A DNA stretch of 64,000 bases from Pedobacter sp. Hv1 (GTDB taxonomy: Bacteria; Bacteroidota; Bacteroidia; Sphingobacteriales; Sphingobacteriaceae), in contig NZ_LLWP01000009.1 in assembly GCF_001412215.1 (NCBI RefSeq), forward strand, positions 434,001-498,000, read 5' to 3'. The notes under the pieces are model-generated. The model was given only the letters and a program-made list of their open reading frames with translations. It was not told the DNA's origin and did not search any database. Below, in pieces: positions 1-64,000 of this stretch. The position numbers and the translations under genes were made by a program. Within the stretch, counting starts at the first letter, position 1, and every line of letters starts with the position of its first letter.

Positions 1-558
1 AAAGGGAATGTGCCAGTAACCGTAGAAGAAGTTTGGAGCTATTTTAAATACTACTTTTTTCGAATGTTAGGGAGTGGTGTAATTATGACTGTTTTCCTGT
101 TCGTATGTCTGCTATTCTGTTTCTTTCCAGGAGTTTACGTTTTTCCGGCAGTAACGCTTGTTTATCCTATTCTAATTTTAGAAAACGCTTCTTTAGGCTA
201 TTCTTTTACCCGTTCTTTTAAACTACTAAAAGACAACTGGTGGATCACCTTTGGTATTTTAGTGGTGATTTGGATCATTACCTATGCCTGTACCACTTTT
301 GTACAGCTTCCTGCTATTATCATTACCATGGTGAATACGTTTACCAACCCATCAAATCCTATTTCTAAATCTTATGCCATTATCAGTTCTCTTTCAAGTT
401 ACATTGCTCAGGTTTTTTTAATCATTCCCATAATATGTTCAGCCTTGTGTTACTTTAGTTTGGTAGAGCAGAAAGAAAGTACAGGCTTACTTGATAGAAT
501 TGAGGGTTTTGGCGATACCAACTCCGAACAATCAACTACCAGCCCAGAAGAATATTAG
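1..558 (+). CDS. Integral membrane protein, 5'-truncated (DUF4013-like)
   Basis: The reading frame is open from the first base, so the gene starts before the window. The GTG at 10 is not a convincing start. The visible 185 residues hold at least three hydrophobic stretches (about residues 25-58, 80-112 and 137-155 of the visible part). A polar tail follows, rich in Ser, Thr and Glu. The layout resembles the DUF4013 or glycerophosphodiesterase membrane-domain type of polytopic protein. The stop codon lies 1 nt before the next start, so this is the upstream member of the operon that runs to 4855. In related genomes a similar membrane protein sits before the DUF4129 gene. Its molecular function is unknown. 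The membrane location is clear but the family name is tentative. Confidence 0.75.
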   Translation, partial: KGNVPVTVEEVWSYFKYYFFRMLGSGVIMTVFLFVCLLFCFFPGVYVFPAVTLVYPILILENASLGYSFTRSFKLLKDNWWITFGILVVIWIITYACTTFVQLPAIIITMVNTFTNPSNPISKSYAIISSLSSYIAQVFLIIPIICSALCYFSLVEQKESTGLLDRIEGFGDTNSEQSTTSPEEY

Positions 559-559
559 T

Positions 560-1303
560 ATGCGTATCCTCTTGTTTTTGCTGTTTTTCTGTGGGGCAAT
601 ACCTGTTGTCCATGCCACTGCTTTGCAAAAACCAGTTGTACAACATGCTGTGGCTAAAAAAGAAAAACCAACTTTAAAAGTAGATACCAATAGCAAAGTA
701 GAATTGCGGAAGTTTGACAACGAAGCGATTAAAAACTATAGCAAAAAAAGAGATTTCATTTACGACGATTCGCAACAAGCACCCAGCCTTTGGGATAGGT
801 TTTGGCGCTGGATATGGAGCTTAATTAATGAAGTGCTGGGTAATAAAATTGGAGGTACAATTATCAAATACGTGCTTGTAGCATTGGTAATTGCCCTTAT
901 TGTTTTTATTGTACTTAAATTAATGGGGATAGATTTTAAACTGTTAACCGGTAAATCTAAAACCATTAATGTGCCTTACCAAGAAGGGCTGGAAAATATT
1001 CACGAAATTGATTTCGATGAGCAGATAGAACAGGCCATGCAGCTTGGCAATTATCGTTTGGTAGTAAGGTTGTTGTACCTTAAAACTTTAAAACAGTTAA
1101 GTGATAAAGAGTTGATCCACTGGCTGCCAGAAAAAACCAACCAAGCCTATGTGTTAGAAATTGCCAATCAAACCCAACAACAAGAATTTGCCCAACTTAC
1201 CAACCAATTCGAATACATTTGGTATGGCGAGTTTTTTATAGATAAAAGCAGTTTCGAGCCAATTCAAGAATCCTTTCAACAATTTAACCAACAGAAGGCA
1301 TGA
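560..1303 (+). CDS. DUF4129 domain-containing membrane protein
   Basis: A 247-aa protein with an N-terminal signal-like segment (residues 1-20, ending VVHA), a polar periplasmic-type stretch and a second membrane span near residues 100-125. The C-terminal part (about 150-245) carries the DUF4129 pattern, with a helical YLKTLKQL segment followed by WLPEKTN. I chose the ATG at 560, which follows the preceding stop by 1 nt and opens directly into a signal peptide. An in-frame start at 491 would add 23 residues overlapping the previous gene. DUF4129 proteins lie in MoxR/DUF58 operons across Bacteroidota and Actinobacteriota, and their role is not established. The end overlaps the next start by ATGA, suggesting translational coupling. 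Confidence 0.85.
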   Translation: MRILLFLLFFCGAIPVVHATALQKPVVQHAVAKKEKPTLKVDTNSKVELRKFDNEAIKNYSKKRDFIYDDSQQAPSLWDRFWRWIWSLINEVLGNKIGGTIIKYVLVALVIALIVFIVLKLMGIDFKLLTGKSKTINVPYQEGLENIHEIDFDEQIEQAMQLGNYRLVVRLLYLKTLKQLSDKELIHWLPEKTNQAYVLEIANQTQQQEFAQLTNQFEYIWYGEFFIDKSSFEPIQESFQQFNQQKA

Positions 1304-2481
1304 ATGGATTAAGAAAATACCTCATTATTGGTGCTGTTCTTTTGGTGGGCTACTTAATGGCACAATACTTTAGTCCGAAACCTACAGATTGGAAACCAAG
1401 CTATTTGGCCGAAGATAAAATTCCGTTCGGAACCTATATTTTACGTCAACGAATTTCAGATCTTTTTCCGACTACAAAAGTTAATACTGCACAAACAGAT
1501 ATTTACAATACTTTACAAGAAAAACCAGCAGGCCAGTCTAATTATCTGCTTATTGCGGCTAGCCTTAAGGTTGATACGCTAGACTATAGCGAAATGGTAA
1601 AGTACATGCAAAGTGGCAATAACATTTTCATTGCTGCAAATCAAATTAAAGGTATTTTGTTAGATACCCTAAAGCTAAAGGTAAAAGCCAATTTTAGTTT
1701 TACGGGCAAGAGAAAATTCCCTGTCAACTTTGTTAACCCTACTTTAAAAAGAGAGTTCGACTACTATTTCGATAAAGGAACCAGTGCACAATACTTTTCT
1801 GATTTAGATACCACAAGGGCAATTGTATTGGGACAGGTACAGCAATACCACGCCAATTTTGTGCAATACAGATTTGGCAAAGGCTCTTTGTACCTTATGG
1901 CCAACCCACAGTTGTTTACCAACTATAGCTTACTTAAGGAAGATGGAATGGACTATGCAGCTAAGGCCCTTTCTTACCTGCCAAAAACCCAACATTTAAT
2001 ATGGGACGAATATTTTACCAAAAAAGCTCAGAACAATAGTTCGGTTTTACGGGTGTTTTTTGAATACGATCAATTGAGATGGGCCTATTACATTGCCTTA
2101 TTTAGTTTGGTTGCTTTTGTGTTGTTTGAAATTAAAAGAAGACAGCGGATTATTCCGGTAATAGAAAGGCCAAAAAATACTTCAGTAGAATTTGTTGAGG
2201 TAGTGGGTAGGGTATATTACCAACAAAGAAACAATAGAGATATTGCAGAGAAAAAGGTGGTGTACCTGCTCGAATATATCCGCAATAAATACAGGCTAAA
2301 AACTTCAGATCTTAATGCAGAATTTGTAGAAGCGTTAACCAGCATATCAAGTGCCGATGCAACTACTATTCAAGAACTTTTACAAGAAATAACAAACCTT
2401 AAAGCAGGGCAGGTAGTAAAAGACAATCAGCTCATTCGCCTAAATAAACTAATTGAACAATTTTATAAACAAGACCAATAA
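1300..2481 (+). CDS. DUF4350 domain-containing membrane protein
   Basis: A 393-aa protein with an N-terminal membrane anchor (residues 8-22), a globular region (about 35-225) that fits DUF4350, and a second membrane helix near 265-285 followed by basic residues (KRRQR). The cytoplasmic tail of about 110 residues is helical. DUF4350 is a glutamine-amidotransferase-like fold of unknown activity, typically encoded between DUF4129 and MoxR genes as here. Start and preceding stop overlap as ATGA, and the next gene starts 3 nt after the stop. This is a tightly packed operon, so the product probably works in the same envelope complex as its neighbours. The biochemical role is unknown. Confidence 0.85.
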   Translation: MNGLRKYLIIGAVLLVGYLMAQYFSPKPTDWKPSYLAEDKIPFGTYILRQRISDLFPTTKVNTAQTDIYNTLQEKPAGQSNYLLIAASLKVDTLDYSEMVKYMQSGNNIFIAANQIKGILLDTLKLKVKANFSFTGKRKFPVNFVNPTLKREFDYYFDKGTSAQYFSDLDTTRAIVLGQVQQYHANFVQYRFGKGSLYLMANPQLFTNYSLLKEDGMDYAAKALSYLPKTQHLIWDEYFTKKAQNNSSVLRVFFEYDQLRWAYYIALFSLVAFVLFEIKRRQRIIPVIERPKNTSVEFVEVVGRVYYQQRNNRDIAEKKVVYLLEYIRNKYRLKTSDLNAEFVEALTSISSADATTIQELLQEITNLKAGQVVKDNQLIRLNKLIEQFYKQDQ

Positions 2482-2484
2482 CAT

Positions 2485-3462
2485 ATGGAACAGGAAATGT
2501 TTAACCAAAGAACCGATTTAAGCCAACTGAACCAAGCGGTAGAGCAGATCAGACAATCATTAGGCAAAATTATAGTTGGTCAAAAAGATACCATAGACTT
2601 ATTAATTGCAGGTTTATTGGCAGATGGACATCTTTTATTAGAAGGAGTGCCGGGAGTGGCCAAAACCCTAAGTGCCAAATTGGTTGCCAAATGTATTTCG
2701 GCTACATTTTCGAGAATCCAATTTACGCCAGATTTAATGCCTTCTGATGTATTGGGTACAGCGGTATTTAGCCCTAAAACAGCAGAATTTCAGTTTAGAC
2801 AAGGACCAATTTTTGGCAACATTATTTTGGTCGATGAAATTAACAGAGCACCTGCAAAAACCCAATCGGCCTTGTTCGAAGCCATGGAAGAGCGCCAGAT
2901 TACGGTAGATGGGCATACTTATAAATTAGAAGAACCATTTATGGTATTAGCTACCCAAAATCCAATAGAACAAGAAGGAACCTATCGTTTGCCAGAGGCG
3001 CAGTTAGACCGTTTCTTGTTTAAGATTGAGGTAAAATACCCTTCGTTAGCAGAAGAAATAGAAATATTAACACAGCAACACCAACATAAAACAGAAGATC
3101 AGCTAGAAGAGATCAAAGCCGTATTAACAATTGATCAGATTAAGAGCCTAAGGGCAACTATTAAAGCCCTTTTTGTAGAGCCTAAATTATTGGCCTATGT
3201 AGCGCAGATTATTCACGAAACGCGTCATAACAAATCGTTGTATTTGGGCGCTTCGCCAAGAGCCTCGTTGGCTATTGTAAATGGTGCAAAAGCAATAGCG
3301 GCAATGGCGGGTAGAGACTTTGTAACCCCTGATGATATTATTAAAGTAGCAACCCCAGTACTGGTGCACCGCATTATGCTCAGTCCAGAAAAAGAAATGG
3401 AAGGCCTAACTACGGCCGATGTAGTGGCACAAATTATTAAAAAGATAGAAGTACCTAGATAG
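2485..3462 (+). CDS. MoxR-family AAA+ ATPase
   Basis: A 325-aa AAA+ ATPase. The Walker A motif GVPGVAKT is at residues 54-61, Walker B (ILVDEINRA) is near 112-120, and the sensor region LATQNPIEQEGTYRLPEAQ follows near 154. The C-terminal lid contains GASPRASLA. MoxR ATPases act as chaperones with von Willebrand factor or DUF58 partners, usually to mature or insert envelope or metal-dependent complexes. The gene sits between DUF4350 and DUF58 genes, the standard arrangement. The length is normal for the family. An ATG four codons downstream could also serve as start. The target complex cannot be deduced, because no VWA-domain gene is visible in the window. Confidence 0.95.
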   Translation: MEQEMFNQRTDLSQLNQAVEQIRQSLGKIIVGQKDTIDLLIAGLLADGHLLLEGVPGVAKTLSAKLVAKCISATFSRIQFTPDLMPSDVLGTAVFSPKTAEFQFRQGPIFGNIILVDEINRAPAKTQSALFEAMEERQITVDGHTYKLEEPFMVLATQNPIEQEGTYRLPEAQLDRFLFKIEVKYPSLAEEIEILTQQHQHKTEDQLEEIKAVLTIDQIKSLRATIKALFVEPKLLAYVAQIIHETRHNKSLYLGASPRASLAIVNGAKAIAAMAGRDFVTPDDIIKVATPVLVHRIMLSPEKEMEGLTTADVVAQIIKKIEVPR

Positions 3463-3502
3463 TAAAATATACCGTCGTTGTGCAACACCATGACGAATAT
3501 AA

Positions 3503-4855
3503 ATGGAGATGAAGAAATTTTTTAGAAAATATTACATAGATCTATTTTTGGGCAAAAGGCTATTTATTGCCCTTGGTTGCTGTGTATGCCTGTTTTTATT
3601 TTCGTTCTTCACCCCCATATTGGCCCAGTTGCCCTATTTTGCTTTTGGTGCATTAATGGTTTTAATTCTTATAGATCTGTTTTTACTACACCGCAAGGGC
3701 AGTAAGGTTTTTCTACGTAGGGATGCGCCAGAACGTTTGAGCAATGGCGATGACAATGAACTTAAAATCTACCTCGAAAACTTCTATCCTTTTCCAGTGA
3801 GCATTGGTATTATTGATGAAATCCCTTTCCAGTTTCAGAAAAGAGACCTTTGGTTTACTACCCATCTGGCACCACGAGAACAGAAAACAATTACCTACTA
3901 TTTACGCCCTACTAAACGTGGTGAATACGATTTTGGCCTAACCAGACTTTATGTACAATCGCCTTTGGCCTTATTAAGCCGTAGGTTTAACATTGGAGCC
4001 GATAAAGTAGTGCCTGTTTATCCATCGTTTTTAAAGATGAGGCAGTACGAGCTGATGGCTGTTTCAAACCGTTTAACCGATATCGGGATCAAGAAGACCA
4101 GACGTGTTGGCCATAGCATGGAGTTTGATCAGGTTAAAACCTATGTAGCTGGCGATGATTATAGAACCGTAAACTGGAAAGCCACAGCCCGCAAAGGCGA
4201 TTTGATGGTGAATGCTTATACCGACGAAAAAGCGCAGCATATTTATTGTGTAATAGACAAGTCTAGGGCAATGAAAATGCCTTTTGAAGGCTTAAGTTTG
4301 TTAGATTATGCCATTAATGCCAGCCTAATTTTAAGTAGCGTAGCCTTGGTTAAACAAGATAAGGCAGGGCTCATTACCATAGCGGAAAAAACAGGAAGTA
4401 TTGTGCCGGCCGATAGGAGGCCCACCCAGCTGAACAAGATTATGGAAGTGTTGTACAAAGAGAAAACCCGTTACCTAGAAACAGATATGGAAGCTTTGTA
4501 TATAAGTGTAAGAGCTACCTTAAAACAACGGAGCTTAATGGTTTTCTTTACCAACTTCGAAAGCATGTCTGCATTAGAAAGGCAATTGCCGTTTTTAAAA
4601 AGAATGGCTAGGTTTCATTTGTTAATGGTGGTGTTTTTTGAAAATACAACGCTAAAATCGTTGAGCGAAGAACCGGCCCAAAATGTACAGGGCATTTATG
4701 TTAAAACCATTGCAGAAAAATTTACCTTCGAAAAGAAATTAATGGTAAAAGAACTGGCCAAACATGGAATTCTTAGTTTACTTACCGTACCGCAAAACCT
4801 AACCGTAAATGTTGTGAACAGATACTTGGCTATTAAAGCTAGGCAACAGATTTAA
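3503..4855 (+). CDS. DUF58 domain-containing protein
   Basis: A 450-aa protein with two N-terminal membrane helices (about residues 17-60), a beta-rich periplasmic or cytosolic region, and a DUF58 core with the signature YRTVNWKATARKGDLMV near residues 215-232. A VWA-like segment follows (IYCVIDKSRAM). DUF58 proteins accompany MoxR ATPases and are thought to be their clients or adaptors. The gene follows the ATPase after 40 nt and ends the operon. Two in-frame starts (3503 and 3509) are nearly equivalent. No hairpin terminator is evident directly downstream, where a repeat-rich gap begins. Confidence 0.92.
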   Translation: MEMKKFFRKYYIDLFLGKRLFIALGCCVCLFLFSFFTPILAQLPYFAFGALMVLILIDLFLLHRKGSKVFLRRDAPERLSNGDDNELKIYLENFYPFPVSIGIIDEIPFQFQKRDLWFTTHLAPREQKTITYYLRPTKRGEYDFGLTRLYVQSPLALLSRRFNIGADKVVPVYPSFLKMRQYELMAVSNRLTDIGIKKTRRVGHSMEFDQVKTYVAGDDYRTVNWKATARKGDLMVNAYTDEKAQHIYCVIDKSRAMKMPFEGLSLLDYAINASLILSSVALVKQDKAGLITIAEKTGSIVPADRRPTQLNKIMEVLYKEKTRYLETDMEALYISVRATLKQRSLMVFFTNFESMSALERQLPFLKRMARFHLLMVVFFENTTLKSLSEEPAQNVQGIYVKTIAEKFTFEKKLMVKELAKHGILSLLTVPQNLTVNVVNRYLAIKARQQI

Positions 4856-5080
4856 AGAGGTGTAAGGCAAAAGGTGTAGGGTTTAAGGTGTATTATTCCC
4901 AAGCATTGGTTCATATCCACATTCAAACATTGGTTCGCGTCCACACATAAACATTGGTTCGTGTCTCCACGAACCAATTATCTTTCGGCGTTTGCGTTTA
5001 AAACTGACCACATAGAAACATAGTTCACATAGATCGTAAAAGCTTAGTGCCCTTTGCGCCTTTGTGGTTAATTACTAATA
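4856..5080. repeat. Gene-free repeat-rich gap
   Basis: This 225-bp gap between convergent genes has no credible ORF. It holds a short G/T-rich word repeat (4856-4895, variants of AAGGTGTA), three 24-bp tandem units starting CATTGGTTC (4904-4977), and a stretch at about 5030-5070 with the words CTTAGTGCCCTTTGCGCC and TTTGTGGTTA. I recognise that last string as a common intergenic repeat motif in Bacteroidota. All three types are degenerate. Confidence 0.7.
4904..4977. repeat. Three 24-bp tandem units ending in a REP-like palindrome
   Basis: The units begin at 4904, 4928 and 4952, each with CATTGGTTC. Only the third forms a full palindrome: TTGGTTCGTG (4954-4963), loop TCTC, CACGAACCAA (4968-4977). 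The first two look like half-decayed copies of the left arm followed by CCACA. The same palindrome family occurs at 9295, 12193, 15136 and 22053. Confidence 0.75.
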
Positions 5081-6508
5081 CTAACACTCCGGTAAACTCA
5101 ACGGGATATTCGTGGCCAAGCCCCCATCAGAAGTTTCTTTGTATTTAGAGTTCATATCCAAAGCCGTTTCCCACATGGTGTTCACTACCGCATCCAAACT
5201 TACCTTGGCCTTATCAGGATTGCTTTGCAAAGCCAGCTGACTAGCCGTAATGGCTTTAATTGCCCCCATGGTATTGCGTTCGATACAAGGAATCTGCACT
5301 AGGCCACCTATAGGGTCGCAAGTTAAACCCAAATGGTGTTCCATGGCAATCTCGGCCGCCATTAAAACCTGTCGTTGCGAACCGCCCAAACATTCGGTTA
5401 AAGCAGCAGCAGCCATGGCAGATGATACCCCAATTTCGGCTTGGCAGCCACCCATAGCAGCAGATATGGTTGCCCCCTTTTTAAAGATGCTACCAATTTC
5501 AGATGCACAGGTAATAAACTGGATAATCTTCTCTTCGGTATAACCATCGCAAAAAGCAATAAAATACTGTAAAACTGCAGGTATTACACCAGCGGCACCA
5601 TTGGTAGGCGCTGTAACTACCCTGCCAAAAGCAGCATTTTCTTCATTCACGGCAAGTGCAAAACAACTTACCCAATCCAATATATAATTAAAGCCATTGC
5701 CACCACTTCTAATTGCAGTAAGCCAAGTATCATAATCGGTATAAACCTGTTCGCCAATTAGGCGTTGGTTCAATTTCGATGCCCTTCTGGCCACATCCAA
5801 ACCACCAGGTAAAAATCCACCAGTATGGCAACCACGATAGATGCATTCTTTAATTACCTGAAAATGTTGCAGTACACCTTTTTTGGTTTCAGCCTCTGGG
5901 CGCCAAGCAGCCTCGTTCTCCATCACCACTTCACTTACCTTTAAACCGGTAGATAAGCACCAATGTAAAAGTTCGCTTGCTTTCTCTACCGGAAACGGAA
6001 GATCAACTTGTTCTTTCTCACTGCCATTCTCGCCCTCTTTTACCACAAAACCACCACCAATAGAGTAATAAGTCTCAGAAAAAGCCTTTCCAGAACTTAA
6101 AAAGGCTTGAAAAGTAACCGCATTCGGGTGAAAAGGCAAACTCTCGGTAAACAAAAACAAAAGATCGTCAGTATAAGAGAAATTAATCTGGTACTCGCCA
6201 CCCAATAATAAACGTTGGGTGTCTTTAATTTCGGCAACCGTACTGTCAATGGCATTCACATCAAAAGTTACCGGATCGCCACCGGCCAAACCCAATAAAA
6301 TGGCAATATCGGTGCCATGCCCTTTTCCAGTTTTTGCCAAAGAACCATAGAGCAGAATCTTTACCTGCTCAACCTCGCTTAGTTGGGCCTGTTTTTTTAA
6401 AGAAGTAGTAAACTGCTGTGCTGCCCTCCATGGGCCTAAAGTGTGCGAGCTAGAAGGGCCAATCCCTATCTTAAAAATATCGAAAACTGAAATCTGTTCA
6501 TTTGGCAT
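5081..6508 (-). CDS. sdaA: L-serine ammonia-lyase, single-chain, iron-sulfur type
   Basis: A 475-aa enzyme that deaminates L-serine to pyruvate and ammonia in the cytosol. The N-terminal beta domain carries GIGPSSSHT (residues 15-23), the hallmark of bacterial serine dehydratases. The C-terminal alpha domain carries three cysteines in the contexts GGCQAE, LTCDP and IPCIERN (around 345, 390 and 400), expected to bind the [4Fe-4S] cluster. Alpha and beta domains are fused, as in E. coli SdaA. I placed the start at the ATG at 6508; the reading frame could open two codons earlier at a TTG. The gene is divergent from the TonB-domain gene at 6605 and converges on the repeat gap. Confidence 0.95.
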
Positions 6509-6555
6509 ACACAAATTTACAATAGTTTTATGTTATTCTACAATAAGATCAGCCA

Positions 6556-6586
6556 TTGTGCATGTGTATTTTATCGGTTATATTCG
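6556..6586 (+). promoter_or_regulatory. Candidate Bacteroidota-type promoter for the TonB-domain gene
   Basis: TTG at 6556-6558 and TATATTCG at 6579-6586 are 20 bp apart. This is close to the Bacteroidota sigma-A consensus TTG-N19-21-TAnnTTTG with one mismatch. The element ends 18 bp before the ATG at 6605. Pattern only, no transcript evidence. Confidence 0.35.
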
Positions 6587-6604
6587 TGCAAATAAAATGA
6601 ATTA

Positions 6605-7606
6605 ATGAAAAACGTATTTATCCTATTTGCCCTACTTTTTACACTAAGTGCAGCTAAAGCCCAAAAAAAACAAAATGTTTACTTTTTTAAGAACAATGGA
6701 AAAGAAGTAAATATAAAAGATAGTGCAGATTTTGTGCGTGTAATTCAAGAACCAGATTCTGGAGAGACCAACTTTGTGTTCCAAGAGCTTTATTTGAATG
6801 GCAAAAAAAAGACGATAGGAAAGGTTTCTGCCTTTGAGCCCAAACTTGTATTTGAAGGCCCACTTATTAAATACAATGAAGCAGGACGTAGAATAAATAT
6901 ATCAACTTACGAGCGTGGTATACCAATTGGAATGAACTATCAATATTTTGGGGATGGAACCTTGCGTAAACAAATTGAATATACCAAGTATACACAACCC
7001 ATAGACCAAATGGTTGGCAATGATGCAGGATTTGTAAGAGAAATATTTAATACAGGCAATAAACTGATTTATCTGGCAGACTCGTTAGGTACTGTTTATG
7101 TAAAAGATGGGAATGGGCATGTAGTAGAAACCAGCAATTTGCCAAAAGGCGAAAGAAGAGAAGAAGGCGATTATAAAGATGGTCTTAAAGAGGGCACCTG
7201 GACAGGTACAGAAGAGGTAAATGGAATGAGCTATACAGAAATTTACCAAATGGGTAAGCTGGTTTCAGGAGAAAGTACTCAGAACGGGAAAAAATACACT
7301 TATAAAACTGCTTTAGAACCACCACAGTTTAAAGGAGGCAGCCAGGCTTGGAGCAACTACATTAAAAACACGCTCAGCTATCCGAAAGAGGCTTACAAAA
7401 ATGGTATTCAAGGACGTGTACAGACCACTTTTACAGTAGACAAAGATGGGAAGATTGTAGATATCACGATTACCAAATCTGCAGACTCGCTATTAGATGA
7501 AGAAGCAAGGCGGATATTGCGCTACTCGCCGCTTTGGATACCAGCTAAAATGCGTGGCATACCAGTAAGGGTAAAATATAACCAACCCTTTAGCTTTAAA
7601 CTATAA
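6605..7606 (+). CDS. TonB C-terminal domain protein with MORN-like repeats
   Basis: A 333-aa protein with a signal peptide (residues 1-19, ending AKAQ). The middle contains toxin-antitoxin/MORN-style strands such as EGDYKDGLKEGTW (around 190-202). The C-terminal domain (about 245-333) matches the TonB C-terminal fold, with FTVDKDGKIVDITITKSAD and a terminal RVKYNQPFSF strand. Canonical TonB has an N-terminal membrane anchor and a Pro-rich linker; both are missing here. Bacteroidota encode many such secreted TonB-domain proteins, often annotated as energy transducer TonB, and direct energy transduction is doubtful for them. The gene lies 11 bp before a secreted fucosidase and may be cotranscribed with it. 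Confidence 0.85.
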   Translation: MKNVFILFALLFTLSAAKAQKKQNVYFFKNNGKEVNIKDSADFVRVIQEPDSGETNFVFQELYLNGKKKTIGKVSAFEPKLVFEGPLIKYNEAGRRINISTYERGIPIGMNYQYFGDGTLRKQIEYTKYTQPIDQMVGNDAGFVREIFNTGNKLIYLADSLGTVYVKDGNGHVVETSNLPKGERREEGDYKDGLKEGTWTGTEEVNGMSYTEIYQMGKLVSGESTQNGKKYTYKTALEPPQFKGGSQAWSNYIKNTLSYPKEAYKNGIQGRVQTTFTVDKDGKIVDITITKSADSLLDEEARRILRYSPLWIPAKMRGIPVRVKYNQPFSFKL

Positions 7607-7617
7607 CCATAACGTTG

Positions 7618-9018
7618 ATGAAAAAATTGCTGAGTTTATTGTTGCTAATTTCAAGCTGTGGGCTATTATTTGCCCAAAGCTACAAAGCGCCTACCGATGC
7701 AAAAGTTGCAGCCAAATTAACCCAATGGGGCGATAAAAAATTTGGACTCTTTATGCACTGGGGCATTTATAGCATTCCGGGTATTGTAGAGTCGTGGAGC
7801 ATCAACTCAGAAGATGCCTCATGGATCCCTAGAGATAGTACCCAGAACTACGAGGCCTATAAGCAATGGTATTTTAACCTCAACAAGCAATTTAACCCAG
7901 TAAACTTTAATCCCAATATTTGGGCAAGCTATGCTAAAAAGGCGGGCATGCAGTATGTGGTATTTACCACCAAGCACCACGATGGATTTGCGATGTTCGA
8001 TACCAAACAATCAGACTATAAAATTACAGCTAAAGAGGTGCCTTTTTCTACTAGCCCTAAAGCAAATATTACCAAAGAAGTTTTCGATGCCTTTAGGAAT
8101 GAAGGATTTATGATTGGAGCCTATTTTTCAAAGCCCGATTGGCATAGCGAATATTACTGGTGGCCACGTTACGCTACACCAGATAGAAACAACAATTACG
8201 ATATCCGCCTGCACCCGCAACGTTGGCAACAGTTTAAGCAGTTTACCTATAACCAGATCCAAGAGCTAATGAGCGATTACGGCAAGGTAGATATTTTGTG
8301 GTTAGATGGGGGCTGGGTTAGGCCAAAAGCAACGATAAATGCCGAAGTACTATCGTGGGGTGCACCCATACCCGCTTGGGACCAAGACATTAACATGCCC
8401 AACATTGCGGCTATGGCAAGGGCCAAACAACCGGGCCTAATTATGGTAGACAGAACAGTACATGGCGAGTACGAAAACTACCAAACACCCGAACAAAAAG
8501 TGCCAGAAAAACCTTTAGACTACCCTTGGGAAACCTGTATGACTATGGGCGATGCCTGGGGATACGTACCTAATGATAATTATAAAAGCACAAATACCCT
8601 AGTGCATTTACTGATAGATATTGTAGCCAAAGGAGGTAATTTGCTATTAGATGTTGGCCCCAAACCAGATGGAACATTTCCGGAACCAGTATTAGAGCGC
8701 TTAACCGCAATAGGCCAATGGATGGACATTAACAAAGAAGCCATTTATGCAACCCAGCCCATTGCACCCTATAAAACCGAAAATGTGTGCTTTACCAAAA
8801 GCAAAAACGGAAGTACCTATGCCCTTTATCTCATAGCTGATAAAAATAGTGCGCCCCAAAAAATTACCCTTAAAAACCCACCACAAAGCCCAAAAAAGAT
8901 CAGTTTGTTAGGTGTAAAAGCAAGTATTAAATGGAAACAGGTAGGGAACGACCTAGAAATTACCCTGCCAACAGTAGTAAAAGAATTAAAGCATGCTTTA
9001 GTATTTAAAATGGATTAA
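7618..9018 (+). CDS. Alpha-L-fucosidase, glycoside hydrolase family 29
   Basis: A 466-aa exported glycosidase that removes terminal L-fucose from glycans by a retaining mechanism. The signal peptide spans residues 1-20 and ends LLFAQ. GH29 motifs are WGDKKFGLFMHWGIYS near residue 37, TTKHHDGFAMFDT near 120, and VDILWLDGGW near 223. The Asp at about 229 is in the place expected for the nucleophile. The start is the ATG at 7618; a TTG one codon earlier is in frame. No SusCD pair or other glycosidase is adjacent, so this is not part of a recognisable polysaccharide utilisation locus within the window. Substrate linkage cannot be predicted from sequence alone. Confidence 0.93.
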   Translation: MKKLLSLLLLISSCGLLFAQSYKAPTDAKVAAKLTQWGDKKFGLFMHWGIYSIPGIVESWSINSEDASWIPRDSTQNYEAYKQWYFNLNKQFNPVNFNPNIWASYAKKAGMQYVVFTTKHHDGFAMFDTKQSDYKITAKEVPFSTSPKANITKEVFDAFRNEGFMIGAYFSKPDWHSEYYWWPRYATPDRNNNYDIRLHPQRWQQFKQFTYNQIQELMSDYGKVDILWLDGGWVRPKATINAEVLSWGAPIPAWDQDINMPNIAAMARAKQPGLIMVDRTVHGEYENYQTPEQKVPEKPLDYPWETCMTMGDAWGYVPNDNYKSTNTLVHLLIDIVAKGGNLLLDVGPKPDGTFPEPVLERLTAIGQWMDINKEAIYATQPIAPYKTENVCFTKSKNGSTYALYLIADKNSAPQKITLKNPPQSPKKISLLGVKASIKWKQVGNDLEITLPTVVKELKHALVFKMD

Positions 9019-9353
9019 GCAAAGAATATCAAACAATGGGCCTGAGTGCTTGAGTGGCTCCGGTCGTTGTTTGAACTGTCTCCACCATTGCTTGAACTGC
9101 TCCCACCATTGCTCGGACTCTCTCCACTATCACTCGAACTGTCTCCACTATCGCTTGAACAGCCTCCACCATTGCTTGAACTGCTCCCACCATTGCTCGA
9201 ACTGCTTCCACTATCACTTGAACTGTCTCAACCATCGCTCAAACTGCTCCCACCATTGCTTGAACAACCCCCATCATTACTTGAATTACTCCCGTGGTTC
9301 GTGTCCCCACGAACCATAGCCTAAAAACTAGAGCTCTCATGCGCCTTTAACCT
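9019..9353. repeat. Gene-free minisatellite gap
   Basis: The gap contains about ten 21-bp tandem units (9071-9280, with decayed units on both sides). The array runs into the palindrome TGGTTCGTG-TCCC-CACGAACCA at 9295-9316. The unit consensus is close to TTGAACTGCTCCCACCATTG plus C. Because 21 is divisible by 3, several frames stay open and give heptad-repeat pseudo-proteins on both strands. None has a convincing start or ribosome binding site. The last about 35 bp before the regulator gene carry no feature. Confidence 0.8.
9295..9316. repeat. REP-like palindrome, copy 2
   Basis: TGGTTCGTG (9295-9303), TCCC loop, CACGAACCA (9308-9316): 9-bp perfect arms. It is fused to the last decayed unit of the 21-bp array and lies between the convergent fucosidase and regulator genes. 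Confidence 0.8.
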
Positions 9354-9758
9354 CTACCCCTTACCCTGCAAATCAAGTAGTTTTTTCATGGCCTCCATGG
9401 CTATGGCCTGTGCAGCAATAGTAGCCTCGTGCGATGCCAGCAACTCTTGTAGTCTTGCAATCTCCATATCCTTGGCCGACTTGATCTTTTCTAAGACTTC
9501 TTCAGTTATTGAAAAAGGAGTATCTTCTAGATTAGGATAACCCTTAGTAGGTTTCCCTTCGCCAAAAACAATCCAATTTGGATTCAATTCTCCACATTTT
9601 GTGAAGACTAAGTCGTAATTCATGGTGTCCCTAACATACCAATTTGAAAGTGTAGTGCCGGCAATGCCAAAAAATTTAGCTAATTGTACATCAGATTTAA
9701 ACTTGTAATGAGATTTTATTCTGTTTAAAATCAGGGTTTTATCTATTTTTTCTACCAT
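9354..9758 (-). CDS. CI-repressor-like helix-turn-helix regulator
   Basis: A 134-aa protein. Residues 8-62 resemble the phage CI repressor helix-turn-helix family (VQLAKFFGIAGTTLSNWYVRD, then DLVFTKCGELNPNWIVFGEG, the usual cI-type second half ending in a WI/LLxGEG motif). Residues 80-130 are a long Ala/Glu/Lys-rich helix, probably for oligomerisation. No peptidase (LexA-like) domain is present. Such stand-alone regulators are frequent in Bacteroidota next to accessory genes. It is transcribed away from the 85-aa and HEPN genes at 9880-11218. The intergenic space has repeated short motifs that could be its operators, so local autoregulation is likely but inferred. Confidence 0.8.
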   Translation of the reverse strand: MVEKIDKTLILNRIKSHYKFKSDVQLAKFFGIAGTTLSNWYVRDTMNYDLVFTKCGELNPNWIVFGEGKPTKGYPNLEDTPFSITEEVLEKIKSAKDMEIARLQELLASHEATIAAQAIAMEAMKKLLDLQGKG

Positions 9759-9760
9759 TA

Positions 9761-9862
9761 TTGTGGATTGTTAGTCTTTTTTGCTTGATATATTCAGTTT
9801 TTGTGGATATAATTGTTTGGCAAATCTAAAAATAGTGAAAAAACAACTTTAAAACTAACAAT
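9761..9862. promoter_or_regulatory. Divergent promoter region with paired repeats
   Basis: Between the regulator and the 85-aa gene there is an inverted pair, ATTGTTAGT (9767-9775) and ACTAACAAT (9854-9862), and a direct pair, TTGTGGAT (9761-9768 and 9801-9808). Both pairs bracket the two start sites and are plausible operators for the adjacent HTH protein. Pattern only. Confidence 0.4.
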
Positions 9863-9879
9863 TAACCATCTTACCAGAT

Positions 9880-10137
9880 ATGGACAGCATTAACCAACCC
9901 CCAATCAATACCGCCATAGGTAGCGAAATACCCGAAGAAGTACTCAACGAGTTTAAGGTATTCTTAAAACAAGTACCCGCAAATAGGTTAAGTAAAGGTT
10001 TGCGAAAGTTGCTGATAGATTACCTGTTCTATAACATAGAAGCGCTACCTACAGATTTTAAAGACCTTTTAACAGATCTCTATTGGTTGCACGAACTGTT
10101 AGATGGCATACAAGGCAAAGAAATAGAACTCAATTAG
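9880..10137 (+). CDS. Small acidic protein of unknown function upstream of HEPN gene
   Basis: An 85-aa protein that I do not recognise. It is acidic, with no signal peptide and no membrane span. Residues 15-80 are mostly helical, with LNEFKVFLKQVP and RKLLIDYLFYNI segments followed by a Leu-rich helix (DLLTDLYWLHELLDGI). The gene starts with ATG and ends 22 nt before the HEPN gene on the same strand, so the two are probably cotranscribed. Its position next to a candidate toxin-like HEPN protein and a divergent HTH gene is compatible with an antitoxin or adaptor role, but nothing in the sequence proves that. Confidence 0.7.
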   Translation: MDSINQPPINTAIGSEIPEEVLNEFKVFLKQVPANRLSKGLRKLLIDYLFYNIEALPTDFKDLLTDLYWLHELLDGIQGKEIELN

Positions 10138-10159
10138 CTTAGCCTAAACTATCCAGCCT

Positions 10160-11218
10160 ATGCAAACCCTAGAAGATAACACCCCGTATAACGATAATGT
10201 ACTTGCGGCATTTTTTGATAAATACAATAAAAGCCAATACACCGATAAACTTTGGAGTTTTTACCGGGCCCACCTATTGTATGCAGAGCGGGTAAACAGA
10301 ACGGCGAGTACACAAGATAGAGCCTTTTACAACGACTTGTTAAACGTATTGCAACATTGTAAACAGCTAAAAGACCACATAGACATAGCTCAACCTATAA
10401 AATTACAGCCCTATTTTGTCGAAAACAGTCTGGTGTCATTAGAGGGGGTGATAGAGTTGATCAAAAGAGCCATACCAGTAGGCATTATCTATAACCTAAG
10501 CCGCAGTGCAGATGAGCTAGATCTGGTGGTTGTTTTAGAAAAGAATTGTACCAAAGCTTACCAAGAGTTTGAAGATTTATTGGATTTAGCGCAACTGGGT
10601 TTTAAAAAGGGACAATGTACGGTACATAGTTATGGGTTATTACATCATTTGATCAACAACGGCCATGTTTTTTACAACACTGCCTGTGTGGCCCGTAATG
10701 TAATCTATCAAAAAAACAACGAAGTGCTTTTTAACCCTGCAAGTAGCTGTCTGTTCGAAAAAATAAAGCTAGAGGCAGAAACACAGTTTAAAGTAGGCAT
10801 GGACAAAGCCTTACATTTTTACGAGGGTGCACAGCTCTATATTAAAAATGGTCTCGATGATATCGCCATGTTTATGCTACAACAAGCCTGCGAATTAACC
10901 TACCGTTGTTTGCTCCATGTATTGCGTGGCAAAGGTGTAAAAAGCCATTCGCCCATGTTGTTAAGGAAGCACTTGAAACGCTTTGCTCCAGAAATAATAG
11001 GGGTATTTTCGCCTATTGAAGAAGAAGAAATCAAATACCTACAATTGTTAGAAGATGCCTATGTAAATTCGAGATACAACCAGCACTATAAAATAGCCCA
11101 TACCTCAATTGTGCATCTCAATAATAGTGTAGCATTGCTTCAACAAAAGGCAACGCATTTATTTCAATATAATATGGATATTTTAGATAGGAAAATAATG
11201 GAGTTTGGCGTTAATTGA
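10160..11218 (+). CDS. HEPN domain protein with nucleotidyltransferase-like region
   Basis: A 352-aa protein. Residues about 85-200 resemble a degenerate MNT-type nucleotidyltransferase: SADELDLVVVLE at 117-128 sits where GS...DxD-type residues would be, but the GSxxxG loop is not intact. Residues about 213-345 form a HEPN domain, starting MDKALHFYEGA and continuing through FMLQQACELTYRCLLHVLRGKG, with NSRYNQHY near 303-310. The Arg and His there are separated by three residues, so the RNase-type R-x4-6-H motif is not strictly met. The protein therefore looks like a fused MNT-HEPN pair. Known MNT-HEPN modules are toxin-antitoxin systems; other HEPN proteins only bind nucleotides. Function here is unproven. 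Confidence 0.75.
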   Translation: MQTLEDNTPYNDNVLAAFFDKYNKSQYTDKLWSFYRAHLLYAERVNRTASTQDRAFYNDLLNVLQHCKQLKDHIDIAQPIKLQPYFVENSLVSLEGVIELIKRAIPVGIIYNLSRSADELDLVVVLEKNCTKAYQEFEDLLDLAQLGFKKGQCTVHSYGLLHHLINNGHVFYNTACVARNVIYQKNNEVLFNPASSCLFEKIKLEAETQFKVGMDKALHFYEGAQLYIKNGLDDIAMFMLQQACELTYRCLLHVLRGKGVKSHSPMLLRKHLKRFAPEIIGVFSPIEEEEIKYLQLLEDAYVNSRYNQHYKIAHTSIVHLNNSVALLQQKATHLFQYNMDILDRKIMEFGVN

Positions 11219-11219
11219 T

Positions 11220-11900
11220 CTAAAAATCAAAAGCAATAATCTTTTGGTCTCTTAACATTTTATCTACAAATCTTTTATGGTTTTTAGGGCTCCCTATAGC
11301 TGTCCATGTACCGCTGATAATGCCATTTGCCAGCTCTTGTTTACCTCTGTACAATTTAAGTCTAGATGTTCTGATGTGTTCCTCATAAGTATCTAAACTC
11401 TCATTCTCATACTTTTTAACAATTCGATAAGTTCTTTTTGTAAAACGATGCTCTACAAAATTCTCTACAAAAGGGAAAATCAATAAGGCAAGGAGCACAA
11501 TTGCGGTTACGCTAATGGCCTGCTCGTAATAACCCGCACCTATGGCCATGCCAATAGCGGCAACAATCCATATTACACAAGCGGTGGTTAAGCCCTTAAC
11601 CTGGTTGTCTTCCTTAAAAATTACACCAGCACCCAAAAAGCCAATGCCCGTTACAATATTAGAGGCAATTCGGTCTTGGCTGCTCAAGCCAATCTTTACC
11701 GATAAGATGGTAAACAAGGTGGCGCCCAAGCCAATCATGATCATTGTTTTTAACCCGGCCTGTTTATTTCTAAACTCACGCTCTACACCAATAAGGCCGC
11801 AGAGCAATATGGCCAATAAAAACTTATTGATTTCTCCTTGTGTAATAAAATGTTCGTTGCCGAAAAAGCCTTGTGACATATGATAGGTTGTAGATTTCAA
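11220..11900 (-). CDS. MgtC/SapB family membrane protein
   Basis: A 226-aa inner-membrane protein. The N-terminal half (residues 20-150) has four or five hydrophobic helices and the MgtC signature LLCGLIGVEREFRNKQAGLKT, followed by TGIGFLGAGVIFKE. The C-terminal about 75 residues form a soluble domain of the ACT-like type common in longer MgtC proteins. MgtC relatives are linked to magnesium homeostasis or modulation of membrane ATPases; the exact role varies. Its stop is 2 nt from the stop of the convergent HEPN gene, with no terminator in between. Confidence 0.9.
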   Translation of the reverse strand: MKSTTYHMSQGFFGNEHFITQGEINKFLLAILLCGLIGVEREFRNKQAGLKTMIMIGLGATLFTILSVKIGLSSQDRIASNIVTGIGFLGAGVIFKEDNQVKGLTTACVIWIVAAIGMAIGAGYYEQAISVTAIVLLALLIFPFVENFVEHRFTKRTYRIVKKYENESLDTYEEHIRTSRLKLYRGKQELANGIISGTWTAIGSPKNHKRFVDKMLRDQKIIAFDF

Positions 11901-11994
11901 CTAATTTCGAAAATTATATTCGAATAACGATAACACAAGTGTTAAAGTTTTGCAACACCTCCTATTTCATGCTTACACAAAATAGCAATAAAAG

Positions 11995-12126
11995 TTAATT
12001 GAACACTTGGTGCAACCATTGACCAAAGGCATAGCCATTTTTATAAATAGCTATGGCCATAGCAATCAGTACAATCGGTAATGCGATTTTAAATCCTTTC
12101 GATTTTAAAAATTCTTCCTTTGTCAT
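11995..12126 (-). CDS. 43-aa single-span membrane peptide
   Basis: A short reading frame on the minus strand, ATG at 12126 to TAA at 11995. It encodes a basic N-terminus (MTKEEFLKSKGFK), one hydrophobic helix (IALPIVLIAMAIAIY) and a short polar tail (KNGYAFGQWLHQVFN). This order resembles small inner-membrane peptides. An antisense frame covers it, but the peptide's composition is far more protein-like. It lies between mgtC and groEL on the same strand, with a palindrome and terminator separating it from groEL. I do not recognise a named family. Conservation in relatives would settle whether it is real. Confidence 0.55.
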   Translation of the reverse strand: MTKEEFLKSKGFKIALPIVLIAMAIAIYKNGYAFGQWLHQVFN

Positions 12127-12192
12127 AATTTTAATGAGTTGGTTATCTGCTCAGACGTCACGCTGTGCCAATTTGTTACAATATGAAAATAT

Positions 12193-12218
12193 GATGGTTC
12201 GTGTCCTCACGAACCATC
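12193..12218. repeat. REP-like palindrome, copy 3
   Basis: GATGGTTCGTG (12193-12203), TCCT loop, CACGAACCATC (12208-12218): 11-bp perfect arms. It lies 4 bp from the groEL terminator hairpin, between the terminator and the 43-aa gene. Confidence 0.85.
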
Positions 12219-12222
12219 AAAC

Positions 12223-12260
12223 AAAAAAGACCGCTAAGCTTTTGCTTAGCGGTCTTTTTT
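12223..12260. terminator. Bidirectional intrinsic terminator after groEL
   Basis: Perfect 17-bp arms AAAAAAGACCGCTAAGC and its complement flank a TTTT loop. A/T runs on both sides make it functional in either direction. It starts 18 bp downstream of the groEL stop. Confidence 0.9.
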
Positions 12261-12278
12261 ACATGAATGAACATCTGA

Positions 12279-13919
12279 TTACATCATACCGCCCATGCCA
12301 CCGCCACCCATTGGTGGATGTGCATGACCAGCACCAGCTTCTTCTGGCTCATCTGCCAATACAACTTCTGTTGTTAACAACATTGCTGCAATAGATGCTG
12401 CGTTTTCTAATGCTACACGGCTTACTTTAGTTGGGTCGATAACACCAGCACCAATTAAGTTTTCGTAAACATCAGTACGGGCATTGTAACCGAAATCAGC
12501 TTTGCCTTCTTTTACTTTTTGTACAACGATAGAACCTTCGATACCTGCATTTTCGCAGATTTGACGTAATGGCTCTTCGATAGCACGACGAATGATCTGG
12601 ATACCAGTATTCTCATCGTCGTTAATTCCTTTTAGGTCAGCTAAAGCTTCAACTGCACGGATAAACGCTACACCACCACCAGCAACAATACCTTCTTCTA
12701 CAGCAGCACGAGTTGCATGTAAGGCATCGTCAACACGGTCTTTTTTCTCTTTCATTTCTACCTCACTTGCAGCACCAACATAAAGTACAGCAACACCACC
12801 AGAAAGTTTAGCTAAACGCTCTTGTAATTTTTCTTTATCGTAGTCAGAAGTAGTAGTCTCAATTTGAGCTTTGATCTGACCAACACGAGCTTTGATATCT
12901 TCAGATTGACCAGCACCATTAATTACAGTAGTATTGTCTTTATCAACTACCACTTTCTCTGCAGAACCTAGGTAAGTTAAATCAGCATTTTCTAATTTAT
13001 AACCTCTTTCTTCAGAGATAACGATACCGCCAGTTAAGATAGCGATGTCTTCTAACATGGCTTTTCTTCTGTCGCCAAAACCTGGAGCTTTAACAGCAAC
13101 AACTTTCAGAGAACCACGAATTTTATTTACTACCAAAGTAGCTAAAGCTTCGCCATCTAAATCTTCAGAGATAATTACTAATGGTTTACCAGTTTGAACA
13201 GTTTTTTCTAAAACAGGCAACAATTCTTTCATGTTGCTGATTTTTTTGTCGTAGATCAAAATGTAAGGGCTTTCTAATTCAGCCTCCATTTTATCAGCGT
13301 TAGTTACAAAATATGGAGAAAGGTAACCTCTATCAAATTGCATACCTTCTACTGTTTTAACTTCAGTTTCAGTACCTTTTGCTTCTTCAACAGTAATTAC
13401 ACCATCTTTACCCACTTTGCTCATTGCTTCGGCAATTAACGAACCAATTACATCGTCGTTGTTTGCAGAGATAGAAGCAACTTGTTTAATTTTATTGTTA
13501 TCATCGCCAACAGCTTGAGATTGTTTTTTCAAGTTCTCAACCACAGTGCTTACAGCTTTGTCAATACCACGTTTTAAATCCATTGGGTTTGCACCAGCAG
13601 CTACGTTTTTAATACCTGCAGTTACAATTGCTTGCGCTAAAACGGTAGCAGTTGTAGTTCCATCACCTGCAATATCAGCAGTTTTAGAAGCTACTTCTTT
13701 AACCATTTGTGCACCCATGTTTTCAATTGGGTCTTTCAATTCAATTTCTTTAGCTACAGTTACACCATCTTTAGTGATCGCTGGTGAGCCAAATTTTTTA
13801 TCGATAATTACATTACGACCTTTAGGACCTAAGGTTACTTTTACTGCATTTGCTAAAATGTCAACTCCTCTTTTCAGGGCGTCGCGTGCTTCAACGTTAT
13901 ATTTTACTTGTTTTGCCAT
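12279..13919 (-). CDS. groL: Chaperonin GroEL (Hsp60)
   Basis: A 546-aa ATP-dependent chaperonin forming the double-ring folding chamber with GroES. Visible motifs are the start [18 protein letters not shown], the nucleotide-binding segment [11 protein letters not shown] near residues 86-96, the equatorial [15 protein letters not shown], and the Gly/Met-rich tail GGGGMGGMM. Length and composition are standard. The gene is 88 nt downstream of groES on the same strand and ends at a strong terminator. Codon usage is that of a highly expressed gene. Long open antisense frames here are by-products of its coding bias. Confidence is very high. Confidence 0.99.
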
Positions 13920-14007
13920 TATTAATAGATTTGAGATATGCGTATTGAGACAAGGCTATCTAGCTCAAAACATATCTAATTTATATGATTGATTTTGATT
14001 AATATAG

Positions 14008-14298
14008 TTAGCCTTCTATTGCGTAGATATCAGTTTCACGCATAATTAGATAATCTTTTCCGTTATAAGGAAATTCAGTACCACCGTATTTTCCATAAAT
14101 AACTACATCTCCAGCTTTTACAGTTGGTTTTTTACCTTCCGAATCTTCATCAGAAACTGAAATTACAGTACCCTTAGATGGTTTTTCTTTAGCCGTATCT
14201 GGAATATAAATTCCCGATGCTGTTTTTTCTTCTGCCGCAGCAGGTTCAACAATCACTCTGTTTGCTGTGCCAGCAACTGGTTTAAGATTTAATGACAT
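14008..14298 (-). CDS. groS: Co-chaperonin GroES
   Basis: A 96-aa lid protein for GroEL. It carries the typical pattern: N-terminal strand NRVIVEPAAAEEKTASGIYIPD (mobile loop region about residues 20-35), KAGDVVIYGKYGGTEF and the C-terminal DYLIMRETDIYAI. Family length is about 95 aa, as here. It is first in the groES-groEL operon. The upstream region (14360-14460) holds a sigma-54-like TTGGCAC block and several CTGnCA boxes that may mediate heat-shock control. A RAYT gene is inserted upstream, between groES and secG. Confidence 0.98.
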   Translation of the reverse strand: MSLNLKPVAGTANRVIVEPAAAEEKTASGIYIPDTAKEKPSKGTVISVSDEDSEGKKPTVKAGDVVIYGKYGGTEFPYNGKDYLIMRETDIYAIEG

Positions 14299-14362
14299 AA
14301 ATACTTTTATTTTTAGTTTTTATAATTGAGTTAACTCGTAAATGTAATACGATGAAATGGAT

Positions 14363-14458
14363 TAAACAGTTTTTGTGCCAAGTTAATTTTACTTGTCAAA
14401 TTTGCATTTGATGTCAGTTAATGGAATTTACGCAATAATTTGAGTGTCAGTCTGGCAG
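14363..14458 (-). promoter_or_regulatory. Candidate groES control region
   Basis: On the minus strand, TTGGCACAAAAACTGTTTAA (14363-14382) resembles a -24/-12 promoter, with -24 TGGCAC intact but -12 only CTGT instead of TTGC. Further upstream lie CTGCCA and CTGACA separated by 2 bp (14445-14458), another CTGACA (14412-14417) and TTGACAA (around 14393-14398). Repeated TGnCA boxes suggest a regulator site. Unverified. Confidence 0.35.
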
Positions 14459-14476
14459 AAAATAAAAAATATGGAT

Positions 14477-15037
14477 TTAAAACTCCTCACGCAAATCTTT
14501 TAAAAAGGTAAAACATTGATCATTGTTTTCATAAAAACTTGCAGATGAGTAGGGGTAATCTGTGGGTATTTCTGCCAATTGCCAATGTTCCTGCAATGGA
14601 TTAAGATGGATATAATCCATTGTTCGATAAGCTGCCATACTACTATGAAGTTCAACGGCTAAAGAATCTCTTTGCCAAAACTCATAATTTTTATTTGTTG
14701 CAGCAACCCTGTATTTGGTTAACCTTAATTGATCATTCTCCTTTAATATTTTCTTAAACTGATGAGCTGTATGTTTTAGAAATGAGACGTGAGGTAATTC
14801 TTTTCCATTCATATCATTTATTCTCCATATTAAATGAACATGATTGGGCATAATAACAAAGGCAAAAACATCTATTTTCCCTTTAACACTTAGATGAGAA
14901 AGTGAACTTAAAATTACAGCCTTATACTGAATGTCTTTTAATAATTTTTGCCAATGATTGATAGTTGCAGTCCAAAAATAGATCTTACCTATTTTTATAT
15001 AAGATTTACGTCTTGCGGTAAATATGATTTCATCCAT
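14477..15037 (-). mobile_element. REP-associated tyrosine transposase (RAYT, IS200/IS605-like TnpA)
   Basis: A 186-aa Y1-type HUH transposase. The HUH pair is H66-V67-H68 within FVIMPNHVHLIW, and the catalytic tyrosine is Y142 in DYIHLNP. Both motifs are intact. The FWQRDS segment just before Y142 is typical of RAYTs. It has no recognisable TnpB partner or IS ends. RAYTs are single-copy or low-copy domesticated transposases linked to dispersed palindromic REP sequences. A perfect 26-bp copy of the local palindrome family lies 99 bp upstream of its start, and four more copies are within 15 kb. It interrupts the otherwise conserved secG-groES neighbourhood. Confidence 0.88.
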
Positions 15038-15135
15038 AATATTTTTGTTTGGGTTAGCGAAAACCCGTTTTTAACAAAAAAATAAAGGGATGAAATTAAA
15101 TGTAATGAAAAATGAGGAGATATTAAAATTGTTTG

Positions 15136-15161
15136 TTTGGTTCGTGTCGACACGAACCAAA
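15136..15161. repeat. REP-like palindrome, copy 4 (perfect, next to RAYT)
   Basis: TTTGGTTCGTGTC (15136-15148) and GACACGAACCAAA (15149-15161) form a perfect 26-bp palindrome with no loop. It sits between the RAYT start and the secG terminator. It is the most symmetric member of the family. Confidence 0.9.
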
Positions 15162-15167
15162 AAGGCA

Positions 15168-15206
15168 AAAAAAAACTCTTTTGCCACTGGCAAAAGAGTT
15201 TTTTGT
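15168..15206. terminator. Intrinsic terminator after secG
   Basis: Arms AACTCTTTTGCC and GGCAAAAGAGTT around a 3-nt loop, with an A run on one side and a T run on the other. It lies just downstream of the secG stop on the minus strand and can also stop transcription from the other side. Confidence 0.88.
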
Positions 15207-15222
15207 ATTTCTTTTAATGAAA

Positions 15223-15582
15223 TTATTTTTTTGAAGTATCGCCAGCTTTAGGAGTAGCAGTAGCTGGAGGAGTAGTTGCTGCACCACCACCAATTGGCGA
15301 AGGCGTTACAGATTTCTCAATTTGAGAGTCTATTTTAGAACCAGTGCTACCAGCACCTGAACCAGATTTGCTAACTGTTGTAATGGCTAATGATACAATT
15401 ACAATTAAAGTTAATAAAACCCAAGTTCCTTTTTCTAAAACATCACCAGTACGTTGTACACCAAACATGTTACTACCAGAACCACCTGTAGCTAAACCGC
15501 CGCCTTTAGGGTTTTGTATTAAAACGAATAAGCCTAGTGCTACGCAAAAAATAATTAATAAAATGATTAATAAGGTTGTCAT
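15223..15582 (-). CDS. secG: Preprotein translocase subunit SecG
   Basis: A 119-aa membrane protein, part of the SecYEG channel. Two hydrophobic helices (residues about 2-22 and 52-72) flank the conserved loop LIQNPKGGGLATGGSGSNMFGVQRT, followed by DVLEKGTW. The tail is Pro/Ala/Thr-rich and extended relative to E. coli SecG, which is usual in Bacteroidota. It is last in the leftward operon that starts with miaB and is closed by a terminator. Confidence 0.95.
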   Translation of the reverse strand: MTTLLIILLIIFCVALGLFVLIQNPKGGGLATGGSGSNMFGVQRTGDVLEKGTWVLLTLIVIVSLAITTVSKSGSGAGSTGSKIDSQIEKSVTPSPIGGGAATTPPATATPKAGDTSKK

Positions 15583-15596
15583 GGTATAATATGTTG

Positions 15597-16772
15597 TTAA
15601 ATTTTCTTTTCTAAAGATTGGATAAGGTCGGCAAAGTAACGGCTTTTTTCTGGAAATTTCAAACTTAATTTTTCATAAGTATCTATCGCCTTGTGATAAA
15701 GCATTTGTTCGATGTAAATGGCCGCTAATGTTTCAGAAACGAGGTCGTAATTATCTTCAGCACTTTTCTTCGCTTTATTTTCGTTATTGATCTGTTCTGC
15801 TTTTGGTACTTTGATCTGCGGATCGTTTTTGATAAAAGAATCGATAATGTCAATTCCTTTCGGTACAACCTGTCTGTTTATTGGCCCTTTTCCAGCTTCG
15901 TCTGCAACATTAAAAGGAGTTTGAATATGGAAAATATGCTCTACATATTGTTGTTGCAGCTCGCTAGGATTTTGATCGTCGCTCTTTTTCTGCGTAACAT
16001 AAGGCTGGAAGATCTGCGCATGCTCTTTACGCGTTTTGGCTAACCACCATAAAAAGGTGTAAGGTAGCTTGTCATCGTCGTATTTACTTACGGTTTGTGC
16101 TTCGGCCTCTAAATTGTATTCTTCTGGTTGTGCAACAGCTAAAACTTCTTCTTTTGCAGTTTCTGTAGCCTGTTCTGTGCTAAAGCTTTTTTCGAAAGCA
16201 AAAAAATCTGTAGCCACAATACTTTCAATGGCAAGCTCATCTGGAACAGTTTCTGAGATAGGACTTACTTCGTCCTTTTCTTCAGGAGCAAATGTTGTTG
16301 GAAATGCAGAGGTATCTACTTCCACAATCTCATCATATACTTCTTGTTCGTCTGAGTGATGTGTTTCTTTTGCAGTTGTTGGAGTAGAAGTTTCTACAAT
16401 AGGTGTATGATGGAGTTCAGTAATCTCTTCAAAAACCTCTTGTTCATCTTCAGAATCTGCAATTAAAGGTTGGGCTATTTCTTCAGTTTCGACCTTAGTA
16501 CTTGCTTGTTCAAAAGTAACGGTTCTTAAAGTTTCAGGCTGATAAATTACCTGATGCAATAACGTTCCATTGGTATAAAGTGCTGCAGTGGCCAATGTAT
16601 TGGTATGATTTTCATCATTTAAACTCGCTTTGGCTAGCAATAAGTGTAAAGGTTGGTAATATGGATAAGTATTCGCCAAATTTGTTAACATACCAGCATG
16701 CGCTTGCGTTACCAATTCTGGCTTTGCAATTAAATCTGCTAATAGTTGTTTGGTCTCTAAATCTAGCTCCAT
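15597..16772 (-). CDS. TPR-like cytosolic protein of unknown function
   Basis: A 391-aa protein without signal peptide. The N-terminal about 75 residues are helical (LDLETKQLLADLIAKPELV, then a pair of helices). The middle (about 95-215) is long, acidic and low in complexity, with many Glu, Thr and Val, probably disordered. The C-terminal about 110 residues contain one or two TPR-like helical pairs (TLAAIYIEQMLYHKAIDTYEKL). Homologues occupy the slot between lptE and secG in other Bacteroidota. A role in envelope biogenesis is a guess from that context. No enzymatic motif is visible. Confidence 0.8.
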   Translation of the reverse strand: MELDLETKQLLADLIAKPELVTQAHAGMLTNLANTYPYYQPLHLLLAKASLNDENHTNTLATAALYTNGTLLHQVIYQPETLRTVTFEQASTKVETEEIAQPLIADSEDEQEVFEEITELHHTPIVETSTPTTAKETHHSDEQEVYDEIVEVDTSAFPTTFAPEEKDEVSPISETVPDELAIESIVATDFFAFEKSFSTEQATETAKEEVLAVAQPEEYNLEAEAQTVSKYDDDKLPYTFLWWLAKTRKEHAQIFQPYVTQKKSDDQNPSELQQQYVEHIFHIQTPFNVADEAGKGPINRQVVPKGIDIIDSFIKNDPQIKVPKAEQINNENKAKKSAEDNYDLVSETLAAIYIEQMLYHKAIDTYEKLSLKFPEKSRYFADLIQSLEKKI

Positions 16773-16805
16773 GCCGCTAAGTTAATCATTGAAACTTCAA
16801 ATTCT

Positions 16806-17309
16806 TTACCATTGTGCAAAAGCACGGTTAAAAATATTTTCAGTTAACTGTACCGTTACCTTTTTGATCAATGCTTGTTCTTGCGATTGAAGGGATTGGC
16901 CAGCCAATGAAAAATCTGTAAAAGCAGTAAAAGGTTGTTCGAAACTTTCTTTCTCGTGACCTTTAACCTTGTTAATGTATTTAACAGAAACCGTGATGGT
17001 TAATCGGTTGGCACCGGCAATGGGCCTGGCATTATCCTGAATGGAAATAGGTTTGATATCATAATCTGTAATACGCCCTTCAAAAGAGGCGTCAACTTCT
17101 CCTGTCTGCGTGATGCTCAACTTACTTTGGTTACGGATACGTTCTTTAAAATCTTCAGTAAGTTGGGAACTTAGATAAGGGATTACCAATTGTGCATTGT
17201 TTTCAAAAAGTGAGATTTTTATCGTTTTTAGCCCCGTTGTAGAAGCTCCCTTAAATGAATAACAACCACTTAGCATTACCACTACCAAAACATAGATTAT
17301 TTTTTTCAT
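16806..17309 (-). CDS. lptE: LptE-family lipoprotein
   Basis: A 167-aa outer-membrane lipoprotein. The signal peptide ends in a lipobox (VVMLSGC, Cys 16). Conserved features follow: CYSFKGAST, LTEDFKERIRNQSKL, and a beta-rich EGRITDYDIKPISIQ segment. LptE plugs the LptD barrel that inserts lipopolysaccharide into the outer leaflet. Divergent LptE proteins of this kind are known from Bacteroidota. The gene follows the sigma-54 activator by 10 nt in the same operon. Assignment is good at family level, although direct LptD partnership is not shown here. Confidence 0.87.
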   Translation of the reverse strand: MKKIIYVLVVVMLSGCYSFKGASTTGLKTIKISLFENNAQLVIPYLSSQLTEDFKERIRNQSKLSITQTGEVDASFEGRITDYDIKPISIQDNARPIAGANRLTITVSVKYINKVKGHEKESFEQPFTAFTDFSLAGQSLQSQEQALIKKVTVQLTENIFNRAFAQW

Positions 17310-17319
17310 TTGTATCTTT

Positions 17320-18552
17320 TTAATTTAAGTTAAGTTCTTTGATTTTGCGATACAATGTACGTTCAGAGATTCCCAATTCTTGTGCGGCAAATTTACGTTT
17401 ACCCTTATGCTTTTTTAATGCCTTTTTAATCAAGTCTGATTCTTTGTCAATTAAAGAAAGCGACTCTTCTACCTCTTCTGCATCATGCGCATAATTGTAT
17501 TCTGTTGGCGCATTGGTTGAAGGATGTTTAATGGTTAAGGTAGCTTCGTTATGGTTTGGCAAATCTACTTCTTGGTACAGCTGATTGATGTATTGAGGGT
17601 TATCAGCCATAATATGCGAAGTGTTGCCACCATTCTGAATAATTTCTGCCACCAATTTTTTAAGCTCCATCATGTCCTTTTTCATATCGAACAGCACTTT
17701 GTACAAAATATCTCTTTCAGAGAAATCTTCTTTGTTGCTTCCATTAATCGTCATTGGCAGATTATTGGTCTGCTCGTTAGGGATGTAATTTAACAAAGCC
17801 TGTGCACTTACATTTCTATCTTTCTCTAGAACGCAAATTTGCTCTGCAATATTTTTCAACTGCCTCACATTTCCTGGCCAACTGTAATTACTTAAGATCT
17901 GAATGGCTTCTGGCTCTAATTGGATGCCCGGGCTACGGTATTTGTCGCTAAAATCGGCAGAAAACTTACGGAACAACAGATACACATCTTCTTTACGCTC
18001 GTGCAAGGCAGGGATACGCAAAGGCACAGTATTTAAGCGGTAATATAAATCTTCACGGAATTTCCCAGATTTAACACGGTTATATACATCTACGTTAGTA
18101 GCTGCAATAATCCTTACATCAGTTTTTTGAACTTTAGAAGAGCCTACACGCAGGTATTCGCCACTTTCTAAAATACGCAATAAGCGAGCTTGCGTGCCCA
18201 AAGGTAGTTCGGCTACCTCATCTAAAAAGATTGTTCCGCCATTGGCTACTTCAAAATAACCTTTACGTGCTTCGTGTGCACCAGTAAAAGAGCCTTTCTC
18301 GTGACCAAACAATTCAGAATCTATTGTCCCCTCTGGTATGGCACCACAGTTAACCGCAATAAAAGCACCGTGTTTACGGGTGCTCATCTGATGGATGATG
18401 TGAGAAAATACCTCTTTACCACTACCGCTCTCGCCAGTAATCAATACCGACATATCTGTAGGGGCAACTTGTCTGGCTGTATCTATTGCCCGGTTTAACA
18501 ATGGCGAACCACCGATAATGCCGAACCTATTTTTAATATCTTGTATATCCAT
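17320..18552 (-). CDS. Sigma-54-dependent transcriptional activator without receiver domain
   Basis: A 410-aa bacterial enhancer-binding protein. The AAA+ domain starts almost at the N-terminus: Walker A GESGSGKE at 40-47, the sigma-54 contact loop as GSFTGA at 87-92 (Ala to Ser variant of GAFTGA), and Walker B IFLDEVAEL near 107-115. The C-terminus has a Fis-type helix-turn-helix (AAQELGISERTLYRKIKEL, around 388-407). No receiver or GAF domain precedes the ATPase, so activity is probably controlled by expression or a partner. This gene is widely conserved between miaB and lptE in Bacteroidota. Its targets are unknown, although a sigma-54-like box lies upstream of groES in this window. Confidence 0.93.
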   Translation of the reverse strand: MDIQDIKNRFGIIGGSPLLNRAIDTARQVAPTDMSVLITGESGSGKEVFSHIIHQMSTRKHGAFIAVNCGAIPEGTIDSELFGHEKGSFTGAHEARKGYFEVANGGTIFLDEVAELPLGTQARLLRILESGEYLRVGSSKVQKTDVRIIAATNVDVYNRVKSGKFREDLYYRLNTVPLRIPALHERKEDVYLLFRKFSADFSDKYRSPGIQLEPEAIQILSNYSWPGNVRQLKNIAEQICVLEKDRNVSAQALLNYIPNEQTNNLPMTINGSNKEDFSERDILYKVLFDMKKDMMELKKLVAEIIQNGGNTSHIMADNPQYINQLYQEVDLPNHNEATLTIKHPSTNAPTEYNYAHDAEEVEESLSLIDKESDLIKKALKKHKGKRKFAAQELGISERTLYRKIKELNLN

Positions 18553-18643
18553 TTTTTATGTTATGGGTTGTGTGTTACGTGTTAAAGGTTTGGATCTCGT
18601 GCTTAACCGCCCAAACTTATAACCTGCAACTTGTAACTCGCAA
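18553..18643. other. Short word-repeat spacer between miaB and activator gene
   Basis: The 91-bp spacer contains repeated short words such as AACCTGCAACTTGTAACTCGCAACT and GTGTTACGTGTTA. This kind of degenerate intergenic filler recurs at 46331-46500 and 47466-47540. No ORF or hairpin stands out. Confidence 0.4.
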
Positions 18644-20185
18644 CTAATTTTCTATTACTCTACCTATCAATGTAGCCGATGTACAACGTTCTATATAAAC
18701 ATGGGCATACTCGCCTGGTTTTACAGAATCTGTAACAGGGAAAACCACCATTGCATTTTCGTCATTGCGGCCTCTATATTCTTTGTCAGATTTTTTAGAA
18801 AAACCTTCGATCAAAACTTTAACTGTTTTGCCTACAAAGTCTTCTAAACAAGCCAACGAATCTTCTTGTTGTTTTTTAAATATCTCTGCTAAACGACGGG
18901 CTTTTACGGCTTCAGGTACATCATCTGTATATTTACGGGCGGCTAAAGTACCGGGACGTTCAGAATAAGAAAAGGTATAGGCAAAGTTATACCTTGCGTA
19001 ATCCATAATACTTAAAGTATCTTGGTGCTCTTCTTCTGTTTCTGTGCAGAAACCTGCGATGATATCTGCAGAAATTGCACAACCAGGAATAATTTTTCTG
19101 ATAGCATCAATTCTGTTCATGTACCATTCGCGGGTATAAGTACGATTCATCAATGCTAAAATCCTCGAGTTACCCGACTGAACAGGTAAGTGAATGTAGT
19201 TACAAATGTTATCGTGTTGCGCAATGGTATATAAAACCTCGTCGGTAATGTCTTTAGGGTGCGAAGTAGAAAAACGAATCCTTAAATCTGGGCTAATGGC
19301 AGCTACCATGGTTAGCAACTGGGCAAAATTCACTTCAGCATGTCCTAAACCAGCTTTTAAACGATGAGAAGGCAATTCGCTCTCTTTGCTCAAAGCATCT
19401 AACAAGGCATCGCCTGTTAAGGTATTTAAATCGTCTGCTAAATCGTTGTGAGCTGTTTCTTCTGCCTTTGGCTGGTTCCATTGGTAAGAATCTACGTTCT
19501 GACCTAACAAAGTAACCTCACGGTAACCATTTTCGAATAATTCTTTGGCTTCGTTTAAGATTGAATATGGATCTCTGCTGCGTTCGCGACCACGGGTAAA
19601 TGGCACTACACAGAAAGAACACATATTATCGCAGCCCCGCATAATTGAAATAAAAGCAGTAATACCATTGCTATTGATCCGAACCGGACTAATGTCTGCA
19701 TAGGTCTCTTCTCGAGATAAAATTACATTTACAGCTTTATGTCCTTCTTCAACCTGACTGATCAATTGTGGTAAATCGCGGTAAGCATCTGGTCCAACCA
19801 CTACATCAACCAATTTTTCTTCCTCTAAAAATTTAGCTTTTAAACGCTCGGCCATACAACCTAAAACACCCACAATTAATTTGGGGTTTCTGCGCTTCTC
19901 TACACCAAATTGCGACAGGCGGTTACGTACACGTTGCTCGGCATTCTCTCTAATTGAACAGGTGTTGATAAAAATTACATCCGCTTGGTGGTAATCTCCA
20001 GTGGTTTCGAAACCCGTATCGGCTAAAATAGAAGCTACAATTTCGCTATCGGCAAAGTTCATTTGGCAACCATAACTTTCAATGTACAGTTTCCTGCCAT
20101 CGCCTTTTTTAGCAGCATCTAAAACTAAGGCCTCTCCTTGGCGCTCTTCATCGTGTTTCTTATCGGTAAGCTGTAAATCAATCAT
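18644..20185 (-). CDS. miaB: tRNA-2-methylthio-N6-dimethylallyladenosine synthase
   Basis: A 513-aa radical SAM methylthiotransferase that modifies A37 of tRNAs reading UNN codons. The N-terminal cluster cysteines are C40 ([11 protein letters not shown]), C76 and C110. The radical SAM CxxxCxxC is C185, C189 and C192 (GCDNMCSFC). A TRAM domain forms the C-terminus. Between [12 protein letters not shown] and VNFAQLL there is an extra segment of about 47 residues (238-284). MiaB proteins usually join these two motifs almost directly. The insert is polar and helical and does not disturb the frame. The gene leads the operon with the sigma-54 activator, lptE, TPR gene and secG. Confidence 0.96.
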
Positions 20186-20325
20186 TAATTATTCAAATTT
20201 TATGGGGTTTCAAAAATACTAAATATAATTTATAAATGACAAATTGTCAGCATCAAAAATAACTCTCCTTACAAATTCCAAACAATACGGCTTAAATATT
20301 GTATTGTTTAAATCAACTTAAGTTT

Positions 20326-22041
20326 ATGCCAATTCAAAAACGTAAAACAAAAAAAATAGTATGGTGGGTAGTAGGTATTTTACTTACGTTCATACTTTTA
20401 GTTGGCGCTGTAGCTATCTATTTTAGTGCAAAATGGAAGCCTATTGTTACAACAAAAATTAAAGAAGGAGTTTATGAGGGCTCTAATCATTTATATCGGA
20501 TCGATTTTAAAGACATCCATTTAAATCTAGTAAGTGGCAATATTGTGTTAGACAGTATTCAACTGCAGCCAGACACCAATGTTTTTAATCAGCTCAAAAG
20601 CATAAAAAAAGCACCTACCCATTTGTTTAGAATCAAGTTGGCCCATTTGAAATTGAGCCGGGTAGGAATTTTAACGGCCTATTTTAAGAGAAAGATCAAC
20701 ATCAACTCGCTAACCTTAGAGAATCCTTCTATTGATATGGTTTACCATAAAGTGCCTAAACAGAAAGATACTGCCCGTACCGAGAAAACCCTTTATCAGC
20801 AAATAGAAAAGGCTATTAAAGCCATTAGAATAGGAAGAATTAGTATTATTGATGCCGATTTTGACTATTATAGTGGAGGGAAAAAACTAAATGCCATCAA
20901 ACATCTTTCAGTTAATGTAAAAGATGTGCTCATCGACTCACTTTCGCAAAGCGACACAACTAGGTTTTTTCATGCCAAGGATATTGGTTTTGAACTGAAT
21001 GGGTATAAATCGGTTACCAAAGACAAGATGTACACCCTAAAGGTTGATACCGTTCGTGGTTCGATTAGCAGAAAAACTTTGAAAGTAAAAGGGTTGAAAA
21101 TGATTCCAATGTATCCTGATTTAACTTTTAGCCGCAAGTATAGCGTTCAAAAAGACCGTTACGATTTAAATTTTAGCGAATTGAGTTTGAGTGGGGTAGA
21201 TTTTATCTCCTTAAATAACGATGGTAACCTCCATATCAAACGTGTGGCCATTGGTCCTGCGAAGGTGGCTATTTTTATGAATAGGGAATTACCCCCGCCG
21301 AATTTTGATAAGGGAAGGAATTATCCCCATAATGCTTTGAAACGTTTGCCTATTGAAACCTTAATAGATACGCTGAGTTTAAACAAGGTAGATATTGCGT
21401 ATACAGAGTACAACCCAAAAGCTAAAGAACGTGGTACGCTTAAGCTCGATAATTTAAGTGGTAACGTTTTAAATTTAACTAACGATTCGTTAAGACTCAC
21501 TAAAAATAACCATGCCCTTGCCAACCTGAGCACTTACATTATGGGTACAGGAAAAATGAATGTGAAGATAGATTTTAACCTGACCGATAAAAATGCTGCA
21601 TTTAGCTACGTGGGCCATATCGGTACTTTTAACATGCAGGTGTTAAACCCACTTTCAAAATCGTTAGGCTTAATAGAAATTGAAAAAGGGACAGTGCAAA
21701 AAGCAGATTTTAGCATTACGGCAAACGAAAAAAGCTCAAAAGGGACCTTGCAATTTTATTATAGCGATCTTAAAGTTAACCTACTTAAAGAAGGAGATAT
21801 GGGCAAGCCCAAAGAGAAAAAAGGGCTGTTGTCTTTTTTGGCCAATACTATTTTAATTAAGAATGATAACCCTAGCAAGGGCGAGGCTGTGCGAAGTGTA
21901 AATGTTGCTTTCGAAAGATTGCCACAGGCTTCTTTTTTTAACCTGATGTGGAAGAGTGTTTTTGTAGGGATTAGAGAAACAGTAGGAATTGGAGCGGTGC
22001 CAATGAAGCCTATACCTAAGCCTAAAAAGAAAAAAGAGTAA
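20326..22041 (+). CDS. AsmA-like envelope protein, paralogue 1
   Basis: A 571-aa protein with a basic N-terminus and one membrane helix (residues about 10-33), followed by a large beta-rich periplasmic part. Repeated strand patterns such as IDFKDIHLNLVSGNIVLDSIQLQPDT look like AsmA/TamB-type beta-groove proteins that guide lipids between membranes. I chose the ATG at 20326; a TTG nine codons upstream would only add residues before the basic n-region. The next gene is a clear paralogue with the same architecture and the same conserved strings (DTNV, KKAP, FDKGR/RIKTGRFPH regions). The function is inferred from fold impression only, and the family is unnamed to me. Confidence 0.8.
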   Translation: MPIQKRKTKKIVWWVVGILLTFILLVGAVAIYFSAKWKPIVTTKIKEGVYEGSNHLYRIDFKDIHLNLVSGNIVLDSIQLQPDTNVFNQLKSIKKAPTHLFRIKLAHLKLSRVGILTAYFKRKININSLTLENPSIDMVYHKVPKQKDTARTEKTLYQQIEKAIKAIRIGRISIIDADFDYYSGGKKLNAIKHLSVNVKDVLIDSLSQSDTTRFFHAKDIGFELNGYKSVTKDKMYTLKVDTVRGSISRKTLKVKGLKMIPMYPDLTFSRKYSVQKDRYDLNFSELSLSGVDFISLNNDGNLHIKRVAIGPAKVAIFMNRELPPPNFDKGRNYPHNALKRLPIETLIDTLSLNKVDIAYTEYNPKAKERGTLKLDNLSGNVLNLTNDSLRLTKNNHALANLSTYIMGTGKMNVKIDFNLTDKNAAFSYVGHIGTFNMQVLNPLSKSLGLIEIEKGTVQKADFSITANEKSSKGTLQFYYSDLKVNLLKEGDMGKPKEKKGLLSFLANTILIKNDNPSKGEAVRSVNVAFERLPQASFFNLMWKSVFVGIRETVGIGAVPMKPIPKPKKKKE

Positions 22042-22052
22042 GTGTTATATCT

Positions 22053-22089
22053 ATCTATCTTGGTTCTTGTCACACGAACCAAGATAGAT
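22053..22089. repeat. REP-like palindrome, copy 5 (extended arms)
   Basis: Arms ATCTATCTTGGTTC (22053-22066) and GAACCAAGATAGAT (22076-22089) are perfect over 14 bp around TTGTCACAC. The left core has one change from GGTTCGTG to GGTTCTTG. It lies between the two AsmA-like genes. Confidence 0.8.
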
Positions 22090-22135
22090 GTTTAATAAAA
22101 AACGTATATTGGATGACACAAAATGAACATCTGAT

Positions 22136-23935
22136 ATGGCTGAACAAGCACCTCGAAAATTTAAGGTTTTAAAATGGATTCTTGGTATACTGCTTTTCAT
22201 TTCTTTAGTTTTGGTTGGTGCTTCGTGGTACATTAGTGTAAAGTTTAAACCATTAATTAAGAAAGAATTAAAGGAGTTGGTGCAAACCTCAACCCACGGT
22301 TTATACAGTATAGATTTTTCTGAAATACACACCAATTTTATTACAGGTTCTGCTACAATTCACGATGTAGCTATAATTCCAGATACCAATGTTTATCGGA
22401 CGTTGATTGCTGCTAAAAAGGCGCCTAATAACTTATATTACATTCGTTTAAAGCGGCTTGATATAAAGAAATTTCACCCTTTTGATATTTATTTTGATAA
22501 AAAAATAGACATCAGCTTGTTGTTGTTTGATAAACCGACTATTACGATGGTGAACAAACATTTTGATTTTAACGACAATAGACCGCCCCGTCCTAAAAAA
22601 TCGCCTTACGATTATATTAAAATGTTATTTAAGTCTTTAAGAATAGAGACCATAGATTTTAAAAACGCTCGGTTTAAATATATCAACAATAATGGAGCAA
22701 TACCCGACATCGATTCCGTAGCCAACCTCAATGTAAGTTTAAAAGATTGGCTAATCGACTCGCTTTCTGCTCAAGATACCACAAGATTATACTTGTTAAA
22801 GGACATCAATTTGAATCTGAACAATTATACCTATGCTACCCCAGATAGCATGTACCATATTAAAGTAGACCAATTGCATTTTAATGCATCGAGTGGAAAG
22901 GTAAACATTAAACAGTTTGGTTTGGTGCCTCGTTATAGCCAAAGCGAATTTGCAAAAGTAGCAGGTTATGCCAGAGACAGGTTTAGTATTTTGTTAAATA
23001 ATATCAGTCTTGATGGCCTGAATTTACCTGCTTATTTACAGAAACAAGAATTGATTGCCAATGAAATGCATATTGCCGATGGTGGGGTGGCCGTGTTTAA
23101 CGATAACAGTTTTCCTAAGCTTGAAAGGATCAAAACAGGAAGATTTCCACATCAATTGCTGCAACAGTTAAAAATGCAGCTCACGCTTAAAAAAATCAGA
23201 TTGAGCAATATTGACATCAGTTATGCGGAGTTTGATAGAAATAGCAAACACATTGGCAAAATTACTTTCGGAAAAACCAGTGGGGTAATTACGAACGCTA
23301 CAAATGAAGCAGCCTACAAGGCTACAAACCCAATGATGGAAGCCGATTTGGTAAGTTATGTAATGGGACAGGGTAAATTGGCGATCAACTTTAAGTTTTA
23401 CTTAAATTCTCCAATAGGGGCATTTGATTATAAGGGCGCAATTACCAATTTAGATGGGCGAAGGCTGAACCAGATTACCAAACCTTTAGGTATGATTCAG
23501 GTAGATAAGGGGATGATTAAAGAGCTGGCATTTGATATTAAAGCCAATCAGAATGTAGCCAAAGGAAGTTTAGATTTTAGGTTTAATGATTTGTCTGTTG
23601 CTTTGCTGAAAAAAGAAGAAGGACGTGAGCGATTGGTTAAAAAAAGTTTGCTTTCCATTTTGGCAAATGCATTGATCATTTATTCTGATAACCCAAATGC
23701 AGAAGGAAAATTTACTTCGGCCAAAATTAATTTTGAAAGAAAGCCTACGGCCTCATTTTTTAACTTTATTTGGAAAACACTCTATCAAGGTGTAAAATAT
23801 AGTGTGGGTGTAACGCCACAAAAGGAAGCAGAAATTAGAGCTCAGGTGGCCAAATTTGAAAAAATGAAAGACGACCGCGATCGGCGTAGGCTACGTCGGC
23901 AAATGAGGAAAGAACAAAAAGAAAATCCACATTAA
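22136..23935 (+). CDS. AsmA-like envelope protein, paralogue 2
   Basis: A 599-aa protein, homologous along its length to the preceding gene: N-terminal membrane anchor (residues about 11-33), IDFSEIHTNFITGSATIHDV as the counterpart of the first repeat, then PDTNVYRTLIAAKKAPNNL. The C-terminus is strongly basic (RDRRRLRRQMRKEQK) and differs from paralogue 1. The pair probably arose by tandem duplication, now well diverged. They are separated by 94 bp that hold a palindrome, so coupling is uncertain. Likely role: periplasm-spanning envelope maintenance. No catalytic motif is visible. Confidence 0.8.
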   Translation: MAEQAPRKFKVLKWILGILLFISLVLVGASWYISVKFKPLIKKELKELVQTSTHGLYSIDFSEIHTNFITGSATIHDVAIIPDTNVYRTLIAAKKAPNNLYYIRLKRLDIKKFHPFDIYFDKKIDISLLLFDKPTITMVNKHFDFNDNRPPRPKKSPYDYIKMLFKSLRIETIDFKNARFKYINNNGAIPDIDSVANLNVSLKDWLIDSLSAQDTTRLYLLKDINLNLNNYTYATPDSMYHIKVDQLHFNASSGKVNIKQFGLVPRYSQSEFAKVAGYARDRFSILLNNISLDGLNLPAYLQKQELIANEMHIADGGVAVFNDNSFPKLERIKTGRFPHQLLQQLKMQLTLKKIRLSNIDISYAEFDRNSKHIGKITFGKTSGVITNATNEAAYKATNPMMEADLVSYVMGQGKLAINFKFYLNSPIGAFDYKGAITNLDGRRLNQITKPLGMIQVDKGMIKELAFDIKANQNVAKGSLDFRFNDLSVALLKKEEGRERLVKKSLLSILANALIIYSDNPNAEGKFTSAKINFERKPTASFFNFIWKTLYQGVKYSVGVTPQKEAEIRAQVAKFEKMKDDRDRRRLRRQMRKEQKENPH

Positions 23936-23943
23936 TACTTCAT

Positions 23944-23975
23944 AAAAAAGCCCCGCATGTAGAGCGGGGCTTTTT
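23944..23975. terminator. Bidirectional terminator between AsmA-like gene and DPP IV gene
   Basis: GCCCCGC and GCGGGGC arms around a 7-nt loop, with an A run on one side and a T run on the other. It serves the convergent genes ending at 23935 and 23978. Confidence 0.9.
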
Positions 23976-23977
23976 GT

Positions 23978-26101
23978 TTATTTGATCAAACCCTCTGGAA
24001 CTGGTTTGTTCAATAGGTTCTGATAATAGAAACGATATCTTTCTGCACGGTCGTGACCAGCTTTAGAAGGGCCAAAACCATGTCTGCTTCCTGGATAAAT
24101 CATCAGTTCGAAATGTTTGTTGGTGTTGGTCAATTTATCAACCAATTGGATGGTGTTCTGTACGTGTACATTGTCATCCATATCGCCATGCATAATGCGC
24201 AATAGCCCTTTGTATTTGTCTACATAAGTTAAAACTGATGCCGCTTTATAACCTTCTGGGTTTTCTTGTGGAGTATCCATAAAGCGTTCTACATAATGTG
24301 TATCATATAATTCCCAACTGGTAACTGGTGCACCTGCGTAACCGAAATCAAAATCATCAGCGCCCATCGTTAAAGCTAAAGCACTCATGTAGCCACCATA
24401 ACTATGGCCAGTGATCAATAATTTTTTATTGTCGACCCATGTTTGGGCTTTTAACCATTTAGCAGCAGTACTATAATCTTTCATTTCCCACTTGCCTAAA
24501 TTACGGTGCATTAAGGCTACACCCTCTTTACCAAATTGGCCAGAAGCACGGTGGTCTACCGCAATCTGGATAATGCCTTCATTAGCCCACCATTGGTTGC
24601 TGGTACCTTTCCAAGTATTGGTAACTGTACCTGCGTTTGGTCCACCATAAATACTGAAAACAACTGGGTATCTTTTGGTTTTGTCGAAATCTGTTGGGTA
24701 GGTGATGGTTGCAGGCAATTGGTATTTTCCATCTTCAGAAGGAATAAAAATCAATTCGGTTTTGCCATAAATGTATTGGTCAAAATCATCAGCCTTGCTA
24801 TCGCCAAGCTCTTTGATAATTTTTCCGGTATTGCTTAATAAAGTACGTTTTGGAGGGGTGGCTACATTAGAGTAGGTAGTGATAAAATATTTTCCATCTG
24901 GCGATAACTGTACTTGGTGGGTATAGTCGCCAAAAGTTAAACGTTTTAAATTCTTTCCATTATAACTTACACTGTATAAATCTGTACGTGTACTTGCTTC
25001 TTTGCGGGCGGTAAAATAGATCACTTTATTTTTCTCATCGGTATACAATAAGTTGCTTACCTGCCAATTGCCACTAGTTATTGGGTTAATCAGTTTGCCA
25101 TCTAAAGTATACAAGTAAAAATGTGCCCACCCGGTTCTATCGCTTTTAAGGATATAGTGTTTGTTATCGCCCAGGTATTCAATTCTACCATCAAAATCTA
25201 AATCTACCCAAGAAGATTGTTTCTCGTCGTAAATCTCCTTTTTTGCACCGGTTATAGGGTCAACCGAATAGAATTTTAAATTATCCTGACCACGGTTAAG
25301 CCATTGTACCATCATGGTTTTGCCATCAAAGCTCCAATAAGGTGTGCCAAAATATTGGTCATCTTTTTCATTAAAATCTGCCCAAACTACTTTTCCACCT
25401 TGTGTAGGTACAAAACCAACTTTTACTTCTGGGTTTGGATCGCCCGCTTTTGGGTAACGTGTTTTTTCTACATAACCATGCTGTCCAGTTGAGCCATTAA
25501 TTGGGAACATCGGCACTTTGGTATCGTCAAAACGCATAAATGCCAAGTGTTGACTATCTGGTGCCCACCAGAAAGCTTTATATCTGGTAGCACGGCCTAA
25601 AATCTCTTCAAAATACACCCAAGAAGAATAACCGTTGTAAATAACATCGGTAGCATCTGAAGTATAACGGGTCTCTTTACCTGTAGCCACTTCAACCGCA
25701 TATAAATCGCTGTTTCTTGTAAAAGCTACATATTTTCCATCAGGAGATAAAGTTGGGTTCAGTTCTTCTGCAGGGTTATTGGTTAAACGTTTGGCTTCTT
25801 CTTTTCCATACTGGATATAAACATCTTTGTCTTTGATCATCACATTTACATCGCTTTTTGGAGGTGGGGTATAAGCAGTACGCGTACCTGTAGCAATATC
25901 AACTGCATACATTTTACGTTCTTTGCTATCCATTTCAATGTAATGCGTGCCATCGCTCCAACCCATAGTAGGGTTCATGGTTTTGGTTAAAGAGGCTTGT
26001 GTACCCAAGGCTTGTGCCTGAGACAATCTTTTTTGTTGGGCTTGGATCGAAGTGCTTAAACATAAGCTCATGGCTAAGCCGAAGAGTAGTGATTTATTCA
26101 T
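23978..26101 (-). CDS. Dipeptidyl peptidase IV, S9 family
   Basis: A 707-aa exported serine peptidase that releases X-Pro dipeptides. The signal peptide ends at residue 21 (SIQAQ). Residues about 40-450 form the DPP IV N-terminal beta-propeller (GYSSWVYFEEILGRATRYKAFWW contains the Glu-Glu pair that binds the substrate amino terminus). The C-terminal alpha/beta hydrolase has the nucleophile in GHSYGG near residue 566, an Asp in HGDMDDNVH near 641 and the His in SRHGFG near 672. The length is typical. It is flanked by terminators on both sides, so it is probably monocistronic. Confidence 0.95.
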   Translation of the reverse strand: MNKSLLFGLAMSLCLSTSIQAQQKRLSQAQALGTQASLTKTMNPTMGWSDGTHYIEMDSKERKMYAVDIATGTRTAYTPPPKSDVNVMIKDKDVYIQYGKEEAKRLTNNPAEELNPTLSPDGKYVAFTRNSDLYAVEVATGKETRYTSDATDVIYNGYSSWVYFEEILGRATRYKAFWWAPDSQHLAFMRFDDTKVPMFPINGSTGQHGYVEKTRYPKAGDPNPEVKVGFVPTQGGKVVWADFNEKDDQYFGTPYWSFDGKTMMVQWLNRGQDNLKFYSVDPITGAKKEIYDEKQSSWVDLDFDGRIEYLGDNKHYILKSDRTGWAHFYLYTLDGKLINPITSGNWQVSNLLYTDEKNKVIYFTARKEASTRTDLYSVSYNGKNLKRLTFGDYTHQVQLSPDGKYFITTYSNVATPPKRTLLSNTGKIIKELGDSKADDFDQYIYGKTELIFIPSEDGKYQLPATITYPTDFDKTKRYPVVFSIYGGPNAGTVTNTWKGTSNQWWANEGIIQIAVDHRASGQFGKEGVALMHRNLGKWEMKDYSTAAKWLKAQTWVDNKKLLITGHSYGGYMSALALTMGADDFDFGYAGAPVTSWELYDTHYVERFMDTPQENPEGYKAASVLTYVDKYKGLLRIMHGDMDDNVHVQNTIQLVDKLTNTNKHFELMIYPGSRHGFGPSKAGHDRAERYRFYYQNLLNKPVPEGLIK

Positions 26102-26181
26102 GGTTTAAAATTTGGAAAGTCGAAATTACCAATTGTAAGAGGTTATCAAAAATTGTGTTACAGTTGTTACCCATGGGGCAT

Positions 26182-26216
26182 AAAAAAAGCGTTTCGATTT
26201 TTAAATCGAAACGCTT
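26182..26216 (-). terminator. Intrinsic terminator after ilvE
   Basis: AAGCGTTTCGATTT and AAATCGAAACGCTT form a 14-bp stem (26187-26216), followed on the minus strand by seven T residues. It lies 18 bp downstream of the ilvE stop. Confidence 0.9.
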
Positions 26217-26234
26217 GTAAGTTATCTTTAGCTT

Positions 26235-27299
26235 TTAAACAATCCAGTTCCAGCCAAATTTATCGGCAGCTAAACCATTGCGAATTTCGTTCAATTCTTT
26301 GGCAATGCCAGTAGAAATGGTACGGGTACTGCTATCGCTCAATTGATAAAGTTCACCTTCGTAGCCAATTTCGCCTATTTGGGTAACTGTTGCTGCGGTA
26401 CCTACTGCAAAAGCTTCTGTTAATGTTCCATTTTTTGCACCTGCAATAATCTCTGCAACGGTAACTTTTCTTTCTTCAACGGTAATGCCTTTGTCTTTTG
26501 CCAAAGCAATAATGGTATCGCGGGTTACGCCATTTAAAATGGTTTCGCCAACTGCGGCTGTAATTAATTTGCCATCTAAAACAAACATCACATTGGCAGC
26601 ACCAGATTCTTCAACAAAACTATGGGTAGCCGAATCGGTCCAGATCAATTGATCAAACCCTTCTTTTTGGGCCTGCGCAAATGGGTATAAAGAACGGGCA
26701 TAATTACCAGCAGTTTTGGCATAACCAACACCACCTTCGTTTGCACGGGTATATTTAGTTTCAATTTTTACCTTTAATGCTTTGGTATAATAAGGGCCAG
26801 TTGGGGAAGCCAAAACCACAAATTTGTAATTTGAACTTGCTCTAACGCCTAAAGAATCGTCGGTTGCAAACATTACAGGTCTAAGGTACAAAGCATAGTT
26901 TTCTTGTGTTGGCACCCAGTCTCTATCCATATTGATCAATGTAGCAATACCTTGCATAAAAATTTCTTCGGGTATTGTTGGCATCGCCATGCGATCTGCA
27001 GAAATATTAAAGCGTTCAAAATTCTTGTCGGCTCTAAAAATGCTGATCTCGCCACTCGGCAGGCGATAGGCCTTCATGCCTTCAAAAATGGCCTGCCCAT
27101 AGTGTAGGGCAGAAATTGCCGGGCTCATTGGAATTGGACCGTATGGTAAAATCTCGAAATTTTTCCATTCTCCATCTTCAAAATCTGCTACAAACATGTG
27201 GTCTGTAAAAATTTTTCCAAAAGGGATATCTTTAAACTCAGTTTCAGCCAACCTAGAGTTGCTGTTTTTTGTAATCTTAATCTGTAAAGTATCTATCAC
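26235..27299 (-). CDS. ilvE: Branched-chain amino acid aminotransferase
   Basis: A 354-aa PLP enzyme that interconverts leucine, isoleucine and valine with their 2-oxo acids. The catalytic lysine is in YAKTAGNYARS (about residue 197). The substrate and cofactor segments EESGAANVMFV and NGVTRDTI are present. The length (350-360) and the KTAGNYA context fit the BCAT subfamily found in Bacteroidota and eukaryotes rather than the shorter E. coli form. It is followed by its own terminator and preceded by tryptophan dioxygenase on the same strand after 54 bp. No leader peptide or attenuator is visible. Confidence 0.95.
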   Translation of the reverse strand: MIDTLQIKITKNSNSRLAETEFKDIPFGKIFTDHMFVADFEDGEWKNFEILPYGPIPMSPAISALHYGQAIFEGMKAYRLPSGEISIFRADKNFERFNISADRMAMPTIPEEIFMQGIATLINMDRDWVPTQENYALYLRPVMFATDDSLGVRASSNYKFVVLASPTGPYYTKALKVKIETKYTRANEGGVGYAKTAGNYARSLYPFAQAQKEGFDQLIWTDSATHSFVEESGAANVMFVLDGKLITAAVGETILNGVTRDTIIALAKDKGITVEERKVTVAEIIAGAKNGTLTEAFAVGTAATVTQIGEIGYEGELYQLSDSSTRTISTGIAKELNEIRNGLAADKFGWNWIV

Positions 27300-27353
27300 T
27301 GCCTTAGGTATTAATTTGATACAAAAGTACGAAAAAACAGGTTTAAACGCAAC

Positions 27354-28319
27354 TTATTTTTCGTTTCGAAGTGTTTGTAATACACTAAGCACCCATCCTT
27401 TACCCCATTCTTCCATTTGTTCTGTAGTCCATAAAAACGGATAGAAAATACGTTTCTGAAAACGCGGAGGTAAGTATTTCTGCCAGTTGGTTCCACCAGT
27501 TGCAGCAATATCTACAGGATCTTTTTCTAAATACCGAACTGCCGATTTGTAATGCGATAGTGGCCACTCTACATTTACGTAAAGGTCTAATTTGCGCAAC
27601 TCTTCTGCAAGTTGGCTTACATCTTCGCCTTTAGCAGCTAATTGATGGTATAAAGCCGAAAAATTACTGAACTCTCTCTCTTTGGCCAAGGCCAAAAACT
27701 CTGCAGCATATTTTTTAATGAACTGTTTTAAGGTTAAGGTTTGTTTGCCGGTAGCCAATTCTGTAGCGCCAAATTTCCAATAGATGTATTCGAACTTTTC
27801 TTCGATGCTGCTGTTGGTCAATTCTTCGCGTTTGCTTTTATCTACCAATCGGTTAAAGTCTGTAGCGCAGATCTCGATCATTCTGTATTGGCCTGATTGA
27901 AAACCACTAGCAGGCAATAAAGACATGCGGAACTTTAAGAACTGTTCTTTTTCCATACCGTTTACCATTACCTCAAAAGAGGTGGTTAAGGCATTGAAAT
28001 AGGCATTGATTCTTTTTATACGGTCGGTAAAAAATTGAACCGTCAGTTCAGGATGTGTAGAAACCTGTTTACACTCGTGTAAGGCAAGCTTAAAGTAAAG
28101 CTCAGTAATCTGGTGGTACATGATGAAGATCTCTTCATCTGGGAAAGGTGTTTTGGGACTTTGTAAGCTCAATAGGGTATCCAAATGGATGTAGTCCCAA
28201 TAGGTTAAAAAATCGGCATATAACAGGCCATCAAGGTAAGAAGCCATATCTTGGCCCATGGCTTCATATTTTTCTTGAAGCTTGTGTAGTTTGTCTTTTA
28301 TTTCTGGTGTAAAATCCAT
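27354..28319 (-). CDS. Tryptophan 2,3-dioxygenase family protein
   Basis: A 321-aa heme dioxygenase family member that would open the indole ring of L-tryptophan to give N-formylkynurenine, the first step of kynurenine catabolism. Typical segments are YADFLTYWDYIHLDTLLSLQ, IFIMYHQITELYFKLALHE (the YHQxxELWFK-type signature with Trp replaced by Tyr) and SGFQSGQYRMIE. No other kynurenine-pathway gene is adjacent. It is cotranscribed with or upstream of ilvE. Bacteroidota versions are somewhat longer than the classical family, and substrate specificity is inferred. Confidence 0.88.
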   Translation of the reverse strand: MDFTPEIKDKLHKLQEKYEAMGQDMASYLDGLLYADFLTYWDYIHLDTLLSLQSPKTPFPDEEIFIMYHQITELYFKLALHECKQVSTHPELTVQFFTDRIKRINAYFNALTTSFEVMVNGMEKEQFLKFRMSLLPASGFQSGQYRMIEICATDFNRLVDKSKREELTNSSIEEKFEYIYWKFGATELATGKQTLTLKQFIKKYAAEFLALAKEREFSNFSALYHQLAAKGEDVSQLAEELRKLDLYVNVEWPLSHYKSAVRYLEKDPVDIAATGGTNWQKYLPPRFQKRIFYPFLWTTEQMEEWGKGWVLSVLQTLRNEK

Positions 28320-28711
28320 GAATGATAATGATTAGTGATAATTAAAATGGTCGCAAAATTTAACCTGCAACAATAATTGTTTTACTAATCAACTAACTAG
28401 CTGGGCCTATCTATGATAAGAGAGAAATTGAAAATTTGTATCCACAATGAAAGTGACATAAATTAAAACAGCTTGTTTTTGCTTTGTTCAAAGTTATCCA
28501 ATTAATTGGAATAAACCATTGTTTAGATTGAAAGCTGTATTATTGGGTAGAAATATGGTTAACAAAAATAGTTAACCATATTTCTAGAGCATCTAACCTA
28601 AGTTTTTAATAGCTTCAATATATTGATTGAATACGCGTGAAACAGCAAGCTTTAATGTTTAAGGAAGTCTACATCTACATTGTTTCTCGCGTAATTTTAT
28701 TTAGCTCACAG
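28320..28711. other. 392-bp gap with one perfect hairpin
   Basis: No credible ORF. The only marked structure is a 16-bp perfect inverted repeat at 28548-28586 (separate entry). The right side, toward 28711, is the 3' flank of the serine hydrolase gene; the left side is the 5' region of the dioxygenase gene. The rest is A/T-rich without repeats that I can see. Confidence 0.5.
28548..28586. repeat. Perfect 16-bp inverted repeat
   Basis: TAGAAATATGGTTAAC (28548-28563), loop AAAAATA, GTTAACCATATTTCTA (28571-28586). There is no T run on either side, so it is not a standard terminator. It lies about 125 bp after the serine hydrolase stop and about 230 bp before the dioxygenase start. Confidence 0.7.
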
Positions 28712-30100
28712 TTACTTAATCCTTTTTGCTTCCATTTTACCTTTTCCCTGAGAAAAAGTAAGCTTGTATATATTTCTTTTTTCGTCCTTCTCAAATAGAA
28801 TCGTCGCATCAAATTCTTTTAAGAAAAATAAAGTATCACTTACAGGATAAATTCTTAAAGGCGTTTGGTTTGTCATAGATGCATAGGGCACACCGCCCTT
28901 TAAAGTAATGAAAAACTCCATTCCTTCTTGAATTTTGTAGGCTCCAACAACTTTATTAAGCTGTTCTGGAGTTAAGGTTATTTCTTTTTTACCAGTTGGG
29001 TTTGGCTCCTGTAATCCATATAACGTGTAACGTATACTTTTGTTGATAATTTCAGAGCTTTCATGATTGAAAAGTATGATGATTGTTTTACCACTGTTAA
29101 CATGTAATTCGTTTAACGTGAGATATCCACCCCAACCACCAGTGTGCGAAATTATCTTTCCAAATACTTTGCTACTATCCAATTGGAAACCATAACCATA
29201 TTCAAAAGTTGAACCATTAGCCAGAATAGCTGGTTTGAACATTTCTTTTTTTACAGCTGTCGAGATAAGTCGATTATCATACAGCGCTCTATCCCATTTT
29301 AGTAAATCGATCACATTAGAAAATATTCCACCATCACCAACAACACCGCTAAGCATTTTTTGATCATTATATTCTTTCAATTCATCCGTAAGGACTAATT
29401 TTTTCAAGCTATCTGAAAAGGCATAAGAATACGCCAGGTTTTTAATATTAGGTAATGGGTTGTTACCGTTTTGCACAAACGTATTACTCATTTCTAAGGG
29501 TTTAAAAATATGCTTAGTCATAAAATCACGATATTTCAATCCAGAAACTCTTTCGATAATACTTGCTAATAATGCGTATCCGGTATTGCTATATTCCCAT
29601 CTCGAATTAGGAACAAACAATACTTTGGGTTTTTCTTTAGAAAAATGAGCTATAATGTCATTGTTAGTAGCTATTTTAGTTTTGTCGAATGTTTTATTAA
29701 AAATATCCATGTAATCAGGTAAACCTCCAGTATGGTTGAGCAAGTGTTTTACGGTAATGCCTTTATAAGAGGAGAGCTCGGGAATGTATGTGGAAAAAGG
29801 CTCATCCAGGTTTAGGATCCCTTTTTCTTTTAACAGCATAATGCCTAACGCTGTAAATTGTTTGGATACCGAAGCTAAATCAAAAACGGAGTTTTCAGTT
29901 AATTTTTCTTTAGTGGCTTCATTAGCAAAGCCGAAGCTTTTACTATAAATGATTTGGTCCTTGTCGGCAATGAGTACATTACCATTTATTCGTCCTTTTT
30001 TATATAAGGAAATTAGCAAGCTGTCTATTCTTTGAATGTTGTTTTGTCCAAAAAGTGTAGAACTTGCGAACAAGAAAATGATTGCGATTTTATATTTCAT
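28712..30100 (-). CDS. Serine hydrolase, class C beta-lactamase fold
   Basis: A 462-aa exported protein. The signal peptide ends near residue 19 (LFGQ). Active-site motifs are SxxK as SVSK at 77-80, YxN as YSN near 169, and HTGG near 318, all intact. A C-terminal about 90-residue domain follows the catalytic fold. Such proteins are esterases, D-aminopeptidases or DD-peptidases and are rarely true beta-lactamases. The gene lies 101 bp downstream of the DUF6249-like gene on the same strand and is probably the last gene of an ECF sigma-controlled unit. That link rests on operon order and a candidate promoter at 30697. Confidence 0.88.
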   Translation of the reverse strand: MKYKIAIIFLFASSTLFGQNNIQRIDSLLISLYKKGRINGNVLIADKDQIIYSKSFGFANEATKEKLTENSVFDLASVSKQFTALGIMLLKEKGILNLDEPFSTYIPELSSYKGITVKHLLNHTGGLPDYMDIFNKTFDKTKIATNNDIIAHFSKEKPKVLFVPNSRWEYSNTGYALLASIIERVSGLKYRDFMTKHIFKPLEMSNTFVQNGNNPLPNIKNLAYSYAFSDSLKKLVLTDELKEYNDQKMLSGVVGDGGIFSNVIDLLKWDRALYDNRLISTAVKKEMFKPAILANGSTFEYGYGFQLDSSKVFGKIISHTGGWGGYLTLNELHVNSGKTIIILFNHESSEIINKSIRYTLYGLQEPNPTGKKEITLTPEQLNKVVGAYKIQEGMEFFITLKGGVPYASMTNQTPLRIYPVSDTLFFLKEFDATILFEKDEKRNIYKLTFSQGKGKMEAKRIK

Positions 30101-30201
30101 TGTTTTATGTTTTTAAATTGATTTTACTTTTTAAAAGGCAATATCTTTCACTTTCCATCGGAAGATGGAGGTGATATTCCCAGGAATTTAATTGAATGGA
30201 A

Positions 30202-30669
30202 CTACTTTTGCTGATTTTTTAAATAGAAGAAATAGCTTAGATAACTGGCACCAACACTAAATGCCATGATAGCCAAAGAATGAATGTTCAACGGCATTGT
30301 GTAATAGGTGATAATTAAACCAGTTCCAATGCCAAAGCATATAATGGCTAATTTCATGGCATCATCGTACTTGTTTTTCCCGTTTTTTTCAAGAATGGAA
30401 GCTGACAATTGCTCAGAAATTCCAAGATCAATAATTTTGTTTTTTAACCGATGTTCTAGAATGAATTTTACCAAATAAATTATAAAATAAATCAATAGTC
30501 CGATTGAAAGCACGGGTAAAAACGGTTCAACTTGAAAGCTTTTATCAGCTAAGATTAACTTGTTTAGCTCTAGATTAGAATCTACTGAAGCAGTAACAAT
30601 GGGTTTCTCCTGTGAAAAAAGAAGAATTGGAGATAAAAAGCTGATACTGCTTAACATTATTTTTTTCAT
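30202..30669 (-). CDS. DUF6249-like membrane protein
   Basis: A 155-aa protein with a signal-like N-terminus (residues 1-20, ending LLFSQ) and three further hydrophobic helices (about 55-72, 107-125 and 130-148). A short cytosolic KNKIIDLGISEQLSASIL segment precedes KYDDAMKLAIICFG. This layout matches small DUF6249-type proteins that accompany ECF sigma/antisigma genes in Bacteroidota. I infer membership from layout. It is preceded by a candidate ECF promoter identical in architecture to that of the sigma gene. Function unknown. Confidence 0.75.
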   Translation of the reverse strand: MKKIMLSSISFLSPILLFSQEKPIVTASVDSNLELNKLILADKSFQVEPFLPVLSIGLLIYFIIYLVKFILEHRLKNKIIDLGISEQLSASILEKNGKNKYDDAMKLAIICFGIGTGLIITYYTMPLNIHSLAIMAFSVGASYLSYFFYLKNQQK

Positions 30670-30696
30670 ATGATCTATTTTTGAATGCTATCTAAT

Positions 30697-30723
30697 TAGA
30701 CCGACGACTTTTATTTCGGTTGC
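30697..30723 (-). promoter_or_regulatory. Candidate ECF promoter, copy B
   Basis: On the minus strand GCAACC (30718-30723) and GGTCTA (30697-30702) are separated by exactly 15 bp, with CGTC just before GGTCTA. The -10 lies about 28 bp before the DUF6249-like start. The same arrangement is found before the sigma gene. Confidence 0.6.
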
Positions 30724-30728
30724 AAACT

Positions 30729-31175
30729 TTATGCTGTAAGTAATATAATTTTCTGCTTGTATTGTCTGAAAGTTACTGTCAAGAAGAAAATAAGAACACT
30801 CAAGGTAGACACAATTACAAATGCATTTGTAATGTTATTCATCTCTTGAAAAGTCTTAAAAATGGGTGTTATATAAGGAATGCAAACTACGAAAACAGTT
30901 AAAATAAAAATCCCTAGAAATGCATATAGAATGTAACTAGCGGTTGTTGACTTCTTATTTTTAAATTGCTCAATTTTAAGCATTGCAAGTCTTGTGGTAT
31001 CAAATGGAAATGTTTCAGGCTCAATTTCATCAATCGCATGTAGTAAAGCTTGATATGATGTTACTTTAGCTTTGCAGACAGTGCATGTCGAAATATGTAA
31101 AACTATATCATCCTCTGATACTTTGTTGAAAACATGAGCTTGTATATCATTATCAGTAAGGTGGTCATTTTTCAT
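30729..31175 (-). CDS. Zinc-finger antisigma factor, single membrane span region
   Basis: A 148-aa protein. The N-terminal domain carries HISTCTVCKAKV, an HxxxCxxC zinc-antisigma motif (residues about 27-38). Two hydrophobic helices follow (about 80-102 and 115-137). Zinc antisigma factors hold their ECF sigma inactive at the membrane. The start overlaps the end of the sigma gene by 11 nt, consistent with translational coupling. There is no long periplasmic sensor domain, so sensing must be short-loop or partner-based. Pairing with the upstream sigma is inferred from overlap. Confidence 0.85.
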   Translation of the reverse strand: MKNDHLTDNDIQAHVFNKVSEDDIVLHISTCTVCKAKVTSYQALLHAIDEIEPETFPFDTTRLAMLKIEQFKNKKSTTASYILYAFLGIFILTVFVVCIPYITPIFKTFQEMNNITNAFVIVSTLSVLIFFLTVTFRQYKQKIILLTA

Positions 31176-31743
31176 AACAATTCATTTTGTAATTTTTCTC
31201 AATATTTTCTCTGAGTATTTTTCTAGCTCGGTATAAGTAGCTTTTAATCGTCCCTTCTGGCAAATTGGTGATTTCTGCAATTTCTTTATTGGGCAATTCT
31301 TCTATATGATAAAGTGATATTAATGTTTGATATAATGGGGGTAGCTTCCTAATCTCTTTGGAGAGTAATTTATTGACTTCATTTTTGAAAATCTCAGTCT
31401 CTATGTTTTCAGCCATTAAGATTGTATTTTCTTCTACTTCCTCAATGTCACACAGCGGAATTCTTTTCTTTTCCAAGTAATTTACAGTTGTATTGTAAGC
31501 AATTGTAGCAAGCCAGGTTGATAACTTGCACTCAAACTTAAATAATGGCAACTTTTGATAGGCCTTTAGATAAATATCTTGTACTAGGTCTTTTTGATTT
31601 TCCTCATTTGCAACCATTTTTCGAACAATTTGCGCAACCAGTCTTTCTGTATTTTTAACAACTATAGCGAATAATTGAGTGTTGCCATTCAATATCTTAT
31701 CTACCAATAGTCTATCAGAAAATAGGTTGGTTTCATTCCCCAT
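31165..31743 (-). CDS. ECF-type RNA polymerase sigma factor (first)
   Basis: A 192-aa sigma-70 family protein with region 2 (about residues 25-95, including NQKDLVQDIYLKAYQKLPLFK and LSTWLATIAYNTTVNYL) and region 4 (about 128-180, LPPLYQTLISLYHIEELPNKEIAEITNLPEGTIKSYLYRARKIL). No region 1.1 or 3. Downstream lies an antisigma gene, and upstream is a GCAACC-N15-GGTCTA element that is also found before the DUF6249-like gene, suggesting autoregulation. If that promoter is right, the start at 31743 would give a nearly leaderless mRNA. Confidence 0.92.
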   Translation of the reverse strand: MGNETNLFSDRLLVDKILNGNTQLFAIVVKNTERLVAQIVRKMVANEENQKDLVQDIYLKAYQKLPLFKFECKLSTWLATIAYNTTVNYLEKKRIPLCDIEEVEENTILMAENIETEIFKNEVNKLLSKEIRKLPPLYQTLISLYHIEELPNKEIAEITNLPEGTIKSYLYRARKILRENIEKNYKMNCYEK

Positions 31744-31751
31744 ACCTTAAT

Positions 31752-31778
31752 TAGACCACGAAATTCAAAGTAGGTTGC
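31752..31778 (-). promoter_or_regulatory. Candidate ECF promoter, copy A
   Basis: Minus strand GCAACC (31773-31778), 15-bp spacer, GGTCTA (31752-31757), preceded by CGT. Spacing is identical to copy B. The -10 ends only 8 bp before the sigma start codon. Confidence 0.6.
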
Positions 31779-31881
31779 AAAATATTTCACTTTTACAACA
31801 CTTTTGGAAATAAGATATCTAGGTACTTATCGTCAGATCAGAATATGGGAGGCGAAAAAGAAATAATTTTGAATTTATATA

Positions 31882-33180
31882 TTAATATAAAACCCTAAAC
31901 TTAATGGTGTTCTCTATCTTTTTCAAAGATTTGAAAAGTTGTTTATCATATTCTGCGTTGATATCGGTAATGGCATAACCCAATGTAGCGTTGGTCATTA
32001 AAAATTGGCCCACAATGTTGATGTTATGCTTGGCAAAAATGGTATTGATCTGCGCCATAATACCCGGCACGTTTTTGTGGATATGGATTAAACGATGCGA
32101 TTTATCGATAGCCGGTAATTGCAGATTTGGAAAATTGCTGCTCATATAGGTCGTGCCCTTGTTCATGAAATCGATTACCCTTTTTGGAATAAACGTAGCA
32201 CTTCTTGGGTTGCTTTTTACATCGTCAAAAACCACAATGCCCATTTCAGTACAGGTTTGAAACGAAAATTTGTTTTTAGCACTCCCCAAGTAACCAATGG
32301 TTTTAAGTTTAACTGCACGGGCTAATTTTTCATTTTCAAGCTTTTCGCCATCGGCCAATAAAATCATGCCCACATCGGCCACATATTTTTCTTCGAAAGA
32401 AGTTTTATGTCTGATCGAGAAACCGTCCCTTTTAAGCAAAGCAATACTTTCTTTGGGTACATCGCCAATTACTAAACAAAGAATCCTGTTTTTTGGGTAC
32501 GATATCGCCCTTGGCAAATTGTTTACATACAAAAACTCATCAAAGCTTGGGGTAACATGGTCGGCTTTTGAAACAATGCTTTCTCTGGCTATATTTTCTG
32601 TAAAGGCAAAAAATTTTTTGATCAATCCACTTTCGCGCAACTGAAAATCTGAATAGCCATCGCCAATGCCATATAAGTTACCTTTTAAATCCATTTGACG
32701 CATCAATTTCACTTTTCCACCTTCTTCACTTAAAGGGTTGGCATGGTCGTAATCTATAATTTTTCCATCACCAGTAGTTACAAAAGTGTTGGCGTAAATG
32801 TTTTCCTTTTTAATGTGGTATTGGCTTACCACTGGAGTAATAAATTCTTTAAACCCACCAGAAACAATCAGTACCTCATCTGCGTGTTTTTTAAAGAATG
32901 CTGCATTTCGAGAGAATGAACTAGAAACCTTCTTTTTTAAACGGGTAATCAATTGTTTTAGATGATCTTCGTTGGCTTCCAATAGTTTTACACGTTGGGC
33001 CAAACTTTCTGAAAACGATAATTTGCCTTCCATGGCCAAATTGGTATAATCTTCAATCTTTTTAAAGATGGCTTCCTTATCGGGATGTTTGTTTAAAGAG
33101 ATACGGGCCAGTTCATCTAAAGCTTCTACCTGTGTAAAAGTACTGTCGAAATCGATGATGTAAAAGTTCTTTTGTTCCAT
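31882..33180 (-). CDS. Phosphoserine phosphatase fused to a PGDH remnant and ACT domain
   Basis: A 432-aa protein. Residues 1-220 form a HAD phosphatase like SerB: DFDSTF (10-15), VSGGFKEF near 105, and GDGYSDF near 173. Residues about 228-325 resemble the ends of 3-phosphoglycerate dehydrogenase: RAVKLKTIGYLGSAKNKF and TEMGIVVFDD, then directly IPKRVIDFMNKGTTYMSSNFP, which in SerA lies after the NAD-binding domain. The Rossmann domain with its GxGxxG and catalytic Arg/Glu/His is absent. Residues about 350-432 are a SerA-type ACT domain (RLIHIHKNVPGIMAQIN). It probably dephosphorylates phosphoserine under serine feedback through the ACT domain. It forms an operon with the epimerase gene 6 bp upstream. 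Confidence 0.85.
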   Translation of the reverse strand: MEQKNFYIIDFDSTFTQVEALDELARISLNKHPDKEAIFKKIEDYTNLAMEGKLSFSESLAQRVKLLEANEDHLKQLITRLKKKVSSSFSRNAAFFKKHADEVLIVSGGFKEFITPVVSQYHIKKENIYANTFVTTGDGKIIDYDHANPLSEEGGKVKLMRQMDLKGNLYGIGDGYSDFQLRESGLIKKFFAFTENIARESIVSKADHVTPSFDEFLYVNNLPRAISYPKNRILCLVIGDVPKESIALLKRDGFSIRHKTSFEEKYVADVGMILLADGEKLENEKLARAVKLKTIGYLGSAKNKFSFQTCTEMGIVVFDDVKSNPRSATFIPKRVIDFMNKGTTYMSSNFPNLQLPAIDKSHRLIHIHKNVPGIMAQINTIFAKHNINIVGQFLMTNATLGYAITDINAEYDKQLFKSLKKIENTIKFRVLY

Positions 33181-33186
33181 GGATGG

Positions 33187-34176
33187 TTATTTCAAAGCTT
33201 GGCAAACTTCAAGAATGCTCTCTTTTAAAGGTTTAAAGTGAATATGGATGGCGTTTTTGATCTTCGTATTGTTGTAGTAGCTTAAATTAAAACTACTTCT
33301 GGCCGCATCTCTGGTTAAAGCAGGCGCCTTGCCCGTAAACCAAGAGGCCAACTTGGCTGCTCTCCAGGCAATGCCCAACATCCAAGGCTTGGCTTCGGTA
33401 GCTGGTGCCTTCATTTCGAAACCTTTGGCAATTTCGGCAAAAAAATCTTTGTAGTTGAGGTTGTCTGCAGAAAGCGTGTAACGTTCTGAACTGATTTCGC
33501 TATTCATTAATGCAATCATACTTTTGGCAACATCTTCTACATCTACAATGCCGGTTGCGCCATCAGTATAAAATTTAAGCCCATCTTTAACCAATTTAAA
33601 AATGGCGCCGCTGCCCGTAAAACCAGCGTTTTTCCCAATAATTACAGCAGGGTTGACAATAACGGCATCTAAACCTTCGGCAATGCCACGCCAAACTTCC
33701 ATTTCTCCTTCGTATTTAGAAATGGCATAGGCATGTACATGGGCATCATATTCCCAAAAATCTTTCTCTGTAATTTGTTCTCCCTTTTTGGCATTGCCCA
33801 AAGCTGCAATAGAGCTTACATGAACCAAACGAGCCTGATGGTGAATACACAGATTGACAATGTTAGAAGTACCTTCGATATTGATTTTTAAAAGCTTGGA
33901 TTTATCTTTAGGATCAAATGAAATAAATGCCGCACAATGATAAACTTGGGTAATATCTTCGAAAGCATCGGCTAAAGTTTCAGGCTCATTAATGTCGGCA
34001 ACAAACCACTCAACCAGCGCATTGCCTTCTAGTAGCTGCGGAATAGTGGAAGTGCTTCTTTTTAAAGCGCGAACCCTTAAATTTTGAGCGGTTAATTGAT
34101 TGATTAATTCTGTTCCTAAAAACCCAGTTGCTCCAGTTACCAATATCATTTCATCTGTTTGTTCTCTTGTTTTCAT
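33187..34176 (-). CDS. NAD-dependent epimerase/dehydratase family protein
   Basis: A 329-aa extended short-chain dehydrogenase. The N-terminal dinucleotide site is VTGATGFLGTELINQL (about residues 13-28), and the catalytic pair is YAISKYEGE (YxxxK, about 150-158). An upstream Ser (HVSSIAALG) completes the triad. The substrate-binding tail (about 200-329) is typical of NAD(P)-binding oxidoreductases annotated as dihydroflavonol-reductase-like. No sugar nucleotide gene is nearby, so the substrate is open. The stop is 6 bp from the next start, indicating one transcript with the SerB-like fusion. Confidence 0.88.
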   Translation of the reverse strand: MKTREQTDEMILVTGATGFLGTELINQLTAQNLRVRALKRSTSTIPQLLEGNALVEWFVADINEPETLADAFEDITQVYHCAAFISFDPKDKSKLLKINIEGTSNIVNLCIHHQARLVHVSSIAALGNAKKGEQITEKDFWEYDAHVHAYAISKYEGEMEVWRGIAEGLDAVIVNPAVIIGKNAGFTGSGAIFKLVKDGLKFYTDGATGIVDVEDVAKSMIALMNSEISSERYTLSADNLNYKDFFAEIAKGFEMKAPATEAKPWMLGIAWRAAKLASWFTGKAPALTRDAARSSFNLSYYNNTKIKNAIHIHFKPLKESILEVCQALK

Positions 34177-34313
34177 CTGTCAGATGGAGCTTCTCCCTGT
34201 TTAAATGACCGATTCTTCATGTATTTAAAGATGTATGGTTCATTTTTTTTAGGATGTTCATTAATATATGCGCTCAAAAATAGATATTTGATGCCAAACA
34301 TTTATACCGCTTT

Positions 34314-35495
34314 ATGTCTTTATCAGATTTTTTTTCACCCATTAATCCAGAAAAGTTTAGTCCTAAACAAGGGTTTTATACTAGTCAGCTCGGATTAAAG
34401 GCCAATTTCTATACCGATCGCTTTCCAGAATTAGAGGATAAAGCCTTCGATATTGCCATTTTTGGGGTGAAAGACGATCGGGGAGCAGTAAATAATAATG
34501 GTTGTGCTTTGGCCGCAGATCACTTTCGCGAACAATTTTATACCTTAAATGAAGGGGCTTTTGTAAGTAAGATTGTTGATTTGGGAAACATTATTGCTGG
34601 TAAAGAAATATCTGATACCTATTTTGCAGTGAAGACCGTAGTGGCCGAATTGGTTAAGCTGAATATTCTGCCGGTAATTATTGGTGGTGGACAAGACATT
34701 ACCTATGCGCAGTACATGGCCTATGAGCATTTAGAGCAAAAAGTAGATTTGGTAGTCATCGATTCGAAATTTGATTTGGATGAAGATGGTCACGAAGGCA
34801 TTGCAACCACTTCCAATTCTTATTTGAGCAAGGTTTTTCTGCACCAACCAAACTATCTCTTCAACTTTAGCAATATTGGCTATCAAACTTATTTTGTAAA
34901 CCAAGATAGCTTGAAAGTAATGGATAAGCTCTATTTTGATGTGCACCGTTTGGGCGAGTTTTTGCCCGATATTACCTTAACAGAACCTATTTTGCGCAAT
35001 GCGAACATGATCAGTTTTGATATGGGGGCCATTCGTTCTGGCGATGCCGGAGCCAATATCAATGCTGGCCCGAATGGGTTTTACGGAGAAGATGCCTGTA
35101 GGATTACCCGTTATGCAGGAATGAACGACAAACTAACCTCTATCGGTTTCTATGAATTTAACCCTGCTTATGACCGCAATGGGCAAAGTGCCATGTTATT
35201 GGCACAAATGGTTTGGTATTTTATTGATGGATACTATAGCCGCAAGCAAGATTTTCCATTGACGCCAAAATCTCAATATATCATTTATAGGGCAAGTTTA
35301 AAAGACGGTTCTGGAGAGATGAGTTTTGTAAAAAGCAAGCGTTCAGATCGTTGGTGGATGCAGGTGCCATATCCTTCGGGCATCTCTAAAAATGAAAGAT
35401 ATCATTTGGTGCCTTGTCGATACGACGATTACAATACCGCAGTAAATGGCGAAATGCCAGATTTGTGGTGGCGTACCTACCAGAAATTAAGTTAG
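34314..35495 (+). CDS. Arginase-superfamily protein with altered metal site
   Basis: A 393-aa protein of the arginase/agmatinase/formimidoylglutamase fold. The three metal motifs are recognisable but changed: GGDHS reads GGGQD (Q127 for His), DAHxD reads DSKFD (K152 for the second His, Asp 150 and 154 kept), and DxD reads DMG (236-238, second Asp lost). Three of six usual manganese ligands are therefore replaced. It would be annotated as formimidoylglutamase in many Bacteroidota. No other histidine-degradation gene is adjacent. It may be a conserved non-canonical or non-enzymatic member. Its last codons overlap the convergent Lrp gene by 9 nt. Confidence 0.85.
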   Translation: MSLSDFFSPINPEKFSPKQGFYTSQLGLKANFYTDRFPELEDKAFDIAIFGVKDDRGAVNNNGCALAADHFREQFYTLNEGAFVSKIVDLGNIIAGKEISDTYFAVKTVVAELVKLNILPVIIGGGQDITYAQYMAYEHLEQKVDLVVIDSKFDLDEDGHEGIATTSNSYLSKVFLHQPNYLFNFSNIGYQTYFVNQDSLKVMDKLYFDVHRLGEFLPDITLTEPILRNANMISFDMGAIRSGDAGANINAGPNGFYGEDACRITRYAGMNDKLTSIGFYEFNPAYDRNGQSAMLLAQMVWYFIDGYYSRKQDFPLTPKSQYIIYRASLKDGSGEMSFVKSKRSDRWWMQVPYPSGISKNERYHLVPCRYDDYNTAVNGEMPDLWWRTYQKLS

Positions 35496-35957
35496 CGGAT
35501 AAGCTGTTTCGCTTTTTGGTTCGGAGAGCACAAAATAACTCTGAACCGTGGTAATGTTTTCTAGCGTAGCTAATTTATTTCTTAAAAATTGATGATAGGC
35601 ATCCATGTCTGTGGTGGCAATACGCAGAATGAAATCGTGTGCGCCAGTCATTTGCAGGCACTCCATCACCTCGCTAAATTTCGACACCTCGGTTTCAAAT
35701 CTGTTTAGGGTGGTAGCGGTATGGTCTTTTAATAATACATGCGAAAAGGCGATCAAATTTTTATTGATTTTTTTTCTGTCCAGAATGGCCACAATCTTTT
35801 TGATATAACCTTGTTCCTTTAATCGCCTAATACGCTCGTGTATGGTAGCTATAGATTTATATAATTTCATTGCAATCTCTTTATTGGTTAAAGAGGCATC
35901 GTGTTGCAGGAGGTTAAGAATCTCTAAATCAACAGAATCTAAGTTTTTTTGAGTCAT
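35487..35957 (-). CDS. Lrp/AsnC family transcriptional regulator
   Basis: A 156-aa regulator. The N-terminal winged helix-turn-helix (residues 5-55, LQHDASLTNKEIAMKLYKSIATIHERIRRLKEQG) is followed by the AsnC ligand-binding/RAM domain (about 70-150, including ECLQMTGAHDFILRIATTDMDAYHQFL). Family members bind amino acids and control amino-acid metabolism or transport. It converges on the arginase-fold gene. A 17-bp palindrome lies 88 bp upstream of its start and may be an autoregulatory site. Target genes are unknown. Confidence 0.93.
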   Translation of the reverse strand: MTQKNLDSVDLEILNLLQHDASLTNKEIAMKLYKSIATIHERIRRLKEQGYIKKIVAILDRKKINKNLIAFSHVLLKDHTATTLNRFETEVSKFSEVMECLQMTGAHDFILRIATTDMDAYHQFLRNKLATLENITTVQSYFVLSEPKSETAYPLT

Positions 35958-36333
35958 TGTTGTGGCTGTAAAATGAAAAAAACAAATACAATTTGGTTAG
36001 AAAGTGGTATAAAACTGAAAAAAAGAATAAATAAAACTCAAATATCCATAAAATTTATGGAATAATTAAGGTCTATTGGTTTTATTAGCTGTAATGCTCA
36101 TTTTTATTAAAAATAAAAGATGCTGCATAAATCGGTTCATCTATCAAAAGATTAGCCAGATATCTCACCCAAAATAAAGAGTTAAAGGATTACTATTTTG
36201 TTGAAATCCTGACTCAGTAAACGGCTTGTCTTTTAATTTATAATAGATATTGAACAACATCTACCTAAAAAAACATATAAGTGACCGAACCCGCATTTTT
36301 TGCAATGCGTATTAACAATCTAAAAATTTAACC
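35958..36333. other. 376-bp divergent intergenic region
   Basis: No credible ORF. It holds one palindrome at 36045-36061 and A/T-rich sequence toward the TlpA-like gene. The regulator and TlpA-like genes are transcribed outward from here, so promoters for both are expected. I could not assign clear -33/-7 boxes. Confidence 0.5.
36045..36061. promoter_or_regulatory. 17-bp palindrome upstream of the Lrp-type gene
   Basis: TCCATAAA-A-TTTATGGA is perfect around a central A. AT-rich imperfect dyads are typical Lrp sites, so this is a possible operator. No second copy was noticed. Confidence 0.35.
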
Positions 36334-37485
36334 ATGAAAAAACTATTATTATCTGCTATCTGCCTACTTCCGATAGGCTTAATGGCGCAAGAGGCTTTTA
36401 CCATTAAAGGTAAAGTAGGGAACTTAAATGCACCTGCAAAAGCTTATTTAACTTACAGTGTTGGTAAAACAAAAGTAAGCGATTCTGCTACCGTAACCAA
36501 AGGTGCCTTTGAGTTTAAAGGAAACATAGAGTCGCCAACTATGGCATCTATTAGAATTAAACATGATGCTAGCCCAGTTAATCCAGACCCTAAAAAACGT
36601 GTGCCATTAGATGTGGTGCAACTGTATTTAGAAAAAGCAACCATTAATGTAACAGCGAAAGATTCTGTTAAAAATGCCAAAATAACTGGCTCGAAAATTA
36701 ATGATGACAATGCCAGGTATAAAGCCTTATTTGCAAAAATGAATGCCGATGTAGAGACGTTAATGAAAGAATATAATGGCTACAGCAATGAGCAGAGAAA
36801 GGACACTACTTTTATGAAGCCATTTATGACAAGATATAATGCAGCCAATAAAGAGAGAGGTCCAATGAACAAAAAGTTTGTAGAAGAAAACCGTAATTCC
36901 TACATCGGTTTGGTAACTTACAGGAGCATTATGGGTTATGATATTGACCCTACCGTTGTTGAACCAGAATACCACAAATTTTCGGCTGCTTTAAGAGCTA
37001 CACAAGTAGGAAAAGATATTCAGACTGCCATTGATGGGGCTAAAAAAACTCAGATTGGCACCATGTTTACAGATTTTACACAGTATGATCCAGAAGGTAA
37101 AGCGGTAAACTTGTCTAGCCTTAAAGGTAAATATGTATTGGTAGATTTTTGGGCTTCGTGGTGTGGCCCTTGTCGTCAAGAAAACCCACATGTATTGGCC
37201 GCTTACAGCAAATACAAAAACAGAAACTTCGAAATATTGGGCGTATCACTTGATGAACCAAATAAGAAGGCAGAATGGTTAAAGGCAGTTAAAGATGATG
37301 GTTTAACTTGGCCTCAGGTTTCGGACTTAAAAGAAGGTGGCAATACTGCAGCCAAACTTTATGGAGTTCAGGCTATTCCTTTTAATTTCATTATGGATCC
37401 AAGTGGTAAAATTGTTGCCAAAAACCTTAGAGGAGACAAACTGGAAGAGAAATTAGAAGAATTATTAGGCGGAAAAACAAAATAG
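36334..37485 (+). CDS. TlpA-like thioredoxin with DUF4369 domain, copy 1
   Basis: A 383-aa exported protein. The signal peptide ends at residue 19 (LMAQ). Residues about 22-125 match DUF4369 (FTIKGKVGNLNAPAKAYL). A helical linker follows, and the C-terminal thioredoxin domain carries WASWCGPCRQE (CxxC) and a cis-Pro in AIPFNF. Such periplasmic thiol-disulfide proteins are abundant in Bacteroidota; they reduce or isomerise envelope disulfides. A close paralogue follows 171 bp downstream, and a small Cys-rich secreted peptide is encoded beyond that. Tandem duplication with a shared leader sequence is evident. Confidence 0.92.
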   Translation: MKKLLLSAICLLPIGLMAQEAFTIKGKVGNLNAPAKAYLTYSVGKTKVSDSATVTKGAFEFKGNIESPTMASIRIKHDASPVNPDPKKRVPLDVVQLYLEKATINVTAKDSVKNAKITGSKINDDNARYKALFAKMNADVETLMKEYNGYSNEQRKDTTFMKPFMTRYNAANKERGPMNKKFVEENRNSYIGLVTYRSIMGYDIDPTVVEPEYHKFSAALRATQVGKDIQTAIDGAKKTQIGTMFTDFTQYDPEGKAVNLSSLKGKYVLVDFWASWCGPCRQENPHVLAAYSKYKNRNFEILGVSLDEPNKKAEWLKAVKDDGLTWPQVSDLKEGGNTAAKLYGVQAIPFNFIMDPSGKIVAKNLRGDKLEEKLEELLGGKTK

Positions 37486-37503
37486 CCATTCAACGATAAA
37501 GAG

Positions 37504-37529
37504 AAAAGCCTGGTCACCGGGCTTTTTTT
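37504..37529 (+). terminator. Terminator after TlpA-like copy 1
   Basis: AAAGCCTGGT-CACCGGGCTTT hairpin with one internal mismatch, followed by a run of T. It separates the two thioredoxin genes transcriptionally. Confidence 0.8.
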
Positions 37530-37656
37530 GAAAACGGGTACTACAAACCCCAAATAAACACATCAATATGAGGTTGAATTGACCATCAAACCTCTCTGAT
37601 AAACGGCAGAATTTATATATTTGATTAAAATAACCAAAACCCAATTTTATAACCCA

Positions 37657-38820
37657 ATGAAAAAATTAGTATTATCTGCTATCTGCCTACTTCCCCTAGG
37701 TGTAATGGCACAACAAGCTTTTATAGTTAAAGGTAAAGTAGGTAGCTTAGATGCACCTGCAATGGCTTATTTAAGTTATACTTCTGGTAAAACCAGGGTA
37801 ATCGACTCTGCTGCAGTAACCAAAGGTGCCTTTGAGTTTAAAGGAAACGTAGAATCGCCAACTACAGCAACGCTTAGAATTAAACACGATGCTACTCCGG
37901 TTAATCCAGATCCTAAAAAACGGATACCAGCAGATCAGCTCTCTATTTATTTAGAGAAAGCAACCATTAATGTAACAGCGCCAGATTCGGTTAAAAAAGC
38001 AAAAATAACAGGGTCAAAAGTTAATGACGACAATGCGAGGTTTAAAGCCTTATTTACAAAAATAGATGCTGATGTAGCGGTGTTAATGAAAGAATATAAC
38101 GGATACACCACTGAACAGAAAAAGGATGAAAATTTTATGAAGCCATTTATGGAAAAATATAATGCGGCCAATAAAGAAAGAATGCCTTTGACTAAAAAGT
38201 TTGCTGAAGAAAATCGTGACTCTTATATCGGCTTATCAGCTTATAGAAGTGTAATTGGGTCTGATTTTGATCCAAAGGTAGTAGAGCCAGAGTTTTTAAA
38301 ATATTCTGCTGCAGTTAGAACAACAGCTTTGGGGAAATATATTGATGAATCAATTCAGGGAGCGAAAAAAACGCAGCTTGGCTTAACAACTGATTTCACC
38401 CAAAATGACCAAAATGGCAAACCTGTTAAATTATCTGATTTTAAAGGTAAATATGTACTGGTAGATTTCTGGGCAGCATGGTGTGGGCCGTGCAGACAAG
38501 AAAATCCTAATGTTGTAATCGCTTACAATAAATTTAAGGATAAGAATTTTACAATATTGGGTGTTTCTTTAGATGGAATGACTGAAAAAACCAGAACGAC
38601 CAAAGAAGATTGGTTAAAAGCGATCGAAGATGATAAATTAACTTGGACTCACGTTTCAGATTTAAAAGGCTGGGACAATGAAGTGTCTAAAAGCTATGGC
38701 ATTGGTGGTATACCTTTTAACTTCCTAGTTGACCCAACAGGTAAAATTGTTGCTAAAAACCTTAGAGGAGAAGAACTGCAAACCAAACTAGCAGAACTAT
38801 TAGGTGGAAAAACCAAATAA
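37657..38820 (+). CDS. TlpA-like thioredoxin with DUF4369 domain, copy 2
   Basis: A 387-aa exported protein, colinear with copy 1. The signal peptide MKKLVLSAICLLPLGVMAQ is almost the same, followed by DUF4369 and a thioredoxin domain with WAAWCGPCRQE and IPFNF. I start it at the ATG at 37657; a TTG 12 codons upstream is in frame but would put polar residues before the signal peptide. Identity with copy 1 is highest at both ends and in the CxxC region. Between them lies a terminator, so each has its own promoter. The two may differ in substrates. Confidence 0.92.
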   Translation: MKKLVLSAICLLPLGVMAQQAFIVKGKVGSLDAPAMAYLSYTSGKTRVIDSAAVTKGAFEFKGNVESPTTATLRIKHDATPVNPDPKKRIPADQLSIYLEKATINVTAPDSVKKAKITGSKVNDDNARFKALFTKIDADVAVLMKEYNGYTTEQKKDENFMKPFMEKYNAANKERMPLTKKFAEENRDSYIGLSAYRSVIGSDFDPKVVEPEFLKYSAAVRTTALGKYIDESIQGAKKTQLGLTTDFTQNDQNGKPVKLSDFKGKYVLVDFWAAWCGPCRQENPNVVIAYNKFKDKNFTILGVSLDGMTEKTRTTKEDWLKAIEDDKLTWTHVSDLKGWDNEVSKSYGIGGIPFNFLVDPTGKIVAKNLRGEELQTKLAELLGGKTK

Positions 38821-38833
38821 ATAAGTAATTCCG

Positions 38834-38881
38834 AAAAAAAACGGGCTGTCTCAAAATAAAAAAGAGACAGCCCGTTTTTTT
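38834..38881. terminator. Bidirectional terminator between TlpA-like copy 2 and peptide gene
   Basis: ACGGGCTGTCTC and GAGACAGCCCGT arms around an A-rich 11-nt loop, with A8 on one side and T7 on the other. It serves the convergent thioredoxin and GG-leader peptide genes. Confidence 0.92.
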
Positions 38882-38907
38882 ATGCTAAGCCGAGTAAGTT
38901 AAATGCC

Positions 38908-39129
38908 TTACGAAGCATTGCAAGCTCCTCCGTCGATAGCGCCAAATGGACAAGCAGATTGCGCCTCATTACAAGTCATCCTGCCTAGATGTATTGATTG
39001 ATCAGAATTATGACATGTCCAATCACATGAAAATTGCCAACCCATGCCATTACAGGAATCAATACTATCAACACCTCCCAATACTTTTTTCATTTCTGTT
39101 TTACTTAATACATTCATTTTTTTCATCAT
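38908..39129 (-). CDS. Cys-rich double-glycine leader peptide (bacteriocin-like)
   Basis: A 73-aa precursor. The leader MNVLSKTEMKKVLGG ends in Gly18-Gly19, the processing site of C39-peptidase exporters. Hydrophobic leader positions (V, L, M, V, L) match GG leaders. The predicted core (residues 20-73) has six cysteines at 26, 35, 39, 53, 60 and 70, plus a Cys-Pro, which suggests three disulfides. Bacteroidota often annotate such genes as bacteriocin-like. Translation could start at residue 1, 2 or 5. No ABC exporter or immunity gene is visible within the window. The neighbouring secreted thioredoxins could help oxidise or reduce it, but that is speculation. Confidence 0.75.
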   Translation of the reverse strand: MMKKMNVLSKTEMKKVLGGVDSIDSCNGMGWQFSCDWTCHNSDQSIHLGRMTCNEAQSACPFGAIDGGACNAS

Positions 39130-39228
39130 TTTTTTGATTTAATAGGGTTTAAAAGATTGATAATTAGGTAATCTAAATCTATACAATTTTATTGATCTCT
39201 ATAAGTGATTAAAAAAATGAACAAAAAG

Positions 39229-39260
39229 GAAAGCCCCGAAAAATTTTCGGGGCTTTTTTA
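39229..39260. terminator. Terminator after purD
   Basis: AAGCCCCGAAAA and TTTTCGGGGCTT arms, with T-rich sequence on both strands after the stem. It lies 25 bp downstream of the purD stop. Confidence 0.88.
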
Positions 39261-39284
39261 GGATAGGAGATTTGAGTAGTTCAG

Positions 39285-40556
39285 TTACATCAAATCAAAC
39301 CCTATATCTTCTCTAAAATATTTGCCATCAAAATAGACACGGGCCGCATCAGCAGTAGCACATTGTAAGGCATTAAATTGGTTATCTTGAATACTAGTAA
39401 TGGCAATCACTCTTCCGCCGTTGGTTTTAACTACTCCACCTTCTAGATTGGTGCCTGCATGGAAAGCCAATGAATCGCGGAGATTTTCTAGACCAGAAAT
39501 TGCTTTGCCTTTCTCATACTCGCCAGGGTAGCCACCTGCAACAATCATTACTGTTGCCGCACTTTTATTGCTAATATTGATTTTATAATCGCCTAATTTC
39601 TTTTGTGCACAAGCATTAAACAATTCTACCAAGTCATTCTCAATTCTTGGAATTACACTTTCAGTTTCAGGGTCGCCCATGCGGCAATTGTACTCAATTA
39701 CATAAGGTTTGTCGCCAACTTTAATTAGTCCAAAGAAAATAAAGCCTGTATAATCGATTTTATCTTTTACCAAACCGTCAATAGTGGGTTGGATAATGCT
39801 GGTTTTAATTTCGGCTAAAAATGCTTCGTTGGCAAATGGAACCGGAGATACAGAACCCATACCGCCAGTATTTAAACCAGTATCGCCTTGTCCAATTCTT
39901 TTGTAGTCTTTGGCTTCTGGTAAAATCACATAGTTTTGTCCATCGCTCAATACAAAAACCGAAAGTTCAATTCCCGTTAAAAACTCTTCAACCACAACAG
40001 TGCTTCCGGCATTGCCGAATTTGCCACCTAACATTAATTTGAGTTCTTCTTGCGCTTCTGCAGTATTGTCTATAATCAACACCCCTTTCCCAGCGGCCAA
40101 ACCATCGGCTTTTAAAACAATAGGTAAGGCATGGGTTTGTAAATAGGCCAAACCATCTGCTAGGTTTTCATTGCTAAAAGACCTAGATTTTGCTGTCGGA
40201 ATGCCATGGCGTTCCATAAATTGTTTAGAGAAGTCTTTACTTCCTTCTAAAATAGCGCCTTCCTTTTTAGGACCAATAACCGGGATGTGTGCCAAAGCCT
40301 CATCATTGCTAAAAAAATCATGGATACCATTTACCAAAGGTTCTTCTGGACCAACTACTAAAAGCTCAACGCCTTCTTTTAGCGCAAATGCCTTTACAGC
40401 CTCAAAATCATTCGGATTGAGGTTTACATTTTTACCGTAAGCACTAGTGCCAGCGTTTCCAGGAGCGATAAATAATTTTGAGCATTGAGCAGATTGGCTC
40501 ATTTTCCAGGCAAAAGCACATTCTCTTCCACCAGAACCTAATAGTAAAATTGTCAT
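39285..40556 (-). CDS. purD: Phosphoribosylamine-glycine ligase
   Basis: A 423-aa ATP-grasp enzyme of de novo purine synthesis that joins 5-phosphoribosylamine and glycine to GAR. Motifs are ILLLGSGGRECAFAW at the N-terminus, LKADGLAAGKGVLI near residue 165, and the ATP-grasp core GFIFFGLIKVGDKPYVIEYNCRMGDPETE near 270-298. The length is standard. It is monocistronic by context, with a terminator after it and a divergent small gene upstream. No PurD frameshift or insertion is visible. Confidence 0.97.
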   Translation of the reverse strand: MTILLLGSGGRECAFAWKMSQSAQCSKLFIAPGNAGTSAYGKNVNLNPNDFEAVKAFALKEGVELLVVGPEEPLVNGIHDFFSNDEALAHIPVIGPKKEGAILEGSKDFSKQFMERHGIPTAKSRSFSNENLADGLAYLQTHALPIVLKADGLAAGKGVLIIDNTAEAQEELKLMLGGKFGNAGSTVVVEEFLTGIELSVFVLSDGQNYVILPEAKDYKRIGQGDTGLNTGGMGSVSPVPFANEAFLAEIKTSIIQPTIDGLVKDKIDYTGFIFFGLIKVGDKPYVIEYNCRMGDPETESVIPRIENDLVELFNACAQKKLGDYKINISNKSAATVMIVAGGYPGEYEKGKAISGLENLRDSLAFHAGTNLEGGVVKTNGGRVIAITSIQDNQFNALQCATADAARVYFDGKYFREDIGFDLM

Positions 40557-40619
40557 GGCAACAAAGATATTGCTTTACTTTTAGAAGACATATAAAATAT
40601 AAATAAATAGCCAACAGTA

Positions 40620-40700
40620 AATAGGGAATAGATAATGGGCAATAGGGGTAAATTTGTTTATCTATTTACTATTGCCTATTTCCCATTTCCTAAATTAGGC
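40620..40700. repeat. Imperfect inverted word repeat
   Basis: AAATAGGGAATAGATAATGGGCAATAGGGG is followed, after a short spacer, by CTATTTACTATTGCCTATTTCCC, which is roughly its complement. It lies in the gap upstream of purD and is probably degenerate intergenic filler, not a terminator. Confidence 0.5.
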
Positions 40701-40787
40701 CCTCAAGCGCTTTAGCACCGTTATAAGAGATTTAGATGCAATCATATTTCTATATGTAAAAGATTAAAATTAGATTTGCCGCTAGAA

Positions 40788-41093
40788 ATGAAGCACATTG
40801 TTACCATATCTCTGGTTTTTTTTAGCCTAACTCACCTTGCCAAAACTGAGCGAGTAGAGAGTTTAAGGATATTGACCGAGCGCTATTGTAACAGACAACA
40901 GGTTTCTACCCAAACAATTACACAGGATTCTGATCAACTGAATGATGATTACCAAAGTCCTTTCTTTTTATCTTATAGCGAATTAGCTTCTATAGGAGCA
41001 TTGCCTAAACTACAAGTTGCTAAATACAGAGCACAGAACCAAGTTGTTGCAGATCTTGCAGTTGTAGATAAACCAAAAAATAACAGTCCTTAG
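40788..41093 (+). CDS. Small secreted protein of unknown function
   Basis: A 101-aa protein starting at the ATG at 40788 (a TTG four codons earlier is in frame). Residues 1-18 form a hydrophobic signal-like stretch (IVTISLVFFSLTHLAKT). The rest is polar, Gln-rich and without motif that I recognise; SPFFLSYSELASIG is the most structured part. It lies divergently from purD and 157 bp upstream of secA. The signal peptide and sensible composition favour a real gene, but no family is evident. Confidence 0.5.
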   Translation: MKHIVTISLVFFSLTHLAKTERVESLRILTERYCNRQQVSTQTITQDSDQLNDDYQSPFFLSYSELASIGALPKLQVAKYRAQNQVVADLAVVDKPKNNSP

Positions 41094-41250
41094 TTACCTT
41101 TCTTTTAAAATAACAATGCTGCACTATCGAAATGATAGGCAGGTTCGAGTTTTTAACTCCCCTCAACTGCCAAGTTGGCTTATACGTAAGTAATGGCTTG
41201 GTTGTTGCAAATTGATCATTTTTGAATTTTTATAAACACAGATACACAAC

Positions 41251-44200
41251 ATGTTAGGATTTTTAGCCAAGATATTTGGAAGCAAATCAGAAAGAGATAT
41301 TAAGGTGCTACAACCCTTAGTTCAACAGATAAACGAAGAATATGCAAAATTAGCCTCATTAAGCAATGATGAGCTACGTCATAAAACCATCGAATTTAAA
41401 GCAACTATTGCTGAGGCATTGGCCACTATTGATGCAAAAATTGCAGAAACAAAATTGAATGCAGAGAATCAAGAACTGTCATTACAAGAGAAAACTGCTT
41501 TGTATGAAGAAGTTGATGCTTTGGCCAAAGAAAGAAATGTAGAGCTTGAAAAAGTATTGCTACAAATTATGCCAGCAGCTTTTGCGGTAGTTAAAGATAC
41601 TTCACGCCGTTTAAGCGAGAACGAGGCACTAGAAGTAACCGCTACACAATTTGATAGAGATTACGCAGCCCGTAAAAACAATGTTAAAATTGTAGGCGAT
41701 AAAGCTTATTGGGCCAATAAATGGGATGCAGCTGGTACGGAAGTAGCCTGGAACATGGTACATTACGATGTACAGTTGATTGGTGGTATGGTATTGCACA
41801 GCGGTAAAATTGCAGAGATGGCTACTGGTGAGGGTAAAACCTTGGTAAGTACATTGCCTGCATATCTCAATGCCCTAGCAGGCGAAGGTGTACACATCGT
41901 AACGGTGAATGATTACCTTGCTCGACGAGATTCAGAGTGGAATGGTCCTTTATTTGAGTTCCATGGTTTAAAGGTTGATTGTATTGATAAACATGAGCCA
42001 AACTCTCAAGAACGTAGAAATGCGTACTTGGCAGATATTACCTACGGAACAAACAACGAGTTTGGTTTCGATTACCTGCGTGACAATATGTCGCAAACGC
42101 CAGACCAATTGGTGCAACGTAAATTGCACTTTGCCATGGTTGATGAGGTCGATTCAGTTTTAATTGATGATGCCCGTACCCCATTGATCATTTCTGGTCC
42201 AGTTCCTTTTGGAGATCAACATGAGTTTCATGAGTTAAAACCACGTATCGAGCGTTTGGTGAATGCCCAAAAAACATTTGTAAGCCAAGCCTTAAACGAC
42301 GCAAAAAAATTAATAAACGATGGTAAAACCGGCACCGAAGAAGGCGAAGGTGGTTTAGCCTTATTACGTGCACACCGTGGTTTGCCAAAGAATAAAGCTT
42401 TGATCAAGTTTTTAAGTGAAGGAAGTGTAAGACAGACTTTGCTTAAAACAGAAAACTATTACATGGCAGATCAGTCTAAGAATATGCCAAAGGTAGATTC
42501 TGAGTTGTTCTTCTATATCGATGAAAAAAATAACCAGGTAGAATTAACAGAAAAAGGAATTGAGCTCATTACCCAACAAGGTGAAGATGTAAGTTTCTTC
42601 GTTTTGCCAGACGTGGGTACCGAAATTGCCGAAATTGAAAAATCTAGCTTAAGCAGTGAAGAGAAAATTGCGCAGAAAGACGCTTTAATGCGTGATTATT
42701 CTGTAAAAGCAGAGCGCATCCACTCGGTAAACCAGTTGTTAAAAGCCTATACCTTGTTCGAGATTGATGTAGAATACATTATTGATGAAGGCAAGATTAA
42801 AATTGTAGATGAGCAGACTGGCCGTATCATGGATGGTCGTCGTTATTCTGATGGTTTACACCAAGCAATTGAGGCTAAAGAAAATGTAAAGGTAGAAGAT
42901 GCCTCACAAACTTATGCTACGGTTACCTTGCAAAACTTCTTCCGTATGTACCACAAATTGTGTGGGATGACGGGTACGGCAACTACCGAAGCAGGCGAGT
43001 TCTGGTCTATCTATAAGTTAGATGTGGTAGAAATACCAACTAACCGTGTAATGGCCAGATTAGATCATCAAGATTATGTATACCGTACCATTAGAGAAAA
43101 ATACAATGCTGTAGCAGAAGAAATTGTAAAATTAACAGAAGCAGGCCGCCCGGTATTGGTGGGTACTACTTCAGTTGAGATTTCGGAGTTGTTAAGTAGA
43201 ATGCTTAAACTACGTGGCATTAAGCACAACGTGTTAAATGCGAAGATGCACCAGAAAGAGGCAGACATTGTAGCAGAAGCAGGTATTGCAGGTACAGTTA
43301 CCATTGCTACCAACATGGCAGGTCGTGGTACGGATATCAAGTTAGGCCCAGGCGTTAAAGATGCTGGTGGTTTAGCTATTGTAGGTACAGAACGCCATGA
43401 GTCTCGTCGTGTAGACAGACAGTTGCGTGGTCGTGCAGGTCGTCAGGGAGATCCAGGAACTTCTCAGTTCTTTGTTTCATTGGAAGATAACTTGATGCGT
43501 TTATTTGGTTCAGAGCGTATTTCTAACATCATGGTTAAGATGGGTATCGAAGAAGGTGAAGTAATTCAACACTCTATGATTACCAATTCTATCGAACGTG
43601 CACAGAAAAAAGTAGAAGAAAACAACTTTGGTGTGCGTAAACGTTTGTTAGAGTATGATGATGTAATGAACTCTCAACGTTCGGTAATCTATGCTAAACG
43701 TCGCAATGCTTTATTTGGCGATCGTTTAGATGTAGACATGAACAATATGGTATTTGATGTTGCAGAAGATATTGTAACCGAATACAAAGAAAGTTCAAAC
43801 TACGAAGGATTTAGATTAGAGGTGATCAAAAACTTCTCATCAGATACTGCAATTACAGAACAAGAATTTGGATCGAAAAACATCCATGCCCTAACAGATA
43901 TCTTATTTGAAGAGGTAACTACTTTCTATGCTCGTAAATCTGAAGGCATTATGGGCCAAGCTTTACCAGTATTAAAGCAGGTTTTTGAAGAGCGTGGAGA
44001 ACATGTTGAACAGGTTGTGGTTCCATTTACAGATGGTATCCGTCATATCCAAGTACCAGTTGACTTGAAAAAAGCATTGGCCAACAAAGGACGTGAAGTA
44101 ACAAAAGCTTTCGAAAAAACCATTATCCTTGCTTTGATTGACGATAGCTGGAAAGAGCATTTACGTGAAATGGACGAATTGAAACAGTCTGTACAAAATG

Positions 44201-44559
44201 CGGTTTATGAACAAAAAGATCCGTTAATTATTTATAAAATGGAAGCCTTCAATTTATTCAAAAGCATGTTAAATGTGGTGAATAAAGAAGTAGTGAGCTT
44301 CTTATATAAAGGTGGTATTCCGGTGCAGCAAGATGCTGATGATGTGAGAGAAGTTCAAGCACCAAGACGTGAGCAGAGCAAACTGAAAACATCTAAACCA
44401 GAATATGGCCAGGCAGACAGTAGTGCCATGTCTATGGAAGATACAAGAGAAATGGCTCCACCACAACCTATTCGTAAAGAAGTTACAGTAGGCCGTAATG
44501 AGCCTTGCCCTTGTGGTAGCGGTAAGAAATATAAAAACTGCCACGGTGCAAACGCATAA
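41251..44559 (+). CDS. secA: Preprotein translocase ATPase SecA
   Basis: A 1102-aa motor of the Sec pathway. Walker A is [20 protein letters not shown] near residues 190-210, the DEAD-like Walker B is [18 protein letters not shown], and motif VI reads [16 protein letters not shown]. The C-terminus carries the zinc-binding SEC-C motif [14 protein letters not shown]. Between the nucleotide-binding halves, about 150 residues are inserted after HDAKKLIND-type sequence, which is normal for Bacteroidota SecA and explains the length over the about 900 aa of E. coli. A good terminator follows. It is preceded by a 157-bp gap without an obvious second gene. Confidence 0.99.
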
Positions 44560-44574
44560 TTTGTAATACAAGAT

Positions 44575-44615
44575 AAGAATGCCGAATTTTGCAAAAAGTT
44601 CGGCATTCTTTTTTT
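44575..44615 (+). terminator. Terminator after secA
   Basis: AAGAATGCCGAA and TTCGGCATTCTT form a 12-bp stem with a run of T residues. It begins 16 bp after the secA stop. Confidence 0.93.
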
Positions 44616-44686
44616 AGAAATAGCTCGTTTTGGAGAGGCTGAAATTTGGTCCAATTATTGGAAATGTGGTTTTTGAATTGTGATTT

Positions 44687-45127
44687 ATGGTAAGAATTTA
44701 TCTTTTTTTGGTTTGTATATTTTGCTTTGAATATTCCTTTGCACAAACAAAGGGAGAAGTAACCGTAGTGAAAGATCCACTTATTGATAGTTTAATTGCC
44801 AAACGCATTGAGCTCAATAAGAAAAAACCGACTACAACTAACCCAACAGGTACCACCATCGTATCGCAAATGGGGTATCGGGTACAGATTTTTTACGGGT
44901 TGGATAGAAAAGAAGTTTTCAGTGGACAGGATAAATTTAAGGCACTCTATCCCAAACTAAGAACATACATTACCTACAAAGAACCCAATTATTATTTACG
45001 TGTAGGCGATTTTAGGACCCGATTGGAAGCCCAAAACCTGCTGAACGAATTGAAAGGGATTTTTCCCACCCTATTTATCTATCGGGAAAAGATCAATGCC
45101 CCAGAACTAGAAGAAACTAACAAGTAG
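44687..45127 (+). CDS. SPOR domain-containing protein
   Basis: A 146-aa exported protein. The signal peptide ends around residue 20 (EYSFAQ). The SPOR domain (about residues 62-140) carries YRVQIFYGLDRKE and YLRVGDFRTRLEAQNLLNELK, typical of peptidoglycan-binding SPOR repeats that locate to division sites by binding glycan strands lacking stem peptides. It begins 72 bp after the secA terminator and precedes the M20 peptidase by 17 bp, so the two may be cotranscribed. Confidence 0.88.
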   Translation: MVRIYLFLVCIFCFEYSFAQTKGEVTVVKDPLIDSLIAKRIELNKKKPTTTNPTGTTIVSQMGYRVQIFYGLDRKEVFSGQDKFKALYPKLRTYITYKEPNYYLRVGDFRTRLEAQNLLNELKGIFPTLFIYREKINAPELEETNK

Positions 45128-45144
45128 CTTAAAGAGAAAGACAC

Positions 45145-46326
45145 ATGAAAAATAAAATACAAGAATTATCAGCCAAAATATATAACGATGTAGTGGCTTA
45201 TCGCCATCATATTCATGCAAATCCGGAGCTTTCTTTTAAAGAATTTAATACGTCTCTTTTCATTAAAGAAAAACTTACAGCCTGGGGTATCGAATTTATC
45301 GATATGGCCAATACAGGTGTAGTAGGTTTAATCAAAGGCAAAATTCCTTCAGACCAAGTTATCGCTTTGCGTGCTGATATGGATGCTTTACCCATACACG
45401 AAGCAAACGATAAACCTTACCGTTCTAAAAACCATGGTGTAATGCATGCCTGTGGGCATGATGTACATAGCTCTTCTCTTTTAGGTACAGCTTACATCTT
45501 GAGCCAATTAAAAGATGAATTTGCAGGAACGGTCAAACTGATTTTTCAACCTGCAGAAGAGCTGTTACCAGGTGGAGCAAGTATCATGATTAAAGAAGGG
45601 GTGTTAGAAAACCCAAAGCCACAAGCAATTGTTGGCCAACACGTAATGCCATTGATTGAGACGGGTAAAGTTGGTTTCCGTTCTGGTATTTACATGGCTT
45701 CTACAGATGAATTGTATGTAACAGTTCACGGAAAAGGTGGCCATGGGGCACAACCGCATCAAAATATAGATCCAGTTTTAATTACCGCACATATCATTGT
45801 GGCTTTGCAGCAAATCGTAAGTCGCAATGCCGATCCGCGTTTACCATCAGTACTGTCATTTGGTAAGGTAAATGCAAATGGGGCTACCAACATTATCCCG
45901 AATGAGGTAAAACTAGAAGGAACGTTTAGAACCCTGAATGAAGAATGGAGGAAAGAGGCACACAAGCTCATGAAAAAAATGGCCGAAGGCATTGCCGAAA
46001 GTATGGGTGGTAGCTGCGATTTTAACATTATGCATGGTTATCCTTTCTTAATTAACGAAGAAGAACTAACAGCCAATGCCCGCACCTTTGCAGAAGATTA
46101 TTTAGGTAAAGAAAACGTAATTGATCTAGATATTTGGATGGCAGCAGAAGATTTTGCCTATTATTCGCAGGTTACCGATGCTTGTTTTTATCGTTTGGGT
46201 ACAGGTAATGCCGCAAAAGGAACTACCTATTCTGTACACACACCAAACTTTGATATTGATGAAGATGCTTTAAGAACCTCAACGGGTTTGATGGCTTACA
46301 TCGCTTTGAAACAACTAGGAAACTAA
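45145..46326 (+). CDS. M20 family amidohydrolase/carboxypeptidase
   Basis: A 393-aa metallopeptidase that hydrolyses N-acyl amino acids or related amides. Metal-site segments are HACGHDVHSSS (around residue 103-113) and PAEELLPGGA, with the dimerisation domain HGKGGHGAQPHQN following. The catalytic Glu-Glu is in FQPAEEL. It has no signal peptide and is likely cytosolic. A second M20 member is found at the right end of the window and, in contrast, is exported. It follows the SPOR gene closely. Substrate is undetermined; many Bacteroidota relatives are annotated as N-acyl-L-amino acid amidohydrolase. Confidence 0.92.
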   Translation: MKNKIQELSAKIYNDVVAYRHHIHANPELSFKEFNTSLFIKEKLTAWGIEFIDMANTGVVGLIKGKIPSDQVIALRADMDALPIHEANDKPYRSKNHGVMHACGHDVHSSSLLGTAYILSQLKDEFAGTVKLIFQPAEELLPGGASIMIKEGVLENPKPQAIVGQHVMPLIETGKVGFRSGIYMASTDELYVTVHGKGGHGAQPHQNIDPVLITAHIIVALQQIVSRNADPRLPSVLSFGKVNANGATNIIPNEVKLEGTFRTLNEEWRKEAHKLMKKMAEGIAESMGGSCDFNIMHGYPFLINEEELTANARTFAEDYLGKENVIDLDIWMAAEDFAYYSQVTDACFYRLGTGNAAKGTTYSVHTPNFDIDEDALRTSTGLMAYIALKQLGN

Positions 46327-46330
46327 AAAT

Positions 46331-46500
46331 AAGATGTAAAATGGATGATGGAAAATGTAATAGGTCAGCAAGTTTCCCATCTGCCATTTTACCTTTACCA
46401 TTTTCCCTTTGCCATTTTACATCTTACCTTTACCCTTTTACATCTACCCTCTGCCATTTTACGTTTGCCATTTTCCATCTTCCATTAAAAAATAGGCAGG
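46331..46500. repeat. Degenerate word-repeat tract (CCATTTTAC type)
   Basis: The spacer is built from variants of TGCCATTTTACCTTTACCATTTTCCC repeated about six times, preceded by partial complements (GATGTAAAATGGATGATGG). It remains open in one frame and fuses to the next gene, but I treat that as chance. Confidence 0.65.
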
Positions 46501-46520
46501 ATAATTGTAAGAAGTACCAC

Positions 46521-47465
46521 ATGAAGAAAGTAATTCTATCACTGGCTTTATTTTTATGCTTTCTGAACATTCGAGCTCAGGAAATTCCTCGTTTTAATCC
46601 AGATACCATTAGAACAATTACCTTGGATTCGATCATAACCAAGGGTGCACGTTTAAATGTTGAGCGGTTTATCAATGCCGTGATCAACGATACCAGTTTT
46701 TATCAGGCTTTTCGGAACATGAAAAAATATACGTTCATAGCCGAAAATAGAGTGTATACCTACGATAAAAAAAACAAGATCGACGGGAAAATCTATCGGA
46801 AGATTAAACACAATAACAATGGCCCCTATAAAATGGAATATCTCGTTAAGGAAGACAATGGTAGGGTATATAAAAAGAATGGGAAATACCAGCTCTATAC
46901 TGTGGAGATGTTCGATTATATCTTTATGAATGCGTATAATAGCGATTTTATACCCAATGCGCCCATGACAAATGGAAAAGGAGGCGGTACCAACGAAAGC
47001 TATAAAGATAAATTAAAGACCTTGATTTTTAATCCGGGAAGACCCATTAAAGGCCTCCCATTTATTGGAAACAAAACCCAAATCTTTACGGCCAATATGC
47101 GCCAATATTACGATTATACCTTCTATACCGCTACCTACCTGGATTCGATTCCAGTGTATCGGTTCAAGGTGGCCGTTAAACCTGATTTGAGCAGTTGGAC
47201 AAAAGATGGCTTAATGATCAAAGAACTGGTTACTATTTTCGACCAAAGAAATTTCGAAATCTTGGGCCGTTATGTAGACATGAAATACAGCAACATGTTA
47301 TTTGATTTTGATGTACAGATGAACATTGAAATGAGCTATTTTGATGAAGTGAAACTGCCAACCAAGATTACCTATCAAGGCAATTGGGACTATCCCTTCA
47401 AAAAAGAAGAAAGAGCTAGTTTTCTGGTGGTGCATAAAGATTACAAGTTGGGTACAGGCAAATAA
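46521..47465 (+). CDS. Exported protein of unknown function
   Basis: A 314-aa protein starting at the ATG at 46521, with a clean signal peptide (MKKVILSLALFLCFLNIRAQ). An in-frame extension back to 46341 would translate a repeat tract and is rejected. The mature part has a helical start (ITKGARLNVERFINAVINDTS), then beta-rich sequence with YTYDKKNKIDGKIYRKI and RFKVAVKPDLSSWTKDGLMIKELVTIFDQRN. The latter resembles outer-membrane-lipoprotein-like DUF folds seen in Bacteroidota surface proteins. I do not recognise a named family. Sits between a peptidase and a serine hydrolase on one strand. Confidence 0.8.
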   Translation: MKKVILSLALFLCFLNIRAQEIPRFNPDTIRTITLDSIITKGARLNVERFINAVINDTSFYQAFRNMKKYTFIAENRVYTYDKKNKIDGKIYRKIKHNNNGPYKMEYLVKEDNGRVYKKNGKYQLYTVEMFDYIFMNAYNSDFIPNAPMTNGKGGGTNESYKDKLKTLIFNPGRPIKGLPFIGNKTQIFTANMRQYYDYTFYTATYLDSIPVYRFKVAVKPDLSSWTKDGLMIKELVTIFDQRNFEILGRYVDMKYSNMLFDFDVQMNIEMSYFDEVKLPTKITYQGNWDYPFKKEERASFLVVHKDYKLGTGK

Positions 47466-47572
47466 GGTTTTACGCTCGAAAGTTTAAAGCCAATTCTCCA
47501 AACCTTATGCCTTCCACCTTAAAACCTTATACCTTTTTATTATCTTTAAACGTTTTATTATACCCTAAACTT
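47466..47572. other. Word-repeat spacer before serine hydrolase
   Basis: Short repeats of AACCTTATACC type (CAAACCTTATGCC, AAAACCTTATACC) occupy the spacer. In-frame sequence before the chosen hydrolase start is composed of this filler. Confidence 0.45.
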
Positions 47573-49141
47573 ATGCAATCATTTTATCCTATCCGAGCCA
47601 AGGTACTTTTGGTAGCGGCACTATTTTCTGGTCTTGGTGTACAAGCCCAAGTATTAACCAGTAAACAGATTGATAGCGTTGCCGAAAAAACATTGAGCAC
47701 CTTTAATGTGCCGGGTGTAGCGGTAGCTGTAATTAAAGATGGAAAGATCATTCATTCAAAAGGTTATGGTATCCGCTCTATCAAAACCAATTTAAAGGTT
47801 GATGAAAATACACTTTTTGGAGTAGCATCAAACACTAAAGCGATGACAGCTGCCTCCCTAGGCATGTTGGTTGATGAGAAAAAGATAACATGGGATACAA
47901 AGGTTACCGATGTTATTCCGGAATTTAAATTATACGACCCCTTTGTAACCAACGAATTTACAGTACGAGATTTGCTAACCCACCGCAGTGGTTTAGGCTT
48001 AGGTGCGGGCGATTTGATGATCTGGCCAGATTCATCAACGGTAGATAAAAAACAATTGATCCATAACCTAAGATATTTGAAACCTGTTTCATCTTTCCGT
48101 ACCAAGTACGATTATGATAACCTATTGTACATTGTTGCAGGCGAGGTGGTGGCCAGAATTTCTGGGATGACTTACGATGAGTTTATCGAAAACAGAATAT
48201 TCAAACCATTGGGAATGACAAAAACTGCGGCTTCTTGGTACCGCTTAAAAGATAAATCGAATGTAATTGATGGACATGCTCCATATGAAGATAAATTGCT
48301 TCCTGTTGGTTTAAGTTTTGGCGAAATTGCCAATGCAGCTGGTGGGGTTTATTCTAACGTAACCGACATGAGCAAATGGATTACTGCCATGATCAATGGC
48401 GGTAAATATGGAGATAATTTAGATAAAAGATTGTTTAGTGCTGCAGTTGCAAAAGAATTGTGGACACCACAAACATTGATCAATAATGGAAACCCAGCTA
48501 GCTTTAGCAGCTATGGTTTGGGCTGGTTCTTAAGCTCTGTAAATGGTAATTTCCAGGCTACACATACAGGCGGTTTATCTGGTATTGTAACCCAGGTAAC
48601 GATTTTACCCGAACTGAAGCTAGGAATAATTGTATTGACCAACCAACAATCTGGTGCGGCGTTTAATTCCATTACCAATAGCATTAAAGATGGTTATTTA
48701 GGGATTAAAGGAATGAACCGCATTAAAACCTATAACGATAACAGATTAAGAAACGAAAAGGAAGCCAAAGAAATTGTAGACAAAACCTGGGCAGATATTG
48801 CAGCATCGCAAAAAGCTGCAGGTGCTAAACCAGAGGCGAAGAATTATTATGGAACCTTTAACGATGATTGGTTTGGTCAGGTGACAATTAGTGAGGTAAA
48901 CGGGAAAATGCACTTCAGGGCTAAAAATGCACCAAAACTAAGAGGAGACATGACCTATTACAAAGGCAATACCTTTATTGTAAAATGGTACGATAGAAGT
49001 TTAGATGCTGATGCTTTTGTGAATTTCTCTTTAGACAATGAGGGCAAACCTAATGGATTTAAAATGACGGCTATATCGCCATTAACAGATTTTAGCTTCG
49101 ATTTTCAAGATTTAGATTTTAAACTAATCAATATCAAATAA
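47573..49141 (+). CDS. Serine hydrolase with DUF3471-like C-terminus
   Basis: A 522-aa exported protein of the class C beta-lactamase fold. The signal peptide ends at residue 26 (LGVQAQ). Active-site motifs are SNTK (86-89), YDN near 180 and HTGG near 327. The C-terminal part (about 410-520, NYYGTFNDDWFGQVTISEVNGKMHF) is a lipocalin-like DUF3471 domain. I set the start at the ATG at 47573; the upstream in-frame sequence is repeat filler. It is distinct from the similar hydrolase at 28712 and groups with a GDSL hydrolase 8 bp downstream. Substrate unknown; esterase or peptidase is likely. Confidence 0.9.
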   Translation: MQSFYPIRAKVLLVAALFSGLGVQAQVLTSKQIDSVAEKTLSTFNVPGVAVAVIKDGKIIHSKGYGIRSIKTNLKVDENTLFGVASNTKAMTAASLGMLVDEKKITWDTKVTDVIPEFKLYDPFVTNEFTVRDLLTHRSGLGLGAGDLMIWPDSSTVDKKQLIHNLRYLKPVSSFRTKYDYDNLLYIVAGEVVARISGMTYDEFIENRIFKPLGMTKTAASWYRLKDKSNVIDGHAPYEDKLLPVGLSFGEIANAAGGVYSNVTDMSKWITAMINGGKYGDNLDKRLFSAAVAKELWTPQTLINNGNPASFSSYGLGWFLSSVNGNFQATHTGGLSGIVTQVTILPELKLGIIVLTNQQSGAAFNSITNSIKDGYLGIKGMNRIKTYNDNRLRNEKEAKEIVDKTWADIAASQKAAGAKPEAKNYYGTFNDDWFGQVTISEVNGKMHFRAKNAPKLRGDMTYYKGNTFIVKWYDRSLDADAFVNFSLDNEGKPNGFKMTAISPLTDFSFDFQDLDFKLINIK

Positions 49142-49149
49142 TTAAAAAA

Positions 49150-49815
49150 ATGAAGAATTCTATTAAAATTGGCAGTTTGGTAGCTATCGTTGCTATTTTA
49201 TCTTTATGTGTAGCCATGAAAGCAAAACCTAAAAAAGTAATCTTCTTTGGCGATTCAATTACCCAGGCAGGTGTGCAAGGCAATGGTTACATCAATCTAT
49301 TGAAAAAGACTTTAGATCCTACTAAATATGAGCTGATAGGTGCTGGTATTGGTGGCAATAAAGTGTACGATCTTTATTTAAGGATGGAAGAAGATGTGTT
49401 GGCCAAAAAACCGGATCTAGTAGTCATTTATGTAGGCATTAATGATGTGTGGCATAAATTGGGTGCAAGAACAGGTACCGATTACGATAAGTACTTAAAG
49501 TTTTATCAAGCTTTGATCACTAAAATACAGGCCAATGGAAGTAAGGTGGTATTGTGTACCCCTTCTGTTATTGGCGAAAAGAAAGACGATGCCAATGAGG
49601 TTGACGCCGACTTAAACAAATATGCTGCTGGAATTAGGGAACTGGCTACCAAAAATAATTTGCCCCTTTGCGATCTGCGAAAAGCATTTACTGCTTACGA
49701 AGCAAAAAACAATACTGAAAATAAAGATAGAGGTATTTTAACCAATGATATGGTACACCTTAACGATATAGGTAACCAATTGGTAGCCGATACGATGTTG
49801 CCTTTTATTAAATAA
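49150..49815 (+). CDS. SGNH/GDSL-family hydrolase
   Basis: A 221-aa exported esterase-type protein. A signal-like N-terminus precedes block I FFGDSITQAG (nucleophile Ser36). Block III is IYVGINDVWHKLG, and block V is DMVHLNDIGNQL with the catalytic Asp and His. This is a complete catalytic set. The gene starts 8 bp after the serine hydrolase, indicating a shared transcript. SGNH hydrolases of this size often deacetylate polysaccharides or act on acyl esters. The substrate cannot be inferred. Confidence 0.9.
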   Translation: MKNSIKIGSLVAIVAILSLCVAMKAKPKKVIFFGDSITQAGVQGNGYINLLKKTLDPTKYELIGAGIGGNKVYDLYLRMEEDVLAKKPDLVVIYVGINDVWHKLGARTGTDYDKYLKFYQALITKIQANGSKVVLCTPSVIGEKKDDANEVDADLNKYAAGIRELATKNNLPLCDLRKAFTAYEAKNNTENKDRGILTNDMVHLNDIGNQLVADTMLPFIK

Positions 49816-49823
49816 TGGGTTCC

Positions 49824-49862
49824 GTCATTGCGATCCCAATTCTTATTGGGAGAAGCAATCTT
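49824..49862. repeat. Flanking repeat, left (GTCATTGCGA...GAAGCAATCTT)
   Basis: GTCATTGCGA (49824-49833), then a small hairpin TCCCAAT-TCTT-ATTGGGA, then GAAGCAATCTT. It is the mirror of 50197-50227 on the far side of the GIY-YIG ORF. Confidence 0.8.
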
Positions 49863-49880
49863 TTTTAGTAGATAAATAAT

Positions 49881-50180
49881 ATGGAACGTGGTGGAGCAGT
49901 TTATATCATTACGAATTATACACAAACAACGCTGTATACTGGAGTAACTTCAGAACTATTATTTAGAATAAAAGAACATAGAGAAAAAATTTATCCCAAT
50001 TCTTTCTCGGCAAAATATAAATTGACCAGATTGGTTTATTTTTGCTTTTATCAAACAATAGATGAAGCAATTGCCGAAGAAAAAAGGATAAAGGGCGGAA
50101 GTAGGGCAAAAAAGATAAAATTAATACAAGATATGAATCCTGATTGGAGGGTTTTATGGGAAGAGGTGAAAGAATGGTGA
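49881..50180 (+). CDS. Small GIY-YIG endonuclease-family protein
   Basis: A 99-aa protein consisting only of a GIY-YIG nuclease domain. Motifs are VYIITN followed by LYTGVT (GIY and YIG variants), the catalytic Arg region in LLFRIKEH, and the Glu in IAEEKRIKGGSRAKK. This matches the compact UPF0213-like group of unknown substrate. The ORF is bordered by two inverted copies of a repeat with GTCATTGCGA and GAAGCAATCT ends (49824-49862 and 50197-50227). In between there is room for nothing else, so ORF plus repeats may be a mobile or domesticated unit inserted between the GDSL gene and dnaG. Activity is unproven. Confidence 0.85.
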   Translation: MERGGAVYIITNYTQTTLYTGVTSELLFRIKEHREKIYPNSFSAKYKLTRLVYFCFYQTIDEAIAEEKRIKGGSRAKKIKLIQDMNPDWRVLWEEVKEW

Positions 50181-50196
50181 ATAAGTTTACTGGCAA

Positions 50197-50227
50197 AGAT
50201 TGCTTCGTCGTTCCTTCTCGCAATGAC
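50197..50227. repeat. Flanking repeat, right (inverted)
   Basis: AGATTGCTTCGTCGTTCCTTCTCGCAATGAC. Its first 10 bases and last 10 bases are the complements of the ends of the left repeat. The string is familiar from dispersed repeats in many bacterial genomes. It ends 11 bp before the dnaG start. Confidence 0.8.
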
Positions 50228-50238
50228 GATAAAAGATT

Positions 50239-52197
50239 ATGATCAACCGTGAAACAATAGACAAAATAATGGATACTGCCCGTATTGAAGAGGTGGTAGG
50301 TGATTTTGTACATTTAAAAAAACGCGGAACAAGCTTAATTGGCAATTGTCCGTTCCATGGAGAGAAAACCCCTTCGTTCCATGTTTCTGTAACCAAAGGA
50401 ATCTATAAATGTTTTGGCTGCGGTAAGGGTGGAGATTCGGTGCGCTTTATCATGGAGCACGAGAAATACTCCTATCCAGAAGCACTTAAATTTTTAGCGC
50501 AAAAATACAATATCGAGGTTGAAGAAACCGTAGAGACCGTTCAAGATGTAGAAGCCCAAAATGCGAGAGAAAGTTTATATATCGTTTCGCAATTTGCGGC
50601 CAACTATTTTGAAGAACAACTTTGGAATGGAGATGAAGGCAGGGCAATAGGGCTAAGCTATTTCAAGGAACGTGGTTTTAGGGAAGACATTGTAAAGAAG
50701 TTTAACCTTGGCTATTCTCCCGACGTTTGGGATGCATTGACCCAAAATGCAATTAAAAATAAACATGCCGAAGAATACCTGGAGAAAACAGGTCTGGCCA
50801 TCAGAAATGACAAAGGACAGCTTTTCGATAGGTTTAGAGGTAGGGTAATGTTCCCTATTCATAATTTTACTGGTAGGGTAATTGGTTTTGGTGGGCGTAC
50901 TTTAAAAACCGATAAAAAGGTTGCCAAGTATGTCAATTCTCCAGAGAGTGAGATCTACCATAAATCGAATGTGCTGTATGGTTTGTTCCATGCTAAAAAG
51001 GCCATTCGCGAGTTAGATAATTGTTACTTGGTAGAAGGCTATGCCGATGTTTTGGCGGTCCATCAAGCACATATAGAAAATGTGGTGGCCTCTTCAGGTA
51101 CCTCTTTAACTATTGAACAGATCCGTTTAATTGGTCGTTTTACGCAAAACGTAACTATTTTATACGATGGAGATGCGGCAGGGATCAAGGCCTCTTTGCG
51201 TGGCTTGGACATGATCTTGGAGGAAGGCCTAAATGTAAAAGTAGTCTCTTTCCCGGCAGGTGATGACCCTGATTCTTACATGCATAAAGTAGGTGCAGGA
51301 GAGTTTAAAAACTATATAGAAAATAACCGCAAAGATTTTATTTTATATAAGGCAAATATCCTTTTAGCAGAAGCAGGTACCGACCCCATAAAAAGGGCAG
51401 GCATTATTCGAGATATTGTAGAAAGTATTGCCAAAATTCCAGATAACATTAAGGCATCAGTGTTTATTCGCGAGTGCAGTAATTTACTGGCTATAGAAGA
51501 ACGTATTTTACTGAGCGAGCTCAATACCATGCGGGCTGCCAAGCTGAAAAAAAGCATACAACCTTCTACTAGACCACACCAGCAGCAGCAACAATATCAG
51601 GATATGCCACCCGATAACCTGTTTGCGGATGATGGACCAACAGTAGAGGTACCAGCACAAGTTGTTTCAAATGATGAACTCCAAGAACAAGAGATTGTTC
51701 GTTTGTTATTAGCTTTTGGCCACGAATTGGTAAGTTGGGATAAGATCGATAACATGTACATCGGTTCATTTATCATCCAAAACCTAACAGATGTAACATT
51801 TGAAAATGCGATTTGTAAGAAAATAATTGACCATTACCGATTAGAAATAGAAAATGGCCAATTGCCAACCGCCAATCAGTTTATCAAAAGCCAGGATAGG
51901 GAAATTGCAGATTTGGCAATTACCTTGTCTACTTCGCCCTATACATTGAGCGAAAATTGGTACAACAAGCACAACATTTATGTGCGTGATGAAACCATGA
52001 ATTTAAAAGCGACCATTTTGGGGGGACTTTATCACCTTAAAAAAAGAAAGGTAGATCGCATTTTATTTGACCTGCTAAACGAGATCAAACTAGAACCAGA
52101 TGCTGTAAACCAGGAGATTTTAATGCAACGTTATGCCTTTATCAAAAATGTAGAAAAAGAAATTTCTAGGTTTTTGGGTTCTGTAATTGTAAAATAG
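50239..52197 (+). CDS. dnaG: DNA primase DnaG
   Basis: A 652-aa primase that makes RNA primers at the replication fork. The zinc-binding domain has Cys37, His40, Cys58 and Cys61 (NCPFHGEKTPSF and KCFGCGKGGD). The Toprim catalytic core carries the acidic Glu of LVEGYADVLAVHQ and the DxD-like YDGDAAGIKA. A Gln-rich linker follows around residue 445 and the C-terminal helicase-interaction domain lies beyond it. The start is the ATG at 50239, 11 bp after the right flank of the repeat unit. The yraN gene follows after 2 nt. Confidence 0.97.
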   Translation: MINRETIDKIMDTARIEEVVGDFVHLKKRGTSLIGNCPFHGEKTPSFHVSVTKGIYKCFGCGKGGDSVRFIMEHEKYSYPEALKFLAQKYNIEVEETVETVQDVEAQNARESLYIVSQFAANYFEEQLWNGDEGRAIGLSYFKERGFREDIVKKFNLGYSPDVWDALTQNAIKNKHAEEYLEKTGLAIRNDKGQLFDRFRGRVMFPIHNFTGRVIGFGGRTLKTDKKVAKYVNSPESEIYHKSNVLYGLFHAKKAIRELDNCYLVEGYADVLAVHQAHIENVVASSGTSLTIEQIRLIGRFTQNVTILYDGDAAGIKASLRGLDMILEEGLNVKVVSFPAGDDPDSYMHKVGAGEFKNYIENNRKDFILYKANILLAEAGTDPIKRAGIIRDIVESIAKIPDNIKASVFIRECSNLLAIEERILLSELNTMRAAKLKKSIQPSTRPHQQQQQYQDMPPDNLFADDGPTVEVPAQVVSNDELQEQEIVRLLLAFGHELVSWDKIDNMYIGSFIIQNLTDVTFENAICKKIIDHYRLEIENGQLPTANQFIKSQDREIADLAITLSTSPYTLSENWYNKHNIYVRDETMNLKATILGGLYHLKKRKVDRILFDLLNEIKLEPDAVNQEILMQRYAFIKNVEKEISRFLGSVIVK

Positions 52198-52199
52198 CC

Positions 52200-52562
52200 A
52201 TGGCCTTACACAACGATTTGGGCCTAGAAGGGGAAAAGATTGCCAAAGGATATTTGGAACAAAGAGGCTATGAAATTTTAGAAGAAAATTGGGCCTTTGG
52301 TAAGGCAGAGATAGACTTGATTGCTTATTCGCACAAAAAACTGATCTTTGTGGAAGTAAAAACCAGAAGCAATATCAGCTTTGGAATGCCAGAAGACTTT
52401 GTAGATTTGGCTAAACAAAAACAGATGGAAATAGCAGCAAATGAATACATCGAACTCATGGATCATCAGGGAGAAATCCGATTTGACATTGTTGCCATCG
52501 TATTCGATAAACAAAATAAATACACCATAAACCACATTGAAGATGCATTTTGGCCCTACTAA
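52200..52562 (+). CDS. yraN: YraN family nuclease-like protein (UPF0102)
   Basis: A 120-aa protein of the UPF0102 (YraN) family. It carries the PD-(D/E)xK-like core: GEKIAKGYLEQRGYEILEENW, AEIDLIAYSHKKLIFVEVKTR and FGMPEDFVDLAKQKQMEIAAN. The ExK in VEVKTR and the preceding Asp are intact. Members are predicted endonuclease-fold proteins of unsettled role, sometimes near DNA processing genes. It starts 2 nt after dnaG and its end overlaps the cyclotransferase start by 26 nt. Confidence 0.93.
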   Translation: MALHNDLGLEGEKIAKGYLEQRGYEILEENWAFGKAEIDLIAYSHKKLIFVEVKTRSNISFGMPEDFVDLAKQKQMEIAANEYIELMDHQGEIRFDIVAIVFDKQNKYTINHIEDAFWPY

Positions 52563-53634
52563 AAAAAGAGTATCCTATCTATATCCATTCATCATCTGCA
52601 TGGCTTTTGCACTCAGCTTTTTGCCTAGTTGTAAACAGAAAAGTGAGCCATCTTTTACTTTTGACACACCCAATCAAGGTCAGAATTATAATGTTGGCGA
52701 AAACATTCCACTAAAGATCATTATACCAGAAGAGGTTAAAGTTGATGAGATTACCTATTTAATTGATAACAAAACAATAGGAGTAGCTCAACATAACGAA
52801 CCCATATCATTGCCTACTAAAGATTTAAAATTAGGTTATAGAATGATTACGGCAATTGTTAAATATGGCGATCAAAAAGATACAATCACTACCAATATTG
52901 TATTAAAAACAAATCTAAAACCTATTCAGTTAAGCTACAAAGTGGTCAATACCTTTCCGCATGATACGAGTGCCTATACCGAGGGCCTTGCTTATATTGA
53001 TGGCAGGTTATTAGAAAGTACAGGCGAAAAAGGAGCATCTAAATTGAAATGGGTGGACTTAAAATCTGGGAAAACTTTACAAGAAACAACATTAGCTCCA
53101 CAATATTTTGGAGAGGGCTCTCTCAAAATTGGAGATAAGATCATCATGTTAACCTGGCAAGAAAACATTGGTTTCATATTCGATGCAAAGTCATTTAAAC
53201 AATTGGGCACATTCCCTTACCAGAACAGTAGAGAAGGTTGGGGCTTGGCTTTTGATGGCCAACGTATTTTAAGGAGCGATGGCACCAATAGAATCTGGTT
53301 AATGAATGCAGAAACCTACAAGGAAGAAAGTTACTTGGAAGTTTATGACAATAAAGGACCAGTAAATAGCCTCAATGAATTGGAATATATTGATGGTAAA
53401 ATCTACGCCAATGTGTACCTCACCAACAAAATTGTAAGGATAGATCCTGTATCAGGTATTGTAGAAGCAGAAATAGACCTATCCGCTATTGTACCTAAAA
53501 ATTACTTTAAAACCCCAGATGAAGAGCAGAATAATGTGCTCAATGGAATAGCTTGGGATGCCAAAGGTAAACGACTATTTGTAGGGGGTAAAAAATGGCC
53601 AAAGCTTTATGAAATTAAGCTTTTGGCCAATTAA
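52537..53634 (+). CDS. Glutaminyl-peptide cyclotransferase, lipoprotein
   Basis: A 365-aa bacterial-type glutaminyl cyclase that converts N-terminal glutamine to pyroglutamate. The N-terminus is a lipoprotein signal (hydrophobic stretch ending LPSC at about residue 32). Residues about 135-365 form a beta-propeller with FPHDTSAYTEGLAYIDGRLLESTGEKGASKL, WGLAFDG and SDGTNRIWLMN, typical for the plant/bacterial cyclotransferase family. About 100 residues between the lipid anchor and the propeller are an Ig-like domain. The start overlaps yraN by 26 nt and a later ATG (52599) is possible but would shorten the signal. It converges with the next gene. Confidence 0.88.
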   Translation: MKMHFGPTKKRVSYLYPFIICMAFALSFLPSCKQKSEPSFTFDTPNQGQNYNVGENIPLKIIIPEEVKVDEITYLIDNKTIGVAQHNEPISLPTKDLKLGYRMITAIVKYGDQKDTITTNIVLKTNLKPIQLSYKVVNTFPHDTSAYTEGLAYIDGRLLESTGEKGASKLKWVDLKSGKTLQETTLAPQYFGEGSLKIGDKIIMLTWQENIGFIFDAKSFKQLGTFPYQNSREGWGLAFDGQRILRSDGTNRIWLMNAETYKEESYLEVYDNKGPVNSLNELEYIDGKIYANVYLTNKIVRIDPVSGIVEAEIDLSAIVPKNYFKTPDEEQNNVLNGIAWDAKGKRLFVGGKKWPKLYEIKLLAN

Positions 53635-54168
53635 TTAATTTTTCTTGCCATTTTCAGCTATATAACCATTGTAGGTAATAGACTGTTTATTGTTACTGGT
53701 AATCACCAAAGAACCATATCCATTCTCAGAAATGCTAAGGCTTAACCTTGGGTTTTCTTTGGTGTCTTTGGTGTTGATCACTACTTCCCAACCTCCTTTT
53801 TTACGTTTTTTTGAAGTGTAGGTAAAGTTCTTGGTGGCAAACTTGAAACCACTGTCATCTCCGTTTAATGTTGCATTGTATGCTCTGCCATAATAAGGAA
53901 GATAAGCGATTACACTATCAGGAGTTATCCTTACGTCATAAGTGCTGCCAGATAGATTAATTATTCCACCACCAGTATTGCCGGGCATCCTGCTTAAAAT
54001 ATTATTGATATCAACATTGTTCAATGGAATTGCTTTGGTTGCAACAAAGGTGTAATTTTTTTCTTCCACAATTTTAGTCGTTGTGGCTTTATCAGTTTGT
54101 GCATTTGCTTGAAATGCAAATAGAGCTAAAAATATAAAGCTCAGTTTTTTAAATGTTCTCATTATCAT
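53635..54168 (-). CDS. DUF4251 domain-containing exported protein
   Basis: A 177-aa protein with a signal peptide (residues 1-23, ending AFQANAQ). The mature part fits DUF4251: IVEEKNYTFVATKAIPLNN, then YDVRITPDSVIAYLPYYGRAYNATLNGDDSGFKF and a C-terminal beta-rich segment KGGWEVVINTKDTKEN. DUF4251 is a periplasmic domain of unknown function common in Bacteroidota. The stop abuts the stop of the convergent cyclotransferase gene by one base, with no terminator between. Confidence 0.88.
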   Translation of the reverse strand: MIMRTFKKLSFIFLALFAFQANAQTDKATTTKIVEEKNYTFVATKAIPLNNVDINNILSRMPGNTGGGIINLSGSTYDVRITPDSVIAYLPYYGRAYNATLNGDDSGFKFATKNFTYTSKKRKKGGWEVVINTKDTKENPRLSLSISENGYGSLVITSNNKQSITYNGYIAENGKKN

Positions 54169-54252
54169 TCTTTTGTGTTATGATATTAAACAACATAAAT
54201 ATAATAAAGTTTAAAGAAAAAAGGTGATTAGTGTCCTTAATATGTCATAAAT

Positions 54253-54298
54253 AAGGTCGATCTAGGGAGGAAATAAATTCGCCCCCAGATCAACCTTA
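54253..54298 (-). terminator. Probable hairpin after Rieske gene
   Basis: AAGGTCGATCTAGGG pairs with CCCCCAGATCAACCTT apart from two mismatches, around a 14-nt loop. It lies 4 bp beyond the Rieske stop on the minus strand and lacks a strong T run. Confidence 0.55.
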
Positions 54299-54302
54299 AG
54301 AA

Positions 54303-54761
54303 CTAAGACACTGTTGCCGTAAGTGTATTACCTGTAATTGAGGTACTGTATATTTTTAAAGCACTGGTTTTTCCACCATCAGAAGGTTGCGCAAGTATAG
54401 CCCCTGTAGAAGAATACTGAGCACTGTGTAAACTACATTGAATAAGATTGCTCGCTTGCATCCAATTTAATGAACCTCCCTGATGCGGGCAAGAGGCCTG
54501 TGTAGCCACAAATGAAGAAGTGGTATTTCCTGCTGCCAAACGTACAAATAACACGCCATTGGCGGTTAAAAATGAGCCAACAGTCATTAACTGCGTGGTC
54601 AGGTTCACATCTACCTTTGTGCCTGTAGGCACATTACCACCCCCGCTTGGGTTTGGAGTAGGGTCATTTGATTTGCTTCCCCCACAGCTAGACAGACAGC
54701 TGCCCGTGCACACTAAGGCTATTCCCAGGCCTAGCGATTTGATAAATTCATTACGTTCCAT
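54303..54761 (-). CDS. Rieske [2Fe-2S] lipoprotein-like protein
   Basis: A 152-aa exported protein. The N-terminus has a signal followed by a Cys-rich lipobox-like stretch (TGSCLSSCGG). The Rieske cluster ligands are in CPHQGG and CSLH (CxH...CxxH), with YS following. The length is like a soluble Rieske domain attached by a lipid anchor. It is the last gene of a five-gene operon with an ECF sigma, an antisigma-like beta-barrel protein, YceI and DUF5777. This set recurs in Bacteroidota and probably supports an oxidative or electron-transfer envelope function, which is not established. The start is an ATG with a MERNEFIKSLGL n-region. Confidence 0.85.
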   Translation of the reverse strand: MERNEFIKSLGLGIALVCTGSCLSSCGGSKSNDPTPNPSGGGNVPTGTKVDVNLTTQLMTVGSFLTANGVLFVRLAAGNTTSSFVATQASCPHQGGSLNWMQASNLIQCSLHSAQYSSTGAILAQPSDGGKTSALKIYSTSITGNTLTATVS

Positions 54762-54773
54762 AGTTCTTTGTTT

Positions 54774-55721
54774 CTAGTAAATGGTTGATTTTGTATCTTG
54801 ATTTTTGTTTTTTGATTTAAAGAGGCTAAAGTTTCTAGAGATGGTAAAGCCAAAACGAACCCCACCCTTGTTCCACGATTTTTGGGTATTGCCAACAAAA
54901 CTGTTTTCAATGATGTATTCCGAATTCATAAAGTTGAGTGAGAAAATATGTCCGCCAGTTTCAATTTCTAAACCCACACCTAAAGGGTTATAGTATTTAG
55001 TAGCTAAGTTATCGGCTCTTGATAGACCGTTTACCAATGTATAATCGGCAACAAATGATAAACGTTTAGTGAGCTTAATTCTGCCCGCAAAACCTACAGT
55101 AAACAGATTCTCAGGGTCATTTACATCGCCTGTAGCCGATCTGATCAATAAAGCAGGCATTACTTGTGCCGAAATTCGAGAAGAGAATTTTCTGGAAATA
55201 ATCGGCTGAATAAAATAGCTCAACCTATCGCTGTAATTGCTAAATTCGTCTGTAGCAAAAGGCTTTCTGGCAATTAAACCTACTTGGGCCAACAGAGTCA
55301 AATTTATGGGCATTCCACCATCGTTTTTTTGTTGGAATATTTTCTGTTTTACATAAAGGTCATAAAGCTCATCGTGCTTGCTGCGGCCAATGCCTATGGT
55401 CAGTTTTTCGGTTACGCCGTAATCAAAACCAATAAATAGATCTGTGGCTACGTCTAATCCATAAAGGGTATGGGCACCACCAAATTTTCCGCCAATGTCT
55501 CCAAAATGATGTCTGATTCTTAAATCAAGGTCATGTTTTTTCTGTGTTTCTGTAGAATGAGACAATACAATGTGCGGCGATTTAAAAGTAGATTCGACCG
55601 TGTTAAATTTGGCAGAATTGTCCATGGTTTTTAGGAGCGAGTCTACTTGTTGTGCACTAGCCTGCATAGCGATGATCACCAATAACAAGAAGAGGTAGAT
55701 AAATAGTTTGTGTCTGTTCAT
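54774..55721 (-). CDS. DUF5777 family outer-membrane beta-barrel protein
   Basis: A 315-aa exported protein (signal ending at about residue 23, MQASAQ). The mature part is rich in alternating strands with aromatic ends, e.g. VEIETGGHIFSLNFMNSEYIIENSF, RISAQVMPALLIRSATGD and TKRLSFVADYTLVNGLS, consistent with an outer-membrane barrel. It is the typical DUF5777 protein found next to YceI and Rieske proteins. It lies 5 bp downstream of yceI and 12 bp upstream of the Rieske gene. Function unknown. Confidence 0.82.
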   Translation of the reverse strand: MNRHKLFIYLFLLLVIIAMQASAQQVDSLLKTMDNSAKFNTVESTFKSPHIVLSHSTETQKKHDLDLRIRHHFGDIGGKFGGAHTLYGLDVATDLFIGFDYGVTEKLTIGIGRSKHDELYDLYVKQKIFQQKNDGGMPINLTLLAQVGLIARKPFATDEFSNYSDRLSYFIQPIISRKFSSRISAQVMPALLIRSATGDVNDPENLFTVGFAGRIKLTKRLSFVADYTLVNGLSRADNLATKYYNPLGVGLEIETGGHIFSLNFMNSEYIIENSFVGNTQKSWNKGGVRFGFTISRNFSLFKSKNKNQDTKSTIY

Positions 55722-55726
55722 AGCGT

Positions 55727-56287
55727 TTATTTTAGAGGAGTTAATGTACCTGATACTTTGAGCTGGATCACTTCTGCAATTTTAGCGAAGACCAGACGCG
55801 GGATTTTAATTTGATGGGCCACACAGGTAACCTCAAAACTAGAGTCGAGGTTAACAATGCCGTTTTTAATGCTAATCTTTCCATTGATGTTTCTGGGTTG
55901 GTCTACACCATGCACAGAAAGTACACCCTTTGCACTTACGGCATATTCACCATCCTTTGTCCAATCAATTTTGGGTTCTATTGTTCCCTTAAACTTGGCC
56001 AATGGATATTTATCACTTTCCATGTAGTTCTCATTAAAATGTTCTTGCATAAGCTTTTTGTCAAATACTAGACTTTTAATGGATACTTGAACCGCTAATT
56101 CTTGCGTTTGTGTAACCAAAACCGCAGTGCCCATATTGCTAGAAGCTTTAATGTCTTCTACTGGAGTACTGGAAAATAGATTCACTTTAATGGTTTTACC
56201 AATTAAGGTTTGGGCACTGCCTTGTAATGCAAAACCAAGGAAACAGATTGCAGCTAATGCTAGCTTTTTATTTTTTATTGAGATCAT
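55727..56287 (-). CDS. YceI family periplasmic protein
   Basis: A 186-aa exported protein with a signal peptide (residues 1-25). The lipocalin-like YceI fold is seen in FNENYMESDKYPLAKFKGTIE and SAKGVLSVHGVDQPRNINGKI. YceI proteins bind isoprenoid quinones in a hydrophobic pocket. Its start overlaps the end of the upstream antisigma-like gene by 20 nt, so translation is coupled. With the adjacent Rieske and DUF5777 proteins it suggests a quinone- or electron-related role in the envelope. Confidence 0.9.
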   Translation of the reverse strand: MISIKNKKLALAAICFLGFALQGSAQTLIGKTIKVNLFSSTPVEDIKASSNMGTAVLVTQTQELAVQVSIKSLVFDKKLMQEHFNENYMESDKYPLAKFKGTIEPKIDWTKDGEYAVSAKGVLSVHGVDQPRNINGKISIKNGIVNLDSSFEVTCVAHQIKIPRLVFAKIAEVIQLKVSGTLTPLK

Positions 56288-57443
56288 AACGTAATTTTAA
56301 AGACACACCACTTGATTTTAAAGGCACATTACCTTCGCCAATACCACTCAAAGGAATTTTGATGTAAGGCTCAAAGCCGAGTGCCAATTTTTTACTTTTT
56401 AACTTGATATTATAGGTTGCAGATAAATCCAATACACTAAAAAAATGTTGATTGGCATTGATCACTTCGTTTGTTCTATCTTGTCTATTCAATGAGGGTT
56501 GATATTTGAATACATAGTTTTCTCTAAGCATGATATAGCTAGACAGGCCTGCATTAACCTCAATGCTGCGGTTTTGATTTTCGGTTAAGTTATAAGTAGC
56601 CTTTAACGGAATTTCTAAAACTTTGCACAATGCTTCGATAGAAGCAATAATGGATTGGGTGTTTGGATTGTTAAAAGTATAATCATAACCACTGGCACTA
56701 TAGTTTTTAGAGCCATAGATTAAGCCCGTTTGCACACCTAATCTTTTACTTAACCCTACGCCTACACTTACCCCAACGGCTACACTGGTTTTGCCGCCCA
56801 ATAATGCTGCGGCAGAATTGAAATCGGGGCCAGCACTAATGGCTAAACTGATTGGAATTTTATGTTTAACCCGAGTTGCTTTTACTGGTTTCTCATCAAT
56901 AGCTGTTGTAATTGTATTTGGAGTGGTTGGTTTAACCATTGCGTTCTCTACTGGTTTTTCTGGCTCACTTTGCGGAATGGCAGCAATGAATTCTGTAGTT
57001 TTTACGCTTGGAACAATGGTGTTTTTACTACTGTCTACACTTTCAAATAAGGGAGTTTTTGCCTTCACTTCATTTTGTTTAACAATTGGATGAGCGAAGA
57101 AACCCTCTGTTTTTGTTGTTTTAGTTGTTGCAACCTGCGCTGTTGGTTGGGTTGGTTCTGGAGTTTTAAGAGCAGGGTTTTCGACTTTTTTTTGAGGTTG
57201 ATTGTCTTTTTTAACAAATTGGGTTTGGTCTTTTTCTTGGCGTTTAGCATTGATAAAGTAAAAACCTAGACCAAAAGAAAGGAACAAAAGGATAATGCTG
57301 GCATTTCTGTAAAACACCAATCGGTCTCTTTTGCGCAATTTCTTTTCCATTTTTAACCATGATTCTTCCTCAAAGTCAGGATACGTTTCCGTCATCCTTT
57401 TTTTGAAAACTTGATCAAAGTCTTTATCGTTTAAATCTTTCAT
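56268..57443 (-). CDS. Single-span antisigma-like protein with beta-barrel domain
   Basis: A 391-aa protein with a cytosolic N-terminus (DLNDKDFDQVFKKRMTETYPDFEEESW), one membrane helix near residues 45-63, a long Pro/Thr/Lys-rich periplasmic stretch (about 65-190) and a C-terminal beta-barrel-like region (about 195-391, e.g. GVQTGLIYGSKNYSASGYDYTF). The layout suggests a membrane regulator that pairs with the ECF sigma encoded 1 bp upstream. The low-complexity middle would let the outer part reach the outer membrane. No named family could be assigned. Confidence 0.78.
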   Translation of the reverse strand: MKDLNDKDFDQVFKKRMTETYPDFEEESWLKMEKKLRKRDRLVFYRNASIILLFLSFGLGFYFINAKRQEKDQTQFVKKDNQPQKKVENPALKTPEPTQPTAQVATTKTTKTEGFFAHPIVKQNEVKAKTPLFESVDSSKNTIVPSVKTTEFIAAIPQSEPEKPVENAMVKPTTPNTITTAIDEKPVKATRVKHKIPISLAISAGPDFNSAAALLGGKTSVAVGVSVGVGLSKRLGVQTGLIYGSKNYSASGYDYTFNNPNTQSIIASIEALCKVLEIPLKATYNLTENQNRSIEVNAGLSSYIMLRENYVFKYQPSLNRQDRTNEVINANQHFFSVLDLSATYNIKLKSKKLALGFEPYIKIPLSGIGEGNVPLKSSGVSLKLRYDLNKK

Positions 57444-57444
57444 T

Positions 57445-57996
57445 TTAATAATTCCCCAATTTGGCAGAAACCGATTTGTTTTCTGTTAACATCTTTTTAA
57501 GGTTCTCTCTAGCTTTAAAGAGATTGGATTTTGAAGTGCCAACAGAAATAGATAACATTTCCGAAATCTCTTCATGCGAATAACCATCTATAGCAAACAG
57601 GTTAAAAACCGTTCGATATGCGTAGGAAAGTTTTTGAACCAATTTTACTAACTCTTCATAATGAAGATGAGAAAGAATACTTTCGCTATCTTCCATTTCA
57701 TGTTTGGCATTTAATTCTTCCATTTCCATCTGTTTTATTCGGTGTCTGTAATAATCAATTGAGGTATTGATCATAATAGTGCTAATCCAGGCATTGAAAG
57801 AACGCCCTTGGTCAAAACGATGGATGTTCATAAATACCTTCATAAATCCATCATTCACCATTTCTACAGCTTCATCTTTGCTTTTAGCGTAGCGTAAACA
57901 AATTCGCATGCCATACCCATAGTAAAGACGATAAAGCTCTTTTTGGCTTCGTCTGTCTTTTTTTATACAGCCATCGATTAGTTCAGGTGTTAGCAA
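57445..57996 (-). CDS. ECF-type RNA polymerase sigma factor (second)
   Basis: A 183-aa sigma-70 family protein with region 2 (LYRLYYGYGMRICLRYAKSKDEAVEMVNDGFMKVFM, then FNAWISTIMINTSIDYYRH) and region 4 (LSYAYRTVFNLFAIDGYSHEEISEMLSISVGTSKSNLFKARENLKKML). The start is a TTG at 57996; no upstream in-frame ATG is seen. It is the first gene of the operon that runs through the antisigma-like, YceI, DUF5777 and Rieske genes. It differs from the first ECF sigma at 31165 in sequence and neighbourhood. Confidence 0.92.
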   Translation of the reverse strand: MLTPELIDGCIKKDRRSQKELYRLYYGYGMRICLRYAKSKDEAVEMVNDGFMKVFMNIHRFDQGRSFNAWISTIMINTSIDYYRHRIKQMEMEELNAKHEMEDSESILSHLHYEELVKLVQKLSYAYRTVFNLFAIDGYSHEEISEMLSISVGTSKSNLFKARENLKKMLTENKSVSAKLGNY

Positions 57997-58186
57997 AATG
58001 GAATCAATAAGTCAATAAAATTTATTAGCTACCAGTAGTTACGTTAACGGATAAGAAAAGGTTGCCAATGTTTACAGAAATTTACAAATAAAATTTTGGC
58101 AAAAAGAGAAATCGCCATGCAACAAGCTAAAAACAGCTATTACATGGCGATTAAAAATAAATTAAACTTAATTGATTGGAGTTAGA
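57997..58186. other. 190-bp gap between pgi and the second ECF operon
   Basis: No ORF, hairpin or GCAACC-N15-GGTCTA element is visible. The sequence is A/T-rich and should contain the promoter of the sigma gene (leftward) and the 3' end of pgi. Confidence 0.4.
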
Positions 58187-59833
58187 TTATCTCCAGCTTT
58201 TATATTGATTGATCAAACCATTGGTAGAAGAGTCGTGGGTTTGAACAGGGTGGTCGTCTTTTAATTCGGGTTGTATTTTTTGTGCCAATTGTTTGCCCAG
58301 CTCAACGCCCCATTGGTCGAAACTAAAAATATTCCAGATAATGCCCTGTACAAATATTTTATGCTCATATAAAGCAATTAAACTACCCAAACTGTAAGGG
58401 GTAACCTTTTTTAATAGAATAGAATTGGTAGGTCTGTTGCCATCAAATACTTTAAATGGGGCTAGTTCCGCAATTTCATCCTCCGATTTTCCAGCTTCCT
58501 TTAATTCTTTAATTACTTCTGCTTCACTTTTCCCATTCATTAAAGCCTCAGTTTGAGCAAAGAAATTAGATAGTAAAATAGGATGGTGGTTACCCAAAGG
58601 ATTTAAGCTTTGAGCTGGAGCAATAAAATCGCAAGGAATTAATCGAGTACCTTGATGAATCAATTGGTAAAAAGCATGCTGGCCATTGGTGCCTGGTTCG
58701 CCCCAAATTACAGGACCAGTTTCGTAATCTACAGGCTCGCCATTGCGATCTACATGTTTGCCATTGCTTTCCATATCACCCTGTTGGAAATAAGCGGCAA
58801 AGCGATGTAAGTATTGGTCGTATGGTAAAATGGCATGCGTTTCTGCCCCAAAGAAATTGATATACCAAACACCCAATAAACCTAAGATTACAGGAATGTT
58901 TTGCTCAAATGGTGTGTTTTCAAAATGTTGATCACTTGCATGTGCACCTGCTAACAACTGTTTAAAATTGTCGAATCCTATCCCTAATGAAATAGAAAGC
59001 CCAATGGCGCTCCATAAAGAATAACGACCACCAACCCAATCCCAAAACTCGAACATGTTCTCCGTATCGATACCAAATGCAGCTACATCTTTAGCATTGG
59101 TAGAAAGTGCAGCAAAATGCTTGGCAATGTCTGCTGTTTTTGCACCGCTATTTAAGAACCATTCTCTTGCGCTGTGTGCATTGGTCATGGTTTCTTGTGT
59201 GGTAAAAGTTTTAGAAGCCACCAAAAATAAAGTAGTTTCAGGATCTACACCTTTTAAAGCTTCGGCCAAATGGGTGCCATCAATATTAGAAACAAAATGT
59301 AGGTTTAAGCGTGTTTTGTATGCTTTTAATGCTTCAGTTACCATAACAGGGCCTAAATCTGACCCACCAATGCCAATATTTACAATATCGGTAATGGGTT
59401 TACCAGTATAACCTTTCCAATCTCCAGAAATAATAGCATTACTAAATTTCTCCATTTTAGCCAATACCGCATTCACTTCGGGCATCACATCTTTACCATT
59501 TACCAAAATGGCTTTGTTGCTTTGGTTGCGTAAAGCAATGTGCAACACTGGTCGGCCTTCTGTTTGGTTAATTGGAGCGCCACTATACATGGCAGTAATG
59601 GCTTCATCTAATTTACATTCTCTAGCCAATTGCATTAACAGCGCCAATGTGGTATCTTCAATTCTATTTTTAGAAAAATCGACAAGAATATCTTCAAATA
59701 GGATAGAGAATTTTTTAAAACGTTCCCCATCTTGGGCAAATAAATTCTTTATATCTGTTTCGTTAATCGTAATAAAATGGTCTGCCAGGTACTGATACGC
59801 AGGTGTTGTGGTGAAATTTATTTTTGGAAGCAT
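58187..59833 (-). CDS. pgi: Glucose-6-phosphate isomerase
   Basis: A 548-aa glycolytic enzyme interconverting glucose-6-phosphate and fructose-6-phosphate. Signature segments are [58 protein letters not shown] and the C-terminal [12 protein letters not shown]. The catalytic Glu and His lie in the [11 protein letters not shown] and [18 protein letters not shown] contexts. Length is normal. It is divergent from the 170-aa gene at 59881. Confidence 0.98.
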
Positions 59834-59880
59834 AATTGAATGTTTATAAGGTAAAAATACTAAATAAAAAACTAAACCAT

Positions 59881-60393
59881 ATGTTAGAGAATTTAGAACA
59901 ATTAATTAGAGACAATGCACAGGATGTGATTGTAAATAATAGCGATGTGCCCAATGAGCAAAATGAAGCAGCTATTCAGGCAGCATCAGGTTCAATTTTT
60001 GATACCCTGAAAAATCAGTTGAGCACAGGTAATATTTCAGAATTGGCCACAGCCTTTAACCAGAATAGTGTTGATGCCGAAAACCCAATGGTACAGCAGG
60101 CTACAGCTAGCTTTACAGATAAGCTGGCTGGTTTTGGAATCAATACCGAAAGTGCCAAAAGTATTGGGGCTTCCTTAATTCCAATGATCATGGCCAAATT
60201 TATCAATAAAACCAATGATCCTAATGATAGCACTTTCAATGTAAAAGATGTACTCGGAAAATTAGCCGGAGGCGATGATGAGAAGTTTGACCTAAACGAT
60301 GTAATGGGGATGTTTACTGGAGGTCAAGATAACAATTCGCCAAGTTCAGCAGGAGGTGGGATAGTAGATAAACTAAAAGGCTTATTTAATTAA
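59881..60393 (+). CDS. DUF937-like protein
   Basis: A 170-aa cytosolic protein. I chose the ATG at 59881; the frame opens 15 codons earlier at a TTG inside the pgi promoter. Residues 1-45 form a helical [31 protein letters not shown] region; Gly-rich linkers with Asp and Asn occur near 122-160 ([21 protein letters not shown]). The whole is similar in style to DUF937-type proteins. Function unknown. A terminator hairpin lies directly downstream. Confidence 0.72.
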
Positions 60394-60401
60394 ATCTTAT
60401 C

Positions 60402-60440
60402 AAAAAGGCACATTGTAATTGAACAATGTGCCTTTTATTT
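60402..60440. terminator. Bidirectional terminator between DUF937-like and esterase genes
   Basis: AAAAGGCACATTGT and ACAATGTGCCTTTT arms around AATTGA, with A and T runs on both sides. It serves the convergent genes ending at 60393 and 60453. Confidence 0.9.
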
Positions 60441-60452
60441 TGATGGGAGTAC

Positions 60453-61754
60453 TTATTTTAAAGGAGTTGGAGCATGTGTGTCTTTGATGAATAGAAAAGC
60501 ATCGAACATGTTGGCCAAATTAACCTTGTCGTAGGTAGACTTGTCGCTTTTTATGCCAAAGCCTACAAAGCGCAAAGGTTTTGTTAGCTGAGCTGTATTT
60601 GATTTTGATGGGTTGAAATAAAAGCTAGACAAATTGGTATTGTTAAACATTTCATCCCAAGAACCTGTAATCGGTTTTTCTAATGTATAAGCCTTCATCG
60701 GATTGCTGTTGGTTGGCCTCACATCAACAGTGCCTGCAAAAGTCCCATTAGCGGTACCTGTCCCTAATACAAAGTAATTATTGGGGAATAGTTTAAGCAG
60801 GTATCCACCTGTTCCACCAACTGCATTGTCGTAGATTTTTGTTTTGCCCAAATGCGCATTGTGTGCCCAAATGATCATTTTGTTGTCGGTATCTTTTAAA
60901 ATTAATGCGGCATTGCTGGCCATTAAACTATCGCGGTCTCCTTCGGCCGTGCCACCATAAAAAGGAGCAAAACCCTGTTTTAAATTGGTAATTGCTTGTT
61001 CAAATTCGGCTTTTAAAGCTGGCGATAGTTTTGAGCTTGGAATTTGTTTAGCTACCGAATCGGCTGTAACATAACCCTTTTTACTGCCTTTGCCTAATAA
61101 CTTCCAGTCTACTTTGTAGGTTTTGTCATTCATGCCAACCCAAGCCTCATCTTGTAGCGATGCTGCAGTTAACATGCTTTTTACAGCTGGCATTAAAGTG
61201 GTGTCTTTCCCTTTAATCAATAGGGCCATTAACATCTCTACATCTGGTTTTAATACCGGAAAATCTATTCCGCTAATGGTTACTTTTTTGCTCTGGTTTG
61301 CATTATGGGCTTTTACCCAAGCCAACATGGCTTTGGTTTCTTCATTTTGCCAAATGCTCATTAAATGCGCTTTCATCAATTTGCTTAAATCTTCAGTGGT
61401 GCTGAGTTTTTGGTTCAATGCCCAAACATCACTCAGGTCATTTTCAAAAGCAATGTGGTTAAATCCTTTTTCTTCTACCAATATCCTACTGATCCAGTAA
61501 CGTACTTTATAAAACTCGGCTGTGCCGTGGGTACCCTCGCCTAAACCGATTACTTTTTTGACACCCATTTCTTTAATTAAGGGAGCAACGCTAGCCTTAA
61601 AACTTTTGTAATCTTTAAGTGAGATTGCTTGAATGGCTTTTTTCTCTAAAGTAATAGCGCTGTTGTCTGATTTTTGTTGCGCTGCAACTGGACTGATCTG
61701 GAATAGGATAGCGATCATTGCTACAACCATATTCATACGTAGATTTAATTTCAT
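60453..61754 (-). CDS. Erythromycin esterase-like protein
   Basis: A 433-aa exported protein. Start at the ATG at 61754; a GTG six codons upstream is in frame. The signal peptide ends near residue 26 (VAAQQ). The EreA/EreB-type core shows VIGLGEGTHGTAEFYKVRYWI, GIDFPVLKPDVE and IIWAHNAHLGK, the last holding the catalytic His. Chromosomal, secreted homologues are frequent in Bacteroidota and need not confer macrolide resistance, so no resistance claim is made. It is convergent with the 170-aa gene. Confidence 0.88.
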   Translation of the reverse strand: MKLNLRMNMVVAMIAILFQISPVAAQQKSDNSAITLEKKAIQAISLKDYKSFKASVAPLIKEMGVKKVIGLGEGTHGTAEFYKVRYWISRILVEEKGFNHIAFENDLSDVWALNQKLSTTEDLSKLMKAHLMSIWQNEETKAMLAWVKAHNANQSKKVTISGIDFPVLKPDVEMLMALLIKGKDTTLMPAVKSMLTAASLQDEAWVGMNDKTYKVDWKLLGKGSKKGYVTADSVAKQIPSSKLSPALKAEFEQAITNLKQGFAPFYGGTAEGDRDSLMASNAALILKDTDNKMIIWAHNAHLGKTKIYDNAVGGTGGYLLKLFPNNYFVLGTGTANGTFAGTVDVRPTNSNPMKAYTLEKPITGSWDEMFNNTNLSSFYFNPSKSNTAQLTKPLRFVGFGIKSDKSTYDKVNLANMFDAFLFIKDTHAPTPLK

Positions 61755-61925
61755 ATGTTCTTTTTCTTTCACAAATGAAGGAAGAGTTTGAACGGAACAG
61801 CTTACTTATTCGACAAGGCAAACTTTAAACGCCATCAAATTAACCCTGGTTTTTTTAGTCGGGCAAAAAAGGATGTTGGTCGAGATGGATTGAAGAAAGA
61901 CCAATAATTTTGCGAGTTTTGAATT

Positions 61926-62984
61926 GTGATAAAAAAATCAGCTATTACCTTTCCGCTCGTATTCGAACTGCTCATCTGGTTGTTCTATGTATGCATCTAT
62001 AAATATTCTTATTATCTAGATCAGTCGAGGCTGCCTCCTATTCCCCATAATGACCTCCCTTACTTAGAAATCTGTTTGTACAGCATTTGCACTACACTAT
62101 ACCTGATTCCCTATTACAAATGGGCGGTACCACGCTTATTGTATGTTAAAAAGTATACATGGGTATTTTTGCTCAGTTTGGTGTATTTCATATTCCTTAC
62201 TACGCTAAACAATATGGCAGTATCGTGGGTGTTTGCCCAGTTTACAGCAGGAATGCCCTCGCATCGGTTTTTCGCTACGGGTTATGTAGGGTTTTTTATG
62301 GATTGGAATATGATTCTAACAGATGCCATTGCCTTTTTATGTGTAGCTTTTTCTAGGTTTTCTTATACCAATGAAGTTCAACGTCATAAAGTAGAGACCG
62401 ACCATCTTCATTTGCAGCTCAATTTGTTAAAAACACAATTACAACCCCATTTTTTGTTCAATACCTTAAATAGTCTATATGGAATGAGCTTAACTGGCTC
62501 AAAAGAGACCCCACGTTTCATTTTGTTGCTGTCGCAAATGATGCAGTACATTTTGTACGATTGTGACCAAGAAGAGGTAGATTTGAAGGAAGAACTGGTG
62601 TTTTTAGAAGGATACTTTGAATTGGAGCAAAAAAAGTTCCCTCATGCCAATATTGTAATGAAGGTGCCTGAGGCTATTCCTGAGCTAAAAATCCCTCCCT
62701 TGTTATTTTTGCCATTGGTAGAAAATAGTTTCAAACATGGCAAACATAAGCTGGAAAACGATGCCAAGGTTTTTGCAGAACTATCCTTTAAAGATGACCA
62801 ATTAATTTTTAGAATTGAAAATGAAATGCTGCCTGCCAATCCACTACAGCTCAAAAATAAACGTGGTGGTATCGGTTTAAGCAATATTAAAAAAAGGCTC
62901 GAATTGTATTACCCAAATAGCAACCAACTTTCATTAACAGAAGAAGACCATATCTTTGTGGCAGAATTAATTATCAAACCATGA
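61926..62984 (+). CDS. LytS-type sensor histidine kinase
   Basis: A 352-aa membrane kinase starting with GTG. Four hydrophobic helices (about residues 10-30, 45-65, 78-100 and 118-145) anchor it. The His_kinase dimerisation segment is LLKTQLQPHFLFNTLNSLYGM, with the phospho-acceptor His near 178. The ATPase domain shows VENSFKHGK (N box) and RGGIGLSNIKKRLELYY (G box). It overlaps its response regulator as ATGA. LytS/LytTR pairs respond to envelope or metabolic cues; the signal is unknown. Confidence 0.93.
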   Translation: MIKKSAITFPLVFELLIWLFYVCIYKYSYYLDQSRLPPIPHNDLPYLEICLYSICTTLYLIPYYKWAVPRLLYVKKYTWVFLLSLVYFIFLTTLNNMAVSWVFAQFTAGMPSHRFFATGYVGFFMDWNMILTDAIAFLCVAFSRFSYTNEVQRHKVETDHLHLQLNLLKTQLQPHFLFNTLNSLYGMSLTGSKETPRFILLLSQMMQYILYDCDQEEVDLKEELVFLEGYFELEQKKFPHANIVMKVPEAIPELKIPPLLFLPLVENSFKHGKHKLENDAKVFAELSFKDDQLIFRIENEMLPANPLQLKNKRGGIGLSNIKKRLELYYPNSNQLSLTEEDHIFVAELIIKP

Positions 62985-63661
62985 TCAGATGTGTTATACT
63001 AGACGATGAACCTTTGGCACACCAAGTGTTGGAGCATTACCTTACAGAAACACCTGGTTTTACTCTAGTGGCCAAATTCAGAAACGCAGTTGAAGCTTAT
63101 GAATACCTAGGCAAGAACAAAATTGATTTGTTGTTTCTTGATATTGAAATGCCTTTGGTAAATGGAGTTAATTTTTTAAAGGCATTGCCCAATGCTCCTC
63201 AAACAATTTTTACAACAGCCTACAAACAATACGCATTTGATGGCTTTGAATTGAATGCAATAGACTATTTATTGAAGCCTTTTTCGTACGAGAGGTTTGT
63301 AAAGGCTGTTGGTAAGCTCGAAAAAAGAGTGGCTGCAACAGATGGGATTACCAGTACATTAGTGATTAAAGATAAAGATGGTATGTTGAACCTTAAACAA
63401 CAAGATATTTTGTTTGTAGAGGGCTGCAAGGATTATGTAAAGATCGTTACCGACCAAAAGGTGCACATCATTTATCACACCTTAAAGGGAATTTTAGAAA
63501 GATTAAATACGGCAATATTTTTTCAGGCACATCGATCTTATATCGTTAATAAACTGCAGGTGAGCAGAATAACACAAGACCATTTGATTTTAACCAATCA
63601 AACATTAATTCCGATAGGTAAATCTTATAAAAAAGAATTGCTCCTACATATCGATATGTAG
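62981..63661 (+). CDS. LytTR-type response regulator
   Basis: A 226-aa response regulator. The receiver domain (1-120) contains DDE at 8-10 and the phospho-acceptor Asp54 in LFLDIEMP, with Thr (FTTAYK) and Lys (YLLKPF) conserved. The C-terminal LytTR DNA-binding domain (about 130-226) has ILFVEGCKDYVKIV and FFQAHRSYIVNKLQVSRI. It overlaps the kinase gene by 4 nt. Two-component partner is clear from context; target sites are unknown. Confidence 0.95.
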   Translation: MIRCVILDDEPLAHQVLEHYLTETPGFTLVAKFRNAVEAYEYLGKNKIDLLFLDIEMPLVNGVNFLKALPNAPQTIFTTAYKQYAFDGFELNAIDYLLKPFSYERFVKAVGKLEKRVAATDGITSTLVIKDKDGMLNLKQQDILFVEGCKDYVKIVTDQKVHIIYHTLKGILERLNTAIFFQAHRSYIVNKLQVSRITQDHLILTNQTLIPIGKSYKKELLLHIDM

Positions 63662-63749
63662 GTTTTGCTAAAGTATTGAAGAATGATGTGGGCAATTGTC
63701 CACATTTTTTTTAAGCTTTTCCTTATATTGGCTTAAATTAATCTAAATC

Positions 63750-64000
63750 ATGATGAAGAAACTCTTGTTCTCCGGTCTTTTAATACTTCCATTTTCGTTA
63801 TTTGCTCAAAATTCGGCTCAAAGAGTTGAGGTAGGCAAGCGTGCAGATGCGATTACAGGAAAAGTAATCAATTGGCGCAGAGACTTTCATGAGCATCCAG
63901 AATTGGGCAATCAAGAGAAACGTACCGCAGGAATTATAGCCAAGCATTTACAAGATTTAGGCATTGAAGTAAAGACTGGTGTAGCCAAAACAGGTGTAGT
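63750..64000 (+). CDS. M20 family peptidase, exported, 3'-truncated
   Basis: The gene runs off the window after 83 codons. It starts with ATG at 63750 and a signal peptide (MMKKLLFSGLLILPFSLFAQ). The visible mature start VGKRADAITGKVINWRRDFHEHPELGNQEKRTAGI matches M20 amidohydrolases (RDxHxHPEL motif). It is distinct from the cytosolic M20 member at 45145. Its metal-binding core is beyond the window. Probably N-acyl amino acid amidohydrolase or aminoacylase type. Confidence 0.88.
   Translation, partial: MMKKLLFSGLLILPFSLFAQNSAQRVEVGKRADAITGKVINWRRDFHEHPELGNQEKRTAGIIAKHLQDLGIEVKTGVAKTGV

Follow-up and report, generated by a model that had tools for sequence, protein, structure and literature searches.

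An intergenic GIY-YIG nuclease gene framed by inverted CGTC-type repeats: a probable REP-like pair with its own nuclease

Introduction

Why should a small nuclease gene stand alone between two inverted copies of a repeat? The question is raised by a locus in the 64,000-nucleotide stretch of the Pedobacter sp. Hv1 genome analysed here (the window), in which a 99-aa ORF with a GIY-YIG nuclease domain (49881-50180, plus strand) lies between a GDSL-like hydrolase ORF (49150-49815, plus strand) and dnaG (50239-52197, plus strand). Both neighbours serve below as site markers in relatives; their names are provisional, coming from an earlier sequence-only reading. That reading inferred a nuclease-repeat unit that may be mobile, comparable in principle to RAYT-REP. 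In RAYT/REPIN systems (REP-associated tyrosine transposases) a small HUH/Y1 enzyme gene, found mostly at conserved sites, is flanked by inverted hairpins with the tag GTAG; many pairs lack the gene, and different repeats have different enzymes.

A second point of reference is the superfamily of CGTC-tagged REPs described by Di Nocera, De Gregorio and Rocco in 2013 (PMC3733652), for which they report no dedicated transposase. These repeats are defined by the tag CGTC (also TGTC or CCTC), an AT stem start and a CCA tail, have stems of 8-9 bp, form inverted dimers and fall into four published families; the term 'GIY-YIG' is absent from the main text of the paper.

Anatomy of the unit

As had been claimed from the sequence, inverted repeat copies enclose the 99-aa ORF as their sole content. 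The whole unit, measured from outer CGTC tag to outer CGTC tag, spans 406 bp (49823-50228, no strand assigned) with its tags outward, CGTC reading into the unit from each outer end. The left arm (49823-49861, plus strand; CGTCATTGCGATCCCAATTCTTATTGGGAGAAGCAATCT) has a CGTC tag, an outer stem ATTGC/GCAAT, an extra inner hairpin and the tail CT, and the right arm (50197-50228, minus strand; in minus-strand reading CGTCATTGCGAGAAGGAACGACGAAGCAATCT) has the same tag, stem and tail. Folded as single-stranded DNA, the left arm forms the outer 5-bp stem and an inner 7-bp stem (-8.7 kcal/mol, z = -3.4), and the small additional hairpin that the sequence-only reading had noticed in the left repeat is real. 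The right arm alone has no significant fold (z = -1.1) and is a weak hairpin by itself. Across the 64 kb of the window, the two arms are the only copies of the pattern GTCATTGCGA-N(1-28)-GAAGCAATC.

When these arms are compared with the CGTC-REPs as characterized in PMC3733652, they fit the tag, the AT start and the inverted-dimer organisation, but their tail is CT, not CCA, and a stem of 8-9 bp is doubtful: the outer stem has 5 bp, with an inner hairpin in the left arm, and the right arm alone does not form such a stem significantly. Judged by their sequence, the arms are better called a variant of the CGTC-REP superfamily than a member of one of its published families.

The nuclease and its relatives

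The window protein matches PF01541 (GIY-YIG) at E = 1e-11, with 45.4 bits against a cut-off of 22.6. Y8, Y19, G21, R29, H33, E67 and N86 are among the residues invariant across 42 sequences, and the conserved Y, Y-x-G, R, E and N of GIY-YIG domains are present. No NCBIfam model matches at E <= 0.001, and a phage or defence gene was rejected on the lack of any PHROGs or PADLOC match at the same threshold. The fold was predicted confidently, with a pLDDT of 89.4. No Foldseek match to this model reached E <= 0.001; the best was UPF0213 protein BH0048 (1zg2, E = 0.008), followed by Slx1, with UvrC lower, and the top matches are GIY-YIG proteins with probabilities of 0.98-1.00 and a TM of about 0.5. 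At the sequence level the match to 1zg2 is weak (E = 0.73). The window protein is accordingly predicted to have its fold in common with GIY-YIG domains of the UPF0213/UvrC type, but it differs from them in this weak sequence match and in its repeats, which six paralogue loci in the genus lack.

A relative, an ORF of Neisseria gonorrhoeae, is 40.7% identical to the window protein over 92%, and may be Ssn. Ssn is described as a GIY-YIG family of Neisseria and others that cuts single-stranded DNA site-specifically at a repeated target and affects transformation. If so, the window gene presumably belongs to this family; GIY-YIG family and small size are common to both, and the N. gonorrhoeae relative lies among CGTC-tagged hairpins. 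No earlier link between GIY-YIG proteins and REPs was recognised in the literature covered, which is weak evidence. In PMC9465073, 'GIY-YIG' and 'repetitive extragenic palindrom-' occur once each.

Linkage to tagged hairpins in the genus

The proposed unit would have been refuted by repeats no more frequent near GIY-YIG genes than elsewhere. For this comparison 126 congeneric relatives were fetched, some fragments, some tandem copies and some lower-scoring matches being left out; 16 in which the ORF motif was not found were dropped, leaving 110, a few of which overlap each other as tandem copies. The scan demanded a CT tail, a rule set after inspection of the repeats of the genus. A GTC-tagged hairpin lies within 250 bp at 95 of the 110 located relatives (on both sides at 70, on one side at 25), and 15 have none. 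The best other three-base tag, out of 64, is both-sided at only 4 of 110 loci. Within 100 bp of the GIY-YIG genes of this subfamily there are 6.1 hairpins per kb, and at 900-1000 bp only 0.19 per kb, so the refutation fails. In the two-sided loci the nearest arms face tags-outward in only 31 of 70, because arms often sit in arrays. None of six loci of more distant GIY-YIG paralogues in the genus, including that of the window's own genome, has GTC hairpins.

These data bear on the simplest alternative, in which a common intergenic repeat stands by chance next to a GIY-YIG gene of the ordinary repair type. Repeats are indeed abundant in some genomes, with up to 238 copies per genome by the GTCATTGCGA-N(1-28)-GAAGCAATC pattern, but the distance decay, the tag ranking and the paralogue controls contradict chance association, which we consider ruled out for all practical purposes.

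Repeat abundance and Y1 transposases

A genome-wide search for the repeat with and without the ORF, which the sequence-only reading had proposed, found both forms: the window's own genome holds seven copies of the pattern, with no match to the same pattern backwards, and it has two inverted pairs of the repeat, tags outward, that leave no room for an ORF between them. Such ORF-less pairs look like the same element minus its gene. Across the genus the pattern is present in 70 of 119 genomes, the backward control giving one match across all of them. The ATTGC repeat occurs in 60 of the 61 genomes with a strong GIY-YIG relative, the remaining one having zero copies, versus 10 of the 58 without, one of which carries 91. 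This co-occurrence may be caused by shared ancestry. Y1_Tnp co-occurs with the repeat almost as strongly (63 of 68 genomes with a match versus 7 of 51 without), yet is unlinked to it in the loci scored; genome-level co-occurrence is therefore untrustworthy alone, that of the GIY-YIG gene included, and the case for a partnership rests on linkage and stem matching.

It was nevertheless plausible from these figures that a Y1/HUH transposase (RAYT) mobilises the repeats and that the GIY-YIG gene is a passenger, Y1_Tnp being found in 63 of the 70 genomes that carry the repeat and in 8 of the 10 among these that lack a strong GIY-YIG relative. The Y1 loci themselves do not bear this out. Fifty were fetched from the same genomes, and after exclusion of three at contig edges and one 2-base placeholder, 46 were scored, five of which are the same genes counted twice. 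By the rule that gave 70 two-sided and 25 one-sided loci of 110 for the GIY-YIG gene, GTC hairpins flank none of the 46 on both sides and one on one side; 45 of 46 lack such a hairpin nearby, and the repeat-flanked enzyme gene is GIY-YIG rather than the HUH/Y1 gene expected of a RAYT/REPtron. Furthermore, Y1_Tnp has no match in seven of the genomes with repeats, including one that carries 82, and tyrosine transposase genes are reported in PMC3733652 not to be flanked by CGTC repeats. Mobilisation by Y1/RAYT was rejected on the linkage at the Y1 loci scored, and we regard it as highly unlikely.

Nuclease clades and repeat stems

Of 57 genomes in which a locus could be labelled by its stem, 23 contain nucleases whose stems differ. 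The window's own genome is one of these: the window copy has the stem ATTGC, and a second copy, 57% identical to it and located on another contig, has ACCCT. When 14 stem groups, 'none' included, were mapped on a tree of 103 nucleases (7 of the 110, shorter than 80 aa, were left out), the stem label changed 30 times versus a mean of 66.8 for shuffled labels, and none of 200 shuffles was as low. The tree has many unresolved forks, and near-copies aid clustering. With the caveat that this is a correlation between sequences and no more, each repeat type appears to have its own enzyme, and the corresponding RAYT/REPtron criterion would be fulfilled. Trp73 is missing from all 35 nucleases whose stem is of the -TGC kind, among them the window copy, but present in 52 of 55 with other stems; the pattern is largely that of one clade and is therefore only a lead.

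Relatives beyond the genus

When 84,980 species genomes were scanned with an alignment of 22 sequences, at least 578 relatives emerged, of which the best 80 were kept; ranking by an Azospirillum sequence makes this set lean to Proteobacteria. The record titles of these best 80 of 578 include alpha-, beta-, gamma- and deltaproteobacteria, Bacteroidetes, Anaerolineae, Omnitrophus, Nitrospiraceae, Armatimonadetes, Acetothermia and several candidate phyla. Tagged hairpins were found at 64 of these 80 loci, on both sides at 50 and on one side at 14, with none at 16. GTC again ranks first of 64 tags in the best 80 of 578, the median tag giving 2 two-sided and 10 one-sided loci. Part of the 14 one-sided loci may therefore be chance, and three of them (L197, L240 and L250) look like it. 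TGG, which ranks second, is the tail CCA read on the opposite strand and thus the other end of the same hairpin. By eye, and unscored, many of the 16 misses have hairpins of this kind whose stems pair imperfectly or which have a GTGTCCCGG-type start.

This wider scan had no tail rule, and none of the consensus bases that emerged from the 114 nearest arms at the best 80 of 578 loci was demanded by it: T (0.48) or C (0.46) before GTC, a stem that starts with A (0.93) T (0.89) and has a variable middle, and a tail of C (0.97) C (0.88) A (0.94). Tags point outward in 38 of the 50 two-sided loci of this set. The CGTC-REPs of PMC3733652 share with these repeats the CGTC/TGTC tag, the AT stem start, a short unpaired tail and dimers in opposite orientation; their CCA tail is the one found at the best 80 of 578 wider loci, and Azospirillum lipoferum, Novosphingobium aromaticivorans, Sinorhizobium meliloti, Neisseria and Bradyrhizobium are common to both.

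Plasmid records with a relative numbered 33, of which 13 were inspected. CGTC/TGTC-type hairpins, scored or seen by eye, enclose the gene or lie beside it in Neorhizobium, Shinella, Sinorhizobium, Rhizobium sp. CIAT894, Azospirillum, Novosphingobium (by eye), Sphingobium, Neisseria gonorrhoeae and Aeromonas, and lie on one side only, about 180 bp away, on a Photobacterium plasmid. Spirosoma and Planktothrix plasmids have looser GTCAT repeats, seen by eye. Rhizobium tumorigenes has no GTC-tagged hairpin at the gene and a CCTC-tagged pair 200-350 bp downstream. The Planktothrix relative (L080) is situated between an MmeI-type restriction enzyme gene and the DISARM gene drmA, among GTCATTCTGAG..GAATCTC repeats.

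Presence and absence at orthologous sites

The presence of the ORF at this site in all relatives would also have spoken against a mobile unit. The interval upstream of dnaG was inspected in 110 of 119 congeneric genomes, nine being left out. Comparison of the GDSL-dnaG interval disposes of this objection: 13 of the 110, the window's own genome included, have the ORF upstream of dnaG and on its strand, 12 of the 13 with hairpins by the rule used; 7 have a hairpin and no ORF, and 90 have neither. Among the seven, five (G001, G089, G094, G095 and G106) have ATTGC pairs or arrays beside the GDSL gene with no ORF at the site, G015 has hairpins and a GDSL neighbour that was not recognised, and the hairpin of G101 (stem CAAAT) was counted as spurious.

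Several further features of this interval were observed. A different inverted sequence of repeat-like character, with one C-rich end and its G-rich complement at the other, is present in four ORF-less GDSL-dnaG intervals (L273, L278, L279 and L282). In G115 two tandem nuclease ORFs encoding identical proteins (L023, L087) stand upstream of dnaG among repeats. Where the nuclease gene directly precedes dnaG on the same strand (49881-50239 in the window), expression together with that of the primase could be relevant to a nuclease acting on single strands.

Relatives of at least 70% identity occur in 14 other genomes, 12 of which have the gene at the same site upstream of dnaG, so the window copy does not stem from a recent hop; the relatives in the remaining two, G106 and G037, are found elsewhere, each broken by a stop codon. 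More generally, 32 of the 33 nuclease pairs with at least 90% identity occupy a common site, as do 68 of 88 pairs at 80-90% and 104 of 295 at 70-80%. Near-identical nucleases are thus almost always at one site, and the gene is not seen to jump. Roughly 42 nuclease sites were counted in the genus, a rough figure because loci sharing a one-sided neighbour only were merged. Precise insertion, excision or target duplication was not found in the genus, where intergenic flanks are too diverged. As judged from these comparisons, the behaviour of the gene is closer to that of a RAYT passed on vertically than to that of an active IS, and it seems to move rarely while the repeats are many. The suggestion of a nuclease-repeat unit that may be mobile is supported, with the correction that the window copy did not arrive by a recent hop; mobility itself remains an inference.

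Two sets of plasmids offer closer comparisons. In Azospirillum lipoferum the ORF and two repeat pairs separate sufB from sufC (L078:1369-1987). Although 22 plasmid records match this suf region, only A. lipoferum itself covers at least 80% of it. Three aligned relatives with flanks about 95-96% identical have no ORF and, by eye, no REP at the sufB-sufC site; the junction of the empty site could not be resolved to the base, and no target duplication was found. The Sphingobium site is spanned by 11 plasmid records, 7 of which have the ORF region (TomTYG73 in two pieces). Three of the four ORF-less Sphingobium sites were aligned, one further such site and one Azospirillum site being left unaligned. 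Two of the three have a single fused palindrome with a CGTC tag at either end, which looks like the product of a collapse of the two arms onto each other, and one has no REP. The fused palindrome is a possible excision footprint, the direction of loss or gain not being proven. With respect to a transposon or IS, ORF-less sites exist and their junctions cannot be fixed to the base.

Sites without the ORF, together with the fact that GIY-YIG is a homing-endonuclease fold, might also point to a homing endonuclease that stands free and inserts copies of itself between genes. However, the ORF is intergenic and lies between two repeat arms, with no intron or intein seen, which is not the location expected of a homing endonuclease, and the constant partner of the gene is a repeat rather than one target site, given the roughly 42 sites in the genus. 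Homing in the intron or intein sense has no support and was rejected; we consider the free-standing variant very improbable.

A further rival is a host-side role, in which the nuclease cuts the repeats and thereby limits or shapes uptake and integration of single-stranded DNA, or clears hairpins, without spreading anything; the repeats would then spread by replication slippage, recombination or another enzyme. Near-identical genes that stay put at one site and the thirteen genomes that keep the gene upstream of dnaG fit such a role, as would Ssn of Neisseria, described as a single-strand DNA nuclease that modulates natural transformation via a repeated target. On its own, however, a host-side role leaves unexplained why the gene sits among its repeats at most of the loci examined and why single genomes hold several nucleases with different stems. 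We consider it a genuine possibility, though one clearly short of an even chance.

Discussion

What we observe at this locus and its relatives is the anatomy of the unit, its linkage, the association of clade with stem, presence and absence at orthologous sites, intact GIY-YIG residues and a predicted fold. The explanation that we think probable is that the unit is a CGTC-type REP pair with its own nuclease gene, that the protein is a dedicated hairpin nuclease, and that the two lead a RAYT/REPIN-like life. The analogy drawn by the sequence-only reading suits the genome organisation well: a gene for a small enzyme between tagged hairpins in inverted orientation, numerous gene-less pairs, many repeats and few nucleases, genes mostly at conserved sites, and different enzymes for different repeats. 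The difference lies in the enzyme and the tag, GIY-YIG and YGTC here in place of HUH/Y1 and GTAG.

Under this explanation, the GIY-YIG protein would recognise the YGTC-tagged hairpin, most likely as single-stranded DNA supplied by the lagging-strand template or by transforming or repair DNA, and would cut beside the tag, each nuclease clade being adapted to a particular stem. The gene together with its two flanking arms would be the autonomous form, and ORF-less inverted pairs the non-autonomous, REPIN-like form. Over evolutionary time, cutting might let repeats spread, amplify in tandem and collapse arm-to-arm, while the gene or whole unit itself would move only rarely. Hairpin recognition, cleavage, cleavage-driven spread of the repeats and mobility are all inferred, and neither cleavage nor transposition has been shown.

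A broader proposal is that the GIY-YIG protein is the transposase-equivalent of the CGTC-REPs, that is, a non-HUH, hydrolytic single-strand nuclease that disseminates REPs over many phyla by an independent second chemistry. We advance this tentatively, as something that falls just below an even chance. If Ssn acts as described above, the biochemistry has already been worked out for one relative, and what is added here is the link to CGTC-REPs, the matching of stems and the RAYT-like history.

An enzyme gene that travels with CGTC-tagged REPs can now be named and tested. If the nuclease does spread the repeats, the REP lifestyle would have arisen on the basis of two nuclease chemistries that are unrelated. 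Should it do no more than cut them, the matched nuclease and stem pairs of many genera would still represent a set of nucleases with predictable targets.
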